64,000 nucleotides of DNA from Micromonospora antibiotica. GTDB taxonomy: Bacteria > Actinomycetota > Actinomycetes > Mycobacteriales > Micromonosporaceae. The notes under the pieces were generated by a model that was given only the letters and a program-made list of their open reading frames with translations, was not told where the DNA came from and did no database searches. Each line of letters begins with the position of its first letter. Positions within the stretch are counted from its first letter, which is position 1. Position numbers and translations under genes: made by a program. Below, piece after piece: positions 1 through 64,000 of this stretch. Where the stretch lies: positions 248,001-312,000 of the forward strand of contig NZ_JAGFWR010000003.1 of assembly GCF_017599305.1 (NCBI RefSeq), given 5' to 3'.

Positions 1-2
1 AC

Positions 3-800
3 AACGCCCACCCGGTCACCATCGACTACGCCGGCTTCACCCCGTCGGCTGCCGCGCCGACGACGTACTCGCTGACCAACGGGGCGTCCGGCGTGGTCAC
101 CGGGCAGTCGGGCAGCGCCGCCAGCGCGACGCTGCCGGCGTACTCGCTGACCACGCTGGTGCTGCGGCCCTCGTCCCCGGTCACCGCGCACCCGGCCCCG
201 CCGGGGCAGCCGACCGCGAGCGGGGTGACCGACCGGTCGGCGACGATCTCCTGGTCGCCGGCCCCGCCGAAGGGCGCCCCGATCGCCAAGTACGAGGTGT
301 ACCGGCAGAACGGCACGGTCAGCGAGCAGCTCGGTGAGACGGCCGGCACCTCGTTCACCGTCGACAACCTCGTCCCGGGCACCCGGTACACGCTCAACGT
401 GCTGACCCGGGACACCGCCGGGAAGGTGTCCTGGTCGTCGTCGCCGGTCACGTTCACCACCGCCGGCCCGGCCGAGAGCACCTGCACCGTCCGGCTCACC
501 ACGGCCAGCGACTGGGGCAACGGCTGGGTCGGCAACGTCGAGATCGTCAACAACGGGGCGAACCCCGTCGACGGTTGGACGTTGACCTGGAGCTGGCCGA
601 CCGGCTGGCAGCAGGTGAGCAGCGGCTGGAGCGCCACCTGGACGCAGACCGGGCGTACCGTGACGGTCGCCAGCACCGACGACAACCGGCGGATCGCCGC
701 CGGTGGCAGCACCACCGCCGGTTTCGTCGGGGCCTACAGCGGCCCGAACGTCCCGCCCACCGGTTTCGTGCTCAACGGCACCCCCTGCACGGTGGGGTGA
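3..800 (+). CDS. Secreted glycoside hydrolase, C-terminal part (Fn3 + CBM2), 5' truncated
   Basis: The reading frame is open from the left edge of the window and ends at a TGA at 798-800, so only the C-terminal 265 residues are present. The first 60 or so residues resemble the beta-sandwich tail of an extracellular glycosidase. A fibronectin type III domain follows at about residues 70-155, and then a CBM2-type cellulose/xylan-binding module at about 160-265. The CBM2 call rests on its conserved pattern: a cysteine near each end of the module and several surface tryptophans (in DWGNGW, WSWPTGW and SGWSATW). This architecture is typical of actinobacterial secreted cellulases, xylanases and mannanases. 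The catalytic domain lies outside the window, so the enzyme family cannot be named. Confidence 0.85.
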   Translation, partial: NAHPVTIDYAGFTPSAAAPTTYSLTNGASGVVTGQSGSAASATLPAYSLTTLVLRPSSPVTAHPAPPGQPTASGVTDRSATISWSPAPPKGAPIAKYEVYRQNGTVSEQLGETAGTSFTVDNLVPGTRYTLNVLTRDTAGKVSWSSSPVTFTTAGPAESTCTVRLTTASDWGNGWVGNVEIVNNGANPVDGWTLTWSWPTGWQQVSSGWSATWTQTGRTVTVASTDDNRRIAAGGSTTAGFVGAYSGPNVPPTGFVLNGTPCTVG

Positions 801-806
801 CCGGGG

Positions 807-851
807 CCGGGTGGCCGTCGGCGCAGCGGTGCTGCGGCGGCGGCCACCCGG
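807..851. terminator. Bidirectional terminator hairpin
   Basis: An 11-bp perfect inverted repeat (807-817 with 841-851) encloses a second small hairpin (CGCAGC/GCTGCG). It lies between two convergent genes ending at 800 and 859, so it can serve both. Confidence 0.6.
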
Positions 852-858
852 GGAGCGG

Positions 859-2754
859 TCAGAGACCTGCCGCGTGGGCGGCGGGGGTGCCGCCGACCAC
901 CGGAAGAACGATCTTGCTGCTCTTCAGGGCGACCTGGATGTTCGCGGCGGTGGTGTCCGCCTGGCTGGAGTACTGCGGGTAGCTGGCCACGATGATCACG
1001 CCGATCCGGTGGCCCGGCTTGAACACGTAGTCCTCCGGCAGCAGCGGGAAGGTGAAGTTGTACGACTCCCCCACCACCAGCGGCACGGCGGTGCGGATCG
1101 ACTGCCGGTTCTGGGCGTCCATGATGCCCTTGGTGACCAGCTCGTAGTCGGCCGTGGCGACCCGCTTGGCGGTCTGCTTGTAGCAGCCGTCGTCGGTCGG
1201 GCTGTTCAACCCCCAGCAGTCCTCCGTGGCCAGGGTGACGATGCCCTCACCGGAGGCCCGGTGCGCCACCCGCTCGTCGGTGCCGTAGTCGACCAGGATC
1301 GCCCCGAAGTTGGTGTCGGTCTGGTCGGCCGAGGCCCGCAGCTGCACCGTCGGCGTGCCCGAGATGTGCAGGGGCGCGGTCAGCGGCGCGGACAGGAACG
1401 CCAGCCGGTTCGGCTGCACGGTGTCCGGGTTGAGGATCATGGTGTTCTGGCTCTGGGTCCGGCTGTCCTGGAACGCGCCGGTCGCCGGCTTGGTCGTCGG
1501 CACCAGCTTCAGGCCCCCGGCCCCGGTGCTGCCGGGCTGGAGGAACACCTCGGTGTCGGCCTTACCGGGGATCGGCCAGTCGGCGTGGGTCTCCCACACG
1601 TCGGCGGCCCGCTCCAGGTCGACCCGGGGCTCGTCCATGATGCCGTTGGCGACCCCGTGCAGCCAGAAGTCGAACCACCGGTGCAGGGTGGACACCCACA
1701 CCGCGCGCCGCGAGTCGAACGGGTCGACGTGCCCCTCCTGGGAGAGCCACAGCTTGCGCTGGACGTTGTTCTCCGCCAGGGCGTACCAGAACTTGCTGAA
1801 GTGGTCCGCGCGGACGTTGTCGTCGTTGAGACCGTGGTAGAGCAGCACGCTGGCGGTCATGTTGGGGACCTTCTTGACGTAGCTGCGCTCGTTCCAGAAG
1901 GCGGTGTAGTCACCGGTCTCGTCGCCGTCGGCGGCGGCCATCGCGTCGCGTACCGGTTTGCAGTACTCCCGCCGCTCCGGGTTGGTGACCGTGTTGGCCA
2001 GCGACGCCACGTAGCTGTTGCCCCGGGTGACCACCCCGTTGCTGCGCACGTAGTCGTAGTACTCGGTGGGGCCGCTGATCGGCACCACCGTGGTCAGGCC
2101 CTTGACGCCGGTCACCGCCGTCGCCATGGCCAGCGAGCCGTCGTACGACTTGCCGATCATGCCCGACTTGCCGTTGTGCCAATCGGCGGTGACCACCTGA
2201 CCGGCGGCGTTGCGCGCGGTGGCCCGGCCGTTGAGCCAGTTGATCGCCTGCTTGGCGCTGAGGTTGTCCTGGTTGGCGTTGGTGGTGGGGCAGCCGGTGG
2301 AGTTGTTGGTGCCCACCATGTCCAGCAGGATCACCGCGTAGCCGCGCGGCACGAAGTAGTTGTCGTAGAACAGCGGCCACTTGTCGAGCAGGCCGTCGCC
2401 GTCCAGGTCGGCCTTGCACTCGGACTCGTTGCCCCGGCAGACCGTCGAGTAGTACGGGCTGGCGTCCATGATGACCGGCACCTTGAGGCCGTTCGCGGTG
2501 GCCGCCGGTCGCATCAGGTCGAACGCGATGATGTCGCGCAGACCGTCGTTGTCGCTGTCGAAGGTGGAGTCGATGAACAGGCGTTCCCGGATGGCGTCGC
2601 CATAGCCGAACACCGGCTGGGTGACCCCGTCCTGGACCACGATCGCCGGTACGTCCTGCGCCGCCAGCGCCTGTGGTGCCGCACCCAGGGCGGCGAGCAC
2701 CATCGCGGACAGTGCGGCCACCCCGGCGCGGAGGGGTGTTCCCAATCGAGCCAT
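859..2754 (-). CDS. Exported CocE/NonD or Xaa-Pro dipeptidyl-peptidase (S15-type) hydrolase
   Basis: This is a 631-residue alpha/beta hydrolase with an N-terminal signal peptide (about residues 1-32, cleavage after ALAA), so it is exported. The nucleophile is Ser203 in GKSYDGS. The probable acid is Asp in YHGLNDDNV, and the base is His in QEGHVDP near residue 355. These motifs, and the C-terminal jelly-roll region with LHISGTPTV, fit the X-Pro dipeptidyl-peptidase/CocE family, which cleaves X-Pro dipeptides or acyl esters. Two DxDxDG-like loops (DSDNDGLRD and DLDGDGLLD) suggest bound calcium. The ATG at 2754 is preceded by AGGAGA at the right spacing. The same frame stays open upstream only because of GC bias. 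The exact substrate is unknown. Confidence 0.85.
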   Translation of the reverse strand: MARLGTPLRAGVAALSAMVLAALGAAPQALAAQDVPAIVVQDGVTQPVFGYGDAIRERLFIDSTFDSDNDGLRDIIAFDLMRPAATANGLKVPVIMDASPYYSTVCRGNESECKADLDGDGLLDKWPLFYDNYFVPRGYAVILLDMVGTNNSTGCPTTNANQDNLSAKQAINWLNGRATARNAAGQVVTADWHNGKSGMIGKSYDGSLAMATAVTGVKGLTTVVPISGPTEYYDYVRSNGVVTRGNSYVASLANTVTNPERREYCKPVRDAMAAADGDETGDYTAFWNERSYVKKVPNMTASVLLYHGLNDDNVRADHFSKFWYALAENNVQRKLWLSQEGHVDPFDSRRAVWVSTLHRWFDFWLHGVANGIMDEPRVDLERAADVWETHADWPIPGKADTEVFLQPGSTGAGGLKLVPTTKPATGAFQDSRTQSQNTMILNPDTVQPNRLAFLSAPLTAPLHISGTPTVQLRASADQTDTNFGAILVDYGTDERVAHRASGEGIVTLATEDCWGLNSPTDDGCYKQTAKRVATADYELVTKGIMDAQNRQSIRTAVPLVVGESYNFTFPLLPEDYVFKPGHRIGVIIVASYPQYSSQADTTAANIQVALKSSKIVLPVVGGTPAAHAAGL

Positions 2755-2836
2755 GCGGTCTCCTTGAATCTCGGCGAGACCGCGCACGTTATGGGCCGAC
2801 CGACCGGCACCACCACCTGCACCTGTAGGAACTTTG

Positions 2837-2874
2837 CCCCGCCCGCCCCGACGACACCGGCCGGGCGGGCGGGG
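2837..2874 (-). terminator. Terminator hairpin after sulfotransferase gene
   Basis: A 12-bp perfect GC stem (2837-2848 with 2863-2874, 14-nt loop) lies about 15 nt past the stop codon of the leftward sulfotransferase gene. Confidence 0.55.
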
Positions 2875-2888
2875 GGCGGGCGTGCCGG

Positions 2889-3800
2889 TCAGTCCCGGTA
2901 GCCCCACTGCCGCAGCGGCTTGTCCAGCACCCGCTCCACGGCGGCGAGCTGCGCGTCGCCCAACTCCTCGTGGTAGGCGGCCTGCCGCCCGGCGTGGAAC
3001 CGGTAGCGTCCGAAACCCCGCTCGAACGCCGGTGACCAGTCCAGGCCGAGGAAGTCGAGCATCCGGGCCACCTCGGCGCGCGGGTCGGCGAGCAGATCCT
3101 CGTAGCGCACGTCGAGCCACTGGCCCTCGGGGTGCACGGCGCGGGCCTCGGCGAAGGAGTCCATCAGCATCTTCCAGCCCAACGCGGCGAGCACCGGGAA
3201 CGACCTGTCGTATTCCTCCCACTCCTGGCGCAGGTCGGTCGGCAACGGCCCGAGGAACCAGTTGTCCGGCCCGCGCCAGCCGTCCCACCAGCCCATCTGG
3301 AGCCAGGAGTTGGTCACCGCCCGACCGTCGCGGACCACGTTGACCACCCGCAGCTGCGGGTAGCCGGCCCGCAGGAACCCGGTGCGCGGCCAGCCGGTCA
3401 CGTGGTGCAGCAGCAGCCGGCAGCCCTGCCGTTCGATCCGGGCGTCGAAGAAGGCCCGCAGCCGCCGCCGCAGGTACGGGGTGAGGTCCTCGGCCGTCAG
3501 GTCCCGGCACGGGCGGGAGAAACCGGCCACCACGTGCCGGTCCAGCAGGTCGTACGCCTCCGACGGGGCGACCCGCAGCCGACCCTTCTCCAGCAGCCGG
3601 CGGCTGTGCCGCAGCGACGTCATACCCGCCGGGCGGGGCGCGGAACGCCGGTACAGCGGCCCGTTGAACCGGCCGGCCAGGTTGAGCAGGGACAGCTTGT
3701 CGTCGACCCCGGAGACGAACCCGACCCCGGGATGCCGGGACAACAGCTCCTGCACCAGCGTCGACCCGCACCGCCCGGTGCCCACCACCACCGCCAACAT
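2889..3800 (-). CDS. Sulfotransferase family protein (1st of five)
   Basis: This 303-residue cytoplasmic protein begins with a PAPS 5'-phosphosulfate-binding loop, TGRCGSTLV, at residues 8-16. A 3'-phosphate-binding strand follows around residue 155 (VVNVVRDGRAVTNSW), then the WLDVRYEDLLADP motif typical of sulfotransferases. It would transfer sulfate from PAPS to a hydroxyl or amine, here most likely on a sugar residue. It lies 3 bp downstream of another sulfotransferase gene, and a glycosyltransferase gene is upstream of both, so the three probably form an operon. The specificity is unknown. Confidence 0.85.
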   Translation of the reverse strand: MLAVVVGTGRCGSTLVQELLSRHPGVGFVSGVDDKLSLLNLAGRFNGPLYRRSAPRPAGMTSLRHSRRLLEKGRLRVAPSEAYDLLDRHVVAGFSRPCRDLTAEDLTPYLRRRLRAFFDARIERQGCRLLLHHVTGWPRTGFLRAGYPQLRVVNVVRDGRAVTNSWLQMGWWDGWRGPDNWFLGPLPTDLRQEWEEYDRSFPVLAALGWKMLMDSFAEARAVHPEGQWLDVRYEDLLADPRAEVARMLDFLGLDWSPAFERGFGRYRFHAGRQAAYHEELGDAQLAAVERVLDKPLRQWGYRD

Positions 3801-3803
3801 CGC

Positions 3804-4841
3804 TCAGCCCTCCTCGTGCCCGGTCGACCCCGCCCGCCCGACGCCCACCGACCGTCCACCGGTCGCAGCCGGCCCACCCCGCGCGGGCCGCCCCGCCCCG
3901 GCCGGTGCCGGGACGCCGCGCCGCCACGGGTAGCCGAACCGGCGCAGCCCCGGCGCGGTGAGCCCGGTGACCAGCGCGTACGACCAGCGGGACAGGTCGC
4001 GCCGCCACTGCACGTCGGCGGTGATCGGCACCGGACCGGTCCGGTGCCGCGACGGGTTGCCGGCCACCGAGTGCGTCGGCGTCAGCCGTACCGTCGCCGG
4101 GCCGGTGAACGGGCCGCCGTCGGGGTCGACCCCGGCGAAGGCGACGATCCGGCGCAGCGTCGCCTCCGGGTCGGCGGTCAGGTCCTCGTAGCGCACCCGC
4201 AGGTAACCCGCCGGTGCACGGTCGGCCCACAGCCGGACGGTCACCGTGTTCCAGACCAGCCAGAGCAGGGCCGCCTTCCACACCGGCGGTCGGCTCATCA
4301 GCTCCGGGTCGGTGTCGCCGTCGAGGCCCCGGCGACGACGCCAGGAGAAGGCGGTGGCCCGGGGGTCACGCACCAGGTGCAGCACCCGCAGCTCGATGCC
4401 GGGCAGCGCGCCGAGCAACGCCCCGTACGGGGGCAGCTTCGACGAGTCGACCACCACCCGCGCCCCGGTGTGCCGGGCCACGGCCGCGTACAGGTCGGCC
4501 AGCACCGCGTCGTCGGGGTGCGCGGGCACCGGCCGGAGACCGCGGCGGTGCCGGCGCAGCAGCGCGGGCAGCCCGCGCATCCGCAGCCGGCCGCGTAGCC
4601 CGGCGGCGATCGCGGCGGCCCGGTCGGTCGGCAGCTCCCGGCGCACCCGGTCCCACAGCGGGCAGTCCCGCAGCGGCCGGCCACAGCCGCAGGGCCGGTT
4701 CTCCAGCTCCCCGCGCTGCCACAGGTACCGCAGCTCCCCGGCGGCGAAGACCCCGTCGTACTGGCCCAGCACGGTGGTGACCAGGGTGCTGCCGCTGCGT
4801 CCGCTGCCGGCCAGGTAGAGCACCCGCACCGGCGGGTTCAC
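3804..4841 (-). CDS. Sulfotransferase family protein (2nd of five)
   Basis: This is a 345-residue sulfotransferase. The 5'-PSB loop is at residues 12-20 (GSGRSGSTL), the 3'-PB strand is HLVRDPRATAFSW, and a later LRVRYEDLTADP motif is present. A CGCGRPLRDCP cluster at about residues 50-62 could bind a metal and is unusual for the family core. The last 35 residues are Gly/Pro/Arg-rich and look disordered. The start overlaps the stop of the upstream glycosyltransferase gene by 4 bp, which indicates translational coupling. The acceptor is probably a surface polysaccharide or its lipid-linked unit. Confidence 0.85.
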   Translation of the reverse strand: MNPPVRVLYLAGSGRSGSTLVTTVLGQYDGVFAAGELRYLWQRGELENRPCGCGRPLRDCPLWDRVRRELPTDRAAAIAAGLRGRLRMRGLPALLRRHRRGLRPVPAHPDDAVLADLYAAVARHTGARVVVDSSKLPPYGALLGALPGIELRVLHLVRDPRATAFSWRRRRGLDGDTDPELMSRPPVWKAALLWLVWNTVTVRLWADRAPAGYLRVRYEDLTADPEATLRRIVAFAGVDPDGGPFTGPATVRLTPTHSVAGNPSRHRTGPVPITADVQWRRDLSRWSYALVTGLTAPGLRRFGYPWRRGVPAPAGAGRPARGGPAATGGRSVGVGRAGSTGHEEG

Positions 4842-6082
4842 ACCGGCTCCCGCACGGCCTGCGCGGCGCTCGCGTAGACCTCCCGCAGCCGGGTCAGGTG
4901 CGCCTGCGGGGAGAAGTCCCGCTCCACCCGCGCCCGACCGGCCCGCCCCATCCGGTACGCCCGCTGCGGGTCGGCCAGCACCCGGTGCAACCCGGCGGCC
5001 AGCGCGACCGGGTCGTCGGCGGGCACCACCTCACCGTCCACCCCGGGGGTCACCAACTCCGGCAGGCCACCCAGGTCGGAGGCGACCACCGGAACCCCGC
5101 AGCCGTACGCCTCCAGCACCGCCATCGGCTGGTTCTCGTTCCACCGCGACGGCACCGCCACCACCGTGGCCGAGCGGACCAGCTCGTGCAGCCGGGCCTT
5201 GTCCAACCGGCCGTGGAACCGGACCCGGCCGGGGGCCCGCCGCCGGGCCAGCTCGGTCAGCCCGTCGCGGGCCGGGCCGTCACCGGCCACCTCCAGCACC
5301 ACGTCGTCGGGCAGCCGGGTGAGCGCCTCGATCAGCACGTCGACGCCCTTCTCGGCGGCCAGCCGACCGGCGAAGACCACCGGCCCGCCGGGTGCCGTCT
5401 TGACCGCCGTCGCGGCGACGTCGACGAAGTGCGACACCACGTGCATCCGGTCGGGGAAGACCCCGGCCCGGCGCATCACGTCCGCCAGGAACCGGCTCGG
5501 GCTGACGAACGCCTGCACCGGCCCGTACGCCCGGGTGGTGCGGTGCAGCCACGACTCGACGGCGAGCAGCGAGCTGGCCCCGAACGAGCCGTCCTTGCAG
5601 CGGCGGCGGGCCGCGCGCAGCGGACCGCCGGTCACGCAGGCGTCGCAGACCGCGCCCCGGTCGAGCATCTGGTAGCTGGGGCAGGCCAGCTTGTAGTCGT
5701 GCAGGGTCATCACCGCCGGCACCCGGGCGGCGCGCACCGCGGCCAGCACCGACGGGGAGAGCTGATGGTAGATGTTGTGCAGGTGGACCACGTCGGGCCG
5801 GAACTCGTCGAGTACCCGGGCCAGGCCCCGCCGGCTGGCCGGCGACCAGATCATCCGGGCCGCGACCGCCGCCCGGGCGCCCGCGCCGCGTGGCGTCGGG
5901 TCCAGCTCCACGTGGGACGGGAAGTGCCTGGCGTACGGGGTGGGCGCGTCGTTGTCCGGGTGGGTCATGCCGAAGAAGGCCACCTCGTCGCCGTCGCCCC
6001 GTTGCAGCTCGGCGACGTCGAGCAGGTAGCCCTCGGCGCCGCCGCGCCGGTAGAGGAACTTGTTGACGTGGAGGACACGCAT
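4838..6082 (-). CDS. GT4-family glycosyltransferase
   Basis: This is a 414-residue GT-B enzyme. The N-terminal Rossmann half starts MRVLHVNKFLYRRGGAEGY, with the glycine-rich acceptor loop. The C-terminal donor half carries VFAGRLAAEKGVDVL and the nucleotide-sugar motif EAYGCGVPVVASDLGG. A four-cysteine cluster near residues 145-170 (ACPS, VCDACV, RRCKDG) resembles cysteine clusters seen in some GT4 enzymes. The ATG at 6082 is chosen because CGGAG precedes it and the conserved family N-terminus begins there. The frame stays open 34 codons further upstream. It is the first gene of the leftward trio with two sulfotransferases, and would add a sugar to a lipid-linked repeat unit at the inner membrane face. 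Confidence 0.88.
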   Translation of the reverse strand: MRVLHVNKFLYRRGGAEGYLLDVAELQRGDGDEVAFFGMTHPDNDAPTPYARHFPSHVELDPTPRGAGARAAVAARMIWSPASRRGLARVLDEFRPDVVHLHNIYHQLSPSVLAAVRAARVPAVMTLHDYKLACPSYQMLDRGAVCDACVTGGPLRAARRRCKDGSFGASSLLAVESWLHRTTRAYGPVQAFVSPSRFLADVMRRAGVFPDRMHVVSHFVDVAATAVKTAPGGPVVFAGRLAAEKGVDVLIEALTRLPDDVVLEVAGDGPARDGLTELARRRAPGRVRFHGRLDKARLHELVRSATVVAVPSRWNENQPMAVLEAYGCGVPVVASDLGGLPELVTPGVDGEVVPADDPVALAAGLHRVLADPQRAYRMGRAGRARVERDFSPQAHLTRLREVYASAAQAVREPV

Positions 6083-6170
6083 CGGCCTGCTCCGGAGGTG
6101 GCTGCTGGGGTCCGTCGGGGGTCGGGAGGTGGGGTGGTCGCCCCGGACAGCAGCGGTGACCAGGGGCCCC

Positions 6171-6200
6171 ACCGTATGCAACACCGGTGTCGTGAGTCCA
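6171..6200 (-). promoter_or_regulatory. Candidate promoter for the leftward glycosyltransferase operon
   Basis: Read on the minus strand, TGGACT and TACGGT are separated by 18 bp, close to the actinobacterial housekeeping consensus. It lies about 90 nt upstream of the glycosyltransferase start. This is a pattern match only. Confidence 0.4.
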
Positions 6201-6236
6201 GCTCATGATCCCCAAGTAGCCACACGGCCCATCGCC

Positions 6237-6264
6237 GGCTGACCACACGGCCACGTGGTCAGCC
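6237..6264. promoter_or_regulatory. Inverted repeat in divergent intergenic region (candidate operator)
   Basis: GGCTGACCAC and GTGGTCAGCC form a perfect 10-bp inverted repeat with an 8-bp centre. It lies between the leftward glycosyltransferase operon and the rightward sulfotransferase operon, upstream of the latter's start, and could coordinate both. Confidence 0.4.
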
Positions 6265-6322
6265 GCGATGATCTGCCGGTACCGTGTGCCCCACCCCGCC
6301 CGACGTGCCCGAGGAGGACCCG

Positions 6323-7258
6323 GTGCCCCACCCCGACGAACCTTCGGCGCTGGCGTACACCGCCCGTCGGGTCCGCCGGCACCTGCGCTGGGCGCGTACC
6401 GAGGGCATCCGGCGACTGGTCGAGGAGGACCGGCTCGACCCGGTCGACCGGGCCCGCACCGCCCTGGCCAAGTGGCGCTGGCGACGGACCCATCCCGGGC
6501 CGCCCGGCCGGGCCGTCCCGGTCTACCTGGTGGGCCTGCAACGCTCCGGCACCAACATGCTGACCCGGGGGTTGGACGCCGACCCGTCGGTGGAGGTCCG
6601 CAACGAGAACGACCGGGTGGTGTTCCACCGTTTCCGGCTGCGCCCCGACCCGGTGCTGACCGCCGTCATCCGGCGCAGCCGGCACCGGTACGTGCTGGTC
6701 AAGCCGCTGTGCGACACGCACCGGGTGGACGAGCTGCTCGACCTGTCCGGGGTCGCGCCGGGGCGGGCGCTGTGGGCGTACCGGGACGTCGACGACCGGG
6801 CCCGCTCCGAGGTGGCGAAGTTCGGTGACGCCAACCTGCGGGCGTTGCGGGCGATCGCCGACGGCACCATCGGGGACCGCTGGCAGGGGCAACGCCTGGA
6901 CCCGTCGACGCGGGAGCTGGTCGCCGGCTTCGACCACGACCGGATGACCCCGCACACCGCCGCCGCCCTGTTCTGGTACGTCCGCAACTCGCTGTTCTTC
7001 TCGCTGGGCCTGGCCGACCGCCCGGACACCCTGCTCTGCTCGTACGACGCGCTGGTCGCCGACCCGGCCGGGTACACCCGGCGGTTGTGCGCCTTCCTCG
7101 ACCTGCCGTACGACCCGGTGTTGCACGCGCACGTCGGCGTCCGCAGCCCGGCGCGGCCCCGGCTGGACATCGACCCCCGGGTACGGGCGCTGTGCACCGA
7201 GCTGACCGGCCGGTTGGACGCGTCGGCCGGCCGACCCGAGGCGGTGGAGCATGGCTGA
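6323..7258 (+). CDS. Sulfotransferase family protein (3rd of five)
   Basis: A basic N-terminal 60 residues are followed by a PAPS-binding loop, LQRSGTNML, at about residues 72-80. The rest has the alpha/beta pattern of the sulfotransferase family, including LLCSYDALVADP near residue 250. The GTG at 6323 is preferred because GAGGAGG sits 5 nt upstream. A GTG at 6284 in the same frame would add 13 residues and has no ribosome site. The end overlaps the next sulfotransferase gene by 8 bp. Its likely role is sulfation of a sugar in the locus polysaccharide. Confidence 0.8.
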   Translation: MPHPDEPSALAYTARRVRRHLRWARTEGIRRLVEEDRLDPVDRARTALAKWRWRRTHPGPPGRAVPVYLVGLQRSGTNMLTRGLDADPSVEVRNENDRVVFHRFRLRPDPVLTAVIRRSRHRYVLVKPLCDTHRVDELLDLSGVAPGRALWAYRDVDDRARSEVAKFGDANLRALRAIADGTIGDRWQGQRLDPSTRELVAGFDHDRMTPHTAAALFWYVRNSLFFSLGLADRPDTLLCSYDALVADPAGYTRRLCAFLDLPYDPVLHAHVGVRSPARPRLDIDPRVRALCTELTGRLDASAGRPEAVEHG

Positions 7259-8141
7259 CCCCACCGACCCGGCCCCGCACACCGCACCGGACCCGCAGGC
7301 CCGGCCCGCACGGACGGCCGACCCCGCACCGGGCCCGCAGGCCCGGCCCGCGCCGGACGCGGCAGCCGGGGCGGGGCGGCCGCAGGGGCCGATCTTCCTG
7401 GTCGGGTGCCAACGGTCCGGCACCACGATGCTGCGGCTGGTGCTCGACTCGCACTCCCGGGTCAGCTGCGGCCCGGAGACCCGGTTCCTGGCCGACATGC
7501 AACGCATCGTCGGGCGGGACTGGGAGCGGCTGTCCCGCTTCGGGTTCCCCCGCGATTACTGGCTGGGCCGCATCGCCGACTTCTTCGGCGGCATCCAGGC
7601 CGACTACGCCCGCTCCCGGGGCAAGACCCGCTGGGCCGACAAGACCCCGCTGTACGCGCTCTCCATCGACTTCCTGGCCGAGGTCTTCCCCGACGCGCAG
7701 TTCGTGCACGTCGTGCGGGACGGCCGGGACGTGGTGGTGTCGCACCGCAAACGGTTCGGCTACTGGTCGGCGGTCAAGTGCGTGGTGAAGTGGCCGCGCT
7801 ACATCCGGATCGCCCGCGCCGCCGGGGCCCGGCTGCCGGCCGACCGCTACCACGAACTGCGCTACGAGGAGACGGTCACCGACCCGGAGAAGGCCATGCG
7901 TGGCCTGTTCGAGTTCCTCGGCGAACCCTGGGAGGCTGGCGTGCTCGACTACGACGGCAAGCAGCACGACGTGGCGGGCAAGTACACCGCCGAGGCGGAG
8001 CGACGGCGGGCCGCCGCCGGCACCGACGCCCCGATCTACGGTTCCCGGGTCGGCACCTACCGCCGGGAGCTGGACCCCTTCCTGCGGGTGCTGGTCCGGG
8101 TCTTCTCCGGCGCCACCCTGCGCGAACTGGGCTACCGGTGA
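7251..8141 (+). CDS. Sulfotransferase family protein (4th of five)
   Basis: The first 45 residues are Pro/Ala-rich low complexity and contain the short repeat PQARPA twice. The sulfotransferase domain follows: the 5'-PSB loop CQRSGTTML at 53-61, ADKTPLY near 125, the 3'-PB strand HVVRDGRDVVVSH near 155, and YHELRYEETVTDP near 202. The ADKTP motif resembles that of heparan/tyrosylprotein-type sulfotransferases. The ATG overlaps the end of the upstream gene by 8 bp, and the next gene's GTG overlaps its stop, so this is a tightly coupled three-gene operon. Confidence 0.85.
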   Translation: MADPTDPAPHTAPDPQARPARTADPAPGPQARPAPDAAAGAGRPQGPIFLVGCQRSGTTMLRLVLDSHSRVSCGPETRFLADMQRIVGRDWERLSRFGFPRDYWLGRIADFFGGIQADYARSRGKTRWADKTPLYALSIDFLAEVFPDAQFVHVVRDGRDVVVSHRKRFGYWSAVKCVVKWPRYIRIARAAGARLPADRYHELRYEETVTDPEKAMRGLFEFLGEPWEAGVLDYDGKQHDVAGKYTAEAERRRAAAGTDAPIYGSRVGTYRRELDPFLRVLVRVFSGATLRELGYR

Positions 8142-9688
8142 ACCGCCGGGACGGGTCGCCGGGGCGGCGGGCGGCCGGACCACCGGCGACCGGCCGGGCC
8201 GGGTCGTCGGCACACCGCCGGGCCGGGCGGCGGATGCTGATCGCCGGTGCGCTGCTGTTCGCCCTGGTCGCCGGGGCGGCCTGTTCGGACGATCCCGCTC
8301 CTGCACCCCGGCCCGCCCCCTCGGTGACCGGGCCGTCGGCCGGTGCCAGCGGTACGCCGCTGCCGGCCGGTGCGCCGGTCCGCAACCCGTTCGGCGCGCA
8401 CTGGGACTTCTCCCGGCACGACCAGTTCGTGCCCTACCTGGAGAAGCTCACCGGCTCGACGACGTACCACGAGCTCAGCTGGTGTGACATCGAGAAGACG
8501 CAGGGCAGCCCGGACTTCGCGGCGGTGGACCAGATCGCCGAACGCAGCCGCAAGCTCGGCATCACCCTGCACCTGAAGATCCGTACCGGGGTGTGCTGGG
8601 CGACCGGCGGGACGGCGAAGTTCACCCGGGGCCAGGCCAACAAGACCGAGTCGGCGATGCCGACGGACCTCGCCGCCTACCAGAACTTCGTCCGCACGCT
8701 GGTGCAGCGGTACGCCCCGTACGGCGTCGGCGAGTACGCCATCGAGAACGAGGTCAACGCGCAGCAGTACTGGGCGGGCAGCCCGGAGGACTACCGCCGG
8801 CTGGTCACCGCCGCCGCCGAGGCGATCCGGTCGGCCGACCCGAAGGCCAAGGTGGTCGACTCGGGCATGAGCAGCGTCGCGTACGGGATGGGGGTCGCCG
8901 ACCGGTTGCTGCGCGCCGGGCAACCCGACCAGGCCGTCGCCGCGTACCAGGCGTACTTCCAGCGGCGGATCGGCACCCGGGGGCGGCTGATCCCGGCGGT
9001 GAACGACCCGACGGCGTTGCGCACGGCGTTGGACAACGCGCAGAACTCCCGCAACCTGGCCTACCTCGCGGTCACCGAGAAACTGCTCGACGACCGGGTG
9101 GTCGACGTCCGGCAACTGCACTTCTACGAGCACTTCTCCGGGGTGCCGGCGCTGCTGGACTACCTGCGGGCCGAGACGCCGTCCGGTGTCCCCGTGCAGG
9201 CGTGGGAGGTCGGCCAGTTCTGGAAGGACGGCGACGACGACGCCGCGGCCCGGGGCGACGAGATGGTCAAGGTGGTCAGCATGCTGGTCGCCGGGGGCAT
9301 CCACGAGGTGCTCTGGTTGCCGCTGGCGTACAACCCGAACAACCGGGCCGGTGCGGAGGTCCGCTACGGGCTGCTCGACCCGGACGGCACCCAACGGCAG
9401 GCCGGCGCGATGATGGCCGCCCTGGCGGCGGCGGCCCGGGACGCGACCGTCGAGCCGGTGAACGGCAAGGGCCTGACCGGGGTGGCGTTCCGGCGGGGCA
9501 AGGAGAGCACCCTGGTGGTCTGGTCGACCTCCAACGGCACCGTGTCGTTGCCGGCCACGGGCGGGGTGACCGGGGGGCCGGTCGGTGCCGACCCGACCGC
9601 CCGCACCGGTGCGCTGCCGATCGGCCCGAGCCCGGTGCTGGTGCGGGCGCAGGGTGACCCGGCCAGCGTCCTCGCCCCGATCCGCTGA
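8138..9688 (+). CDS. Lipoprotein (beta/alpha)8 glycoside hydrolase of the polysaccharide locus
   Basis: This is a 516-residue protein if the GTG at 8138, which overlaps the previous stop, is used; an ATG at 8234 in the same frame is the alternative. A hydrophobic segment (residues 33-48) ends at Cys49 in a loose lipobox, so the protein is probably a lipid-anchored extracytoplasmic enzyme. The fold pattern is a clan-A TIM barrel: the acid/base candidate is Glu205 in AIENEVN, and the nucleophile candidate is Glu357 in AWEVGQFW. It recalls GH39-like PslG/PelA-type glycosidases found inside exopolysaccharide loci, which trim or release the polymer. The family is not certain. Confidence 0.7.
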   Translation: MNRRDGSPGRRAAGPPATGRAGSSAHRRAGRRMLIAGALLFALVAGAACSDDPAPAPRPAPSVTGPSAGASGTPLPAGAPVRNPFGAHWDFSRHDQFVPYLEKLTGSTTYHELSWCDIEKTQGSPDFAAVDQIAERSRKLGITLHLKIRTGVCWATGGTAKFTRGQANKTESAMPTDLAAYQNFVRTLVQRYAPYGVGEYAIENEVNAQQYWAGSPEDYRRLVTAAAEAIRSADPKAKVVDSGMSSVAYGMGVADRLLRAGQPDQAVAAYQAYFQRRIGTRGRLIPAVNDPTALRTALDNAQNSRNLAYLAVTEKLLDDRVVDVRQLHFYEHFSGVPALLDYLRAETPSGVPVQAWEVGQFWKDGDDDAAARGDEMVKVVSMLVAGGIHEVLWLPLAYNPNNRAGAEVRYGLLDPDGTQRQAGAMMAALAAAARDATVEPVNGKGLTGVAFRRGKESTLVVWSTSNGTVSLPATGGVTGGPVGADPTARTGALPIGPSPVLVRAQGDPASVLAPIR

Positions 9689-9694
9689 CCGGCT

Positions 9695-9731
9695 CCCCAC
9701 CGCACCCGGTCCGATGGTAGGTGCGGTGGGG
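9695..9731 (+). terminator. Terminator hairpin
   Basis: CCCCACCGCACC and GGTGCGGTGGGG pair perfectly over 12 bp with a 13-nt loop, starting 6 nt after the stop of the lipoprotein glycosidase gene. Confidence 0.7.
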
Positions 9732-9897
9732 CCCCGGCCGGTGCTCTCGGGGGGCGGGCGGTGTGCGGCGGGCGCGGGTGAGTCCGGTGGACTCCCATGA
9801 TCACAGTGCGATTTTGCGCACTGTCCTCGGCGTGTCGTCTACCTAATCGCCATCTGTTCATGGTCCCGCACGTTGGCGCAGCGGCGTTCACCCCGGC

Positions 9898-9945
9898 GAC
9901 GGGGCGTGGCCCGCTCGCTCACCAGGTACGGGGCCAGCCGAGCAG
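9898..9945. repeat. 48-bp direct repeat, left copy (duplicated 3' end of sulfotransferase gene)
   Basis: It is identical over all 48 bases to 12351-12398. On the minus strand it holds the last codons of the sulfotransferase gene (LLGWPRTW plus stop) and 21 bp beyond the stop. Flanking bases differ on both sides. The copy abuts the stop codon of the phosphatase gene at 9946. Confidence 0.95.
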
Positions 9946-10758
9946 TCAGCCGGTGCAGGCGTAGACGGCGGTGGCGTCGTCGCTGCACTTGTTGCGCGGC
10001 CAACGCAGGCACGCCGGATCCGCGGCCTCGCTGGCGCGCACCCGGCGAATCAGTGCCACCGGGCCTTCCCGGTCGAGAACATCGAGGACGTCGGCCCAGG
10101 TCAACAGGTCGAACAGGGCCACCGGCCGGGCAGCGCCGTCGGTCAGCACGGCCACCCGCCGTACGTTGTCGAGCGGCACGTCGCCGGTGATCGCATAGCT
10201 GGCGGCGGTCGGGTCGGCGGCGGCCACCCAGTAGCCCCCCGGCCGGTTCCGGGCAGCCAGTTCGGCATGCTTCATCCGCAACAGCGCGGCCTGCTTCGCC
10301 ACTGTGCCGAACGGGTGACGGTTCACCTCCTCCCGTTCGGCACGCGCCGTCCCGTCCACCCGGTCGTCTGTGACGACCCGGATGCCGTCGGCGGTGTCGA
10401 TGACGACCGTCACGTCACCGAGCACCAGGAACTCCAGCGAGCCGTCGCGGGGCCGCAGCACTGCGATCGCGGCGGACGGGGTGCCCGGATGGTCGAGGTC
10501 GCACGAGTGCCGATGCTGCTCGGCGACGCTGCGGATGCCTTGGGCCAGGGCGTCGGCCAGCGGGGTGTCCCGATCCACAGCGAGGCCGGCGAGCGCTGAG
10601 CCGAGCTTCGCGGCGTACCAGGCGACGCCGTGTTCGCAGCCGGTGCCGGTACGGGCGGTGGCCCCGTCGAGCACGAGGATGAGGCGCTCTCCGGCAACAG
10701 CCCAGTCCTCGTTGGGCACCATCGGGTCACCCGCTTCCGACGCGGTGCAAACGCGCAT
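9946..10758 (-). CDS. PP2C-like protein phosphatase
   Basis: This 270-residue soluble protein has PP2C (PPM) features: NEDW near residue 17 (metal-ligand Asp), LILVLDGAT near 28-36 (the DG motif), and a C-terminal DDATAVYAC strand corresponding to the DNxT motif. Such enzymes remove phosphate from Ser/Thr using two metal ions. The upstream gene's TGA overlaps both a GTG (10761) and the chosen ATG (10758), so it is co-translated with the HTH gene. The stop codon directly abuts the left 48-bp repeat. No kinase is nearby, and the substrate is unknown. Confidence 0.7.
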   Translation of the reverse strand: MRVCTASEAGDPMVPNEDWAVAGERLILVLDGATARTGTGCEHGVAWYAAKLGSALAGLAVDRDTPLADALAQGIRSVAEQHRHSCDLDHPGTPSAAIAVLRPRDGSLEFLVLGDVTVVIDTADGIRVVTDDRVDGTARAEREEVNRHPFGTVAKQAALLRMKHAELAARNRPGGYWVAAADPTAASYAITGDVPLDNVRRVAVLTDGAARPVALFDLLTWADVLDVLDREGPVALIRRVRASEAADPACLRWPRNKCSDDATAVYACTG

Positions 10759-11636
10759 CACGACCCCCCTTCGCCCCGGTGGATCGACGTCAGGGCCTCA
10801 ACCTTCTCGATCGTCCGCTTTCGCGGGTCGTAGGTGCAGGCAACCAGGAGGGAGAAGCGCCGGTTCTTCACCTCGCGGTACAACTCGTCGAGGTGGTCGT
10901 GCAGGTATCGGGCGACACCGAGGGTGCCCATCGCGTGAATGCCGGCGAGATACAGGAACGTGCCGCGCCCATCAGGTCGGGGAAGTCGACCGAGGTAGCC
11001 GTAGTCGACCGGTTCACCCGAGTCTGACGGCGAGCGAAACGCCTCGCCGGTCTGGTGGTTCACCAGGTAGTGGCCGTCGTCGTCCGCGCAGAATCCGAAC
11101 CTGGTGTCGGCGGCGACCACCTGACCCACGAACGGCAGTATTCGGGGGCTGCCGATCACGATGAGGTTGGCGCGGTTGAGGTCGACCATGCCGGGCGGCG
11201 GGATCACCTTGTACTCGGACGTCAGACCAAGACGCCGGGCAAGAACGGACAGTTTCTCGTACGCGGCGAGCATCTCCGCTGACACCACAGCGTACGGATC
11301 CTGTTTGCCAGCCTCGAACTTGCCGCCTACGGCGATGGTCAGCTCGCCGGTGCCGAGCATCGCCCGCTCCGGGCGCGGGCCCGAGGACAGGAGCTGACTC
11401 ACCCGGGCGCGGGTCATCCCGACGACTCCGGCGATCTGCGTCTGGGTCATGCCCTGCGACACCATCTCGTCCAGCGCCGCACGGCGCAGCCTGGACAGCT
11501 CGTTGACCGCTGCCTGGTGCTCATCGATAAGCTCGCTGGCTTTGCGCGCTCTCGCCCCCGGGTCACGGATCTCCACTACTCCGGAATGGCTGATCTCCAC
11601 GGGCCTCTCCAGCTCACCGGTCTTGTCAGGCGACAC
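10758..11636 (-). CDS. HTH protein with unrecognised C-terminal domain
   Basis: This is a 292-residue protein. A short basic region is followed by a helix-turn-helix at about residues 60-85 (TQTQIAGVVGMTRARVSQLL), similar to sigma region 4 or Xre-type HTH. The remaining 200 residues form an alpha/beta domain with LNRANLIVIGSPR near 152-164, a DYGYLGRLPRPDG segment near 217-229, and YLAGIHAMGTLGVARYL near 233-250. The family is not recognised; the glycine-rich strand-loop signatures suggest ligand or nucleotide binding. The GTG start at 11636 lies close to the divergent promoter region. It probably controls the cassette and is coupled to the phosphatase gene. Confidence 0.65.
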   Translation of the reverse strand: MSPDKTGELERPVEISHSGVVEIRDPGARARKASELIDEHQAAVNELSRLRRAALDEMVSQGMTQTQIAGVVGMTRARVSQLLSSGPRPERAMLGTGELTIAVGGKFEAGKQDPYAVVSAEMLAAYEKLSVLARRLGLTSEYKVIPPPGMVDLNRANLIVIGSPRILPFVGQVVAADTRFGFCADDDGHYLVNHQTGEAFRSPSDSGEPVDYGYLGRLPRPDGRGTFLYLAGIHAMGTLGVARYLHDHLDELYREVKNRRFSLLVACTYDPRKRTIEKVEALTSIHRGEGGS

Positions 11637-11646
11637 GACACGAAGC

Positions 11647-11661
11647 CTAACCCATCGTTAG
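11647..11661. promoter_or_regulatory. Short inverted repeat upstream of HTH gene
   Basis: CTAAC and GTTAG are separated by 5 bp, beginning 11 bp upstream of the HTH gene start. The position fits an autoregulatory operator, but the arms are short. Confidence 0.3.
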
Positions 11662-11666
11662 AGGCC

Positions 11667-11696
11667 TTGACCCCTGTAAGTGCCCTTGCATACCGT
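11667..11696 (+). promoter_or_regulatory. Promoter with embedded palindrome in front of the small cassette gene
   Basis: TTGACC (11667-11672) and TACCGT (11691-11696) are separated by 18 bp, a good housekeeping-type promoter. The spacer holds the imperfect palindrome TGTAAG-TGCC-CTTGCA (11675-11690), a likely operator that would block polymerase. The divergent HTH gene is the obvious candidate repressor. Confidence 0.6.
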
Positions 11697-11749
11697 GGTG
11701 ATGCCCGCTCTGTTTCCTCCTGTCCACAAGGGGTGCCGGAGCGCAAGAA

Positions 11750-11780
11750 GGCCTCGACGGGATTGCGGCCCGTCGAGGCC
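11750..11780 (+). promoter_or_regulatory. 5'-leader hairpin (possible attenuator)
   Basis: GGCCTCGACGGG and CCCGTCGAGGCC form a perfect 12-bp stem with a 7-nt loop, between the promoter at 11667 and the start codon at 11813. A GC hairpin in this position could act as a leader terminator or RNA-stability element. No poly-T tract follows. Confidence 0.5.
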
Positions 11781-11812
11781 AGACGCATCGACCCTCTGCG
11801 AAAGGAACGACG

Positions 11813-12283
11813 ATGCCCGTGCAGCCTATCGTTCGCTCTGATCCGTCCGGATCAGACAGCACCTCGACGCCCTCGATCGCCGGGCCGCTGGCTGCCCTGG
11901 CACCCCATCCGGACGCGAGTCTGTCCGTGATGCTCGACGAGGCCATCCTGTTGGCTGCCCTGTCCAACGGCGAACTGGCCGTCGCCATCCATGCCGCAGG
12001 CCTTCCTTCGGATACTGCGGACCTGTCCACCGATCAGATCAGGGCACTCGCGGTCACCGGGATCGCCCTCCTGGGGCTGGCGGAAGCCCGCCGGATCAAC
12101 GACGAGTCCCGGCTCGTCAATGTCGCCTACTGCACCAAGGCTCGCGACGACGCCTCGGCCGACGTACGCGCCGAGGTGACCGCCCACCACCGGATCTGGG
12201 GCACCTGGCGGCGGGAGCAAACGGCCACGGATCTTGCCTACCGGCTGTCCAGCCAGCGGACCATAGGCCACCGACTCGGGTAA
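11813..12283 (+). CDS. Small hypothetical protein of the cassette
   Basis: This is a 156-residue protein of no recognised family. The first 30 residues are Ser/Pro-rich. Residues 35-100 are predicted helical, with many Ala/Leu and acidic residues (LDEAILLAALSNGELA, TDQIRALAVTGIALLGLAEA). The C-terminus is Arg/Thr-rich. There is no signal peptide or membrane span. The ATG is preceded by AAAGGAACGACG. It is divergent from the HTH-phosphatase pair and has its own regulated promoter and leader hairpin, so it is probably an effector or partner of that pair. That role is inference. Confidence 0.6.
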   Translation: MPVQPIVRSDPSGSDSTSTPSIAGPLAALAPHPDASLSVMLDEAILLAALSNGELAVAIHAAGLPSDTADLSTDQIRALAVTGIALLGLAEARRINDESRLVNVAYCTKARDDASADVRAEVTAHHRIWGTWRREQTATDLAYRLSSQRTIGHRLG

Positions 12284-12315
12284 CCGGACGTCGACTCGAT
12301 CCTGACTCTGCCAAC

Positions 12316-12368
12316 GCGGGCCACGCCCCGTCACGCCGCTACGGGCAGTTGACGGGGCGTGGCCCGCT
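12316..12368. terminator. 18-bp inverted repeat at the cassette's right end, overlapping the repeat copy
   Basis: GCGGGCCACGCCCCGTCA (12316-12333) pairs perfectly with 12351-12368, leaving a 16-nt loop. The right arm is the first 18 bases of the right 48-bp repeat; the left arm has no counterpart beside the left repeat copy. Between convergent genes it works as a bidirectional terminator. It may also mark the recombination site. Confidence 0.65.
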
Positions 12369-12398
12369 CGCTCACCAGGTACGGGGCCAGCCGAGCAG
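12351..12398. repeat. 48-bp direct repeat, right copy (native 3' end of sulfotransferase gene)
   Basis: Identical to 9898-9945. It contains the sulfotransferase stop codon (12372-12374) and the preceding eight codons, and extends 21 bp downstream of the gene. Confidence 0.95.
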
Positions 12399-13217
12399 GT
12401 CGGCGAGGCGGGCGTTGTGCGGGGCGAACCCGGCGGCCAGCTCGGCCCGTAACGCCGGGGTGAGCTGGGACGGGCCGGTGTCCGCCCGGCGGGTGTGCCG
12501 GGCGAACTCCGCCGGGGTGAACGGGGCCAGCCCGAGGAAGCGCAGCACCCCCGCGTAGGTGGTGGCCGGGTCGGCGTACAGGTCCTCGCTGCGGATCACG
12601 TGCAGCCGGTCGGCGGGCAGGTGGGCGTACCAACGGTCGAGCTGTTCGGCGTAGCGGCCCCGGGCGGCGTAGGAGAAGTTACGCAACGCGTGGTGCGCCG
12701 CCGGGGTGTCCGGCCCGTCGGCCAGCGCCCCGGCCAGCCGCCCTGACTCGGCGGCCAGCGCCTCGGCGAAGCCCAACGGCTCCAGCCCGTACGAGCGGGT
12801 GTGCAGGTAGTGCGAGTAGGCCCGCTCGACCGGGTCGCGTAGCAGCGCCACGAACCGGGCTTCGGGCAGCGTCGCCGCCACCCGGGCCGGCACGCTGGGG
12901 TGGAACAGGTAGTAGGGGCTGGCCTCGAAGCTGCGCCGGCCCGGGGCGGCCGGCGGGAAGTGCGCCCGGTACCAGCGGGTCCCCCGCCCGAAGTGCAGGC
13001 TGAAGAACTGGAGTTCCTTGCCGGTGGCGGCCCGCACGTCGGGATGCGCGGCGAGGTAGTGGTGCAGCGAGGTGGTGCCGCACCGCTGCCCGCCGATGAT
13101 CAGGAAGTCGGGCAGTGCGCCGACCCGGCCGGGCCGCGCCGCCCGCGCCCAGGCGCGGGTGCCGCGTACCACCCGACGGAGCCGGTCCACGGCGACCCGG
13201 CGCGGCCCCGCGCTCAC
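12372..13217 (-). CDS. Sulfotransferase family protein (5th of five)
   Basis: This is a 281-residue protein. A basic leader is followed by a PAPS loop, IGGQRCGTTSLHHYL, at about residues 41-55, then ALLRDPVERAYSHYLH and LHVIRSEDLYADP. This sub-type resembles heparan sulfate N-deacetylase/N-sulfotransferase-like and Stf0-type bacterial enzymes. The GTG at 13217 overlaps the stop of the flippase gene (GTGA), so it is the last gene of the leftward flippase-chain-length-polymerase operon. Its 3' end is duplicated at 9898-9945. Confidence 0.85.
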   Translation of the reverse strand: MSAGPRRVAVDRLRRVVRGTRAWARAARPGRVGALPDFLIIGGQRCGTTSLHHYLAAHPDVRAATGKELQFFSLHFGRGTRWYRAHFPPAAPGRRSFEASPYYLFHPSVPARVAATLPEARFVALLRDPVERAYSHYLHTRSYGLEPLGFAEALAAESGRLAGALADGPDTPAAHHALRNFSYAARGRYAEQLDRWYAHLPADRLHVIRSEDLYADPATTYAGVLRFLGLAPFTPAEFARHTRRADTGPSQLTPALRAELAAGFAPHNARLADLLGWPRTW

Positions 13218-14827
13218 CGCGACACCGCCCGGCCGGAGGTGTCCCGGCCACCCCCGCCCACCCCGGAGGGGGGCGGACTGTCGTCGGACGGGACGCCGCC
13301 CGGGACGTCCCCGGCGGCGGTGTCGGGCGGGACGCCGCGACGGCGGCGGGCCAGGGTGCGCAGCACCATCAGATCCTCCCGGCTGAGCCCCAGCGCCAGC
13401 ACCGTCCCCAGGTAGACGGCGACGATCGCGGTCAGCCCGGCGACCGGCCGCCACGGCCAGCCCGGCACCAGCCAACGCACCAGCAGCCCGGCGGCCAGCG
13501 CGGCGGCCCCGGCGGCGAGCCCCTTGGCCATCCCGACGGTGAACGGCAACGCGCCGGTCAGGTGGCGGACCTGCACCACCCGGGCGATGTTGACCACGAT
13601 CAGCGAGGCGCTCCACGCCGCCGCCGCGCCGACGATCCCGTACGCGGGGATGAGCCACAGGTTGAGCAGCACGTTGAGCACCAGGGCGACCAGGTTGTCG
13701 GCCATGTTGAGCGCCACCCGGCCGGACATGTTCAACACCGTGCCGCACGGGCCGGTGGCCGCGTTGACGAGCTGGCCGAGGGCGAGGATCACGGTCACCG
13801 CCGCACCGGTGGCGACCTCGCCGCCGAAGACGCGCAGCAGGTCACCGGGGAGGACCAGCAGCGCCACGAACGCCGGCAGCGACAGCCGCACCACCCAGCC
13901 GGTGGCCACCGCGTAGACCCGGCGGACGTCGTCGAGGTCCCCCCGGTGGTAGAGGTGCGCCAGGTACGGGCCGAACGCCGCGTTGACCGGCGCGAGGACG
14001 AAGATGGCCACGGTGACCAGCCGGGTCGCGACGTTGTAGACGCCGATCTCCGGGTTGGCGAAGAAGCCGAGCAGCAGGGTGTCGACCCAGATCAGCCCGG
14101 TCGACGACAGCGACGACACCCAACTGACCGTGGAGAAGCGGAACAGCTCCCCCGGCCGGTGCACCGGGCGGGCCGGCGGCACCCGGCGCACCAGCCGGGC
14201 CAGCGCCAGCAGGGCGAGCAGGGCGGCCGACCAGCCGGCCACCACCAGCGCCCAGAACGCCCCGGTCAACCCGGCCCCGGTGACCAGGGCGAGCACGGTG
14301 AGCAGCAGCCGGGTGCCCGGCTCGTAGAGCTGACCGATGAAGGTGTACGGCCGCTGGGTGCGCCAGCCCCGGGTCGCCGCCAGCGCCGCCTCACAGATCG
14401 TCGACGCGGGCAGGGTCAGCGCGACCAGTCGTAGGCCGGTGACCAGTCCCGGGTCGTGGAGCCGGTTGGCGAGCCACGGTGCCCCCCAGGCCAGGGCCCC
14501 GGCGAGGACGACCGACGAGCCGGCGGAGACGGCCAGCCCCAACCGGACGGTGCCACGCAGTGCCGGGGCGTCGTCGTCGGCCAGGTGCACCGCCACGAAC
14601 CGGGTCAGCCCGGCCCGGAACCCGGACAGCGACAGCAGCCCGGCCAGCGACAGCACCGCGTAGCACTGGGCGTACCGGCCGACCTCCCGGATGCCCAGCA
14701 CCCGGGCCAGCAGCAGCATGACCAGGAAGACCGCCGCCTGGCTGAGCAGGGCACCGAGCAGGTTGAGACCGCCACCCCGGGCCATCCCCCGCACGTGCTG
14801 GTCGCCCCGGGTGGACGCTTCGGTCAC
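13214..14827 (-). CDS. Wzx-type polysaccharide flippase (MOP superfamily)
   Basis: This is a 537-residue integral membrane protein with 12-14 hydrophobic segments. The N-terminal LNLLGALLSQAAVFLVMLLLA and the adjacent RVLGIREVGRYAQCYAV are characteristic of O-antigen/exopolysaccharide flippases. The last 50 residues are a cytoplasmic, Pro/Gly/Asp-rich tail. It would move lipid-linked repeat units across the membrane. The GTG start (14827) lies 6 bp past the stop of the chain-length gene. With the downstream sulfotransferase and upstream polymerase it makes a Wzy-dependent export operon. Confidence 0.85.
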   Translation of the reverse strand: MTEASTRGDQHVRGMARGGGLNLLGALLSQAAVFLVMLLLARVLGIREVGRYAQCYAVLSLAGLLSLSGFRAGLTRFVAVHLADDDAPALRGTVRLGLAVSAGSSVVLAGALAWGAPWLANRLHDPGLVTGLRLVALTLPASTICEAALAATRGWRTQRPYTFIGQLYEPGTRLLLTVLALVTGAGLTGAFWALVVAGWSAALLALLALARLVRRVPPARPVHRPGELFRFSTVSWVSSLSSTGLIWVDTLLLGFFANPEIGVYNVATRLVTVAIFVLAPVNAAFGPYLAHLYHRGDLDDVRRVYAVATGWVVRLSLPAFVALLVLPGDLLRVFGGEVATGAAVTVILALGQLVNAATGPCGTVLNMSGRVALNMADNLVALVLNVLLNLWLIPAYGIVGAAAAWSASLIVVNIARVVQVRHLTGALPFTVGMAKGLAAGAAALAAGLLVRWLVPGWPWRPVAGLTAIVAVYLGTVLALGLSREDLMVLRTLARRRRGVPPDTAAGDVPGGVPSDDSPPPSGVGGGGRDTSGRAVSR

Positions 14828-14833
14828 CCCGGC

Positions 14834-15925
14834 CTACCGGCGGCGGGAGTGCTGCTCGGGCACGGTCGCCGTCACCGCCGGCAGCACCACCGTGTCGTCA
14901 CTGCTGCGCCGCCCACCGGTCGGGGCCGGGGTGGCCCGGCCGACGGCCGCCGGTCGTCCGGCCCGACGGCTGCGCGCCAGCCACTCCAGCACCGCCACCA
15001 GCAGCACGGCCAGCAGCAGGCCGGCACCGGACACTGGCAGCACCAGTGCGACCAGCGCCTTCATCCGGGACACCGGCTGCGCCTCGCCGACGCTGGTCAC
15101 CTTGTCGGGGTCGGCCGCCTGGGACTGGGCGCGGGCCTGTTGCAGGCCCTGCCGGGCCGAGGCCAGCGCACTGGTGGCGCTGTCCCGCTGGGCGATCAAC
15201 GCCTGGTAGTCGGGCAGCTTCGGGCCGAGTTCGTCGAGCCGCTTCTGCCCGGCGCTGATCGAGTCGGCGGCGGCGTCGGCGCCCCGGCTGTTGCCGACCG
15301 CCTGCATCTGCAACTGCTGCTGCCGCAGGCTGGCGATCTCCTGCAGCGTCGACTGGTAGAGCTTGTCCGGCTGGCTGACCTTGTTGGTCTTCTCCCAGTC
15401 GTTGATCGCCCGGGTGGCGCCGGTCAGCTCGTCGGTGGCCGCCTTCACCTCGTCGGTGGCGATGTTGACCTGGCTGGTGAACAGGAACGCCAGGGCACGC
15501 TTGCCGGTGGCGGTGAGCACCGGGGCGACCGTGGACCGGTCGTCGGCGGTGTAGGTCACGGTGAGCTGGCTGCTCGCGCCGACCTGCTTGACCGCCAGGC
15601 CGTCGCGCAGCGCGTCTGCGGGGACCCCGGTGTCGGCGGCCACCTGGTCGACCACCTGCGGGGAGGTGACCGCCGCGGCGAAGGCCGCCGCGAACTGGTT
15701 GGCGGCCTGGGTGCCGGTGTACTGCTGGGCGGCGCTACCGCCGACCAGCGCGGGCGCGGCGACGTAGGAGGTGGCGGCGTACTGCTGCGGGCCGAGCAGG
15801 ACGATCGACGCGGCTGCCGCCCCGGCGACCAGCGGAATGCCCACCAGCAGCCAGAGTCGACGCCGCGCGACCCGCAGATAGTCGACGATCTCCACCCTGG
15901 TGCTCCCCACTGCTTGATCCTTCAT
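14834..15925 (-). CDS. Wzz-like polysaccharide chain-length/co-polymerase protein
   Basis: This is a 363-residue protein with two transmembrane helices (about residues 25-48 and 283-308) flanking a largely extracytoplasmic, Ala/Gln-rich coiled-coil region. That is the topology of polysaccharide co-polymerases. The N-terminus (VEIVDYLRVARRRLWLL) matches the Wzz domain. The C-terminal tail is cytoplasmic and Arg/Pro-rich, and no kinase Walker motif is present, so it is not a BY-kinase fusion. The ATG overlaps the stop of the polymerase gene (ATGA). It probably sets polymer length together with the Wzy-like protein. Confidence 0.8.
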   Translation of the reverse strand: MKDQAVGSTRVEIVDYLRVARRRLWLLVGIPLVAGAAAASIVLLGPQQYAATSYVAAPALVGGSAAQQYTGTQAANQFAAAFAAAVTSPQVVDQVAADTGVPADALRDGLAVKQVGASSQLTVTYTADDRSTVAPVLTATGKRALAFLFTSQVNIATDEVKAATDELTGATRAINDWEKTNKVSQPDKLYQSTLQEIASLRQQQLQMQAVGNSRGADAAADSISAGQKRLDELGPKLPDYQALIAQRDSATSALASARQGLQQARAQSQAADPDKVTSVGEAQPVSRMKALVALVLPVSGAGLLLAVLLVAVLEWLARSRRAGRPAAVGRATPAPTGGRRSSDDTVVLPAVTATVPEQHSRRR

Positions 15926-17421
15926 CGGTTGGTCCGGCCGGTCGTCACCGGTCGGGGCGTCGCCGGCCGGGCCAGGTCGTCCGGTAGCCCGCGGGCGACC
16001 GCGCCGGCTGCCGCGGCGAACGCCGCGAAATACCACAGGGTGACCACGTTCGAGATCACGTTGGACGCGGCGCTGACCGCGACGAAGGCGACCGCGCAGC
16101 CCAGGAAGCCGATCGCGATGCCCCGGCCGAGCGTGCCCGGTGGGGCCCGGCGCAGCGCGTTGAGCCCGGTGTGCAGGCACAGCGCCATCATCGCCAGGTA
16201 CGCCAGCAGCCCGGCCAGCCCGGTCTCCACGTACGCGCGCAGGAAGTCGTTGTGCGGCTTCTTCGCCTCGTCGGCCTCGAACTTCGTCATGTTGGGGCCG
16301 ATCCCGGTGACCGGGTTGCGGTTGGCCAGCGACACGATCTCCGACCAGTAGCCGACCCGCCAGGCGAGGGTGTTGCCGGTCGGGCCGCCGCCCACGGCGC
16401 TGCTGTCGGCGAGTTGCCCGAAGCGGTGCGCCACGCTCGGCAGCAGGGCCACCCCGGCCACCGTGACCAGGCAGAGCGCCACCAGCATCCGCCGGCTGCG
16501 GTGCAGCACCGCGACCACCAGCAGGCCCAGCCCCGCACCCAGGATGGCGCTGCGGGTGTTGGTGAGCAGCAGGAACAGCAGCGACGCGGCGAGCAGCACG
16601 CCGAGGCCGAGGCGCAGCCGGCGGCTCAGGTAGCGGTGGATGCCGAACCCGAAGATCACCATGAACATCAGGTAGCGGCCGAACGTGGTGGACTGGCTGA
16701 ACGGGCCGCTGATCCGGGTGAAGTCCCCCTTGACCTCGGCCGGCGGGTGGCCGAGCAGGGACAGCACGGCGGTGTAACCGACCGCCAGCGCCAACGAGAC
16801 GTACGCGGCGAGCAGCACCCGGCGGACCGCCGGCAGATCCGGCATGAGCTGTTCCAGGACGACGAACATCACCACCACGGTGCCGATCCGCAGCGCCTCC
16901 AGGGCGCTGGGCACCGGCTGCGCGGCACCGGCGGCGCTGACCAGGCAGGTGGCCCCGACCAGCAGCATCGCCACGCCGAGCGGGGAGCCGCGCAGCCGGC
17001 CGTGCTGCCGCAGTTGGGCGGCGAGCCAGAGGCCGGCGGCGAGCAGGAACAGCACCGCCAGGATCGTCGAGGGGTCCATCGTGCGGGTCGCCCCGGCACC
17101 GTCGGCCCGGCCGGCCGTCGGGCCGCTGAGCTTGAACAGGTCGACGCAGGACCGGACCGCCAGCATCAGCAGCACGTACGCCGAGAAGCGGGTCAGCGCG
17201 AGCGCGCCGACGGCCAGCCCGGCGAGGATCACCAGGGGCAGCACGGCGGCGATCCGGCCGCCCCCGGTCACGGCCAGCCCGGCGCCGACCGCCACCACGG
17301 CGCAGAGCAGCGCCGCGCCGCCGGTCAGCAGGCGGGTGGTCCGGTCACCGGCGGACCACCCGCGGGGTCGCCCACCGGGCAGGCCGAGGTCGCCCTCCGT
17401 GCCGTGTCGCTGTCCGTCCAC
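15922..17421 (-). CDS. O-antigen polymerase/ligase family membrane protein (Wzy/WaaL-like)
   Basis: This is a 499-residue protein with about 12 hydrophobic segments and a long external loop before the last spans. The loop has NRNPVTGIGPNM and KPHNDFLRAYVETG; the HND motif is the hallmark of the Wzy_C O-antigen ligase/polymerase family. It would join exported repeat units. The GTG at 17421 starts the frame; no strong ribosome site is visible. It leads the four-gene operon with the Wzz-like, flippase and sulfotransferase genes. Confidence 0.82.
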   Translation of the reverse strand: MDGQRHGTEGDLGLPGGRPRGWSAGDRTTRLLTGGAALLCAVVAVGAGLAVTGGGRIAAVLPLVILAGLAVGALALTRFSAYVLLMLAVRSCVDLFKLSGPTAGRADGAGATRTMDPSTILAVLFLLAAGLWLAAQLRQHGRLRGSPLGVAMLLVGATCLVSAAGAAQPVPSALEALRIGTVVVMFVVLEQLMPDLPAVRRVLLAAYVSLALAVGYTAVLSLLGHPPAEVKGDFTRISGPFSQSTTFGRYLMFMVIFGFGIHRYLSRRLRLGLGVLLAASLLFLLLTNTRSAILGAGLGLLVVAVLHRSRRMLVALCLVTVAGVALLPSVAHRFGQLADSSAVGGGPTGNTLAWRVGYWSEIVSLANRNPVTGIGPNMTKFEADEAKKPHNDFLRAYVETGLAGLLAYLAMMALCLHTGLNALRRAPPGTLGRGIAIGFLGCAVAFVAVSAASNVISNVVTLWYFAAFAAAAGAVARGLPDDLARPATPRPVTTGRTNR

Positions 17422-17485
17422 CGCTCGCCGACCACTCGTTTCCAGGGAACTGTTGCCGGTCGCCGCCGACGGCCGGGAGAACGGC

Positions 17486-18778
17486 CTAATCTAACGGGCG
17501 ACGCGATCGGGGGACATGGGCCGTTACGTCGGCCGTGGGCGACCCAACGTCCGGTTCCTCGGGGCGGGGGGCGCGCAGGGCCAGCGAGAAGTAGAGTTTT
17601 TCCAGCTCGCGGGCTGCCGCGTCCCAGCTGTACTCGGCCATGACCCGGTCGCGCAGCAGCGCGGCACCGGCCCGTTCGGCCGGTACGTCGGCGGTCACCG
17701 TGGCCAACGCCCGCAGCAGGTCGTCGGCGTCGCCGTCACGGAACAGCCGGTGCCCCGGGCCGTCGTGGGCCAACACCTCACGGTGGGGTTCGATGTCGCT
17801 GGCCACCACCGGCAACCCGTACGAGGCCGCCTCCAGCAGGGTCAGCGGCAGCCCCTCCAGGCGGGACGGCTGCACGAAGGCCGCCGCGTGCGAGTACAGC
17901 TCGGCGAGCACGTCGCCGTAGACGAAGTCGGTGAACACGATGCGCGGGTCGTCACCGGCGGCCTGCCGCAGCCCGGCGACGTACTCGTCGGTGAAGGACG
18001 AACCGCCGACGATGGCCAGCCGCAGGTCGGTCGGCAGCCGCCGGAACGCCCGGACGAGCAGGTCGGCGGCCTTCTCCGGGACGAGCCGACCAACCAGCAG
18101 CAGGTAGCCACCGGGGCGCAGGCCGAACCGGGACAGCTCCCGGGGCGGCCGGTGGGTGGGGGTGGCCACCCCGTTGGGGATGTAGCGGGCCGGCCGGCCG
18201 AACCTGCTGGTGTAGTGCGCCGCCAGCCCCTGCGACACGGTCACCCGGGCGTCCGGCAGGTGTCCGCTGAGCCGGTACGCGGTGCCGAGCACCGCCCGCG
18301 CCGCCCGGCCCCACTTGTCGCGCTGGTTGTCCAGCCCGTGCACGGTGAGCACCACCCGGGCCCGGGAGGCGTAGCGGGCCAGCGGCGCGGTCAGCACCGG
18401 GCCGAGACCGTGGTAGTGCACGATGTCGGGGCGCTCGGTCAGCGCCGCCAGGGTCGAGGTGGCCGAGTGCACGATGGCGTCGAGGTGCTTGCTGGGCACG
18501 GTGCGGGCCCGCCGCAACCGGATGCCCCGGTGCCGGGTCGTCTCCACCGCGCCGTAGCTGTCCCGGCAGTAGACGGTGATCTCGTGGCCGAGCCCGGCCA
18601 GCCGACTGGCCATCTCCTCCACGTGCCGTTCGATCCCCCCGTAGGTGGCCGGCACGCCCTTCTGGCCGATCATCGCCACCCGCAGCGGACGCCAGCCCGG
18701 CGGGCAGGTCACGGTCGGCCCCGAACGGTCGGAGCGGAGTTGCTCTCCCCGATCGGCGGCTTCGTCACGCAACGGCAC
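17486..18778 (-). CDS. GT4 glycosyltransferase with DUF1972-type N-terminus
   Basis: This is a 430-residue GT-B enzyme. The N-terminal MIGQKGVPATYGGIERHV is the signature of the DUF1972/rhamnosyltransferase-like GT4 subgroup. The donor domain has LLVGRLVPEKAADLLV and EAASYGLPVVASDIEPHREV. The GTG at 18778 is chosen because GAGGGGGGA lies just upstream. It is 64 bp upstream of the polymerase gene and on the same strand, so it may head the operon. It would add a sugar to the lipid-linked unit. Confidence 0.82.
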   Translation of the reverse strand: MPLRDEAADRGEQLRSDRSGPTVTCPPGWRPLRVAMIGQKGVPATYGGIERHVEEMASRLAGLGHEITVYCRDSYGAVETTRHRGIRLRRARTVPSKHLDAIVHSATSTLAALTERPDIVHYHGLGPVLTAPLARYASRARVVLTVHGLDNQRDKWGRAARAVLGTAYRLSGHLPDARVTVSQGLAAHYTSRFGRPARYIPNGVATPTHRPPRELSRFGLRPGGYLLLVGRLVPEKAADLLVRAFRRLPTDLRLAIVGGSSFTDEYVAGLRQAAGDDPRIVFTDFVYGDVLAELYSHAAAFVQPSRLEGLPLTLLEAASYGLPVVASDIEPHREVLAHDGPGHRLFRDGDADDLLRALATVTADVPAERAGAALLRDRVMAEYSWDAAARELEKLYFSLALRAPRPEEPDVGSPTADVTAHVPRSRRPLD

Positions 18779-18881
18779 TGTCCCCCCTCGTTTCTGCTCC
18801 TCACCGGGTTGGTGGCGCTGTCCCCGGCGCACGGGACGCTAGATCATCGACGATCGGCCGGCCACTGGCCGGTCAGTCAGA

Positions 18882-18932
18882 CCTGGCCGGACACCACCGG
18901 TGTCCGGCCAGGTCGGACACCACCGGTGTCCG
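18882..18932. repeat. Tandem hairpins sharing the core CGGACACC-ACC-GGTGTCCG
   Basis: Two adjacent inverted repeats with the same loop and core: a 14-bp stem (18882-18895 with 18899-18912) and an 8-bp stem (18914-18921 with 18925-18932). They lie upstream of the glycosyltransferase and downstream of the ThuA-domain gene. They may be part of a terminator region or an operator pair. Confidence 0.6.
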
Positions 18933-18970
18933 GCCGGTCGACCGCCGGTGACCACCCGGCACCGATAAGA

Positions 18971-19003
18971 CGCCGGGAGGACGGAGTCTCCGTCCTCCCG
19001 GCG
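18971..19003 (-). terminator. Strong terminator hairpin
   Basis: A 15-bp perfect stem (18971-18985 with 18989-19003) with a 3-nt loop, 15 nt past the stop of the ThuA/sorbosone-dehydrogenase gene. Confidence 0.75.
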
Positions 19004-19017
19004 ACCGGAGGGTGACG

Positions 19018-22000
19018 TCAGGAGGTCGGGCCGCCGAACTCCACCCAGTTGAGGTTGAACAGGCTGGTCGTGGGTCCGCCGGAGACGGGCTTGAAGACCA
19101 GGTAGAGCGCGTGGGTGCCGGCGGCCTGGCTGACCGGGAAGGTCTGGCTGGCCCAGGCGCTGGTGCCGGTGGTCGCGTTGAGCGTCGCGCTGGTCACCAG
19201 CGCACCGGTCGGCGAGTCGAGCCGCAGCTCGACGATGCCGCGCGGGGTTCCGACGGTGGCCGTGGAGCCACCGGCGTACCGGAAGGTGATCTTGTCGATC
19301 CCGCCCAGGTTGATCGGGTCGAGCGCGATGTGGTCACCGTTGTCGATGCCGGCCACGTGCTGGCCGCCACCGGCGTCGGTGGTGTTGGCCAGGGTGACGC
19401 CCTGCTGGACCTGGGCGAACTCGGCCTGCTGCCGGAAGGTCTGCAGGACGATCTGGTCGAGCGAGGACAGCGCCGGCTGGCCGTTGGCGCCCTTGTCGGT
19501 GTAGGTGGCGCTGATCGCGCCGTACAGGTAGCCACCGGCGTGGTCGGCGCCGTCGGCCGGGGTCTCGAACGAGCCGGAGCAGCCGTTGGCGTCGCTCATG
19601 CCGTGGCCGTGGGTGTCGTGGCCGAGCACGAACGAGACCGTGACCCGGCTGCAGTCGATCGGGCCGTCCTCGGGGTCGGTCACGGTGACCGTCCACGGCA
19701 CGGTGTCACCCCAGTTGAAGAACGTGCCGGACAGCGGCGAGGTGACCTTCACGGTGGGCGCGGTGTTGCCCACGGTGATCTCGCGGGTGAGCACCGCCGT
19801 CTTGCCGCTGGTGTCGGTGACCGTCAGCTTGGCGGTGAACACCCCGACGGTGGTGTAGGTGTGCGACGCGTCCCGCTGGGTCGAGTCGGTGCTGCCGTTG
19901 CCGTCGAAGTCCCAGGCGTAGGTGATGGTCTCGCCCGGGTCCGCGTCGTAGGAGCCCTCGGCGGAGAACTGCACGGTCAGCGGCGCCGCACCCGAGGTCG
20001 GGCTGGCCTTCAGTTCGGCCACCGGCGCCCGGGTGCCCTTGGCGTAGCGGATCACCGACAGCGCGGCGTCCGGGTTGGCCCGGAAGAAGCCGTCGCCGTA
20101 CTCCAGCAGGTAAAGGCTGCCGTCCGGGCCGAACTCCATGTCCATCGGGTTGTCGAAGACGAAGCCCGGCAGGAACTGCTCCACCCCGACCAGCTTGCCG
20201 CTGCCGTTGGTGCGCATCATGTAGATCTTGTCCCGGGTGAACTCCCCGAAGACCACCGCGTCGTTGTAGTACTCCGGGAACTTGGTCTCGGAGGCCAGCG
20301 CGGCGTCGTACTTGTAGACCGGGCCGCCCATCGGGCCGACGCCCCCGGTGCCGAGCACCGGCCACTGGAACTCACAGGTGCCCGGCGGGGTGCTCAGGTA
20401 CGCCTCGGCGCAGGTGGTGGTGGCCCGGAAGGTGTAGTTGAGCTGCGGGTCCTGCACCGGCGGGAGGACCCGACGGCCGGTGTTGCGCGGCGAGTCGTTC
20501 ACCGGCGCGGCGCAGTTGAACGCGCCCTTGGACTGCTTGGTGACGAAGTCGTAGTCGATGTACGGCAGGGTCGGCGAGTAGCAGTACGGCCAGCCGTAGT
20601 TGCCTGCCTTGTTGGCGGCGATCCACCGCCCGGTGCCCTCCGGCCCCCGGGCCGCGTTCGGCACCTGCGAGTCCGGCGAGTAGTCACCGATGTAGACGAA
20701 GCCCCGCGAGTCCACGTCGAAGCGGAACGGGTTGCGCAGGCCCATCAGGAAGATCTCCGGGCGGGTCTTGTCGTCGCGGTCCTCGGCCTCGGGGAAGAGG
20801 TTGCCGGCCGGGACGCTGTACGACCCGTCCGCCTTCACCTTGATCCGCAGCACCTTGCCCCGCAGGTCGTTGGTGTTGCCGGCGGAACGCTGCGCGTCGT
20901 AGCCCGGCCCCTGGGTCGGCGACTCGTTGATCGGGGTGAAGCCGTCCGAGCCACCGGCGTTGGTGTCGTCGCCGGTGACCAGGTAGAGCAGCCCCTTGCC
21001 GTCGAACTTGATCTCACCGGCGACGTGGCAGCAGACACCCCGGTCGGTGTCGACCTTTATGATCTTCTGCTCGCTGGCCAGGTCCAGGTGCGGGGTCGGC
21101 TCCTCCACCCACTTGAACCGGGAGAGCTGGTTGTGCCCCTTGTAGGCGTCCCACGCGCTCGGGTCGGTGCTGGTCACCGGCGCGTCGGTGATGGGGGTGT
21201 CGAGCTTCGGCGCGTAGTAGACGTAGACCCACTTGTCGGTGGCGAAGTCCGGGCCGACGGTGACCGACTGGAGGCCGTCCTCGTCGTGCTGGTACACCGG
21301 GAGGGTGGTGATGACCGGGCTCGCGCCGGTCTTCGGGTCGTACAGCCGGATCTCGCCGGCCCGGGTGTTGTGCAGCACCCGACCGTCGGGCAGCACCGAC
21401 AGGGTCATCGGCTCGCCCGGCTCGTCGTTGAGGATGACCTTCTCGTAGTTGGCCTTGACCGTCGCACCGCAGTCGCCCTGGACCATGCCGGCCGACCACT
21501 GGATCGCGCCGAGCAGGTGCTTGCGGAACGCCCCGTTGGCGTACGTGTCGGCGGAGTCGCCGAGTCCGGTGTAGAACGACCGGCCGCCCTGGAAGTCCTT
21601 GCACCAGGAGATCGGGTGGTCGAAGCCCATGGTGCCGCCGGTGAAGGACTTCTCGTCCACAGTGGCCAGCACGTGGGCGGTGCCCCGGACGTTGGTGGTG
21701 AAGTTGTACCACTGGTCGTTGAGGGTGAGCTGCCGGGCGAGCGGCTTGCTCGCCGGGTGCGCCCGGTCGGCCACGTCGATGGTCGCCGACCCGCTCGACG
21801 CCGTACCGGCCACGGTGGTGCCGACGATGTCGCGGTAGAACGTCCACGATGGTTCGGCCTCGACCGCGGCGTGCACGCCGAGGTAGCCACCACCGTTGCG
21901 GATGTAGCGCTCGAAGGCCGCCTCCTGGCCGCCGTTGAGCACGTCGCCCGTGGTGTTGAGGAAGACGACCGCGCCGTAGCTGGCCAGGTTGTCGTCGGAG

Positions 22001-22236
22001 AAGGCGGTCGCGTTCTGGGTGACGTCGACGGTGAAGCCGTTGCCGTTGCCCAGGGTGCGGATCGCGTTGACGCCCTTGTCGATCGACGGGTGACGCTCAC
22101 CGTCGGTCTTGGTGAACACCAGGACGCTGGTCTGGTCCTGGGCCGGCTGGGCCAACGCCGGGGCGGTCGCGGCGAGCGGGACGACGATCCCGACCCCTGC
22201 GATCGCGGCGAGCCATCGGTGTACCGATCTTGCCAT
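19018..22236 (-). CDS. Secreted ThuA - glucose/sorbosone dehydrogenase - PKD mosaic protein
   Basis: This 1072-residue exported protein has a signal peptide (residues 1-29, cleavage after ALA). Domains in order are: a ThuA-like (trehalose-utilisation/glutamine amidotransferase-like) domain at about 36-250; a six-bladed glucose/sorbosone dehydrogenase propeller at about 265-700 (DGRVLHNTRAGEIRLYD, GLRNPFRFDVD, YIGDYSP, MDMEFGPDGSLYLLEYG); a PKD domain at about 745-830 (YAWDFDGNGSTDSTQ); and a C-terminal beta-sandwich resembling CBM6-type carbohydrate-binding modules at about 930-1072. GGAGGAA precedes the ATG. Such proteins are common in actinobacteria and are thought to oxidise sugars, perhaps with PQQ, but the substrate is unknown. 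Confidence 0.88.
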   Translation of the reverse strand: MARSVHRWLAAIAGVGIVVPLAATAPALAQPAQDQTSVLVFTKTDGERHPSIDKGVNAIRTLGNGNGFTVDVTQNATAFSDDNLASYGAVVFLNTTGDVLNGGQEAAFERYIRNGGGYLGVHAAVEAEPSWTFYRDIVGTTVAGTASSGSATIDVADRAHPASKPLARQLTLNDQWYNFTTNVRGTAHVLATVDEKSFTGGTMGFDHPISWCKDFQGGRSFYTGLGDSADTYANGAFRKHLLGAIQWSAGMVQGDCGATVKANYEKVILNDEPGEPMTLSVLPDGRVLHNTRAGEIRLYDPKTGASPVITTLPVYQHDEDGLQSVTVGPDFATDKWVYVYYAPKLDTPITDAPVTSTDPSAWDAYKGHNQLSRFKWVEEPTPHLDLASEQKIIKVDTDRGVCCHVAGEIKFDGKGLLYLVTGDDTNAGGSDGFTPINESPTQGPGYDAQRSAGNTNDLRGKVLRIKVKADGSYSVPAGNLFPEAEDRDDKTRPEIFLMGLRNPFRFDVDSRGFVYIGDYSPDSQVPNAARGPEGTGRWIAANKAGNYGWPYCYSPTLPYIDYDFVTKQSKGAFNCAAPVNDSPRNTGRRVLPPVQDPQLNYTFRATTTCAEAYLSTPPGTCEFQWPVLGTGGVGPMGGPVYKYDAALASETKFPEYYNDAVVFGEFTRDKIYMMRTNGSGKLVGVEQFLPGFVFDNPMDMEFGPDGSLYLLEYGDGFFRANPDAALSVIRYAKGTRAPVAELKASPTSGAAPLTVQFSAEGSYDADPGETITYAWDFDGNGSTDSTQRDASHTYTTVGVFTAKLTVTDTSGKTAVLTREITVGNTAPTVKVTSPLSGTFFNWGDTVPWTVTVTDPEDGPIDCSRVTVSFVLGHDTHGHGMSDANGCSGSFETPADGADHAGGYLYGAISATYTDKGANGQPALSSLDQIVLQTFRQQAEFAQVQQGVTLANTTDAGGGQHVAGIDNGDHIALDPINLGGIDKITFRYAGGSTATVGTPRGIVELRLDSPTGALVTSATLNATTGTSAWASQTFPVSQAAGTHALYLVFKPVSGGPTTSLFNLNWVEFGGPTS

Positions 22237-22678
22237 CTGGTTCCTCCGGTGGGGGACGATGTGCTACCTGCTCCGGGCGGGTGCCGGGGCCACCCGGGGT
22301 GTCGTGGTGCTGCGCCTGGCTCTCCGGTGGGGCGGGACGACGCCGTCCCTGCCCCGGGATGGTTCGCCGACCGGTGAGCCGCCGCACGGTCCGGGGGCAC
22401 GGCCCGTGCTGCGGGCACGGGGCATCGCGGCCCGGGGTACGGGTCGGAAGAGGTGACGTGGTGGCGGGCGGGGCCTGCGGGGGCGTACCGCCCGGGGACC
22501 GTGCCGACATCCTGCCCGGGTCTGCCGGGGCGGGGTCGGGGCGTGGCGGTCGGCAGGCGACGGCGTCCGGGCGGTGGCGGTCGCGTCAGGGGACGCGACC
22601 GCCACCCGGGAGCCGCCGACGGTGGTGCGAACCGCCGGTCGGTGCCCAGCTGCGGCCGGTAACCGGCCGTCGGGGCGG
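22237..22678. other. Intergenic region, 442 bp
   Basis: This region holds the ribosome site of the ThuA-domain gene at its left end and the terminator at 22573-22606. Nothing else is recognised, and open frames across it are GC artefacts. Confidence 0.5.
22573..22606 (-). terminator. Terminator hairpin
   Basis: GGTGGCGGTCGCGTC and GACGCGACCGCCACC pair over 15 bp with a 4-nt loop, 72 nt past the stop of the isomerase-like gene. Confidence 0.7.
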
Positions 22679-23791
22679 TCAGTCGTTGCGGTAGATGGTC
22701 AGGTCGGCCATGTTGGCGTAGCTGAGCCGGGCGAAGTCCAGCGACTGGCCCGGGTTGGCGGCACCGCCGGGGGCGGTGTCCATCTCCCAGTTGGCGTGGT
22801 GGAACTCGGACTCGCCGATGGTCTCGAAGAACTGCTGGAAGTTGATGTCGCCCTCACCGAGCGGGATCATCTCGTAGCCGTTGGCCAGCGTGCTGTTGCG
22901 GTTGCCGTCCTTGGCGTGGAACAGCGGGAACCGCTTGGTACGCCGGGCCACGTTGAGGATCGGGTCGAACAGCGAGGTCTTCTGCTGGCCGGCCGAGTTG
23001 GTGTACTTGGTGTGCTTGAACCGGGCCACGTACGCCCAGTAGATGTCGCACTCGAAGTAGACGTACTTCGGGTCGGTCTTGGCGAAGAAGTACTCCAGCC
23101 GGCGCACGCCGGAGGAGCGGGTCGGCTTGCCGTTGGCGTCCAGCGGGCCGCTGTCGAGCAGGAACGAGTAGGCCACGTCGTGGTTGTGGGTGTAGAGACG
23201 CATCTTGCGTTCCTTGGCCTGCCGGCCCAGCTCGTTCCACAGGTCGGCGGCGGCGTCCCAGTCGGCCTGGTAGGCGCTGTTGGTCGGGTCGCTGCCGGTG
23301 CCGATGTTCTTCATGCCGAGTTCCTCGGCGATGTCGAGCTGCTGCTGGAAGGTGGCCGCGTTGATCGACGTGTGGGTGCCGTTGGCGACGAGGCCGTTGT
23401 CGTCCAGGATCTTGCGGATCTCGGTCGGGGTGATCTGCCGGCCCAGGATCGAGGTGTGCTGGTTGTAGCCGGCGAACTCGATCTCCTTGTAGCCCATCTC
23501 GGCCAGGCTGGCGAGCACCCGCTCGAAGCCGTAGGGCACGCCGCTGTCGTCGGGGGCGGCGGAGATCCGGTCCCGGACGCTGTAGAGGATGATGCCGCGG
23601 TTCTGCGTCGGGATGAGCGGGTCGACCCGCCACTTGCCGTCCGCGCGGGCCGGGCCCTTGGTCTGGAGCACCGGCAGTCCGGCCGCGCCGAGGACGGCGG
23701 CGGCGCCGGCCGACGCGGCGAGCAGCCGACGACGGGTGACCTGGGCACGGTACTGCGGGTCGGCGGCCAAACGGCGTTGTTCCTCGTTCAC
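22679..23791 (-). CDS. Tat-exported sugar phosphate isomerase/epimerase-like TIM-barrel protein
   Basis: This is a 370-residue protein with a twin-arginine signal (TRRRLLAASAGAAAVLGAAG, about residues 18-37), so it is exported folded. The mature part is an AP-endonuclease-2/xylose-isomerase-like barrel: MGYKEIEFAGYNQHTS, NGTHTSIN, RLYTHNHDVAYSF, YFECDIYWAYVA, FHAKDGN and NWEMD, with the His/Glu/Asp metal ligands expected for the family. The GTG at 23791 is preferred because AGGTGG lies 5 nt upstream; an in-frame GTG at 23800 lacks spacing. Its neighbour is the ThuA/dehydrogenase protein, so it may act on an oxidised sugar outside the membrane. The substrate is unknown. Confidence 0.8.
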   Translation of the reverse strand: MNEEQRRLAADPQYRAQVTRRRLLAASAGAAAVLGAAGLPVLQTKGPARADGKWRVDPLIPTQNRGIILYSVRDRISAAPDDSGVPYGFERVLASLAEMGYKEIEFAGYNQHTSILGRQITPTEIRKILDDNGLVANGTHTSINAATFQQQLDIAEELGMKNIGTGSDPTNSAYQADWDAAADLWNELGRQAKERKMRLYTHNHDVAYSFLLDSGPLDANGKPTRSSGVRRLEYFFAKTDPKYVYFECDIYWAYVARFKHTKYTNSAGQQKTSLFDPILNVARRTKRFPLFHAKDGNRNSTLANGYEMIPLGEGDINFQQFFETIGESEFHHANWEMDTAPGGAANPGQSLDFARLSYANMADLTIYRND

Positions 23792-23988
23792 AATTTCCAC
23801 CTTTCGAGGGTGGCCCTGCGGCCACGGAGACGTGCGAGTCCTGCTGGGAGGGTCGGTAAGGACCTGCGCCGCCGAATACGCGTGGCCCGGTGGATGACTG
23901 GTCGATCAAGGGGGGATGTCAGCCGTGTTACGTCCGTGAACCGGACACTAACGGTGGCTGACGGCTAAAGATAGACCTCGAACGGAGA

Positions 23989-24014
23989 AACTTTTGCTCG
24001 CCTAAACAAAAGTT
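23989..24014. promoter_or_regulatory. AT-rich inverted repeat (candidate operator)
   Basis: AACTTTTG and CAAAAGTT form a perfect 8-bp inverted repeat with a 10-bp centre in an otherwise GC-rich region. It lies about 200 bp upstream of the isomerase-like gene. A TATCTT hexamer on the minus strand a few bases further on could be its -10 box. Confidence 0.45.
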
Positions 24015-24134
24015 CTCGATGGTCGGAGACCCTGCCCGAACGGCCGCCCAGACCCGACTCCCTGGTCGATTCCCCGACCCCCACCAGCGCGAACAGCGGC
24101 GGCGTCCCGGAGGCGGGCAGGCGGACACGGCGCG

Positions 24135-24175
24135 GGGCACGGTGTCGACCCCACCATCGAATCGACACCGTGCCC
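24135..24175 (-). terminator. Terminator hairpin after the lipoprotein pair
   Basis: GGGCACGGTGTCGA and TCGACACCGTGCCC pair over 14 bp with a 13-nt loop, about 70 nt past the TlpA-like gene. Confidence 0.65.
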
Positions 24176-24243
24176 GACGCGTCGCCGCGGACCGCTGCGG
24201 CACCGGCCGGCGTGCCGCTCCCCCGAGCGGGTGACCCGGCCCG

Positions 24244-24822
24244 CTATCCGGAACCGGCCAGCACCAGCTCCCCGATCCGCTGCTCCAGCGCCGCCGCGTC
24301 CAACCCGCCCGGCCAGCCCCGCAGCAACGCACCCCCCTTGGCGACCAGGACGACGGCCGGTGGCTCCCGCACCGCGTACGACCGCCAGACGGTCTGCTGC
24401 TCGTCGACCACGACCGGGTACTCCACCCGGTGCGTACGCAGGTAGTCCTGCAACTCGTCGGCCTGGTCCGCGCCGGCCACCCCGACGAAGACCACCCGGT
24501 CCCGGTGGCGGCGGGCCAGCTCGCTCAGCGCGTCCTGCCGGGCGACGCAGGTGGTGCACCAGGAACTGAAGAAGGTGAACACCACCGGCCGGTCCGCCCA
24601 CAGCCCGGCGGCGGTGAGCGGGGTGCCGTCGGTGAGCGCACCGGTGAACGCGGGGGCGGCCGGGGCGGTGCCGGGGGGCGGGCGCAACGCCAGGTCGGCG
24701 GGGACCGGACCGGGCAACGTGGACGCGCCCCCGGCGAGCACCGGCGCGGTCTCCGCGGTCGGCCCCGCGGAGCAGCCGGCCAGCAGCAGCACCGCCAGCA
24801 GCGCCGCGAGCAGCCGCCTCAT
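24244..24822 (-). CDS. TlpA-like thioredoxin-fold lipoprotein
   Basis: This 192-residue protein has a lipoprotein signal peptide with lipobox LLAGC (Cys17). The mature part has a redoxin/TlpA fold with the active-site motif WCTTC near residue 90 and the cis-Pro region REPPAVVLV near 153. It would act as a membrane-anchored thiol-disulfide reductase, for example in cytochrome or cell-wall protein maturation. It overlaps the upstream small lipoprotein gene by 4 bp, so the two are co-translated. The partner is unknown. Confidence 0.85.
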   Translation of the reverse strand: MRRLLAALLAVLLLAGCSAGPTAETAPVLAGGASTLPGPVPADLALRPPPGTAPAAPAFTGALTDGTPLTAAGLWADRPVVFTFFSSWCTTCVARQDALSELARRHRDRVVFVGVAGADQADELQDYLRTHRVEYPVVVDEQQTVWRSYAVREPPAVVLVAKGGALLRGWPGGLDAAALEQRIGELVLAGSG

Positions 24823-25289
24823 GCCGGCACCACCGCCACCAGCGCCGGCCCCTCGCTGCTGTCCGGGGTCAGCTCCAGCGCGGGCCGGCCGGCCACCTCC
24901 AGCCGGTACCCGGCCCGCTGCGGCACCTGCACCGGCACCGCGAACTCGCAGTAGGTCGGCACCCGTTCCACCTCGAGGTCCTCGGCGAACGCGGCCACCG
25001 CCGTGCCCGCCGGCAGGGTCCCGGTGACCAGGGCCGCCCCGTCGGGGTCGAGCACCCGGAACGGCGCCCGGTGGTGGAAGTAGAGGTACGGCCCGGTGCC
25101 GGCGCAGTCCACACCCTCGGCCCGGATGTTGATGTCACGAACCAGGACCCGGACGGTGATCGGGCTGACCGCCTCCGGTCCGCCGTCGGTGCCGGCACAG
25201 CCGGTCGCCCCGGCCAGCAGCGTCACCCCGGCCGACAGCAGGGTCAGCAGCGCGCCGGTGCCGCGCCGGGCACCCGTGGACAGCCGCAC
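24819..25289 (-). CDS. Putative small exported lipoprotein
   Basis: This is a 156-residue protein starting at a GTG preceded by GGAGGAGAC. An N-terminal hydrophobic segment ends at a cysteine (TLLAGATGC), a loose lipobox. The mature part is beta-rich, with two further cysteines (GVDCAG and TYCEFAV) that could form a disulfide. No family is recognised. Its coupling to the TlpA-like gene suggests the thioredoxin-fold protein may service this disulfide or a shared partner (inference). Confidence 0.65.
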   Translation of the reverse strand: MRLSTGARRGTGALLTLLSAGVTLLAGATGCAGTDGGPEAVSPITVRVLVRDINIRAEGVDCAGTGPYLYFHHRAPFRVLDPDGAALVTGTLPAGTAVAAFAEDLEVERVPTYCEFAVPVQVPQRAGYRLEVAGRPALELTPDSSEGPALVAVVPA

Positions 25290-25308
25290 GTCGTCTCCTC
25301 CCACCCGT

Positions 25309-25350
25309 GCGTCGGGTCCGGGGCGGCGTGTGCCGTCCCGGACCCGACGC
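25309..25350 (-). terminator. Terminator hairpin
   Basis: GCGTCGGGTCCGGG and CCCGGACCCGACGC pair over 14 bp, with further pairing inside the loop. It lies 15 nt past the stop of the metalloprotease gene. Confidence 0.75.
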
Positions 25351-25365
25351 GACGATCGATCCCGG

Positions 25366-27411
25366 TCAGGACTTCTCCACCCGGCACTGCTTCGTCACGG
25401 TCTTCGACGGGTCGCTCTCCGAGGTCGCGGTGAGCTTGACGAAACCGGTGTCCGCGGCGGCGGCGGTGGCCCCCACCGACACCCGGACGGTGGTGGACTT
25501 GCCGAACTGGGCCGTGGCCAGCGGGTTGGGCAGCCAGGTCCGCCAGCCCTTGCCGGCCACCTCGGCCGAGAGCCGGTAGACGTCCGACTTGAGGTACGCG
25601 GTCACGTCCTCCGGGTGCTGCTGCCCACCGGCCGAGTACGCACCGGTGTTGGTCAGCTCGAACGAGCAGGTCACACCCCGGTTCGTCGGCTTGCCGGTGC
25701 TGGTCACCTCACCCTTGCCCAGCGTCACGCCGTGGCTGCTCGGCCCCCCGGTGCCGTCCAGCGACCGCACCGCCACCGTGTACGACAGCGAGCCGGCGGC
25801 GTCCCGCTTGAGGTCGATGACGTAGAAGTGCAGCCGGTTGGCCTCGTCGACGTACTCGTACTGACTGCCGGTGTCCGCCCCGGCGTGGAACAGCGCGTCG
25901 GAGAGCTGCCGGTAGTCACCCATGGTGATCTTCTGCGGGGTGCCGTCCGGCCGGTAGAAGTCGATCATGTCGATGTCCTGCGGGTTGGCGTCCACCACCC
26001 ACTGGAACGGCGCGCTGTCGGCGTTCTTGGTCTTGCTCAGCAGCACGCCCCGGTCCGGGGTGAACGAGTCCGCGCCCATCCGGTCGACGACCTCGACGGT
26101 GTAGTTGTTGAAGCTGCCGCCGTCGCACAGCGGGTTCGTGGCGACCGTGCAGGCCGGCGAGAGGTCCTTGTTCAGGGCGATGTTCACGCCGGTCAGCCCC
26201 TTCGGGCCGGCGTCGACCGCGCGGGCGGTCACCTGGGCGGTGACCATTCCGGACGAGGCCAGCGCCTCCCGGGACAGCCGCAGCACGTGCTCCTCACCGA
26301 GCAGGCCGATCTTGAGCTTGTCCCGCACCGTGTGCAACGACCCCATCGAGCCACCGTTGGTCGGCGGGATCTGCCAGCGGGTGTGCGGGCCACCGGGGCC
26401 GTTGAACGAGCCCCGCGACATCATGCTCCAGATGCCGGTGTACGCCCGGCGTAACGGCTCGCCGTACGGGTTGTTGTAGTTGTCGCCGATGCCGAGCAGG
26501 TGGGTCAGCTCGTGGGCGTACACCCCCATGCCGGAGCTCTCCCCCTGGGTGGACGAGCCGGACCCGGCGTTGGGCCACAGGGTCGCCGCCGCCTTCCAGG
26601 ACGTCCACTCGACGTAGCGGGTCTTGGCCCAGTTCGGCAGGTTGGGGTCCGGCGGGCCCCAGGAGTCCGGCACGTCCTCCTTGTTCTGGAAGATCATCTG
26701 CCCGAACTCCTGCCAGGTGGACGACTCGTCCTGCCCGGCGCTGAGGATGAAGACCAGCTCGTACTGGTTGGCGACCTCGTCACCGACCGCCGCCCGCCAG
26801 GCGCCCAGCCCGTCGGTGCGGATGTTCTTGTTGCAGGCCTCCCCGCCCGGGCAGGCGCCGGGGTTGAAGCTGTTGTCCAGCCCGTACTGGTAGGACTTCG
26901 CCGGCAGCTGGTACGGCCCGAACCCGGCCAGGTCCACGCCGTAGCGCCCGTTGGAGTCCTGCATCCAGTACTCGTGCAGGGTGTGCCCCTTGTTCAGGGT
27001 GTTCGGGGTGTTGAGGAAGTCCTGGTAGAACTTCGGCACGTCGGCGCGGGGGATGTTGGCCGCGACCGACTGGGGGTTGCCGAAGACCGTCGAGCGGGCC
27101 CGTTGGGACACCGCGAACGTCTGGTCCGGATAGTCGAGCGCGACCAGGGCGATCTTGAAGTTGCGGATCGTGCCCCGCACGCTCGGGTCGGCCCAGTTCT
27201 TACCCGGCACCGCCTGGTAGTCGTCCCAGGTCATGGTGTCGGGGTTCTGCCAGGCCTGCGGGTCGAGGACCTGGAACGGCGCGGTGCCGCCGGCCGGATT
27301 GGCCGGGGCCGCGGCAGCCTGCGCCGCGCCGGTCACCACCAGCGTGCCGGCCAGGACCGCAGCCAGCACGGAACGCCTCAGTCGGGGTTTGTTGCGGGTA
27401 ACACGGTGCAC
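25366..27411 (-). CDS. Secreted M6-type metalloprotease
   Basis: This 681-residue exported protein has a signal peptide (residues 1-36, cleavage near AAAA). The zinc motif HELTH is near residue 299 (VYAHELTHLLGIGDNYN), with a downstream WSMMSRGSFNGPG segment that matches the M6/immune-inhibitor-A family Met-turn region. The C-terminal third is beta-rich and ends with an NPCBM- or Big-like domain (RVSVGATAAAADTG). The GTG at 27411 is preceded by GAGGTGA. It probably degrades extracellular protein. Its neighbours are other secreted hydrolases. Confidence 0.82.
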   Translation of the reverse strand: MHRVTRNKPRLRRSVLAAVLAGTLVVTGAAQAAAAPANPAGGTAPFQVLDPQAWQNPDTMTWDDYQAVPGKNWADPSVRGTIRNFKIALVALDYPDQTFAVSQRARSTVFGNPQSVAANIPRADVPKFYQDFLNTPNTLNKGHTLHEYWMQDSNGRYGVDLAGFGPYQLPAKSYQYGLDNSFNPGACPGGEACNKNIRTDGLGAWRAAVGDEVANQYELVFILSAGQDESSTWQEFGQMIFQNKEDVPDSWGPPDPNLPNWAKTRYVEWTSWKAAATLWPNAGSGSSTQGESSGMGVYAHELTHLLGIGDNYNNPYGEPLRRAYTGIWSMMSRGSFNGPGGPHTRWQIPPTNGGSMGSLHTVRDKLKIGLLGEEHVLRLSREALASSGMVTAQVTARAVDAGPKGLTGVNIALNKDLSPACTVATNPLCDGGSFNNYTVEVVDRMGADSFTPDRGVLLSKTKNADSAPFQWVVDANPQDIDMIDFYRPDGTPQKITMGDYRQLSDALFHAGADTGSQYEYVDEANRLHFYVIDLKRDAAGSLSYTVAVRSLDGTGGPSSHGVTLGKGEVTSTGKPTNRGVTCSFELTNTGAYSAGGQQHPEDVTAYLKSDVYRLSAEVAGKGWRTWLPNPLATAQFGKSTTVRVSVGATAAAADTGFVKLTATSESDPSKTVTKQCRVEKS

Positions 27412-27501
27412 AGGTTCACCTCTCGTCGGGAGGGACACGGCGTCCGGTCCGGTGTCGGCGGGGGGTGGCTGCCGGGGCACCTGTCACTGGGCCGCGCAGC
27501 G

Positions 27502-27531
27502 AATCTAGGAGGACGGGCCGGGGCCGGTCAC
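27502..27531 (-). promoter_or_regulatory. Candidate promoter for the M6 protease gene
   Basis: On the minus strand, GTGACC and TAGATT are separated by 18 bp, about 90 nt upstream of the GTG start. Confidence 0.4.
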
Positions 27532-27684
27532 CGTGCAGATGTCGGCAGGTGGACCGGCCGCTTCCGACACCTGAAGGACCCGCGTCGGGTCACGGCGGGC
27601 CACCAGCCTCCGCCGGGGCCTCCCCGACCCGTCCGGTCCACCCGCCCGGCCCGCCCGTCGACCGGCCCCGCCGGCCGGGGTGGT

Positions 27685-28602
27685 TCACCGGGGACGACCG
27701 TCGACGACCGGATCGACGGTGACCGACAGGGCCCGGACCAGGTCCCGGCGCAGCCGGGCGACGGCCGGCGGCGGCAGCGGACCGCGCGGCGGGCGGCACC
27801 GGCCGCCGAACCGTCCGGCGCAGTCCATCGCCAGCTTGATGGCCTGCACCGCCTCCGGCCGGGAGCCCCAACCGAATGCCGGGTGCAGCTCGGCGTAGAG
27901 CGGCAACGCCCGGGCCAGATCCCCGGCGACACAGAGGTCGTAGAGCCGCAGGGCCTGCCGGGGCAGCGCGTTGGACAGGCCGGAGACCCAGCCCCGGGCC
28001 CCGCACAGCACCAGTTCGAGCAGCACGTCGTCCGCGCCGGCCAGCACGTCCACGTGCGGGCAGAGGTCCCTGATCCGGTGCACCCGCCGCACGTCACCGG
28101 AGAACTCCTCGACCGCGACGATCCCGTCGGTCTCGGCGACCCGGGCGAGCAGCTCCGGCCTCAGGTCGACCCGGGTGTCGTACGGGTCGTTGTGGGCCAC
28201 CACCGGCAGGCCGACGGCGGTCACCTCCCGGTAGTGGGCGACCACGTCGGCGTCGCCTGCGGGGTAGCCGTCCGGGGGTGGGGCGAGCACCCCGGCGGCC
28301 CCGACGGCGGCGGCCTGCTCCGCCCAGCGGCGGGACTGCCGGCTGCCGTACCCGCCGACGCCGGGCAGCACCGCGCAGCCGGGTGGCGCGGCCTGCACCG
28401 TCGCCCGTACCACGTCGGCCCGCTCGTCGTCGGACAGCGCCCGGTACTCCCCCACCGACGCACACGGCGTCACCCCGTGGCAGCCCGCCTCGGCGAGCCA
28501 CCGCACGTGCTCCTGGAGCCGGTCGAAGTCGACGCCGAGGTCGTCACGCAACGGCGTGGTGATGGCGACCAGCACCCCCCGCCAGGGCCTACCAGCTGTC
28601 AC
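27685..28602 (-). CDS. DHDPS/NAL (DapA) family protein lacking the Schiff-base lysine
   Basis: This is a 305-residue TIM-barrel protein. It has the family's N-terminal ITTPLRDD, the substrate-carboxylate loop TPCASVGEYRALSDDER (family GxxGE), and VVAHNDPYDTRVD. At the position of the catalytic lysine it reads AVEEFSGD, with Glu where the family has AVKEFSGD or IKDSSGD, and the usual Tyr of the YNxP motif is His. It is therefore unlikely to work by the normal class I aldolase mechanism. The GTG start has GGAGGGAA upstream. It is divergent from a PucR-type regulator, which probably controls it. The function is unknown. Confidence 0.78.
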   Translation of the reverse strand: MTAGRPWRGVLVAITTPLRDDLGVDFDRLQEHVRWLAEAGCHGVTPCASVGEYRALSDDERADVVRATVQAAPPGCAVLPGVGGYGSRQSRRWAEQAAAVGAAGVLAPPPDGYPAGDADVVAHYREVTAVGLPVVAHNDPYDTRVDLRPELLARVAETDGIVAVEEFSGDVRRVHRIRDLCPHVDVLAGADDVLLELVLCGARGWVSGLSNALPRQALRLYDLCVAGDLARALPLYAELHPAFGWGSRPEAVQAIKLAMDCAGRFGGRCRPPRGPLPPPAVARLRRDLVRALSVTVDPVVDGRPR

Positions 28603-28657
28603 TCGGGCGTTCCCTCCTACGCGCCGGCGGCCCGCTGCCCACCGCAGGTGGAACCCT

Positions 28658-28672
28658 ACGATCGTCGATCGT
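28658..28672. promoter_or_regulatory. 15-bp palindrome between the DapA-like gene and pucR-type gene
   Basis: ACGATCG-T-CGATCGT is a perfect 7-1-7 palindrome in the divergent intergenic region, 56 bp from the DapA-like start. It is a candidate operator for the PucR-type regulator. Confidence 0.45.
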
Positions 28673-28825
28673 CGTGGCTCTTCGGACAATTGCCGGAACA
28701 GTCGCCGTGGGGGCCGTCCTTTTGTCGGTATATCCGCGGTGGACCTTGCGCACAGGCCCACCGGCCGCACAGGGTAGGGCACCGGCTGTCGCACCCCCTG
28801 CCGCGCAGCCAACCAGGGGAGATCC

Positions 28826-30058
28826 ATGCACGGTGAGCTTCAGCGCATAGTCGACGCCGTCGCCGCCCGGGTGGGGCGTCCCGCCCTCATCGAGGACCGG
28901 CGGCAGCGGGTGGTCGTCTACAGCGAACACGACGGGCCGATGGACGAGGTACGCCGGATGTCGATCCTGCGCCGGCAGACCACCCCGGAGGTGATCGCCT
29001 GGTTCCGCCGGATGGGTGTGCTCACCGCCCGCGAGCCGGTGCGTACCCCCGCCGACGTGGCCCTCGACCTGCTCCCCCGGGTCTGCGTGCCGATCTGGCA
29101 CGACGACCTGCTGCTCGGTTTCGTCTGGTTCATCGACGACGACGGGTCGATGACCGACGCGGACATCGCCACCGCGACCGGTGCCTTCACCGACCTGTCG
29201 CTGGCCCTCTACCGGGAGAACCTGCTCGGTGAGCTGGCCTCGCAGCGGGAGTCCGAGGCCACCCGGACCCTGCTGGTGGAGAGCGCGCAGGCCCGTGCGC
29301 ACGCCGTGCGTGCCCTGCTGGAGGAGGGTACGGTCGCCGGTGACGGCACGACCACGGCGGTGGTGGCCCAACTCGCCCCCGTCACCGGGCGGCACCCCGA
29401 CGAGATGGCCCGGATCGCGCTGGAACAGGCACTGGTGGCGACCCGCCGGTGGCTCGGCGTACGCGAGTCGCTGCACATGGTCTGGCCCGACCACGGGGTG
29501 CTGCTGATCTGCGGTGGTCGGATCGCCGGCCGGCCCACCCCGGAGGTCGCCGCCGGGCACCTCGACGAGGCGCTGGGGCAGGCGACCCGGGGGCTGTCCT
29601 CGGTGGAGCGCACGGTGACCGGCATCGGTCAGTCCCGCCCGGGGCTGGCCGACGCGGTGCAGTCGTACCGGGAGGCGGTGCAGGCGGCCCGGGTCGGTGT
29701 CCAACTGCCGGCGCTCGGCCGGGTGGTCTCCTGGGCCGGCCTGGGCATCTACCGGGTGTTGTCGCAGCTGGACGCGCGGCACCTCGACGTCGCCGGGGTG
29801 CACCCCGGGTTGGAGCGGCTGCTGCGCGACGACGCCCACCAGGTGCTGCTGGAGACCCTGGAGGCCTACCTCGACCTGGCCGGCAACGCCCACGCCACGG
29901 CCGAGAAGCTGCGGCTGCACCGGACCACCCTCTACTACCGGCTGCAACGCGTCGAGCAGCTCGCCGACACCGACCTCAAGGACGGCAACGAACGGTTGTG
30001 CCTGCACCTGGCGATGAAGCTGGGCCGGCTCACCGGCCACTACCGCACCCCGTCCTGA
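28826..30058 (+). CDS. PucR/CdaR-family transcriptional regulator
   Basis: This is a 410-residue cytoplasmic regulator. The N-terminal 130 residues look GAF-like (VCVPIWHDDLLLGFVWFID). The middle is a GGDEF-like/CdaR region (RESLHMVWPDHGVLLICG, TGIGQSRPGLADAVQSYREA). The C-terminus has the PucR HTH_30 domain (LHRTTLYYRLQRVEQL, about residues 373-388). AGGGGAGA precedes the ATG. PucR-type regulators control catabolism of purines, amino acids or sugar acids in response to a ligand. Its divergent partner is the DapA-like gene. Confidence 0.85.
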   Translation: MHGELQRIVDAVAARVGRPALIEDRRQRVVVYSEHDGPMDEVRRMSILRRQTTPEVIAWFRRMGVLTAREPVRTPADVALDLLPRVCVPIWHDDLLLGFVWFIDDDGSMTDADIATATGAFTDLSLALYRENLLGELASQRESEATRTLLVESAQARAHAVRALLEEGTVAGDGTTTAVVAQLAPVTGRHPDEMARIALEQALVATRRWLGVRESLHMVWPDHGVLLICGGRIAGRPTPEVAAGHLDEALGQATRGLSSVERTVTGIGQSRPGLADAVQSYREAVQAARVGVQLPALGRVVSWAGLGIYRVLSQLDARHLDVAGVHPGLERLLRDDAHQVLLETLEAYLDLAGNAHATAEKLRLHRTTLYYRLQRVEQLADTDLKDGNERLCLHLAMKLGRLTGHYRTPS

Positions 30059-30440
30059 CCGTGCCGGCCGCCCGGCGACCGTCGGGACAGGACACCCGCA
30101 CCGCCGCACTGTGACAGCCCGTGTCCGGCCGGACAGATCATTGACAGATCCGAGCGGGTACGGCCAGGATGGGCGCACCGATCGGCAATGCCCCCAGGAC
30201 CGACCGTAACCAGGTACGCCCCCCCGCCCGTCACGCAGACCGGATCGGCGCCGGTCCGTCGCCGCCGCGCGTCCGGGAGACACCCCGTGTCCCCCGTCCT
30301 GCGGCGGGTCGACGTCATGACCGGCCGCCCACCGTCGCCCGACTGTCGGCGTCCGACCTCCCCGTTTCGTACCCCGCCCGACGGCGGGCGCTGCCGCGCG
30401 CCGTCGGCCCGTCGTGCACCCCCAGGAAAGGTGGCCCGAG
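30059..30440. other. Intergenic region, 382 bp
   Basis: This region contains a candidate promoter (30141-30170) and the ribosome site of the carboxypeptidase gene, giving a leader of about 265 nt. Nothing else is recognised. Confidence 0.5.
30141..30170 (+). promoter_or_regulatory. Candidate promoter for the M14 carboxypeptidase gene
   Basis: TTGACA (30141-30146) and CAGGAT (30165-30170) are separated by 18 bp. The -35 box is perfect. Confidence 0.5.
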
Positions 30441-32876
30441 ATGTCTCGTTCCGCACTGCCCCGCCGCTGGCGGCGGCTACCCGCCGCCACGGCTGCCGGC
30501 GTGGCGTTACTGCTGCTCGCCGGCCCGGCGACCGCCGGCACCGCCGCCCCGCCCGACCGGGAGGCCGACGCCCCGATCGGGCTCGAACGCTCCGCCGACG
30601 AGCAGGCCGACGTGGTGGAGGTGGTGGTCGACGGCACCGCCGCGCTGGACGAGCTGGTCGCCACCGGGGTCGACCTCGACCACCATGTCACCCAGACCGC
30701 GCAGGGCATCGTGGTGCACGCCGTGGTCACCCCGACCGAGGTCGCCGCGCTCAAGCGGAGGGGCTACCGGGTCGGTGCCGTGCTGCACGACGCGGCCGAC
30801 TCCGCGCAGCGGGTCAGCGAGCGGGACGCGACGATCGCCGCCCACCAGGCCGAGAACCGGGCGTACACGGCGACCCTGCAGCGCAGCGCCGCCACCTCCG
30901 ACGTGAAGATCATCCGGGCCGACTACTACACCTCCGGCACCAACCAGGTGCTTTCGGTTGAGGCGAAGTGGGCCCAGGGTCAGACCTCCACCAGCACACT
31001 GACCGTGGCCCGCGACAGCGGCCCCGGCACCGAGATCGGCTCCGGCGGCACCCAGAACATCTCCCGGTTCGTCGACGCCGGGGTCTACCTCTATCACCGG
31101 GGCGCCGCCGCCGTCACCGCCCGGCCGCAGCGCATCCAGATCACCAGCCCCACCGGGGACGTGGCGGTCGCCGAGGTGAAGGAGTGGCTGCCCATCCCGG
31201 CCGACAGCCCGGAGGGCCCCGGCTACCAGAAGGACTTCGTCACCAGCTACCTCACCCCGACGGAGCTGTACGACCGGATCAAGCGGCTGGCCGACGCCTA
31301 CCCGCAGCTCGCCGAGGTGGTGAAGCTGCCCTACCAGACCAACGGGTACCGGCGTAAGGCGCAGGTGGTGCTCGGCGGGACCAACGCCACCCGGGTCGCG
31401 GTCGACTCGCTCGCCTGGGGGCACGAGGGCGGCAACGACATCACCGTCGAGCTGGCCAACCCGGGCGCGGCCGACAGCCCGCTGGCGGTCACGGTGACCG
31501 GCAAGGCCATCCGGGTCAGCCTGGCCACCGACGCCGCCGGCACGGTGACCAGCACCGCCGCCCAGGTCGCCGCGGCGCTGACCGCCGAGGCGGGTGCGCT
31601 GGTCACGGCGTACACCTACCGGGGGGACGCCGGTGCCGGGGTGGTCACGCCGGTCGCGTCGACGCCGCTGACGGACAACCTGAAGGCCCCGGCCGGGGTG
31701 TCCCGCGACCCGCACCCGGTGTACGCGATCCGGATCGGCAAGTACCGCGACGGCTCCCGCACCGGCGTGCTGGCCTACGCGCAGGAACACGCCCGCGAGT
31801 GGGTGCCGCCGCTGGTGACCATCGAGACCGCCGAGCGGCTGCTGCGCAACCACGCCACCGACGAGAACACCAAGCAGCTGCTGCGCACCCTGGACATCTG
31901 GATCGTGCCGTCGATCAACCCGGACGGCGGGCACTACTCGTTCTACGACTACGCCTCGCAGCGGCGCAACATGACCAACCACTGTGCCCCGGGCGGTGCC
32001 ACCGACGCGCTGGCCCGCAACTCGTGGGGGGTGGACAACAACCGCAACTACACCGAGTACAGTCTCTTCGACGGCTACTCGGGGGCATCGGCGAGCTGCA
32101 CCGGTGACACCTACGCGGGACCGAGTGAGCTGTCCGAGCCGGAGAACCGCAACGTCGACTGGCTGGCCCAGCGGCCCAACATGAAGTTCTCGATGAACCT
32201 GCACTCCTCCGGCAACTACTTCATGTGGTCGCCGGGCGCGTACGCCACCCCGGGTCGGATCTCCGCGCCCCGGCCGACGCTGGCCGACGAGTCGTTCTTC
32301 TGGGGCGCGTCGTCGCGCATCCTCACCGCGATCAAGCGGCACCGCAACATGGCGGTCACCCCGGCCCGCACCGGCCCGATCTCCGACGTGCTGTACTCGG
32401 CGGCGGGCAACTCCGGCGACATGCTCTGGTACAAGTACGGCATCTACGCCTGGAACTTCGAGGTGGGCACCAGCTTCCAGCCCACCTGGGACGAGGCGCA
32501 CCAGGAGACCATGGAGTTCAGCAACGGCCTGGTCGAGCTGCTGCGGGTGGCCCGGGACTTCGACAAGGACAAGAAGCGCCCGACCAGCACCCTGGCGGTC
32601 ACGCCGAGCGCCACCGAGGGCTCGGTCAGCGTCCGGTTCGACACCAGCGAGCCGGCGGCGGTGTTCTACACCCTCGACGGCTCCCGGCCGACGTTCGACT
32701 CCACCCTGTACGCCTCGGCGGGCATCCGGGAGGGGGGCGAGACGCTGACCGTCCCGGCCGGCACCAAGGTGCACTGGTTCTCGGTGGACGCCGCCGGCAA
32801 CATCGAGCGCAACTACCGGCCGGACGACGACAGCCTGACCTTCAACCGGGGCTGGGCGACCCTGCCCACCGGCTGA
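30441..32876 (+). CDS. Secreted M14 zinc carboxypeptidase
   Basis: This is an 811-residue exported protein. The signal peptide covers residues 1-32 (cleavage after ATA), followed by a propeptide-like region. The M14 domain is interrupted by an inserted segment (about residues 315-415). Its zinc ligands are His and Glu in EHAREW near residue 450 and His in NLHSSGNYF near 587, and the general base is Glu in WNFEVGTSF near 674. A C-terminal CHB_HEX_C/FN3-like domain (FYTLDGSRPTFDSTLYA) follows. AGGAAAGGTGG precedes the ATG. It would remove C-terminal residues from extracellular peptides. Confidence 0.88.
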   Translation: MSRSALPRRWRRLPAATAAGVALLLLAGPATAGTAAPPDREADAPIGLERSADEQADVVEVVVDGTAALDELVATGVDLDHHVTQTAQGIVVHAVVTPTEVAALKRRGYRVGAVLHDAADSAQRVSERDATIAAHQAENRAYTATLQRSAATSDVKIIRADYYTSGTNQVLSVEAKWAQGQTSTSTLTVARDSGPGTEIGSGGTQNISRFVDAGVYLYHRGAAAVTARPQRIQITSPTGDVAVAEVKEWLPIPADSPEGPGYQKDFVTSYLTPTELYDRIKRLADAYPQLAEVVKLPYQTNGYRRKAQVVLGGTNATRVAVDSLAWGHEGGNDITVELANPGAADSPLAVTVTGKAIRVSLATDAAGTVTSTAAQVAAALTAEAGALVTAYTYRGDAGAGVVTPVASTPLTDNLKAPAGVSRDPHPVYAIRIGKYRDGSRTGVLAYAQEHAREWVPPLVTIETAERLLRNHATDENTKQLLRTLDIWIVPSINPDGGHYSFYDYASQRRNMTNHCAPGGATDALARNSWGVDNNRNYTEYSLFDGYSGASASCTGDTYAGPSELSEPENRNVDWLAQRPNMKFSMNLHSSGNYFMWSPGAYATPGRISAPRPTLADESFFWGASSRILTAIKRHRNMAVTPARTGPISDVLYSAAGNSGDMLWYKYGIYAWNFEVGTSFQPTWDEAHQETMEFSNGLVELLRVARDFDKDKKRPTSTLAVTPSATEGSVSVRFDTSEPAAVFYTLDGSRPTFDSTLYASAGIREGGETLTVPAGTKVHWFSVDAAGNIERNYRPDDDSLTFNRGWATLPTG

Positions 32877-32884
32877 GGCCGACA

Positions 32885-32918
32885 CCAGCGGGGGTCCGCG
32901 CGGTCGGACCCCCGCTGG
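32885..32918. terminator. Bidirectional terminator hairpin
   Basis: CCAGCGGGGGTCCG and CGGACCCCCGCTGG pair over 14 bp with a 6-nt loop, between convergent stops at 32876 and 32929. Confidence 0.8.
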
Positions 32919-32928
32919 TCGGCCCGGG

Positions 32929-33600
32929 TCAGTCCTGCGCCCGCCACCGGTAGAACTCGGTGGCCACGGCATCGAGCGGGCTGCCCCAGGTGTCCGGGTC
33001 GAACGGGCTGATGTACGGGCTGAGATCGTCCATGATCTTGGCGAAGACCGGTTGGTCGTGGCGTTGCTCCACGGCGCCGTCGAACGACTCGCCGACGCGC
33101 TCCAGCACGTGCAGGTAGACGTCGTCGATCGAGTACAACCACCGCCCGGTGACCCCCATCATGGCGGGCAGCGGGCCGGCGTCGGACTCGGCGAAGATCT
33201 GCGCGACGGTGGGTTCCGCACCGGGCTTGATCCGGGCCACGATGACCGTCCGGCTCGGCTCGCCCGCGTCGGCCGGCGGCTCGGCCGGCGCCCAGGAGTA
33301 GAACTCCTTCGCCACCGAGTCCGACGGGTTCTGCCAGTCCCTCGGGTAGGGCGTCACGTACGGGGCGATCTGCTCGGCGATCTGCTGGAAGGCGGGCAGG
33401 CCCCGGGTCTGCCCGGTCACCCTCGGGTCCGCGTCGCGCTCGATCAGGTGGATGTAGAGGCCGTGGAACGACAGCAGGGTCCGCCCGACCACGCCCAGGT
33501 CCTGCGGCCGGGTGGTCCGGTCGTAGTAGCCGAACACGTCGGCGACGGTCTGCTCGCTGCCCGGCACCATGGAACAGACGATCACGTTGCGGAAGGTCAT
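32929..33600 (-). CDS. Tandem-domain TcmI-type aromatic polyketide cyclase
   Basis: This 223-residue protein consists of two TcmI-like ferredoxin-fold domains (about residues 1-108 and 115-223). The repeats are visible as NVIVCSMVPGSEQTVADVF...LYIHLIER and TVIVARIKPGAEPTVAQIF...VYLHVLER. TcmI proteins cyclise or dehydrate aromatic polyketide intermediates as dimers; a fused pair would be a pseudo-dimer. GAGGAG precedes the ATG. It is the last gene of the leftward tailoring operon after the P450, 16 bp away. Confidence 0.82.
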   Translation of the reverse strand: MTFRNVIVCSMVPGSEQTVADVFGYYDRTTRPQDLGVVGRTLLSFHGLYIHLIERDADPRVTGQTRGLPAFQQIAEQIAPYVTPYPRDWQNPSDSVAKEFYSWAPAEPPADAGEPSRTVIVARIKPGAEPTVAQIFAESDAGPLPAMMGVTGRWLYSIDDVYLHVLERVGESFDGAVEQRHDQPVFAKIMDDLSPYISPFDPDTWGSPLDAVATEFYRWRAQD

Positions 33601-33616
33601 CGGAACTCCTCGGGGA

Positions 33617-34906
33617 TCAGACGGTACGGGTCGGCTCGGTGGGACGGGGGCGACTGGCCGGCGGGTACGACACCGGCGGCGCGGAGGCGGTGAACCGGAC
33701 CGGCAGCTCCAGCAGCCCCCGGAACGGGGACGCCGCCGGCAACCGGCGCAGCTCGGCGGGCGGCACCCCGAGGCGCAACCCGGGCAACCGGCGCAGCAGT
33801 GCCGCCAGGGCGATCTGGGCCTCCATCCGGGCCAGCGAGACCCCGAGGCAGTAGTGCACGCCGTGGCCGAACCCGAGGTGCGGGCCACGGACCCGGCGCA
33901 GGTCCAGCCGGTCCGGGTCGACGAAGTGCGCCGGATCGTGGTTGGCGGCGTTGAGCACCACCCCGACGATCGACCCGGCCGGGATGCGTACCCCCTGGTA
34001 TTCGACGTCCTCGGTGGCGACCCGGGGGCTGGCCACCGGCAGCGGGCCGTCGAAGCGCAGCAGTTCCTCGATCGCCGAGGGCAGCAGGTCCGGGGTGTCG
34101 CGCAGCAGGTCGAGCTGGTCGGGGTGGGTCAGCAGGGCCACCGTCGCGTTGCCCAGGAAGTCGGCGGTGGTCTGGTGCCCGGCGAACAGCAGCAGAAAGG
34201 TGGTGGTGACCAGCTCCGCCTCGGACAACCGGCCGTCCTGGTCGCAGGCGTCGATCAGCGCACTGATCATGTCGTCGGCCGGGACCGCCCGTTTGGCGGC
34301 CACCAGCTCCACCAGGTAGTGGTGCAGCCGTACCTGCGCCTCGCCGACCGCCGCCCGCTCCTGCGCCGGGGGTCGCCGCGCCGACCCGGAGGTCCGGATC
34401 ACCTGCGTCCAGTCCAGCACCCGCTCCTGGTCGGCCCGGGGCACCCCGAGCAGCTCACAGATCACCACCATCGGCAGCGGGATCGCGAAGTCGTGCATCA
34501 GCTCGGCCCGGCCCTGCGCGACGAACCCGTCGATCAGGTCGTCGACGATCTGCCGCACCCGGGGGCGCAGCGCCTCGATCCGGCGCGGCGCGAACGCCTG
34601 CGACACCAACCGGCGCAACCGGGTGTGCTCCGGCGGGTCCGCGTTGAGCATGTTGCGGTTCAACGCCTCGGAGTTCGGGCCGAAGAGTTGCAGGTAGTGC
34701 TGCCCGGGGCCGTAGAGGTCCTTGGACAGCCGGGGGTCGGTCAGCGCCGTACGCGCGTCGTCGAACCGGGTGAGCAGGTACGAGTCGAACCGGGGCGAGC
34801 TGACCGGGCAGACCGGGGCGTCCGCGCGCAGCCGGGCGAAGGACGGGTAGGGGTCGACGGCGAACTGCTCGGTGTAGAGCTGCGCTGCGGGCACCGGCTC
34901 GGTCAT
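33617..34906 (-). CDS. Cytochrome P450
   Basis: This is a 429-residue soluble bacterial P450. The I-helix oxygen-binding motif is AGHQTT (near residue 243), the K-helix ExxR is EELLR, and the heme-binding loop FGHGVHYCLG has its Cys near residue 352. A Pro-rich C-terminal tail of about 20 residues extends beyond the usual fold. The start overlaps the stop of the upstream ABM gene (ATGA). It probably hydroxylates or couples an aromatic product, given the cyclase and monooxygenases in the operon. The substrate is unknown. Confidence 0.9.
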   Translation of the reverse strand: MTEPVPAAQLYTEQFAVDPYPSFARLRADAPVCPVSSPRFDSYLLTRFDDARTALTDPRLSKDLYGPGQHYLQLFGPNSEALNRNMLNADPPEHTRLRRLVSQAFAPRRIEALRPRVRQIVDDLIDGFVAQGRAELMHDFAIPLPMVVICELLGVPRADQERVLDWTQVIRTSGSARRPPAQERAAVGEAQVRLHHYLVELVAAKRAVPADDMISALIDACDQDGRLSEAELVTTTFLLLFAGHQTTADFLGNATVALLTHPDQLDLLRDTPDLLPSAIEELLRFDGPLPVASPRVATEDVEYQGVRIPAGSIVGVVLNAANHDPAHFVDPDRLDLRRVRGPHLGFGHGVHYCLGVSLARMEAQIALAALLRRLPGLRLGVPPAELRRLPAASPFRGLLELPVRFTASAPPVSYPPASRPRPTEPTRTV

Positions 34907-35223
34907 CTGGTCTCCTCGGGCGCGCTGGGCATGCTGTGCAGCACCTGGTAGGTGTGTCGTTCGGCGGATTCCCGCAGGTCGCGGACCACCCGCAGCAGCC
35001 GGTCACGGTGCTCGCTGCGGCCGAAGGCGTCCAACCGTTCCCGGTCCGCCCAGTCGCTGATGATCAGGTAGCTGCGCGGGTCGTCGGCGTCGCGGACGAG
35101 GTCCTGGCGCAGGCACCCGTCGAGCTGCCGGATCTGCTCCGCCGCCGAGAGCCACTCCGCCTCGAACCGCTCCGCGCAGCCCTCCCGGGTACGCATGGCG
35201 AGTACCGTGCGCACCGGCGTCAT
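34903..35223 (-). CDS. Antibiotic biosynthesis monooxygenase (ABM) domain protein
   Basis: This 106-residue single-domain protein has the ABM/dimeric alpha-beta-barrel pattern (RTVLAMRTREGCAERFE, YLIISDWADRERLDAF). Such proteins act as cofactor-free oxygenases or cyclases in aromatic polyketide pathways. It overlaps its neighbours by 4 bp on both sides, so it is tightly coupled to the flavin monooxygenase and P450 genes. Confidence 0.82.
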   Translation of the reverse strand: MTPVRTVLAMRTREGCAERFEAEWLSAAEQIRQLDGCLRQDLVRDADDPRSYLIISDWADRERLDAFGRSEHRDRLLRVVRDLRESAERHTYQVLHSMPSAPEETR

Positions 35224-37499
35224 CGCGCACCCCCGAACACCAGGTGCAGGTTCTTGCGCAGCGCGTCGGCGTCGACCGGTTGGCTGCGGAAGCCGACGTG
35301 CCCGTCCGGGCGGACCAGGTACAGGGCGGTGCCGGTCACCCCGTACCGGGCGCGGAACTCACCCCCGGCGTCGCGCAGCACCGGCGGCGCGAGCAGCCCC
35401 GGGTCGTCGGCGTCCGGACTGATCAGCAGGTACGCGTCGACCTCACCCCGGGTCAGGGCACGGACGTCGGCGCAGAGCCCCGACACGGCCGCCACCGCCG
35501 CCGGTTCGGCCGAGGCGTCGGCGTAGACCAGCAGGGTGTGCCGGGTGCCGCCGGTCAGCTCGCGCAGCCGCAACGGGTGCCCCACCCCCCGCCGGGTCAA
35601 CCCGCCCAGGTCGGGGGCGCACTCACCGGGGCGCGGGCCGGTACGCAGCGCTTCGGGATCGGTCACGCACTCCCCGACCAGCGGGCTGTCGGCATAACTG
35701 AGCAGCAGCGACATCTCCTGGCGGAACTGCCGTTCCAGGTCGGCGCGGTCCAGTTCGTCGGTGAACGCCATCCGAACCGCCCGGCCGACGATCTCCTCGC
35801 CCTCCGGGCGACGTTCGGCCTCGTAACTGTCGAGCAGGCCGGGGGCCGCCAGCCCCCGCGCCGCCAGCGCCACCTTCCAGGCCAGGTTCCAGGCGTCCTG
35901 GATGCCGGTGTTCATCCCCTGTCCCCCGGCCGGCGGGTGCAGGTGGGCCGCGTCACCGGCGACGAAGACCCGGCCGTGGCCGTACCGGTCGACGATGCCG
36001 TGGCTGATCCGGAACACCGACGACCAGCGCAGGTTCGCCGCCCGGGTGCCCGGTGGGGCCAACCGGGTGAGCGCCACCTGCACGTCGTCGAGGGTCGGCT
36101 CGGCCAGCTCCTCGCTGAACCCGGGCGGGGCGTCCCGACCGCCGGTCTGGGCGAAGAACCGGGGTGGCGCGAGGGTCGCGATCCGGTACCGGCCCGCACC
36201 GCGCAGCGGTACGCAGACCAGCATCCCGTCCATCTGACCGTCGGTCTCGTGCAGGAACCGCAGCAGGTGCCCCGGTGGCATGTCCCAGTTCACCTCGACG
36301 TCGGCGAGCATGAACAGCTGCGGAAACCGGCCCAGCCCGCCGGAGAACGTCAGCCCGAGCAGGTCACGGACCCGGCTGTGCGCGCCGTCGGCGCCGATCA
36401 GGTACTGCGCCCGGACCGTCTGGGTGCCGCCCCCGGCGAGCGCCAGGGTGGCCAGTACGCCGTCCGCGCCCTGGGTGAACCCGGTCAGCTCCGCCCCGCG
36501 CTGCGGCCGTACGCCGAGGGTCGCCAGCCGCTCGGTGAGGATCCGCTCGGTCTCGTACTGGGGCAGGCCGAGGTGCGCGTACGGCAGGTCGGGCAGCTCC
36601 CAGCTCATCCGGTGGGTCTGGGTGCCGTTGACGAACACCACGTTGCCGGTGAGCCAGATCCCGGCGTCCATCGCCTCCCGCGCGATGCCCTGCTGCGCCC
36701 AGATCTCCATCGTGCGGCAGTGCACCCCGATCGCCTTGTCCGCCTGGCCGGGCGGGGCGGCCCGCTTCTCCACCACCTGGCAGTCGATGCCGCGCCGGGC
36801 CAACTCGACGGCGGCGGTCAGCCCGGTCGGCCCCGCCCCGACGATCAGTACGTCCGTTGTCGTGTGCACGTCGGTCTCCCTACCGGTACTGGCTGCCCGG
36901 CCGGTGCCGGGATGAGCCGCGAGGTGGAACAGTCGGCGGCGGAAGTCGAGCAGGAACGGCGCGATCGGCCCGGCTTCCTCCCGCGCGTGCGCCGGGTTGG
37001 CCACCCAGCGGTGGAACTCCGCCTCGGTGCGCCACTCGGCGAAGATGTGATGGACGTCGGTGTCGGGCTCGCGCAGCAGCTCCTCGCGCAGGTAGCCGGG
37101 GACCCCGGCCATCCGGGCGGTCACCTCGGCGTGGCCGCGGTGGAACTCGGCGAGCCGGGCGGCCGGGACGGTGACCTCGACGTCCACCAGGAGCGTCGGG
37201 TGCCCGCCGGGCCGGTCGCGCATCACCCGCCGGTCGGCGGCGGTGGGCGGCGCGCACCCGGCACGCAGGGCGTCGGCGAGGCCGGCGGCCACCGGGCCGC
37301 GCTCGTAGTCGAGCAGGGCGTCGTCGTCGACCCACTCGGTGGCGATGACGAACGTACGCGGGTCGTGCGCGTCCACGAACAGGTCCCGACGCAGGTTGCC
37401 GGGCAGCCCGTCGAGCTGTGCCGCAGCCGTGCGCCAGGCCGACCGGACGGCCTGTTCGGCACCGGGGCGCGCGCGGATCCGGAGCATTGTCCTGATCAT
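35220..37499 (-). CDS. Two ABM domains fused to an FAD-dependent aromatic monooxygenase
   Basis: This is a 759-residue protein. Two ABM domains (about residues 1-105 and 106-200) precede a PheA/TfdB-type flavin hydroxylase (about 214-759) with the FAD motif VGAGPTGLTAA, the DG motif region LIGADGAHSRVR, and GDAAHLHPPAGGQGMN. The frame is continuous. A GTG inside the frame near 36868 has GGGAGA at good spacing, so the flavin enzyme might also be made alone. AGGAGA precedes the first ATG. It heads the tailoring operon and probably hydroxylates a polycyclic aromatic. Confidence 0.82.
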   Translation of the reverse strand: MIRTMLRIRARPGAEQAVRSAWRTAAAQLDGLPGNLRRDLFVDAHDPRTFVIATEWVDDDALLDYERGPVAAGLADALRAGCAPPTAADRRVMRDRPGGHPTLLVDVEVTVPAARLAEFHRGHAEVTARMAGVPGYLREELLREPDTDVHHIFAEWRTEAEFHRWVANPAHAREEAGPIAPFLLDFRRRLFHLAAHPGTGRAASTGRETDVHTTTDVLIVGAGPTGLTAAVELARRGIDCQVVEKRAAPPGQADKAIGVHCRTMEIWAQQGIAREAMDAGIWLTGNVVFVNGTQTHRMSWELPDLPYAHLGLPQYETERILTERLATLGVRPQRGAELTGFTQGADGVLATLALAGGGTQTVRAQYLIGADGAHSRVRDLLGLTFSGGLGRFPQLFMLADVEVNWDMPPGHLLRFLHETDGQMDGMLVCVPLRGAGRYRIATLAPPRFFAQTGGRDAPPGFSEELAEPTLDDVQVALTRLAPPGTRAANLRWSSVFRISHGIVDRYGHGRVFVAGDAAHLHPPAGGQGMNTGIQDAWNLAWKVALAARGLAAPGLLDSYEAERRPEGEEIVGRAVRMAFTDELDRADLERQFRQEMSLLLSYADSPLVGECVTDPEALRTGPRPGECAPDLGGLTRRGVGHPLRLRELTGGTRHTLLVYADASAEPAAVAAVSGLCADVRALTRGEVDAYLLISPDADDPGLLAPPVLRDAGGEFRARYGVTGTALYLVRPDGHVGFRSQPVDADALRKNLHLVFGGAR

Positions 37500-37732
37500 G
37501 GAGTCTCCTTGACGGCCTGCCCGTGACGAGGGTCCCGACCGCCGGGGCCTGCACCGGCGCGTCGTCGCTCGACCCTGTCGCAGCGCGCGTCACCCCGGCG
37601 TCACCGGCCGGGCGACCCGGGTCGACCACCGTTGACGCCGCCGGGACGGCCCACCCGCCCGGACCGTTCCCGCCGCCGGACGCACAACGACGGCCGGTAC
37701 CGCACGCGCACGGCGGGACCGGTCGGGGTGGC

Positions 37733-38755
37733 TCAGGGGCGGCGGTTGCCGCTGCTCGCGCGGACGACGAGGACCGGTTCGACCTGGGGTCGGGGCGCGT
37801 CCGCGCCCGCACCGTCGAAGAGTTCCAGCAGCGCCGCCACGCACCGCCGGCCGACCTCGTCGAAGTCCTGCCGCACGGTGGTCAGTGGCGGGGAGAGGTA
37901 TTCGGCCTCGGGGATGTCGTCGAAACCGACCACGCTGACGTCTTCGGGAATCCGGGCGCCCCGCTGGTGCAGGGCGCGCAGCAGACCCAGCGCCTGGTGG
38001 TCGTTGGCGCAGAAGACCGCCGTCACGTCGGGGCGCTCCACCAGGGACTGGCCCAGCTCGTAGCCGGCCCGGGGGCTCCAGTCGCCGACGATGACCGGCG
38101 GGACGCGGCGGCCCGCCTGCTCCAGGGTCTGCCGCCACCCGTCGACCCGGTCGCGGGCCTCCAGCCAGTCCCGGGGCCCGGCGATGTGCCACACCGTCTC
38201 GTGGCCGAGGTCGAGCAGGTGCCGCACCGCCAGCCGGGCCCCGGCCACCTGGTCGACGGAGATGCTGGGCAGTTCGCCGCGTTCCCCGCTGGCCTCGACC
38301 ACCACCGCGGGCACCCCGGTGGGCAGGCCGTGCACGGCGACCGACGCCGTCATCATCGGGGTGATGACGACGACGCCGGCCACCGACTGCTCGGTCAGCG
38401 CGTCGATGGCCGAGCGCATCCCGCTACGGTCCAGCCGCTCCAGGGTGACGATGCTGATGCCGTACCCGGCGGCGCGGGCGGCCCGCTCGATGCCCAGCAG
38501 GGTGGCCGCCGGGCCGAACAGGATGGTGTCGAAGCTGACCACGCCGATGACCCGGGAGCGGCGGCCGGCCAGCCCCCGGGCCAACGCGTTGGGCCGGTAG
38601 TTGAGCTGGTGCACGGCACGCAGCACCCGCTCCCGGGTCTCCGGCCGAACGCTCGGGTGGTTGTTGAGCACCCGGGACACGGTCTGGTGCGACACCCCGG
38701 CGAGTTGCGCGACGTCGCTCATCACCGCGGCGCGTTCGGGCCGCTGCTGGCCCAT
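37733..38755 (-). CDS. LacI-family regulator of the arabinose operon
   Basis: This is a 340-residue repressor. The N-terminal HTH is SDVAQLAGVSHQTVSRVLNN (about residues 13-32) with a YRPNALARGL hinge helix, followed by a periplasmic-binding-protein-like sugar sensor domain (SVDQVAGARLAV, VFCANDHQALGLL, VGFDDIPEAEYL). It is the last gene of the ara operon, 6 bp after araA. It probably binds the TGTTAGCGNTNACA-like sites at 47548, 47678 and 63866, releasing them with arabinose or an intermediate. That link is inference. Confidence 0.85.
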   Translation of the reverse strand: MGQQRPERAAVMSDVAQLAGVSHQTVSRVLNNHPSVRPETRERVLRAVHQLNYRPNALARGLAGRRSRVIGVVSFDTILFGPAATLLGIERAARAAGYGISIVTLERLDRSGMRSAIDALTEQSVAGVVVITPMMTASVAVHGLPTGVPAVVVEASGERGELPSISVDQVAGARLAVRHLLDLGHETVWHIAGPRDWLEARDRVDGWRQTLEQAGRRVPPVIVGDWSPRAGYELGQSLVERPDVTAVFCANDHQALGLLRALHQRGARIPEDVSVVGFDDIPEAEYLSPPLTTVRQDFDEVGRRCVAALLELFDGAGADAPRPQVEPVLVVRASSGNRRP

Positions 38756-38761
38756 GGCGGG

Positions 38762-40267
38762 TCAGAAACCCCGGGCCAGGCGGTAGTAGGCCTGGTTCCA
38801 GCGCAGCTCGTCGGCGAACCGGCGGGGGGTCGTGTCGGCGTCGATGACGACCAGTTCGGTGCCGACCATCTCGGCGAGGTCGTGCAGCTCCTCGACCCCG
38901 ACGGCCTGGGACAGCACCGTGTGGTGCGGGGCGCCGGCGGTGAGCCAGGCCTCCGCCGACGCGGCCAGGTCCGGCCGGGGCCGCCACACCGCCCGCGCCA
39001 CCGGCAACTTCGGCAGCGGGTACGGCGGCGCGACCACGTCGATCTCGTTGGCGACCAGCCGGAACCGCTCCCCCATGTCGGCCAGGCCGAGCACCACGGC
39101 CGGGCCGGGCTGGGCGTCGAAGACCATCCGGACCGGGTCCTCCCGGCCACCGATACCCAGCGGGTGGATCTCGACGTTCGGGGTGGCCGCCGCGATGGTC
39201 GGGCAGACCTCCAGCATGTGCGCCCCGAGCACCAGTTCCCGGCCCGGGGTGAGGTCGTAGGTGTAGTCCTCCATGAACGAGGTGCCACCGGTGGTGCCGA
39301 CGGACATCGACTTGAGCGTGCGCACCAGCACCGAGGTCTTCCAGTCGCCCTCGCCGCCGAAGCCGTACCCGTCGGCCATCAACCGCTGCACGGCCAGGCC
39401 GGGCAGCTGACGCAGCCCGCCCAGGTCCTCGAAGTTGGTGGTGAAGGCGCGGAACCCACCGGCGTCGAGGAAGTCGCGCAGCCCCGCCTCGATCCGGGCG
39501 GCGTAGCGCAGCGAGTCGTGCCGGTCGCCGCCGGAGCGCAGCGCGGCGACCAGGCGGTAGCTGTCGTCGTACTCCTTGACCAGGTCGTCGATGCGCGCGT
39601 CGGCGACCGCGTCGACGGCTTCGACCAGGTCGTTGACCCCGTAGGTGTTGACCGAGACGCCGAAGCGCAGCTCGGCCTCGACCTTGTCCCCCTCGGTCAC
39701 CGCGACGTCGCGCATGTTGTCGCCGAAGCGGGCCAGCCGCAGCGACCGCATCTCGGCGTGCCCGATCGCGGCCCGGGTCCACGCGCCGATCCGGGCGGCG
39801 ACCCGGGGGTCGCTGACGTGCCCGGCGACGGTCTTGCGGGCGACACCGAGCCGGGTCTGGACGTACCCGAACTCCCGGTCGCCGTGGGCGGCCTGGTTGA
39901 GGTTCATGAAGTCCATGTCGATCTCGGACCAGGGCAGTTCCACGTTGGCCTGGGTGTGCAGGTGCAGCAGCGGGGTACGCAACGCGTCCAGCCCCGAGAT
40001 CCACATCTTGGCCGGCGAGAAGGTGTGCATCCACGCGATCACCCCGACCGCACCCTGGACGGCGGCGTCGCGGCAGACGGCCAGGATCTCGGCGCTGGAG
40101 GTCAGCACCGGCTTCCAGACCACCCGGGCCGGGACGGCCGGGTCGGCGTCGAGCCGTTCGGCGATCCGTCGGGACTGCTCGGCCACCTGGCGCAGGGTCT
40201 CCGGGCCGTACAGGCCCTGGCTGCCGGTGAGGAACCAGACCTCGGCGACCGGGGATGGGTTGGTCAT
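38762..40267 (-). CDS. araA: L-arabinose isomerase
   Basis: This is a 501-residue cytosolic enzyme, the usual AraA length. It interconverts L-arabinose and L-ribulose. Recognisable features are the N-terminal [27 protein letters not shown], the metal-binding regions [10 protein letters not shown] and GAHMLEVCP, and GEGDWKT. The ATG at 40267 is preceded by GGAAGG, and the conserved N-terminus begins there; the frame is open upstream. It follows the sugar permease gene by 31 bp in the ara operon. Confidence 0.96.
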
Positions 40268-40298
40268 GGGCGTTGCCTTCCGGTGGGACTGGCGAGGG

Positions 40299-41291
40299 TC
40301 ACTTGGTACGGATACCAACGAGGCGTTGGAGCAGGATGAACACGAACAGCAGGCCACCAATGACGATCTTGGTCCACCACGAGTTGAGCGTGCCGTCAAA
40401 GGTGATCAACGTCTGGATGATGCTGAGCACCAGCACCCCGAGCAGGGTGCCGAAGACGTACCCGGAGCCGCCGGTGAGCAGGGTGCCGCCGATGACGACC
40501 GCCGCGATCACGTCCAACTCCATGCCCACCGCGATCAGCGGGGCACCCGACAGGGTGTAGAACGACAGCAGGATGCCGCCGATCGCCGAGCAGAGGCCGC
40601 TGATCGTGTAGACCGCGATCTTCGTACGGCCCACCGGCAGGCCCATCAGCAGCGCGGACTGCTGGTTGCCGCCGATGGCGTACACGTTGCGCCCGAGCCG
40701 GGTGTACGCCAGCACGGCCGCCGCCACGGCCACCACCGCGACGGCGATCAGCGCACCGACCGAGACGAAGTTCTCGCCGAGGTGGATGCGGTGCTGGGCG
40801 GCGCTGGTCCAGAACCCGTCGGTGATCGGGATCGAGGTGGTGCTGATCCAGGTGCACACCCCCCGGGCGAAGAACATCCCGGCGAGCGTGACGATGAACG
40901 GCTGGATGTCGAAGAAATGGATCACGCAGCCCATCGCGAACCCGAGGATCGGGCCGAGCAGCAACGCGATCACCAGCACCAGGGCGGGGTGCAGGCCGTT
41001 GCCCAACAGGGAGGCCGACACCATCGCCGTCATCGCCACCACCGACCCGACCGACAGGTCGATGCCCCCGGTGAGGATGACGAAGGTCATCCCCACCGCG
41101 ACGACCAGCAGGAAGCCGTTGTCGATGAAGACGTTGAAGACGACCTGGATGTTGGAGAACGCCTGGTACTGCGCAACACCGATGGAGTACATAACCAGCA
41201 GCAGCGCTGCGGTGGCGAGCACCGGCACGTGCCGGGGTGGCACCCGCCACCAGGCACGGCCCGGGCGGGCGGCCAACGGGGTCGTGGTCAT
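40299..41291 (-). CDS. yjfF: Sugar ABC transporter permease, YjfF-like
   Basis: This 330-residue CUT2-type (RbsC-like) inner-membrane permease has 8-10 membrane segments. The family motif is [20 protein letters not shown]. The start overlaps the stop of the other permease gene by 4 bp. In YtfQRT-YjfF systems the two permeases form a heterodimer for furanose sugars. In an arabinose operon the likely cargo is L-arabinofuranose or a short arabinoside. Confidence 0.88.
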
Positions 41292-42358
41292 GCCGGAACC
41301 TGCTCCTTCTCTGTGCCGACCGGCTCCACCGGAGTCACCGGGACGCTGCGCCGACGGCGGAACCGCGCCCGGAAGGCCGGGGCCTGGATGAGACAGACCA
41401 CGATCACCACGACCGCCTTGAACAGCAGGGACGTCTGCGGGTCGATGTTCATGGCGTACACCGAGGTGGTGAGGGTCTGGATGAGCAACGCGCCGACCAC
41501 CGTGCCGCCGAGGTAGAACCGGCCGCCGGCCAACGCGGTGCCGCCGATGACCACGGCCAGGATGGCGTCCAGCTCGACCCAGAGCCCGACCGCGTTGCCG
41601 TCGGCGCTGGAGACGTTCGCCGTCATCATGAACCCGGCGATGGCCGCGCAGGCGGCGCTCACCACGTACACCAGGAAGGTGATCCGCCGGGAACGGATGC
41701 CGGCCAACCGGCTGGCCTCGGCGTTGCCGCCGACCGACTCGATGATCATGCCGAGCGCGGTACGCCGGGTCAGCACCGCCACCAGCAGGGTCACCGCGAG
41801 GGCGATGACGATCGCGAACGGCAGGGTCAGCAGGTGCCCCACCCCGATCACCTTGTAGGGCCCGCTGTTGATGGTGATGATCTGCCCTTCGGCGATCAAC
41901 TGGGCCAGGCCCCGGCCGGCCACCATCAGGATCAGCGTGGCGATGATCGGTTGGATGCCGATGCCGGCGACCAGGATGCCGTTCCAGGCACCGAGCAGCA
42001 GGGCCACCCCGAAGCCGAGCGCCACCGCGGTGAGCACCACGCCCAGACTGTTCTGGTCGGGCTGCTCGCTGATGTAGAGGCAGGCCACCGCACCGGCGAC
42101 CGCCGCCACCGCACCCACCGAGAGGTCGATGCCGCCGGTGGCGATCACCAGGGACATGCCCAGGGCGACCAGGATCAGCGGGGCGCTGAGCCGGACGATG
42201 TCGATCAGGCTGCCGTAGAGGTGGCCGTTCTTCAGCTCGATCGACAGGAAGCTCGGCCGGTAGACGGCGTTCGCGACCAGCAGCAGCACCAGCACCACGA
42301 GCGGCCAGAACAGCCGGTGGCTGGTGACGCCCGCAGCGCGGGCCCGTACGGTGCTCAT
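41288..42358 (-). CDS. ytfT: Sugar ABC transporter permease, YtfT-like
   Basis: This is a 356-residue RbsC-family permease with the motif [20 protein letters not shown] and about ten hydrophobic segments. Its cytoplasmic Arg-rich C-terminus is longer than usual. It overlaps the ATPase gene stop (ATGA) and the YjfF-like gene, forming a coupled transporter set. Confidence 0.88.
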   Translation of the reverse strand: MSTVRARAAGVTSHRLFWPLVVLVLLLVANAVYRPSFLSIELKNGHLYGSLIDIVRLSAPLILVALGMSLVIATGGIDLSVGAVAAVAGAVACLYISEQPDQNSLGVVLTAVALGFGVALLLGAWNGILVAGIGIQPIIATLILMVAGRGLAQLIAEGQIITINSGPYKVIGVGHLLTLPFAIVIALAVTLLVAVLTRRTALGMIIESVGGNAEASRLAGIRSRRITFLVYVVSAACAAIAGFMMTANVSSADGNAVGLWVELDAILAVVIGGTALAGGRFYLGGTVVGALLIQTLTTSVYAMNIDPQTSLLFKAVVVIVVCLIQAPAFRARFRRRRSVPVTPVEPVGTEKEQVPA

Positions 42359-43902
42359 GCCGGCACCGACCCTTCCTGGGAGCTGCCGCTGGCGATGACC
42401 TGCATGACGCGGGCGGCATCGAGGCTGTCGTCGTTGGTGAGTTCGGTGACCAGCTGCCGGTCGCGCATCACGGCGACCTTGTGGCTGAGCCGCAGCACCT
42501 CCTCCAGCTCGGCGGAGATGAACAGCACCGCCATTCCGCCGTCGGACAGCTGCGCCACCAGACGCTGGATCTCGGTCTTGGCGCCGATGTCGATGCCCCG
42601 GGTCGGCTCGTCGAGGATCAGCAGCCGGGGTTCGGTGATCAGCCACCGGGCCAGCAGCACCTTCTGCTGGTTGCCGCCGGACAGGTTACGCACCGGCATC
42701 TCCGGATCGGCCGGCCGGATGCTCAGCGCCTTGATCCAGTGCTGGACCAGTTCGTCCTGCCGGCGGCGCGGCACCGGCCGCAGCCAGCCCCGGGCCGCCT
42801 GCATGGCCAGGATGATGTTCTCCCGCACCGACAGCTCACCGACCAGTCCCTCGGTGCGGCGGTTCTCGGAGCAGAACGCGATGTCCCGGTCGATGGCGGC
42901 CACCGGGTTGCGGATCGCCACCGGGGCACCGTCCACGGCGAGCCGGCCGGCATCGGCGCGGTCCGCGCCGAAGAACAACCGGGCCACCTCGGTACGCCCC
43001 GAGCCGAGCAGGCCGGCCAGGCCGACCACCTCGCCCTGGTGGATGGTGAGGCTGAACGGCGCGACGGAACCGGACCGGCCGAGCCCGTCGGCCGCCACCA
43101 GGGGGGTGCCCTGTTCGAGGGTCGCCCGGTCGCCGCCGCTGGTCGCCTCGTCGAGGCGTTCCAGGGCGTCCAGCTCCTTACCGATCATCTTCTCCACCAA
43201 CGCGATCTGCGGCAGTTCGCTGGTGAGGTACTCGCCGACGAGCCGGCCGTTGCGCAGCACGGTGATCCGGTCGGCGATGGCGTACACCTGGTCGAGGAAG
43301 TGGGTGACGAAGATGATCGCGATGCCGTCGTCGCGCAGCTGCCGCATGATCCGCATCAGCTGGGCCACCTCGTCGGCGTCCAGGCTGGAGGTGGGCTCGT
43401 CGAGGATCAGCACCCGGGCCCGGATGTCGACGGCGCGGGCGATCGCGACCATCTGCTGCACGGCCAGTGAGTAGTTGCCGAGCAGTTCGCTGACGTCGAT
43501 GTGCAGGTCGATGCGGGCCAACAGCTCCTGCGCCCGGCGGCGCATCTCGCGCCAGTTGACCGCGCCGAGCCGGCGCGGCTCCCGGCCGATGTAGATGTTC
43601 TCCGCCACCGACAGGTTGGGTAGGAGGTTGACCTCCTGGTAGACGGTGCTCACCCCGGCGGCGGTGGCCTGCATCGGGCCGGAGAAGGAGACCTCGTCGC
43701 CGTCGAGGGTGATGGTGCCGGAATCGGTGCCGTAGACGCCGGTCAGCACTTTGATGAGGGTTGACTTCCCGGCGCCGTTCTCGCCCATCAGGGCGTGCAC
43801 CTCACCGGGAAAGAGCCGCAGGTCGACGCCGTCGAGGGCGCGGACCCCGGGGAAGATCTTGCTGATCGCGGTCATCGTCAGGACCGGATGCCTCTCCGAC
43901 AT
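42355..43902 (-). CDS. ytfR: Sugar ABC transporter ATPase (two ATPase domains), YtfR-like
   Basis: This is a 515-residue tandem ATPase of the CUT2 class. Domain 1 has Walker A GENGAGKST and Walker B VLILDEPTSSLD; its signature region is NYSLAVQQ, which diverges from LSGGQ. Domain 2 has a degenerate Walker A (GLLGSGRTE), a canonical LSGGNQQ signature and Walker B LLILDEPTRGID. This asymmetry is normal for RbsA/YtfR. It powers uptake through the YtfT/YjfF-like permeases. The ATG at 43902 begins the conserved sequence; its ribosome site is weak. Confidence 0.9.
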   Translation of the reverse strand: MSERHPVLTMTAISKIFPGVRALDGVDLRLFPGEVHALMGENGAGKSTLIKVLTGVYGTDSGTITLDGDEVSFSGPMQATAAGVSTVYQEVNLLPNLSVAENIYIGREPRRLGAVNWREMRRRAQELLARIDLHIDVSELLGNYSLAVQQMVAIARAVDIRARVLILDEPTSSLDADEVAQLMRIMRQLRDDGIAIIFVTHFLDQVYAIADRITVLRNGRLVGEYLTSELPQIALVEKMIGKELDALERLDEATSGGDRATLEQGTPLVAADGLGRSGSVAPFSLTIHQGEVVGLAGLLGSGRTEVARLFFGADRADAGRLAVDGAPVAIRNPVAAIDRDIAFCSENRRTEGLVGELSVRENIILAMQAARGWLRPVPRRRQDELVQHWIKALSIRPADPEMPVRNLSGGNQQKVLLARWLITEPRLLILDEPTRGIDIGAKTEIQRLVAQLSDGGMAVLFISAELEEVLRLSHKVAVMRDRQLVTELTNDDSLDAARVMQVIASGSSQEGSVPA

Positions 43903-43925
43903 CCCACCGAACCTTTCGTCGGAAG

Positions 43926-43958
43926 CGGAGGCCGCCGCGCCGAACGCGGCGGCCTCCG
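43926..43958 (-). terminator. Intra-operon stem-loop after the binding-protein gene
   Basis: CGGAGGCCGCCGCG and CGCGGCGGCCTCCG pair over 14 bp with a 5-nt loop, 6 nt past the stop of the sugar-binding-protein gene and before the ATPase gene. Such loops stabilise the upstream message or partly terminate, raising binding-protein yield. Confidence 0.7.
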
Positions 43959-43964
43959 GTCGGA

Positions 43965-44978
43965 TCAGTACTTCCGGTTGGGCAGGGCCGCCTTGGCCTG
44001 CTCCTGGGTGAAGGTGGTCTCCTCGGTCTCGACCCGGGCCGGGACCTCCTCGCCGGCCTTGACCTTCTTGGCCAGGTCCATCAGCTGCGGGCCGAGCAGC
44101 GGGCTGCACTCCGCGATGAAGTTGAACTTCCCGTCAGCAAGCGCCTGCATGCCGTCCTTGACCGCGTCGACGGTGATGATGGTGATGTCCTTGCCGGGCG
44201 TCTTGCCCGCCGCGGTGATCGCCTCCAGCGCGCCCAGGCCCATGTCGTCGTTGTGCGCGAAGAGCACGTCGATCTTCGGGTTGGCCTTGAGGAACTGCTC
44301 CATGACCTGCTTGCCGCCGGCCCGGGTGAAGTCACCGCTCTGCGAGGCGACGACCTTCAGGTTGGGGTTGGCGGCGATCGCCTCGGCGAAGCCCTTCTTG
44401 CGGTCGTTGGCCGGGGCCGCGCCGGTGGTGCCCTGGAGCTCGACGATGTTCACCGGACCGGCCGCGGACGCCTTCTCCTTGACCAGCCACTCGCCGGCGA
44501 GCTTGCCCTCCTTGACGAAGTCCGAGCCGATGAAGGTCTTGTAGAGGCTCTTGTCGGCCGAGTCGACGGCCCGGTCGGTCAGGATCACCGGGATCTTGGC
44601 GTCCTTGGCCTCCTTGAGCACGGTGTCCCAGCCCGACTCCACCACCGGCGAGAAGGCGATCACGTCCACCTTCTGCTGGATGAAGTTGCGGAGCGCCTTG
44701 ATCTGGTTCTCCTGCTTGCCCTGCGCGTCGTCGAACTTCAGCTCGATGCCGGCCGCGGTGGCGGACTCCTTGATCGAGTTGGTGTTCGCCGTCCGCCAGC
44801 CGCTCTCCGCGCCGACCTGCGAGAAGCCCATGACGAGCTTGCCGTTGCCGCTGCCGCCGCTCTTGTCGTCACCGCCGGTGTCGCTGTTGCCGCAGCCGGC
44901 GAGTCCGCCGGCCAGCAGGCCGACGGCGAGCATCGCGCCGAGGCCACGCCGGGTGAGGGTAATACCGGTCTTCGCCAT
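43965..44978 (-). CDS. ytfQ: Sugar-binding lipoprotein, YtfQ-like
   Basis: This 337-residue protein has a lipoprotein signal with lipobox LAGC (Cys29). The mature part is a type I periplasmic-binding fold. The N-terminal MGFSQVGAESGWRTANTNS and SPVVESGWDTVLKEA are YtfQ signatures for furanose recognition. Position in the arabinose operon suggests L-arabinofuranose rather than galactofuranose, as in the related AraU-type systems of Shewanella. It would capture sugar at the outer face of the membrane for the YtfR/YtfT/YjfF-like transporter. Confidence 0.9.
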   Translation of the reverse strand: MAKTGITLTRRGLGAMLAVGLLAGGLAGCGNSDTGGDDKSGGSGNGKLVMGFSQVGAESGWRTANTNSIKESATAAGIELKFDDAQGKQENQIKALRNFIQQKVDVIAFSPVVESGWDTVLKEAKDAKIPVILTDRAVDSADKSLYKTFIGSDFVKEGKLAGEWLVKEKASAAGPVNIVELQGTTGAAPANDRKKGFAEAIAANPNLKVVASQSGDFTRAGGKQVMEQFLKANPKIDVLFAHNDDMGLGALEAITAAGKTPGKDITIITVDAVKDGMQALADGKFNFIAECSPLLGPQLMDLAKKVKAGEEVPARVETEETTFTQEQAKAALPNRKY

Positions 44979-45025
44979 GTGAAGACTCCTTGTACGGGGA
45001 TGAGGTGGGGGATGGTGCTACTGCG

Positions 45026-45068
45026 GGAAGGACCGGCCGGACGGCACGCCGGACGGACCGGACCTTCC
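45026..45068 (-). terminator. Imperfect stem-loop between araD and the binding-protein gene
   Basis: GGAAGGACCGG and CCGGACCTTCC pair at 10 of 11 positions with a 21-nt loop. It could modulate read-through between the catabolic genes and the transporter genes. Confidence 0.35.
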
Positions 45069-45145
45069 AGGGGTGGTGCATCGGGTTGCGGTGGATCGAC
45101 CGGTCCGCACGGGGCGGCCGGTGGCGAGGACGGGCGGGGCCGCGG

Positions 45146-45823
45146 TTACGGCCCCGGTTGCCCGTAGACGTTCTGGTAGCGGTGATAGAGGGAGTCGATG
45201 TCGGCCTGGGCCATCGGCACGGGGGTGCCGAGCGACCGGGCCAGGTACGCGGTCCGGGCCACGTCCTCGCACATGACGGCGGCCTTCACCGCCGAGCGGG
45301 CGTCCCGGCCGATGGTGAACACGCCGTGGTTGCGCATCAGCACCGCCGGTGAGCGGTGCCCGGACAGGGTCGCCACGATGCCCTTGCCGATGTCGTCGCC
45401 GCCGATGAGCGCGAACGGACCGACCGGGATCTCGCCGCCGAACTCGTCGGCCTGGGCGGTGAGGTGGCACGGGATCGCCTCGCCGCAGGCGGCCCAGGCG
45501 GTGGCGTACCCGCTGTGGGTGTGCACCACGCCGCCGACCTCGGGCATCGCCCGGTAGACGTAGGCGTGGGCGGCGGTGTCGCTCGACGGTGACAGGTCAC
45601 CGTCGACCACGACCCCGTCGAGGTCGCAGACGATCATGTTGTCGGGCCGCAGGTCGTCGTAGGACACCCCGCTCGGCTTGATCACCATCAGCTCCCGGCC
45701 GGGCACCCGGGCCGAGACGTTGCCCGCCGTCCAGGCCACCAGGTTGTAGCGCACCAGCTCGCCGTGCAGGGCGGCCACCTGCTCGCGCAGCCGGGCCACC
45801 TCGGCGTCGAGGTCGAGGGTCAT
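45146..45823 (-). CDS. araD: L-ribulose-5-phosphate 4-epimerase
   Basis: This 225-residue class II aldolase-fold enzyme converts L-ribulose 5-phosphate to D-xylulose 5-phosphate. Visible motifs are GNVSARV and IKPSGV (phosphate binding), HTHSGYATAWA (two zinc His) and RNHGVF (third His). The ATG overlaps the araB stop by 4 bp. The C-terminus ends near YHRYQNVYGQ, as in AraD. Confidence 0.94.
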   Translation of the reverse strand: MTLDLDAEVARLREQVAALHGELVRYNLVAWTAGNVSARVPGRELMVIKPSGVSYDDLRPDNMIVCDLDGVVVDGDLSPSSDTAAHAYVYRAMPEVGGVVHTHSGYATAWAACGEAIPCHLTAQADEFGGEIPVGPFALIGGDDIGKGIVATLSGHRSPAVLMRNHGVFTIGRDARSAVKAAVMCEDVARTAYLARSLGTPVPMAQADIDSLYHRYQNVYGQPGP

Positions 45824-47517
45824 GCCGGCACCTCCAGGGGGTGGGTGGTCGGGTCGGCCGCGGGGTTGACGGCGGGGCGGCGGGCCGCGTTGCGGATCGC
45901 CCGCAGCCGCAGCAGCACGTCGTCGCCGCCCCGACCGAAGTGGTCGTGCAGCCGGCGGTACTCGGCGTAGAGCGCGTCGTAGGCGCGGGCCCGCTCCGGG
46001 TCGGGCCGGTAGACCTCGCGGTCGACCCGACCCATCGCCGCCGAGGCGGTCGGCACGTCGGGGTACGCCCCGGCCGCGACCGCCGCGTGGATCGCCGACC
46101 CGAGGGCCGGACCCTGCGCCGAACCGATGATGCCCAGCGGACGCCGGGTCACGTCGGCGTAGATCTGCATCAGCAGGCTGTTGTTGGTGAGCCCGCCGGC
46201 CACGATCAGCTCGTCGACCGGGACGCCCGCCTCGGCGAACGCCTCGATGATCATGCGGGTGCCGTACGCGGTGGACTCCAGCAGCGCGCGGTAGACGTCC
46301 GGCGGCCGGGTGGCCAGGGTCAGCCCGACGAGCACCCCGCTGAGGTCGTGGTTGACCAGCAGGGAGCGGTTGCCGTTCCACCAGTCCAGGGCCACCAGGC
46401 CGTGGGCGCCGACAGGCTGGGCCGCGGCGGCGGCGGTCAGCTCCTCGTGGGAGGCGAACCCGGCGGGGGCGGCGTGCTTGACGTACCAGCCGAAGATGTC
46501 ACCGACGCCGCTCTGGCCGGCCTCGTAGCCCCAGGAGCCGGCGCTGATCCCGCCGTCGACCACCCCGCACATGCCGGCGACCTCGGCCCGCTCGGTACCG
46601 TTGACCACGTGGCAGGTGGAGGTGCCCATGATGGCGACCAGCCGGCCGGGGGTCAGCGCCTGCGCGGCGGCGGCGGTGACGTGGGCGTCGACGTTGCCGA
46701 CGGCCACCGCGATCCCCTCCGGCAGCCCGGTCCAGGCGGCGGCCTGCGCGGTCAGCCCGCCGGCCCGCGCGCCGAGCTGCGCCAGCGGCCCGTCGATCTT
46801 GGCGACGAAGTCGGCGAAGCCGGGGTTCAGCGCGGACAGGTAGGCCGGGGACGGGTAGTGGCCGTCTTGGAGCAGCCCCTTGTAACCCGCGGTGCAGACG
46901 TTACGGGTCTCGACGCCGCACAGCTGCCAGACGATCCAGTCGGCGGCCTCGATCCAGCGCTCGGCGCGGGCGTAGACCTCCGGGTCCTCCTCCAGCAGCT
47001 GCAGCCCCTTGGCGTACTGCCACTCGGCGGAGATCTTGCCGCCGTAGCGGCCGATCCAGGACTCGCCCCGGGAGTGGGCCAGCGCGTTGATCCGGTCGGC
47101 CTGCGGCTGGGCGGCGTGGTGCTTCCACAGCTTCACCCAGGCGTGCGGGCGGGTACGCAGGTCCGGCAGCTCGCACAGCGGCGTGCCGTCGGCCAGGGTG
47201 GGCAGCACGGTGCAGGCGGTGAAGTCGATGCCGATGGCGACCACCTGGGCCGGGTCGACGCCGCTCGCGGCGAGCGCGGCGGGCACCGCCTCGCGCAGCA
47301 CCTCGCGGTAGTCGTCCGGGTCCTGCAGCGCCCAGTCGGCCGGCAGGGGCTGGCCGTCCGCGGCGAGCGTCGTCTCCATCACCGCGTGGCGGTACTCGTG
47401 CACCGCCGTGCCCAGCTCGGCGCCGTCGCCGACCCGCACCACCAGCGCCCGACCCGACAGCGTGCCGTAGTCGACGCCGACGACGTACCGGTCCTGCGGG
47501 TTCGCGCCTGCATCCAT
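45820..47517 (-). CDS. araB: L-ribulokinase
   Basis: This 565-residue FGGY-family kinase phosphorylates L-ribulose. Motifs are GVDYGTLSGRALVV at the N-terminus, IGIDFTACTVLP, SAEWQYAKGLQLL, MGTSTCHVVNG (nucleotide binding), and VAGGLTNNSLLMQIYADV near the C-terminus. The ATG at 47517 has GGAGA upstream. It is the first gene of the ara operon, directly behind the operator-promoter at 47546-47574. Confidence 0.95.
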   Translation of the reverse strand: MDAGANPQDRYVVGVDYGTLSGRALVVRVGDGAELGTAVHEYRHAVMETTLAADGQPLPADWALQDPDDYREVLREAVPAALAASGVDPAQVVAIGIDFTACTVLPTLADGTPLCELPDLRTRPHAWVKLWKHHAAQPQADRINALAHSRGESWIGRYGGKISAEWQYAKGLQLLEEDPEVYARAERWIEAADWIVWQLCGVETRNVCTAGYKGLLQDGHYPSPAYLSALNPGFADFVAKIDGPLAQLGARAGGLTAQAAAWTGLPEGIAVAVGNVDAHVTAAAAQALTPGRLVAIMGTSTCHVVNGTERAEVAGMCGVVDGGISAGSWGYEAGQSGVGDIFGWYVKHAAPAGFASHEELTAAAAAQPVGAHGLVALDWWNGNRSLLVNHDLSGVLVGLTLATRPPDVYRALLESTAYGTRMIIEAFAEAGVPVDELIVAGGLTNNSLLMQIYADVTRRPLGIIGSAQGPALGSAIHAAVAAGAYPDVPTASAAMGRVDREVYRPDPERARAYDALYAEYRRLHDHFGRGGDDVLLRLRAIRNAARRPAVNPAADPTTHPLEVPA

Positions 47518-47545
47518 GCCGTTCTCCGTTCAATCGTTGGGGGCA

Positions 47546-47574
47546 AGTGTTAGCGCTCACATGGAATCCGTCAA
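47546..47574 (-). promoter_or_regulatory. ara operon promoter with LacI-type operator
   Basis: On the minus strand, TTGACG (complement of 47569-47574) lies 16 bp before TAACAC. The spacer and -10 overlap the near-palindrome TGTTAGCGCTCACA (47548-47561), a typical LacI-family operator about 30 bp upstream of araB. The operon's own LacI-type gene at 37733 is the likely repressor. Confidence 0.65.
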
Positions 47575-47677
47575 GGCGCATCCATGTAACACTGCCGTAA
47601 CCATCCTGAGCGGCCCCGGCACGGCATCCACCATCACCGCTGCGACCAGCCATCGAGCAGCCGGCATGCGACGACCA

Positions 47678-47691
47678 GGTGAGCGGTCACA
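47678..47691. promoter_or_regulatory. Second operator-like site upstream of the ManD-type gene
   Basis: GGTGAGCGGTCACA differs at two of 14 positions from the palindrome TGTGAGCGCTCACA, from which the araB site differs at one. It lies 21 bp before the -35 box of the ManD-type gene. Confidence 0.45.
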
Positions 47692-47712
47692 TCCGTTCGT
47701 CCAGGCCCGCCC

Positions 47713-47742
47713 TTGACACGCCCGCGCGGGCGGTTCCAGACT
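47713..47742 (+). promoter_or_regulatory. Candidate promoter of the ManD-type gene
   Basis: TTGACA and CAGACT are separated by 18 bp, leaving a leader of about 155 nt. Confidence 0.45.
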
Positions 47743-47901
47743 TCGGGGCGACCACGTGGCGGGCCGACAGCCGGGCCGGACGGGCGACGACGGATGCCAT
47801 CCGGCGTCGTCGCCGCCCACCGGCCACCCACGCGGAACGGACCACGGCCTTCGTCCGCGCGGCGGACCACACGGCCTTCGTCGCCACCCGAAGGAGGCCG
47901 T

Positions 47902-49110
47902 GTGCGGATCGTCGACGCCCGGGTCATCGTCACCTGCCCGGGCCGCAACTTCGTCACCCTCAAGATCGTCACCGACGAGGGGGTCACCGGCGTCGGTGAC
48001 GCCACCCTCAACGGCCGCGAGCTGGCCGTCGCGTCCTACCTGCGCGACCACGTGGTGCCGCTACTGATCGGGCGGGACCCGGCCCGGATCGAGGACACCT
48101 GGCAGTACCTCTACCAGGGCGCCTACTGGCGACGGGGGCCGGTGACGATGAGCGCCATCGCCGCCGTGGACACCGCGCTGTGGGACATCAAGGGCAAGGT
48201 CGCCGGCCTGCCGGTCTACCAACTGCTCGGCGGCCGGTCCCGCGACGGGGTCACCGTCTACGGGCACGCCAACGGCGAGACCGTCGAGGACGTGCTGGTC
48301 GAGGTCGCCCGCTACGTCGACCTCGGCTACCGGGCCGTCCGGGTGCAGTGCGGCGTGCCCGGCCTACCCAAGACCTACGGGGTCAGCACCGACAAGCTGT
48401 TCTACGAGCCGGCCGACGCGGCCCTGCCCAGCGAGGCCACCTGGTCCACCGCGCGTTACCTCGCGCACGTCCCGACGGTCTTCGCCCGGGTACGCGACGA
48501 GTTCGGCCCCACCCTGCGGCTGCTGCACGACGTGCACCACCGGCTCAGCCCGATCGAGGCCGCCCGGCTCGGCAAGAGCCTGGAACCGTACGCGCTGACC
48601 TGGATGGAGGACCCGGTCCCCGCCGAGTTGCCGGAGGGCTTCCGGCTGATCCGGCAGCACACCACCACCCCGGTCGCCGTCGGCGAGGTGTTCAACAGCA
48701 TCTGGGACGCCGCCCAGCTCATCCGGGAACAGCTCATCGACTACATCCGCACCACGGTGGTGCACGCCGGTGGGATCACCCACCTGCGACGCATCTTCGA
48801 CCTGGCGGCGCTGCACCACGTGCGCAGCGGCTCGCACGGGGCCACCGACCTCTCCCCCGTCTGCATGGCCGCCGCCCTCCACGTCGACCTGGCCATCCCC
48901 AACTTCGGGCTGCAGGAGTACATGCGGCACACCGACGCCACCGACGAGGTCTTCCCGCACGGCTACCACTACGCCGACGGCTACCTGCACCCGGCGGAAA
49001 CCCCCGGCCTCGGGGTGGACATCGACGAGCAGGCGGCGGCCCGCTACCCGTACGCCCCGGCGTACCTGCCGGTCAACCGGCTGGAGGACGGCACCGTCCA
49101 CCCCTGGTGA
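47902..49110 (+). CDS. ManD-type sugar acid dehydratase (mannonate/gluconate), enolase superfamily
   Basis: This 402-residue protein has exactly the length of the ManD/RspA family. The N-terminal [21 protein letters not shown] is the family signature. The barrel has [31 protein letters not shown]-type sequence, metal-binding acids in [17 protein letters not shown] and AVGEVFNS, and [12 protein letters not shown]. It dehydrates D-mannonate and/or D-gluconate to 2-keto-3-deoxygluconate. AAGGAGG lies 4 nt before the GTG at 47902. Its promoter region shares an operator-like site with the arabinose operon, so it may serve pectin or hemicellulose side-chain use. Confidence 0.88.
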
Positions 49111-49199
49111 GCGCGGGACCGCCGGGGACGTCTGGGCATCCGACCCACCGGGGTCTACCGTACGTATGCAGGCGGTCACACCGGAGTGGGGATGGTGCC

Positions 49200-49577
49200 A
49201 TGACGACAGCACGGACCGGCGCGGGTCGGGCCCGGACGGGCCGGCTTCTCGCCACGACAGTCGCGGTGGCGGTGGGGGTGGCCGGCGGCCTGTCCGCCGG
49301 GACGCCGGCCCGCGCCGGCTCGAACGGGCAACAGGTCTACTTCGACTGGGGTCCCGCCTGGGGCCGCGCCACCCTCGAGGGCACCAACAACAACGGACAG
49401 TACGTGACCTCCCCGTCGATCTACCTCGGCGCCACCGGCTACGGGGCGTTGAACGACTGGTGGTGGAAGGGGTGGGTCACGGTGCACTTCTACTACGCCG
49501 ACGGGGCCAGCCGGGACAGCCGTACCTGCTGGGTACCGACCGAGCAGAGCGGTTCGGACTGGACCTCCTGCTTCTGA
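49200..49577 (+). CDS. Small secreted protein, paralogue A
   Basis: This 125-residue protein has a signal peptide (about residues 1-39, cleavage after ARA). The mature domain of about 86 residues starts GSNGQQ and is rich in Trp, Tyr and Gly, with SPSIYLGATGYG, a WWWKGWVTV block and two cysteines near the end that could form a disulfide. No family is recognised. It is followed by a clear paralogue of the same size. The start ATG has only a weak ribosome site. Confidence 0.7.
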   Translation: MTTARTGAGRARTGRLLATTVAVAVGVAGGLSAGTPARAGSNGQQVYFDWGPAWGRATLEGTNNNGQYVTSPSIYLGATGYGALNDWWWKGWVTVHFYYADGASRDSRTCWVPTEQSGSDWTSCF

Positions 49578-49671
49578 CGGCCACCGCCGCTCCCTCCGGC
49601 GGCAGAAGACCCGGCCCGCGCGCCTGCGGCCGCCGCCAGCCACGTCGACGCCACGGTCAGAAGAGGTGAAC

Positions 49672-50019
49672 ATGCGGATACCGACGAGAATCGGCAGGAT
49701 CGCTGTCGGTGCGGCCGTCACGATGGCCGCCGTGACGGCCGCCGCCCCGCCCGCGGTGGCCGGCTCCAACGGTCAGCAGATCGCGTTCAACTACAGCGGC
49801 CCGGCCTACGGGTTCGTCTACCTGGAGGGATACAACCAGTCAGGCGACTGGGTCTACTCCCCCTCGATCCCGCTCGACTCGTCCGGCTACGGCCAGCTCT
49901 ACGGCTGGTGGTGGCGCGGGTTCGTGACCGTCAACTTCTACCATTCCAACGGGACCTGGGCCCGGGGCAGCACCTGCAACGTACCGATCGACCAGTGGGG
50001 CGACTGGACCTACTGCTGA
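49672..50019 (+). CDS. Small secreted protein, paralogue B
   Basis: This is a 115-residue protein with a signal peptide (about residues 1-30, cleavage after AVA). The mature domain aligns end to end with the upstream paralogue: GSNGQQ, YLEGYNQSGDWV, SPSIPLDSSGYGQL, WWWRGFVTVNFYHSNG, and two C-terminal cysteines (STCNV and WTYC). The ATG at 49672 has AGAGGTGA just upstream; a GTG two codons earlier is possible. The function is unknown. Short, aromatic-rich secreted domains like this can be bacteriocins, inhibitors or wall-binding proteins. Confidence 0.72.
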   Translation: MRIPTRIGRIAVGAAVTMAAVTAAAPPAVAGSNGQQIAFNYSGPAYGFVYLEGYNQSGDWVYSPSIPLDSSGYGQLYGWWWRGFVTVNFYHSNGTWARGSTCNVPIDQWGDWTYC

Positions 50020-50043
50020 CCGACCACCCCACCGGACGGGCAG

Positions 50044-50454
50044 TCAGCGCAGCTCCTTGACCCGGATCAGGTTGCCGGCCGGGTCGCGGAAGGCGCAGTC
50101 GCGCACCCCGTACGGCTGGTCGATCGGCTCCTGGACGACCTCGGCGGCACTGGCCTGCACCGTCTCGAAGGTGCCGTCGAGGTCGGGGGTGGCCAGCATG
50201 AGCCAGCCGTAGGTGCCCTTGGCCATCATCTCGGCGATGGTCCGGCGCTCCTCGTCGGTGACCCCGGGGTCGATTGCCGGTGGGGCCAGCAGGATCGACG
50301 TTCCGGGCTGGCCGGGTGGCCCGACGGTGATCCAGCGCATCTTGCCCGAGCCGACGTCGTTGCGGACCTCGAAGCCGAGGATGTCGCGGTAGAAGACCAG
50401 CGAGGCGTCCGGGTCGTCGTGCGGCAGGACGCAGGTGTCGATGGTGAGATCCAT
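50044..50454 (-). CDS. VOC (glyoxalase-fold) family protein
   Basis: This 136-residue vicinal-oxygen-chelate protein has MDLTIDTCVLPHDDPDASLVFY at the N-terminus (two short motifs, with a glyoxalase-type Asp/His region), the midpoint KMRWITVGPPGQPG, and the C-terminal CAFRDPAGNLIRVKEL typical of the fold. A GTG at 50463 would add three residues. It is on the same strand as, and almost touches, the AraC-type gene, so the two form an operon. The substrate is unknown; members detoxify small electrophiles or act as resistance proteins. Confidence 0.85.
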   Translation of the reverse strand: MDLTIDTCVLPHDDPDASLVFYRDILGFEVRNDVGSGKMRWITVGPPGQPGTSILLAPPAIDPGVTDEERRTIAEMMAKGTYGWLMLATPDLDGTFETVQASAAEVVQEPIDQPYGVRDCAFRDPAGNLIRVKELR

Positions 50455-50464
50455 GCCGCTCACG

Positions 50465-50908
50465 CTAGGTGATGATGGTGGCGGGTGCTTCTCGATTCCT
50501 GACCGGTCGGGTCACCTGTTTGGTCAGGCACGGCGGCAACTGGGCCGACCCCTGCGCCGCCAACGCCCGGTAGCTGCTCGGCGGCATGCCGACCAGCTCG
50601 GCGAAGCGGGTGCTGAAGGTGCCCAGCGACGAGCAGCCGACCGCGAAGCAGACCTCGGTGACGCTGAGGTCGCCCCGACGCAGCAGCGCCATCGCCCGCT
50701 CGATGCGCCGGGTCATCAGATAGGAGTACGGTGACTCGCCGTAGGCGCGGCGGAACTGCCGGCTCAGGTGACCGGCCGACATGTGCACACCCCGGGCGAG
50801 CGCCTCGACGTCCAGCGGTCGGGCGTACTCCCGGTCGATGCGGTCCCGCACCCGGCGCAGCCGGGCCAGGTCGCGGAGCTGCTGGTCGGGGGCGGATCTG
50901 CTGCTCAC
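50465..50908 (-). CDS. AraC-family HTH regulator (DNA-binding domain only)
   Basis: This is a 147-residue protein made of the AraC double HTH (about residues 20-118: LARGVHMSAGHLSRQFRRAY and VCFAVGCSSLGTFSTRFAEL) plus a short basic tail. It has no ligand-binding domain, as in the MarA/SoxS-type or VOC-linked regulators. It is transcribed with the VOC gene and probably controls it. Confidence 0.85.
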   Translation of the reverse strand: MSSRSAPDQQLRDLARLRRVRDRIDREYARPLDVEALARGVHMSAGHLSRQFRRAYGESPYSYLMTRRIERAMALLRRGDLSVTEVCFAVGCSSLGTFSTRFAELVGMPPSSYRALAAQGSAQLPPCLTKQVTRPVRNREAPATIIT

Positions 50909-50928
50909 CCCCGTGATCGTGCCACGTC

Positions 50929-50957
50929 CCGGCGTCCGGTGGGTCGGCCCACGCCGG
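50929..50957 (-). terminator. Possible terminator of the xylan operon
   Basis: CCGGCGT and ACGCCGG pair over 7 bp with a 15-nt loop, 19 nt past the GH67 stop. It is weak. Confidence 0.3.
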
Positions 50958-50975
50958 CCGGATATGCGGCGCTGG

Positions 50976-53096
50976 TCAGTGGATGCGGCGGCCCCGGGCG
51001 TCGGGCACCCCGGACTTGCGGAAGAAGTACGTGTTGACCTGGTCCCGCCACTCGGTCGCACAGCGCAACTGCTCGTCGAAACGCTCGACGACCCGGTCGT
51101 ACACCGCCTGGTCGATCACCCCGGCGAGCCGGGTCCACCGGTCCCGCATCGCCACCACCTCCGCCACCCCGGCGAAGTGCGTGTCGTAGATGTGCTGGAT
51201 GACGGTGACGCCGCTGTGCAGGACGTGCGAGTAGGGCACGTGGTGGAAGAAGAGCAGCAGCTCGTCCGGGCACCGCTCCAGCGACTCGTACACCTGGGAC
51301 CAGGGCGGCGGGTACTGGCCGGCGAAACCGGTGCCGGTCGCGCAGGTCCGGTCCACGCCGACGCCGTCGCGGTCGGCGAAGTGGTAGGTGCCCCACCGGC
51401 TGTACTCGTAGCCGTCCACCCCCGGCCCGTAGTGGCCGGCCGGATTGACCATGAAGCCGACCCCCAACGGGGCGGTGTAGCGCTCGTAGGTGCGCCAGGA
51501 GTCGTCGAGCACCGCGTGCAGCGTCTCACGGACCAACGCCGGGTCACCCACCGTCGACGCCGGGAAGGTCAGGTCGATCCACTCGTCGAGGATCGCGTCG
51601 GCCGCCAGGCCCGGATCCCAGGCCAGCCGCCCGAAGGCGTACAGGTTGGCCTGGGCGAGCGGGTGCCCGCACCAGAACGGGTCGTCACCGACGTTGGCGA
51701 CGGCGACCAGGTCACCACCCCGGTGCGGCCCGGGACCGGGCACGTCCGCCAGCACGTCGGTGACGCTGCGCTCCGCCGGCCCCCACGGCCGGAAGGCCAG
51801 CACCTCGTGCCACCAGGGGGCGAGGTAGCACGCGTGCCACTGCTGGCCGGTGTACTCCTGGGTCACCTGCAACTCCACCGCGACCCGGGTGGCGGGCATC
51901 GCCGCGATCACCGGCGACACCGGCTCCCGGGGCTGGAAGTCGACCGGGCCGAACTTCACCTGGAGGACGACGTTGTCGGCGAACCGCCCGTCCAGTGGGG
52001 CGAAGTGGTCGTACGCGGCGCGGGCCCGGTCGGTCGTCCGGTCCCGCCAGTCCTGCCGGTGGTCGTAGACGAACGCCCGCCAGTGCACCACTGCCCCGTG
52101 CGGGGCGAGCGCGGCGGCCAGCAGGTTCGCCCCGTCGGCGTGGTCACGCCCGTAGCTGAACGGGCCGGGCTGCCCCTCCGAGTCGGCCTTCACCACGTAC
52201 CCGCCGAAGTCGGGGATGCGCGCGTGGACCCGGCGGGTGGTGCTCTCCCACCAGTCCCGCACCCCGTCGTCGAGGGGGTCGGCGGTGGGCAGGCCACCGA
52301 GGACGACGGGAGCGGCGAAGGTCACCGACAGGTGCACCCGGATGCCGTACGGGCGCAGCAGGTCGGCGAGGTCGACCACGTCGTCGAGCCGGTCGGTCAG
52401 CAGCCGCGCCTCGGTCAGCCCCACGTTGACGTTGTTCACCGAGATCGCGTTGACGCCGCAGGCGGCGAGCAGCCGGGCGTACGCCCGCAGCCGGTCCCGG
52501 TCGCCGCGCGGGCCGCCGTCGCGCCAGAAGATCGAGCCACCGGCGTAGCCGCGTTCCACCTGCCCCATCACCGGGTGCACGGCCACGTTGTCCCAGTGGT
52601 CGAGCATCCGGCGGCGCAACGCGGGTCGGTGCGCCCGCGCCGGGTGGTCCCCGGTGTGCGCGGCCTCGCCGAGCCGGACCAGGTGGAACAGCCCGTACAG
52701 CAGCCCGGCCGGGGCGTCGGCCAGCACCACCGTCACGTCGTCGACCCGGGTCAGCAGGAACCCCTCGTCGCCGAGCGGCCCGTCGGGGGTCGGGCCCGCC
52801 GTCACGGCGGCCGGCACCGCCGACGGCAGCGGTCCCGGGTCACGCAGGGCGAGCACCAGGTCGACGGGGTCGACCGCCGACGCGCCGTCGGTGCCGGTGC
52901 GGTCCACCCGTCCGCCGTGTGCGGCGCAGGCCTGCGCCACCTCGGCGAAGACCGTGTCGACCAGCAGACCGTCGCCGTGCACCAGCACCCTGCGTACGCC
53001 GAGGGGCCGCCACGCCTGCGGCGGCAGCCAGGCGGGATGCGGCCGGGGTTCCCCGGCGCCGCTCTCTGCGGCCGGGACGGTGACGGGCCTGGTCAT
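50976..53096 (-). CDS. aguA: GH67 alpha-glucuronidase
   Basis: This is a 706-residue enzyme of normal GH67 length without a signal peptide, so intracellular. Catalytic candidates are Glu307 in VKADSEGQPG and the Asp/Glu pair in KFGPVDFQPREP near 387 and 392. Other hallmarks are LRRRMLDHWDN, GGSIFWRDG, RLLAACGVNAISVNNVN and QEYTGQQWHACYLAPWW. It removes 4-O-methylglucuronic acid from the non-reducing end of aldouronic acids. The ATG overlaps the stop of the DUF624 gene. It is last in the operon with transporter, GH39 and GH3 genes. Confidence 0.93.
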   Translation of the reverse strand: MTRPVTVPAAESGAGEPRPHPAWLPPQAWRPLGVRRVLVHGDGLLVDTVFAEVAQACAAHGGRVDRTGTDGASAVDPVDLVLALRDPGPLPSAVPAAVTAGPTPDGPLGDEGFLLTRVDDVTVVLADAPAGLLYGLFHLVRLGEAAHTGDHPARAHRPALRRRMLDHWDNVAVHPVMGQVERGYAGGSIFWRDGGPRGDRDRLRAYARLLAACGVNAISVNNVNVGLTEARLLTDRLDDVVDLADLLRPYGIRVHLSVTFAAPVVLGGLPTADPLDDGVRDWWESTTRRVHARIPDFGGYVVKADSEGQPGPFSYGRDHADGANLLAAALAPHGAVVHWRAFVYDHRQDWRDRTTDRARAAYDHFAPLDGRFADNVVLQVKFGPVDFQPREPVSPVIAAMPATRVAVELQVTQEYTGQQWHACYLAPWWHEVLAFRPWGPAERSVTDVLADVPGPGPHRGGDLVAVANVGDDPFWCGHPLAQANLYAFGRLAWDPGLAADAILDEWIDLTFPASTVGDPALVRETLHAVLDDSWRTYERYTAPLGVGFMVNPAGHYGPGVDGYEYSRWGTYHFADRDGVGVDRTCATGTGFAGQYPPPWSQVYESLERCPDELLLFFHHVPYSHVLHSGVTVIQHIYDTHFAGVAEVVAMRDRWTRLAGVIDQAVYDRVVERFDEQLRCATEWRDQVNTYFFRKSGVPDARGRRIH

Positions 53097-53776
53097 CCGG
53101 TGAAGTCCTTCCGCACGATGTCGGTCATCGCCGTGGCGACCCGCAGGTACGCCACGACGAACAGCACGGCCAGCAACGCCAGCAGCGCCTCGGAGAAGAG
53201 CACGGTGAGCGCCGCGGCGGCGGCCAGCAACAGCAGGTTGCCGACGGTGACGCCCGGGGTGCGGATCAGGAAGTGCACCGCCAGCCGCAGCACGTCGCGG
53301 GTGCGGAAGGTGAACAGCGAGGCGATCACCAGGGCGTTGCCGCCGATCAGCACGAGCAGCACGCCGAGCCCGACCAGCGGCACCGCCCAGCCGGCCGGGA
53401 CGCCCGCGGCGGACAGGTGGGTGAGGTTGACCCCGAGGACGGTCAGCCACAGCAGCAGCGGCACCCAGAGCCGCAGCACCTGCGGCAGGTTGGCCCGGTA
53501 GCCCTGCCAGAACCGGGCCGCGGGGTGCAGGTCGGTCAGGTCGGGGCGTTGGTGGTGCAGGGCGTACAGAGCGGCGGAGACCGCCGGGCCGACGGGGAGC
53601 AGGCAGACCGCGACCAGCGGCAGGTTGCTGGCGTCCCGGCCGAGCAGGAGCAGCGGGACCAGTCCGGGCAGGGTGACCAGTGCCAGCAGCAGCCCGACGA
53701 CGAGCACCGTGTAGATCGACGCGGCGGCCCGCGACAGTGGACCGTCGCCGAACTCCCGCCAGGGCTGCGCGCTCAC
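53093..53776 (-). CDS. DUF624 (YesL-like) membrane protein
   Basis: This 227-residue integral membrane protein has five or six hydrophobic segments. DUF624/YesL proteins accompany CUT1 sugar transporters of the Lpl/Yte type in operons for rhamnogalacturonan or aldouronate use; their role is not established. The GTG at 53776 overlaps the GH39 stop (GTGA), and its own stop overlaps the GH67 start, so translation is coupled on both sides. Confidence 0.75.
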   Translation of the reverse strand: MSAQPWREFGDGPLSRAAASIYTVLVVGLLLALVTLPGLVPLLLLGRDASNLPLVAVCLLPVGPAVSAALYALHHQRPDLTDLHPAARFWQGYRANLPQVLRLWVPLLLWLTVLGVNLTHLSAAGVPAGWAVPLVGLGVLLVLIGGNALVIASLFTFRTRDVLRLAVHFLIRTPGVTVGNLLLLAAAAALTVLFSEALLALLAVLFVVAYLRVATAMTDIVRKDFTG

Positions 53777-55326
53777 GACCGCTCGTCCCGGTCCGTCGGC
53801 GGGGTGCGTTCGGTGGGGCCGCCGAGCAGCCGGGCCTCGTCCCACCACGGCGGGGTCTCGTCGCGCACCGCCGCCAACTCGACCAGGGTGACCTCGTGCC
53901 GGGCCAGCGTGAGGTCGAGGTCGACCCGGCCGGCGGTGACCGGCAGGGCCCGGTGGGAGCGGGTCGGCTCGGCGGCCTCCCGCAGGCTGTCCAACTGCCC
54001 GGGGCGGGGAGACCGGGGACGGCCCATCTCGCTCCAGGCGGTCCAGGCGTTACCGGCCTCCTCGCTGACCGACGAGCGGAGCAGGAACACCGACGAGGCA
54101 CCGGGCGGGCCCACCGGCACCGACAGGGCCAGCGGGTGCCGGTCGGGCACCGGCGTGTGGCCCGTCACGTCCACCGGCGCCCAGGCCAGCACGGCGACCC
54201 GGCCGTCGGGATGCCGGGTGACCAGGTGGTCCGCACCGCGCGCCAGCACCTCGTCGCCGAGGCGGGCCATGAAGGCGTACAGGTGGTAGGTGGGTTTCTT
54301 GATCTGCCGGTGGGTGAGCAGGCCGAACCCGCCGTGGAACAACGCGGTCGGCACCCCCGTCTCCTCGAACATGTCGCTGAACGTCCAGTACGAGAAGGAG
54401 TCGACCAGGTCGCCGCCGGCCGCCAGCACCGGGGCGAGGTACGCGGCATGGAAGGCCGTGTCGTGGATCGGGTTGTCCGGCCGGTAGGAGGAGTTGAACT
54501 CGGTGATGTGCACCGGCAGCTCCGCCAGGGCGGTGCCGTACAGGTGCCGCCGGGGCGCGGCGAACTGCTCCAGCAGCGACGACGCCGGGGCCAGCGTCTG
54601 GTGGGTGCCGAAGGGTACGTGCTGGGCGGGACCGGAGGTGTAGGCGTGCCGGCTGACGAAGTCGACAGGCACGCCGCGTGCGGCGACGAAGTCGGCGAAG
54701 GGTTCCAGCCAGTCGTCCGCGCCGGGTGAGATGGCCGGGCCGCCGACCTGCAACCCGGCGTCGACCTCCTTGACCGCGTGCGCGGTGACCTCGTAGAGGC
54801 GGTGGTAGGCGTGCCGGTCCGCACCCTGCCAGAAGTCGGGCAGGTTGGGCTCGTTCCACACCTCGATCGGCCAGCCCCGCACCTCGTCGAGGCCGTACCG
54901 GTCGACCAGGTGGGCCACCGTGGCGCGGACCAGGTCGGCCCACTCCGACCAGCAGCGGGGCGGGGTGACGTTGCCCTGCCACCAGAACACCGTCTGCCCG
55001 CCGGAGGCCAGCGCCTCGGGCATGAAGCCCAACTCCACGAAGGGTCGGATGCCCAGCCCGAGGTAGGCGTCGACGACCTGGTCGACGTACGTGAAGGAGT
55101 GGTGCACCCGCCGTTCGCCGCCGTGCTGGTAGGGACGGTGGACGCCGACGCCGTCGCTGAGCAGGCCGTGCCCGCGGATGTGCCGGAAGCCGATGTCCTG
55201 CTGGATCAGGGCCAGCGAGTCCTGGTAGTCGCGGCGCAGGGCCAGCTCGAAACGCCCGGTGCCGACACAGTGCCGCCAGGCGTCGGTGAGCCGCCCCACG
55301 GGCTGGGCGGGAACGGTGATCCGCAT
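53773..55326 (-). CDS. GH39 beta-xylosidase
   Basis: This is a 517-residue cytosolic enzyme, standard for GH39 xylosidases. The acid/base is Glu159 in EVWNEPNLPDFW, and the nucleophile is Glu276 in HITEFNSSY. The N-terminal GFRHIRGHGLLSDG and the YWTFSDMFEE motif are also GH39-typical. It releases xylose from short xylo-oligosaccharides. It lies downstream of the binding-protein gene, separated by a strong stem-loop. Confidence 0.92.
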   Translation of the reverse strand: MRITVPAQPVGRLTDAWRHCVGTGRFELALRRDYQDSLALIQQDIGFRHIRGHGLLSDGVGVHRPYQHGGERRVHHSFTYVDQVVDAYLGLGIRPFVELGFMPEALASGGQTVFWWQGNVTPPRCWSEWADLVRATVAHLVDRYGLDEVRGWPIEVWNEPNLPDFWQGADRHAYHRLYEVTAHAVKEVDAGLQVGGPAISPGADDWLEPFADFVAARGVPVDFVSRHAYTSGPAQHVPFGTHQTLAPASSLLEQFAAPRRHLYGTALAELPVHITEFNSSYRPDNPIHDTAFHAAYLAPVLAAGGDLVDSFSYWTFSDMFEETGVPTALFHGGFGLLTHRQIKKPTYHLYAFMARLGDEVLARGADHLVTRHPDGRVAVLAWAPVDVTGHTPVPDRHPLALSVPVGPPGASSVFLLRSSVSEEAGNAWTAWSEMGRPRSPRPGQLDSLREAAEPTRSHRALPVTAGRVDLDLTLARHEVTLVELAAVRDETPPWWDEARLLGGPTERTPPTDRDERS

Positions 55327-55360
55327 CGTGGTCGTCCTCCGGTGGTCGCCGCGTCGGTGA

Positions 55361-55400
55361 CCGGTCCGGCCGGGCCCGTGGCAGGGCCCGGCCGGACCGG
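55361..55400 (-). terminator. Intra-operon stem-loop after the binding-protein gene
   Basis: A 17-bp perfect stem (55361-55377 with 55384-55400, 6-nt loop) 16 nt past the stop of the solute-binding lipoprotein gene and upstream of the GH39 gene. It probably protects the upstream mRNA or partly terminates. Confidence 0.75.
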
Positions 55401-55415
55401 GTCGGACCGGGTCGG

Positions 55416-57050
55416 TCAGCCGTTGTCCTTCTCGAACCGCTCGTGCGCCTTGTTGACCAGGCCGATGTACTGGTCGGCGTTCTTGGCCTTCAGCTCACCG
55501 ACGTAGGCGTCCCACTCGGTGAGGGGACGCTGGCCGAGGATGAACTTGAGCGTGTTCTGCACGACGTGGTCCTTCAGCGGGGTCTCCCACAGCGACGCCT
55601 GCTCCCGCTCCTCGTCGGTGAGCGGGGCCGGCGGGTCCACCGGCAGCGGCGTCCGGGCGTTCATCACCTTCTGGAACTCCATCTCCTCCGGCGAGAAGAA
55701 CGACTGCACCAGGTCGAGCTTGCCGCCGTAGGAGAACACCCCGTTGCCGAAGCCGAAGTCCTTCTGCAGGTGCTTGCTGCCCTTGGGGTTGAGCCCGATC
55801 ATGTCGACGTCGGGGTTCAGGGTGTACTTGCCGGCGTCCTTGGTGAAGGTGGTGCCCTCGACGCCCCACTTGGCGAACTCCTGACCGGCGTCGGAGTAGT
55901 ACAGCCAGTCGATGAACTGCATCATCGCCACGAAGTTCTTGCTGTCCCGGGCCTTCTTGGAGATCATGATGCCGTTCTCCAGCCGGCTGGCCGGGTTGAT
56001 CTCGCCGGCCGGGCCGACCAGCATCGGGATCTTCGTCAGCTTGGCGTTCGGCAGGGTCTTGGCCAGGTCGGGGCGGTAGTCGTTGACCAGGCTCTGGGCG
56101 TTGCTGCCGATGACGAAGGACTTGCCGTTGGCGAGCTTCTGCCGGGCCTGCTCATCGGTCTGGGTGAAGCTCTCCGGGTCGAGCAGCTTCTCGGCCACCA
56201 GCTTGTTGAGGTAGACGATCACCTGCTTGTACTGCTCGGTGGCGCCGGTGTAGACGAACTTCTTCGCCGCCGGGTCCCAGGTGGCGGGGTTCCAGCTCCA
56301 GCCGGTCCGGAGGCCGTGCGCGGCGCCGACGATGCTCAGCAGTTCCCCGCCCGGGTTCGGCTTGCTCCACCGGTCCGAGTACGGGTACGAGTCGGGGTAG
56401 CGCGCCTTCATCGCCTTGAGCACGGTGTACAGCTCGTCCCAGGTCTTGGGGATCTGGAGGTTGAGCTGCTGGAGGATGTCGGTGCGCACCGCGATCGAGT
56501 ATTCCGCCCACGGCTTCTCGTGCAGGCCGGGCAGCAGGTAGAACTTGCCGTCGGACTGTCGCAGCGTGTCGAACTCCGGTTGGAGGTTCCACTTGGCGAT
56601 CTTGTCCTTGAGGTTGGGCATCAGGTCCAGGTAGTCGCTCACCGGCAGGATCGCGCCGGAGGAGACGAAGGCGTTCTCCGACGGGTGGTAGGTCTTCGGC
56701 ATGATCAGTGGGGCGTCGCCGGCACCGATCAGCAGGCTGCGTTTCTGCTCGTAGTCGCTCAGCGGCACGGCCACCGGTGCGAGCTTGACGTTGGTCCGCT
56801 TGGTCAGCTCCGACCAGAACAGCCAGTCGTCCTTGAGCGGATAGTTCGGGTGGTTGTTGTAGAGAATGGAGAAGGACAGCGGTTCGCTGGCCTTGAACTG
56901 CTTGTCGATCCCGTAGTCGGCCATCGCGCCGGCCCGGTTGCCGTCGAGGTTCTTGGCCTCCGGGGCGTCATCGGAGCAGGCCCCGACGAGGGTGAGGGTG
57001 AGCAGCCCGGCAGTGGCTATCGCCACGCGGCGCCACGTCCTGTGGAACAT
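55416..57050 (-). CDS. Oligosaccharide-binding lipoprotein of a CUT1 (Lpl-type) ABC transporter
   Basis: This 544-residue protein has a lipoprotein signal with lipobox VGAC (Cys25). The length and motifs (SFSILYNNHPNYP, RTDILQQLNLQIPKTWDELY, NARTPLPVDPPAPLT) match the long LplA/YtcQ-type binding proteins of aldouronate and oligouronide transporters. AAGGA precedes the ATG. It would deliver glucuronoxylan fragments to the two permeases encoded upstream in the operon. Confidence 0.88.
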   Translation of the reverse strand: MFHRTWRRVAIATAGLLTLTLVGACSDDAPEAKNLDGNRAGAMADYGIDKQFKASEPLSFSILYNNHPNYPLKDDWLFWSELTKRTNVKLAPVAVPLSDYEQKRSLLIGAGDAPLIMPKTYHPSENAFVSSGAILPVSDYLDLMPNLKDKIAKWNLQPEFDTLRQSDGKFYLLPGLHEKPWAEYSIAVRTDILQQLNLQIPKTWDELYTVLKAMKARYPDSYPYSDRWSKPNPGGELLSIVGAAHGLRTGWSWNPATWDPAAKKFVYTGATEQYKQVIVYLNKLVAEKLLDPESFTQTDEQARQKLANGKSFVIGSNAQSLVNDYRPDLAKTLPNAKLTKIPMLVGPAGEINPASRLENGIMISKKARDSKNFVAMMQFIDWLYYSDAGQEFAKWGVEGTTFTKDAGKYTLNPDVDMIGLNPKGSKHLQKDFGFGNGVFSYGGKLDLVQSFFSPEEMEFQKVMNARTPLPVDPPAPLTDEEREQASLWETPLKDHVVQNTLKFILGQRPLTEWDAYVGELKAKNADQYIGLVNKAHERFEKDNG

Positions 57051-57104
57051 GGCTCGTCCTTTCGATCGGGTGGTGTGGGGGTGCGGTGGAGTGGAACGGT
57101 CGGG

Positions 57105-58046
57105 CTACCCCTTGACCGCGCCGAGCATCACGCCGGACACGAAGAACCGTTGGATGAAGGGGTAGACCGCGAGGATCGGCAGGGTGGTGAGCACGATGGT
57201 CACGGCCTGGATGGTGGCCGCCGCCTGCACCGCGTCGGACTCGGCGACACCGCCGGCCGACTGCGCCCCGGTCGCCCCGGCGATGAGGTTGCGCAGGTAG
57301 ACCGTGACCGGGAGCAGGTCCTGCTGGTCCAGGTAGAGGAACGCGGTGAACCAGGAGTTCCAGAAGGACACCGCGTAGAACAGCAGCATCGTGGCGATGA
57401 TCGCCTTGGACAGCGGCAGCACGATCCGCAGCAGGGTGCCGTACGTGCTGAGCCCGTCGACGGCGGCGGCCTCCTCCAACTCGACCGGCAGGCTCTCGAA
57501 GAACGCCTTCATCACCAGCAGGTTGAACACGTTGATCGCGTTGGGCAGCACCACCGCCCAGATGCTGTTCTTCATCCCCAGGCTGGTGATGAGCACGTAG
57601 TTGGGGATCAGCCCGCCGGAGAAGAACATGGTGAACACGGCGATCCCGACGAGCACCCCACGCCCTCGGAGCTGGTGCTTGGACAACACGTACGCGTAGC
57701 AGGTGGTCAGCACGATCGAGATGGCGGTGGCCACGACGGTGTAGACCACGGTGTTGCGGTAGTTGGTCCAGAACATCGGGTCGGACATCACCAGCCGGTA
57801 GGCGGTGAGGTTGAAGCCCTGCGGGACGAGGTTGACCTTGCCCGCGATGATCGGCGCCTCGTCGCTGAGCGACCGGGCCACGATGTTGACGAACGGGTAG
57901 AGCGTCACGATCACCACGAGGGTCAGCACGACCCCGTTGACCGCCTGGAACACCCGGTAACCCCGGGTGGGTCGGATGCCCCGGGACCGGCGGGCCCGCA
58001 CGGGTGGTGTCGTCTTCGGGCCGGCCGTGCCGGGGGCCACGGTCAC
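57105..58046 (-). CDS. CUT1 ABC transporter permease, YtcP/LplC-like
   Basis: This is a 313-residue permease with six membrane spans. The EAA-loop motif is EEAAAVDGLSTYGTLLRIVLPLSKA, given here as the short core EEAAAVDGLS. The GTG at 58046 overlaps the upstream permease stop; a GTG at 58049 is equally possible. It pairs with the LplB-like permease. No ATPase gene is in the operon, so it probably uses a shared MsiK-type ATPase. Confidence 0.88.
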   Translation of the reverse strand: MTVAPGTAGPKTTPPVRARRSRGIRPTRGYRVFQAVNGVVLTLVVIVTLYPFVNIVARSLSDEAPIIAGKVNLVPQGFNLTAYRLVMSDPMFWTNYRNTVVYTVVATAISIVLTTCYAYVLSKHQLRGRGVLVGIAVFTMFFSGGLIPNYVLITSLGMKNSIWAVVLPNAINVFNLLVMKAFFESLPVELEEAAAVDGLSTYGTLLRIVLPLSKAIIATMLLFYAVSFWNSWFTAFLYLDQQDLLPVTVYLRNLIAGATGAQSAGGVAESDAVQAAATIQAVTIVLTTLPILAVYPFIQRFFVSGVMLGAVKG

Positions 58047-59023
58047 CACAGGCTCGTCCCGACCGTACGCCGGGAGATGGTGTTCGCCCCGAGGACCAGG
58101 ATCAGCCCGATCACCGCCTCGAACAGGCCGATGGCGGCGGCGTAGCTGAAGTTGCTCGACTCGAAGCCCAACCGGAACAGGTACGTGGAGATCACGTCGG
58201 CGGTCGGGTACGTCAGCGGGTTGTACAGCAGCAGGATCTTCTCGAACCCGACGGCCATGAAGGTGCCGATGTTGAGGATCAGCAGGGTCACCATCGTCGG
58301 CCGGATCCCGGGCAGCGTGACGTGCCAGGTCTGCCGCCACCGGTTGGCCCCGTCGATGCGGGCCGCCTCGTAGAGGTTCTCGTCGATGGTGGTGAGCGCC
58401 GCCAGATAGAGGATCGTCCCCCAGCCGACGGTCTGCCAGACCTCCGAGGAGACGTAGATGGCCCGGAACCAGCCCGGCTGCTGCAGGAACGGCACGCCCT
58501 CGCCGCCGAGACCCCGGACCAGCTGGTTGACCGAGCCGTCCATCGACAGCAGCTGCATCACCATCGCCGCGACGATCACGATGGACAGGAAGTGCGGCAG
58601 GTAGGACACCGACTGGACGAACCGCTTGAGCCGGCGGGCCCGGACCTCGTTGAGCAGCAGCGCCAGCACGATCGGCAGTGGGAAGCAGAACAGCAGGGTC
58701 AGCGTGCCCAGCACCAGGGTGTTGGTGAACACCTGCCAGAAGGTGGGGTCGGCGAGGAACAGCCGGAAGTACCGCAGGCCCACCCAGTATTCGCCGAACA
58801 CGCTGCCGCCGGGGCTGAACCGGCGGAACGCGATCACGTTGCCGATCATCGGCAGGTAGCGGAACACCAGGAAGAACAGCAGCGGCACGACGGCCAGCGA
58901 GTAGAGCTGCCAGTCCCGACGCAGGGACCGCCGCCAGGACCGTCGGCGACGGCGTCGCGGGGCCGGGTTCGCCGCCGCCTGTCCCGGGGTCGCCGGGGGC
59001 GGCCGTAACGTCTCGGATGTCAT
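58043..59023 (-). CDS. CUT1 ABC transporter permease, LplB-like
   Basis: This 326-residue permease has an Arg-rich cytoplasmic N-terminus (RRRRRRSWRRSLRRD) and six hydrophobic segments. Its EAA-loop is YEAARIDGANRWRQTWHVTLP, with core EAARIDGANR. AGGAGG precedes the ATG. It follows the GH3 gene by 10 bp and overlaps the next permease by 4 bp. Confidence 0.88.
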   Translation of the reverse strand: MTSETLRPPPATPGQAAANPAPRRRRRRSWRRSLRRDWQLYSLAVVPLLFFLVFRYLPMIGNVIAFRRFSPGGSVFGEYWVGLRYFRLFLADPTFWQVFTNTLVLGTLTLLFCFPLPIVLALLLNEVRARRLKRFVQSVSYLPHFLSIVIVAAMVMQLLSMDGSVNQLVRGLGGEGVPFLQQPGWFRAIYVSSEVWQTVGWGTILYLAALTTIDENLYEAARIDGANRWRQTWHVTLPGIRPTMVTLLILNIGTFMAVGFEKILLLYNPLTYPTADVISTYLFRLGFESSNFSYAAAIGLFEAVIGLILVLGANTISRRTVGTSLW

Positions 59024-59033
59024 CCTCGGCCTC

Positions 59034-61418
59034 CTATCCGGCGTGCTGGCCGGTCGCGACGGGCTCGACCCGTACCGACGTGAGCAGGTGCCGCTGGACG
59101 CCGACCTGACGTTCGTCGCCGGTCAGGCGCAGCGGCAGGGTCGCCGCGGTGTCGCCGCTGGAGCGGCCGAACCGCAGCTCGACGTCGCCGGGTTCGACGA
59201 TGCGCCGGCCGTCGCGCCCGGTGAACGAGGTGAGGTCGGCCGGCACGGTGAAGCTGACGTGCGCCGCCGCGCCGGGGTCCAGCGGCACCCGGGCGAAGCC
59301 GACCAGCCGGACCACGGGCCGGGTGGTCTGCGCGACCGGGTCGTGCAGGTAGAGCTGGACCACCTCGGTGCCGGCCCGGTGCCCGGTGTTGCGCACGGTG
59401 ATCCGTACCGTCGTCTCGCCGTCGACCGGCCAGGCCGGCGGCCCGTCGACCGGCCCGACGCCCGGCACCACCGGGTCGGTCCACGCGAAAGTGGTGTAGC
59501 TCAACCCGTGGCCGAACGGGTACGCCGGGGTGGGGTCGATCGAGGAGACCTCGGAGCGTCGGCCCAGCGGCGGCGTCAGGTAGGTGCCCGGCAGGCCACC
59601 CGCGTCGCGGGGGACGCTGACCGGCAGCCGCCCGGACGGGTTCACCGCGCCGGTGAGCACCTCGGCGAGCGCCTGGCCGCCGCGCTGGCCGAGGAAGAAC
59701 GCCTGGACGACGGCGGCGGCCCGGTCGTGGTCGGGGCCGAGCGCGTAGGGCCGGCCGGTCATCAGCACCAGGACCACCGGCGTGCCGGTGTCGAGCACGG
59801 CCCTGACCAGGTCGGCCTGGACGCCGGGCAGCCGCAGGTCGTCGGCGTCGCAGCCCTCCCCGGAGGTGCCCCGGCCGAACATGCCGGCGCGGTCGCCGAC
59901 GGCGAGCACGCACACGTCGGCCGCCGCCGCGGCGGCGACCGCCGCCGGGATGCCCGAGGTGTCCCCGTCGGTGATGGCGCAGCCCGGCTCGTGCACGAGG
60001 CCGGGAACCAACCGGGTGAGTTCGTCGCGCAGCGAGGGGATCTCCAGGCCCAACCCGTGCTCGGGGTGCCGGACGCCGACGTGGTTGGGGAAGGAGTAGC
60101 AGCCGAGCAGGGCCATCGGGTCGTCGGCGACCGGGCCGACCAGGGCGACCCGCCGGTCGGGGGCGAGCGGCAGCACGCCGTCGTTGCGCAGCAGCACCAC
60201 CGACTCGCGGGCCAGCCGGACGGCGACGTCCCGGCTGGTCTCGTCGTCGAGGCGTAGGTTTTCCACGTCCTCGGGCAGTTCCTGCCAGTCCGCGTCGAGC
60301 AGCCCCAGCTCGATCTTCTGGATCAGCACCCGGCGCAGCGCGCGGTCGATCAGCGCCTCGTCGATCTCGCCGGCCCGCACCGCCGCCACCAGCGGTTCGC
60401 CGAAGGCGTCCACGGTGGGCAGTTCCACGTCGATGCCGGCGCGCAGGGCGAGTCGGGCGGCGTCGGCGGCGTCGGCGGCCACCCCGTGCAGGGTCTCCAG
60501 GAACCGCACCGCGAAGTAGTCGGCGACGAGGGTGCCGGTGAACCCCCACTCGTCGCGCAGCAGCCGGGTGAGCAGCCCTTCGTCGGCGGCGACGGGCAGG
60601 CCGTCGATCTCGGCGTACGAGTGCATCACCGAGCGGGCCCCGCCGAGGCGCAGCGCCATCTCGAACGGCGGCAGGATGACGTCGGCCAGCTCCCGGTGGC
60701 CCATCGACACCGGGGCGAGGTTCCGGCCGCCCCGGGAGGCGGAGTAGCCGGCGAAGTGCTTGAGGGTGGCGACGACACCGGCCCGTTCCAGGCCCCGCAC
60801 GTACGCCGCACCGGTCGTCCCGACCAGGTAGGGATCCTCGCCGATGGTCTCCTCGGTGCGTCCCCACCGGTAGTCCCGGGTGACGTCGAGTACCGGGGCG
60901 AGTCCCTGGTGGACGCCGGCGGCCCGCATCGACCGGCCGATCCGACCGGCCATCTCCTCGACCAGCGCGGGGTCGAAGGACGCGCCCCAGCCCAGCGGGG
61001 TCGGATAGACCGTGGCCCGCCAGGCGGCGAACCCGGTGAGGCACTCCTCGTGCACCTGGGCCGGGATGCCGAACCGGCTCGCCGCGGCGATCTGCGCCTG
61101 GGAGGCGGCCAGCGAGCGGGCGCCCACGACGGGGTCGACCGGCGCGGTGCCGAACGGTCGGGTCAGTTGCCCGAGCCCGTACCGGATGATGTCACTCCAC
61201 GGCGGGGCCCCGTCGATCATGTCGGCCTGGTGCGGGGCGACCCCCTCGCCGGATGCCTCCGCGCCGACCCAGACCCCGACGAGCTGGGCGATCTTCTCCT
61301 CCAGCGACATGACCGGGACCAGCGCGTCGGCCCGTTGCGCGGGTGAGCGTCGCGGATCCCGCCACGGCTGGGTGTCCTGGGGCGTCGGGCCGTCGTCGAC
61401 GGGCACCTGACTTCTCAT
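59034..61418 (-). CDS. GH3 beta-glycosidase (probable beta-xylosidase)
   Basis: This is a 794-residue cytosolic GH3 enzyme with a two-domain catalytic core and a C-terminal fibronectin-III-like domain (about residues 675-765). The nucleophile is Asp near residue 299 in VADYFAVRF. The substrate-binding KHFAGYSAS and the second domain's GRPYALGPDHD and YPFGHGLSYT are typical. The acid/base cannot be assigned by eye. GAGAGGT lies just before the ATG at 61418. It heads the xylan operon behind an operator and a strong promoter. Its context favours xylosidase over glucosidase activity. Confidence 0.87.
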   Translation of the reverse strand: MRSQVPVDDGPTPQDTQPWRDPRRSPAQRADALVPVMSLEEKIAQLVGVWVGAEASGEGVAPHQADMIDGAPPWSDIIRYGLGQLTRPFGTAPVDPVVGARSLAASQAQIAAASRFGIPAQVHEECLTGFAAWRATVYPTPLGWGASFDPALVEEMAGRIGRSMRAAGVHQGLAPVLDVTRDYRWGRTEETIGEDPYLVGTTGAAYVRGLERAGVVATLKHFAGYSASRGGRNLAPVSMGHRELADVILPPFEMALRLGGARSVMHSYAEIDGLPVAADEGLLTRLLRDEWGFTGTLVADYFAVRFLETLHGVAADAADAARLALRAGIDVELPTVDAFGEPLVAAVRAGEIDEALIDRALRRVLIQKIELGLLDADWQELPEDVENLRLDDETSRDVAVRLARESVVLLRNDGVLPLAPDRRVALVGPVADDPMALLGCYSFPNHVGVRHPEHGLGLEIPSLRDELTRLVPGLVHEPGCAITDGDTSGIPAAVAAAAAADVCVLAVGDRAGMFGRGTSGEGCDADDLRLPGVQADLVRAVLDTGTPVVLVLMTGRPYALGPDHDRAAAVVQAFFLGQRGGQALAEVLTGAVNPSGRLPVSVPRDAGGLPGTYLTPPLGRRSEVSSIDPTPAYPFGHGLSYTTFAWTDPVVPGVGPVDGPPAWPVDGETTVRITVRNTGHRAGTEVVQLYLHDPVAQTTRPVVRLVGFARVPLDPGAAAHVSFTVPADLTSFTGRDGRRIVEPGDVELRFGRSSGDTAATLPLRLTGDERQVGVQRHLLTSVRVEPVATGQHAG

Positions 61419-61490
61419 GCCACACCTCTCACCATCGACCGCTCCCCCGCCCGCGCCGAACTGACCGACGCGGTGTGCCGGCGGAGGGTT

Positions 61491-61501
61491 CGAAAATTTC
61501 G
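61491..61501. promoter_or_regulatory. Operator CGAAA-A-TTTCG in the GH3 operon leader
   Basis: This is a perfect 5-1-5 palindrome, about 27 nt downstream of the -10 box of the GH3 promoter. CGAA-N-TTCG is the core site described for the xylan repressor BxlR of Streptomyces. Its companion lies at 61666-61680. Confidence 0.65.
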
Positions 61502-61527
61502 TAAACAGCGCGTTACCTTTTTCGGGC

Positions 61528-61556
61528 AACTTAGGAGGCATCCCGGAGACTGTCAA
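61528..61556 (-). promoter_or_regulatory. Promoter of the GH3-transporter-GH39-GH67 operon
   Basis: On the minus strand, TTGACA and TAAGTT are separated by 17 bp, an excellent housekeeping promoter. It gives a leader of about 100 nt containing the operator at 61491. Confidence 0.7.
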
Positions 61557-61665
61557 GGGTCTCAAATGCGACATCCGGGAGCGCTCTTCCCGCAAAGGGC
61601 ATTCACCCCCGTCAAAATCTTCCATCGACGCCGATCCCGCTTTCGCAGCCGACGTGCTAGAGTCC

Positions 61666-61680
61666 TCCGAAACTTTCGGA
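61666..61680. promoter_or_regulatory. Operator TCCGAAA-C-TTTCGGA in front of the LacI-type gene
   Basis: This is a perfect 7-1-7 palindrome just downstream of a TAGAGT -10-like box and 19 bp before the repressor start. It implies autoregulation and joint control of both arms. Confidence 0.7.
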
Positions 61681-61699
61681 AGTGCCTGGTGAGGCTTCG

Positions 61700-62740
61700 A
61701 TGACCGCGTCCCGCCCGCTCACCCCACAGTCCTCGGCCACCATCGCCACCATCGCCGAGGAGGTCGGCGTCTCCGTGGCGACCGTCTCGAAGGTGCTCAA
61801 CGGGCGTGCGGACGTCGCCGCAGAGACCCGGGCGCGGGTCGAGGAGAGCCTGGAGCGCCACCGGTACCGCCGCCGCATCCGCCGGCAGTCGCCCGGCATC
61901 GACCAGATCGACCTCGTCTTCCACGAGTTCAACTCCGGCTGGGCGATGGAGATCATGAGCGGGGTGGAGGCGGTGGCCAGCGCCGCCGGGCTCGGCATCG
62001 CCATCTCCCAGCTCGACGGGGAGCACCGGCCCGCGCCCCGCCGGCTGGACGCCCTGATCGCCCGCCGACCACTGGGCCTGCTCTTCGTGCTCTGCCACCC
62101 GACCCCGTCCCAACAACTCCTGCTGGCCGAGCACCGCATCCCGTTCGTGGTGGTCGACACCGACAGCGCGACCTCGGCGTCGGTGCCGACCGTCGGGTCG
62201 AACAACTGGAACGGCGGCCTGTTGGCCACCCGGCACCTGATGGAGTTGGGGCACCGGCGGATCGCCGTCATCTCCGGCCCCCGGGACGTGCTGTGCAGCC
62301 AGGCCCGCGCCGCCGGCTTCCGCTCCGCGCACGACCAGTTGGGGCTGGCCGTGGACGTCGACCTGGTGCGCTACGGCAGCTTCTACGTCGACGGCGGGCA
62401 CGCCCACGGGTTGGAGCTGCTGGCCGGGCCCGACCGGCCCACCGCGATCTTCGCCGGCTCCGACCTGCAGGCCATCGGCGTGCTCCGGGCCGCCCGCCAG
62501 CTCGGCCTGCGGGTGCCCGACGACCTCTCGGTGATCGGGTACGACGACCTGCCGGTGGCCGGTTGGACCGACCCGCCGCTGACCACCGTGCACCAACCGC
62601 TGCGGGACATGGCCGGCACCGCCACCCAGATGCTGCTGGAGCTGGCCCGGGGTGGCTCCGTCGCGACCAGCCGGATCGACCTGGTGACCGAGCTGGTCGT
62701 CCGGGAGAGCACCGCACCACCCGCCACCACCCGCCCCTGA
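61700..62740 (+). CDS. LacI-family repressor of the xylo-oligosaccharide locus
   Basis: This is a 346-residue protein. The HTH is IATIAEEVGVSVATVSKVLNG (core VSVATVSKVLNG, about residues 25-36), and the hinge is poorly conserved (HRYRRRIRRQ). The sugar-binding domain has GSNNWNGGLLATRHL, FAGSDLQAIGVL and SVIGYDDLPVAG. GGTGAGG precedes the ATG at 61700. It most likely binds the CGAAA-N-TTTCG sites on either side and is released by a xylo-oligosaccharide, like BxlR/XlnR. Confidence 0.88.
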   Translation: MTASRPLTPQSSATIATIAEEVGVSVATVSKVLNGRADVAAETRARVEESLERHRYRRRIRRQSPGIDQIDLVFHEFNSGWAMEIMSGVEAVASAAGLGIAISQLDGEHRPAPRRLDALIARRPLGLLFVLCHPTPSQQLLLAEHRIPFVVVDTDSATSASVPTVGSNNWNGGLLATRHLMELGHRRIAVISGPRDVLCSQARAAGFRSAHDQLGLAVDVDLVRYGSFYVDGGHAHGLELLAGPDRPTAIFAGSDLQAIGVLRAARQLGLRVPDDLSVIGYDDLPVAGWTDPPLTTVHQPLRDMAGTATQMLLELARGGSVATSRIDLVTELVVRESTAPPATTRP

Positions 62741-62755
62741 CCACCCGAGGAACCC

Positions 62756-63754
62756 ATGTCTGCCACCGAAGACCTGCGGCGGTACACGCCCGCTGTCGTC
62801 GAGCCCGCCGACTTCGACGCGTTCTGGCGTACCACGCTCGCCGAGGCGACCGCCCGGCCGGTGCTCGTCGACGTCCGCCCGCACCGGACCGACCTGCGCC
62901 TGGTCGACACCTGGGACGTCACCTTCGCCGGTTTCGCCGGTGACCCGGTGCGGGCCTGGTACACCCGCCCGGCCGGGGTCGACGCCGCGCTGCCCGCCGT
63001 GGTCGAGTACGCCGGTTACGGGCGCGGCCGGGGCCTGCCGCACGAGCGGCTGACCTGGCCGGTGGCCGGGTACGCGCACCTGCTGATGGACAACCGGGGC
63101 CAGTCCGGGCTGCACGGCGCGGGCGACACCCCGGACCCGCACGGATCGCCCGGTGGCCCGTGGCCCGCCACCTGGGGCATCCTCGACCCGTACGACTACC
63201 ACTACCGTCGGCTGATCACCGACGCGGTCCGGGCGGTCGATGCCCTGCGCGCGCTGCCCGGGGTGGACCCGGCCCGGGTCGCCGCCGTCGGCAACAGCCA
63301 GGGCGGCGGGCTGGCCCTGGCGGTCGCCGGCCTGCGCGACGACCTCGCGGCGCTGCTGACCACCGCGCCGTTCCTCTGCGACGTCCAGCGCGGGATCGAA
63401 CTGACCGACGCCGCCCCGTACGGTGAGATCGCCAGGTACCTGGCGGTGCACCGGCAGGTCGAGGAGGCTGTCCGGCACACGCTGTCCTACGTCGACGGGG
63501 TGACCTTCGCCCGACGGGCCACCGCGCCCGCGCACTTCGGCATCGGCCTGCGCGACAACGTCTGCCCACCGGGCACCGGCTTCGCCGCCTACAACCAGTA
63601 CGGCGCGGCGAACGGTCGGGAGGGGACACCGGCGCGGCAGCTGCACACCTACCCGTTCAACGGCCACGAGGGTGGCGAGGCGTGGCAGGTCGAACGGCAG
63701 CTGCGCTGGCTCGACGCGCTGCTGGTGGGGGGCACCGAGCACGCGGCGCGGTGA
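62756..63754 (+). CDS. CE7 acetyl xylan esterase / cephalosporin-C deacetylase family
   Basis: This is a 332-residue intracellular alpha/beta hydrolase (AXE1 domain). The catalytic Ser is in GNSQGGG near residue 181, Asp in GLRDNVCPP near 266, and His in FNGHEGG near 303. The N-terminal VEPADFDAFWRTTLAE and MDNRGQSG are CE7 hallmarks. It removes acetyl groups from short acetylated xylo-oligosaccharides after uptake. GAGGAA precedes the ATG, 15 bp after the LacI-type gene. Confidence 0.92.
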   Translation: MSATEDLRRYTPAVVEPADFDAFWRTTLAEATARPVLVDVRPHRTDLRLVDTWDVTFAGFAGDPVRAWYTRPAGVDAALPAVVEYAGYGRGRGLPHERLTWPVAGYAHLLMDNRGQSGLHGAGDTPDPHGSPGGPWPATWGILDPYDYHYRRLITDAVRAVDALRALPGVDPARVAAVGNSQGGGLALAVAGLRDDLAALLTTAPFLCDVQRGIELTDAAPYGEIARYLAVHRQVEEAVRHTLSYVDGVTFARRATAPAHFGIGLRDNVCPPGTGFAAYNQYGAANGREGTPARQLHTYPFNGHEGGEAWQVERQLRWLDALLVGGTEHAAR

Positions 63755-64000
63755 CCGGCGGTCGGCCCGCCCGAGCCCGGTCGCCGCGTCCCGCCCCCGG
63801 CACCCGGAGGGTGGTTCGTCCGGTCGGCAGCTCACCCGGGCATCGTCACTCACCGATGTTGCTGATGTTAGCGATAACACGATATGGTGCATCCCGGCGG
63901 GAGCGCAGGGCACGCTCCGGCTGTGGATCACCGGTTCGTCCACGTCGCGACCGGTGGCCAGCGGCACCTCACGGCGTCCACGACCAGTGACGAGTCCGGG
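63755..64000. other. Right-edge intergenic region
   Basis: No gene can be supported here. It holds a promoter with an operator at 63859-63888 that points right. A frame from a GTG at 63923 is open to the edge but lacks a ribosome site. Confidence 0.4.
63859..63888 (+). promoter_or_regulatory. Promoter with arabinose-type operator, driving a gene beyond the right edge
   Basis: TTGCTG and TATGGT are separated by 18 bp. The spacer contains TGTTAGCGATAACA (63866-63879), with perfect TGTTA/TAACA arms, closely matching the araB site TGTTAGCGCTCACA. The gene to the right is probably in the arabinose regulon. Confidence 0.6.

Follow-up and report, generated by a model that had tools for sequence, protein, structure and literature searches.

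A DapA-fold protein without the catalytic lysine beside a PucR-family regulator in Micromonospora antibiotica, a candidate pseudoenzyme of hydroxyproline-operon descent

Introduction

The genes SCO6289-6293 of Streptomyces coelicolor are annotated, in an excerpt of PMC6608401, as encoding the D-Hyp dehydrogenase subunits, Pyr4H2C deaminase and Hyp epimerase. The structure 3NA8 is that of PA0223, according to an extract of PMC3281039. For pseudoenzymes, allosteric, scaffold and trap roles are listed in the accessible part of a review (PMC10211241). No lysine-less protein or pseudoenzyme of the DapA family was found described in listings of open-access papers, which is weak evidence of absence.

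Organization of the locus

The window is a stretch of 64,000 nucleotides from Micromonospora antibiotica (contig NZ_JAGFWR010000003.1, positions 248,001 to 312,000, forward strand). The features considered here are as follows.

24244..24822, minus strand: predicted lipoprotein resembling thioredoxin, conserved as the fourth gene of the locus (AhpC-TSA, 1.1e-12; TRX in the locus comparison)
24819..25304, minus strand: small protein, conserved third gene of the locus (LIPO4 in the locus comparison)
25366..27480, minus strand: M6-family peptidase, next gene downstream after a 204-base gap and a conserved neighbour (PF05547, 2.3e-10); N terminus signal-peptide-like by eye
27685..28602, minus strand: lysine-less DapA-fold protein, pseudoenzyme candidate, 305 aa (Pfam, PDB alignments, AF2/Foldseek, dN/dS)
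27835..27837, minus strand: codon of Lys256, the sole lysine of the protein (lysine count; invariant alignment column)
28108..28110, minus strand: codon 165 (GAG), with Glu in place of the Schiff-base lysine (codon reading and alignments)
28192..28194, minus strand: codon 137 (CAC), with His in place of the YNxP tyrosine (codon reading and alignments)
28679..28698, minus strand: candidate PucR operator TTCCGGCAATTGTCCGAAGA, an imperfect inverted repeat (genome scan; locus comparison)
28826..30058, plus strand: PucR-family regulator, divergent neighbour, in the same place in orphan and near operon loci (HTH_30, 8e-20)

The initial annotation gave the coordinates of the DapA-family gene correctly and left its strand, which is minus, unstated. 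The open reading frame starts with GTG at 28602, with TAGGAGG a little upstream, and its stop codon lies at the 27685 end. The pairing with a PucR regulator was also confirmed, as the PucR gene is divergent and 223 bases away. A gene encoding an M14 zinc carboxypeptidase is located shortly past PucR (30414-32876, plus strand), and two peptidase genes thus flank the regulator. At 19018-22236 (minus strand), a protein of 1072 aa is encoded in which ThuA, glucose/sorbosone dehydrogenase, PKD and CBM6 domains are joined.

The Pfam DHDPS family (PF00701) matches the protein over the barrel with an E-value of 7.2e-43 and 146.8 bits against a cut-off of 22.1. An AF2 model built with 74 sequences has a mean pLDDT of 93.9 and a pTM of 0.92, and its best PDB matches in Foldseek are DHDPS-type barrels (TM ~0.9). 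The barrel had been described as intact together with the GE-containing carboxylate loop; the loop is only partly intact, reading CASVGE against CGSLGE in the nearest operon forms. The score against the NCBIfam dapA model (TIGR00674) is 133.4, below the equivalog cut-off of 206.15.

Two features of the DHDPS/NAL superfamily are replaced in the protein, the Schiff-base lysine of strand 6 by Glu165 and the YNxP tyrosine by His137. In four printed alignments from a phmmer search of the PDB, VEEFSGD of the query is aligned with VKESTGD, VKEASGN, IKEATGQ and IKDATGD, and HNDP with YNNP or YNVP. Since the placement of Glu165 and His137 agrees across all four, misalignment is not the cause. Both replacements named in the initial annotation are therefore genuine, with GAG and CAC as the codons, and its concern that a better alignment might put a lysine at the active site was not borne out.

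The probable ancestral hydroxyproline operon

In the Plantactinospora-type loci L041, L042 and L114 and in L113 and L115, PucR is divergent from genes encoding a FAD oxidoreductase, a 2Fe-2S protein, a second FAD oxidoreductase, the DapA-fold protein, a member of the proline racemase family and an M6 peptidase, in that order. No 2Fe-2S gene was found in L115, and an extra M6 gene follows PucR in L041, L042 and L114. The Pfam families of the L041 operon are DAO, Fer2_4, Pyr_redox_2 with Fer2_BFD, and Pro_racemase. The operon racemase carries the two active-site cysteine motifs, MCGHG and SPCGTGT. NCBIfam ranks it as proline racemase and then as 4-hydroxyproline epimerase, with both scores below the cut-offs. 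The gene order of the nearest operons matches that of SCO6289-6293 as given in the excerpt of PMC6608401, and the relatives with both Tyr and Lys are on this account very probably Pyr4H2C deaminases, judged by homology and context. This restricts the options left open by the initial annotation (non-aldolase enzyme, binding protein or regulator), the ancestor being best read as a deaminase of a hydroxyproline operon and not as a DapA, NAL or KDG aldolase.

The linkage to Hyp epimerase and D-Hyp dehydrogenase genes that is present in the nearest relatives is absent at the window locus. The dehydrogenase and epimerase genes are gone from this lineage, and PucR, the DapA-fold gene and the M6 gene remain. 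No proline-racemase gene (PF05544) was found in the genome of the window (G000), and such a gene scores above the cut-off in 31 of the 160 genomes of the genus, marginally so in G209. PF05544 is present in just one of the eight genomes with Glu at the lysine site, G286, which also has a canonical copy of the DapA-fold gene (L097). Partnership with an active Hyp deaminase of the same cell was rejected, as seven of these eight genomes have no gene of the proline racemase family and a second copy (at 1e-40) occurs only in G286.

Two operon-linked loci, from Prauserella and Amycolatopsis (L045 and L046, respectively), have racemase and aldehyde dehydrogenase genes, and no match to the dehydrogenase-subunit genes was found at either locus. 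They contain further DapA-family genes, two in L045 and one in L046. An Xaa-Pro dipeptidyl-peptidase gene follows in seven long loci of the His-Lys type according to clustering, and one of these (L035) was identified. With the M6 peptidase, it suggests that a wider theme of these loci may be to use proline-rich proteins, collagen for example.

Catalytic residues in relatives

The tree and the counts comprise 111 distinct sequences out of the 136 extracted. Another family member (L002), partial sequences (L048, L078 and L099), a broken frame (L076), sequences shorter than 250 aa and duplicates were left out. For the loci L001-L028, which were covered to 1.5 kb on each side, an orphan is a gene whose neighbours found are PucR and M6. 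Genes at contig ends (G180 and G288) and a damaged copy (G232) stand outside the 45 orphans.

Tyr and Lys are both present in 65/65 operon-linked sequences, with AAG or AAA at codon 165 and TAC or TAT at codon 137, and both are kept in 0/45 PucR-paired orphans, which are related by descent and do not amount to 45 events. The lysine site of the orphans is occupied by Lys in 19 (all with His for Tyr), Arg in 14, Glu in eight, and Val, Gln, His and Thr in one each. The strict PROSITE signatures fail in all 111 sequences, operon forms included. A relaxed form of the second pattern matches 65/65 operon forms and 1/46 of the others. This one is L132, the only sequence there with Tyr and Lys; it has no Hyp genes beside it and no PucR match, belongs to another clade, and is counted among the 46 and excluded from the 45.

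The tree is a quick LG+G4 one, and its long branches L119 and L124 come together. In it, the 45 orphans make up a single starred clade (SH-aLRT 98) that lies among the operon-linked forms. Together with synteny, this places their ancestry within the operon-linked group. Seven changes at the lysine site are required on the tree; seven residue types need at least six, so this number says little about repeated origins of any one residue. A newly catalytic Glu throughout the group is disfavoured by the six different replacements seen there (Glu, Arg, Val, Gln, His and Thr).

Each protein of the Glu clade has exactly one lysine, Lys256 (8/8), which is also the sole lysine in 15 of the 18 other orphans without Lys165. 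The column of Lys256 is invariant in the 74-sequence alignment, active-looking forms included. A migrated Schiff-base lysine is unlikely and was rejected, Lys256 being the only lysine left in the Glu clade. Residues of the old pocket are still present in this clade (Ser49, Asn138, Asp142, Thr143 and Phe167), which leaves room for some remaining activity.

Distribution of the Glu form

Relatives at an E-value of 1e-40 were found in 147 of 354 family genomes. Glu is present at the lysine site in all eight genomes with at least 92% identity (L001 and L003-L009), which belong to one Micromonospora subclade, and a pattern search of the 354 genomes found the Glu form of the gene only in those eight. 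The question raised in the initial annotation of whether Glu is conserved in orthologues is thus answered for this subclade, where it is fixed. Thirteen other V-E-E matches occur in the 354 genomes; two were read, one in a PdxT-like frame by eye (L096) and the other a chance match (L095). Glu is also present in the named records of M. haikouensis, M. matsumotoense and M. wenchangensis, whose proteins are identical to some of the eight and were left out of the counts as duplicates.

Codons GAG165 and CAC137 are each one base away from AAG and TAC, and a sequencing or assembly error, or a mutation private to one strain, could produce Glu from Lys by that single change. Such an origin, named in the initial annotation, is refuted and has a negligible probability, since Glu is common to eight genomes, each with a different protein and four of them assembled as single contigs.

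The Micromonospora orthologues with 75-81% identity keep the Lys and have HN(D/E)P at the YNxP site. The possibility that orthologues have Lys, named beforehand as counting against a real replacement, thus applies in half: this sister clade does have Lys but already has His for Tyr. The next relatives, from Plantactinospora (~72% identity), have YNNP and Lys. Arg occupies the lysine position in thirteen more Micromonospora genomes (~68-72%), twelve of which have an adjoining two-residue gap. Arg, Val, Gln, His and Thr are found at this site in five other genera, one genome each (L092, L094, L116, L119 and L124). A second family member in the genome of the window has the Lys and is 28% identical.

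The PucR-associated motif

The motif TTCCGGCANNTGTCCGAAGA was suggested by alignment of the intergenic regions of PucR and the gene. Its sole perfect match in the whole genome is at the window locus, and seven other places match with three mismatches compared with one for the reversed control. Within 600 bases before PucR, the best site has 0-4 mismatches in 45/45 orphan loci and at most two in 43. The nearest operon loci (L041, L042, L113 and L115) have 0-1 mismatches, and the distant operon loci (L044, L049, L077, L127 and L128) have 5-7, which is the level of shuffled sequence. Since some of all these loci served to derive the motif, the closest match it by construction. The promoter scan returned no site, and the terminator scan returned two, both in the M6 gene.

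Twenty further PucR loci were compared. The gene is absent from five that keep PucR and M6 (L149, L157, L158, L159 and L164) and broken in a sixth (L148, genome G274), where it is interrupted and shortened. The motif is kept at 0-1 mismatches in L148, L158 and L159. The L148 fragments correspond to codons 55-122 and 225-305, and a transposase-like open reading frame lies between them and PucR, with PucR, the motif and M6 kept. Two of the 20 loci are unjudgeable owing to contig ends (L153, whose contig stops 312 bases before the PucR gene, and L166). In 12 of the 20, the other genes of the locus were not found beside PucR, save for a weak aldehyde dehydrogenase match 5.9 kb off in L155. L151, L152, L154, L156, L160-L163, L165 and L167 have close PucR relatives (67-75%) in other surroundings, with neither a DapA-fold gene nor M6 adjoining. 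In G232, the His-Lys copy (L099, ~6916-7654) is without its first part; codons 64-297 are in frame and a piece of codons 52-60 is in another frame. Because the gene is absent or broken in 6/20 further PucR loci and damaged in G232, the DapA-fold protein is dispensable in places, and PucR with M6 does not need it everywhere.

Selection on the orphan proteins

Values of dN/dS were estimated under the GY+F3X4 model. The Glu clade (eight sequences) has a dN/dS of 0.059, and the other orphans have 0.077 (His-Lys clade, 19 sequences), 0.062 (Cys-Arg clade, seven) and 0.098 (wider Arg group, 12). The operon forms have 0.060, 0.078 and 0.044 (seven, seven and six sequences, respectively), and the neighbours in the same genomes have 0.03-0.05 (PucR) and 0.015-0.05 (M6). 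Fixing dN/dS at 1 in the Glu clade lowers lnL from -2269.7 to -2479.0, a cost of 209 log units. The gene is under purifying selection in this clade.

The divergence of the orphans relative to PucR has a median ratio of 1.49, with 0.64-1.49 in four operon loci, and relative to M6 it is 1.99, with 0.74-0.86 in the four operon loci. The constraint on the orphan proteins is partly relaxed, since they diverge faster against both neighbours than the operon forms do. Sixty-nine columns are near-invariant in the operon forms, of which 16 are lost in orphans and 53 kept. The lost columns fall in the two PROSITE catalytic signature spans in 10/16 cases compared with 11/53 of the kept columns (p 0.004), and the scaffold columns are kept. 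The partial correlation between the gene and PucR given M6 is 0.58 and that between the gene and M6 given PucR is 0.32; as this statistic ignores shared ancestry, it is weak support for a link between the gene and PucR.

Interpretation

The protein is probably a pseudoenzyme that was retained in the Pyr4H2C-deaminase lineage and serves in binding or regulation near PucR. By synteny and the tree, the ancestral operon consisted of PucR, D-Hyp dehydrogenase, deaminase, hydroxyproline epimerase and M6 peptidase genes, and the dehydrogenase and epimerase genes were lost from it. Tyr, Lys and parts of the carboxylate loop were subsequently replaced in the orphan lineage, differently by lineage, with the barrel under purifying selection. 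The window protein is predicted to be incapable of Schiff-base chemistry and to keep a DHDPS-type oligomer, and by binding a ligand or PucR it may modulate the locus, M6 peptidase included, that PucR controls. From the constraint on the protein and its linkage to PucR, we infer that it works with the regulator. An essential role is argued against by the loss or breakage of the gene in those six loci and by its faster evolution than its neighbours. A more specific and quite speculative proposal is that the dead deaminase has become a ligand-binding partner of its former regulator, binding an imine or keto acid derived from proline or hydroxyproline and telling PucR whether to drive the M6 gene; Lys would be free to change since only binding or interaction would matter.

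Two other explanations were weighed against the retained pseudoenzyme. A new enzyme without a Schiff base, in which Glu165 and His137 of the Glu clade serve as acid/base, perhaps to hydrate or hydrolyse a cyclic imine, would agree with the fixation of Glu in 8/8 genomes, with purifying selection as strong as in the operon forms and with the remains of the old pocket. It is nevertheless improbable, as the site is occupied by Lys, Arg, Val, Gln, His or Thr in close orphans whose neighbours are the same, which would confine a catalytic Glu to one subclade, and the partner pathway genes are no longer beside the gene. The gene might instead be a remnant in slow decay, having had no important role after the loss of the operon and its catalytic residues drifting. 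The absent, broken and damaged copies, the faster divergence than PucR and M6 and the many different replacements at the lysine site all favour such decay. The dN/dS values within three orphan clades (0.059, 0.077 and 0.062) each fit far better than 1, however, the extracted frames are open in all eight Glu-clade copies, and the scaffold columns remain. Plain decay was rejected on dN/dS and slow decay is somewhat unlikelier still than the new enzyme; the partial relaxation is nonetheless real.

As a retained pseudoenzyme, the protein would represent a traceable passage from enzyme to pseudoenzyme, from an intact operon through loss of the partner enzymes to loss of the catalytic residues, several of these steps being represented by living species. 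If the link with PucR is true, it shows how a catabolic enzyme can become a sensor. In annotation, such genes should not be named aldolase or DapA.

Comparison with known systems

DapA has the fold and the Pfam family in common with the window protein, and the Foldseek matches are to DHDPS structures, whereas the window protein is without the catalytic Lys and Tyr and falls below the NCBIfam dapA cut-off. Pyr4H2C deaminase (LhpC of Pseudomonas aeruginosa; SCO6292) belongs to the same Pfam family, and the nearest Tyr- and Lys-bearing relatives match SCO6289-6293 in gene order. The window protein differs from this deaminase in being without Lys and Tyr, and its genome is without the epimerase family. 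The accessible part of the pseudoenzyme review (PMC10211241) names no DapA-fold example, and the role of the window protein is a proposed one. Features of a pseudoenzyme that it has are the loss of catalytic residues, no substitute lysine and purifying selection; it evolves faster than its neighbours, however. In pseudoenzymes in general, going by the same part of the review, catalytic residues are lost with fold and selection kept, as in the window protein.
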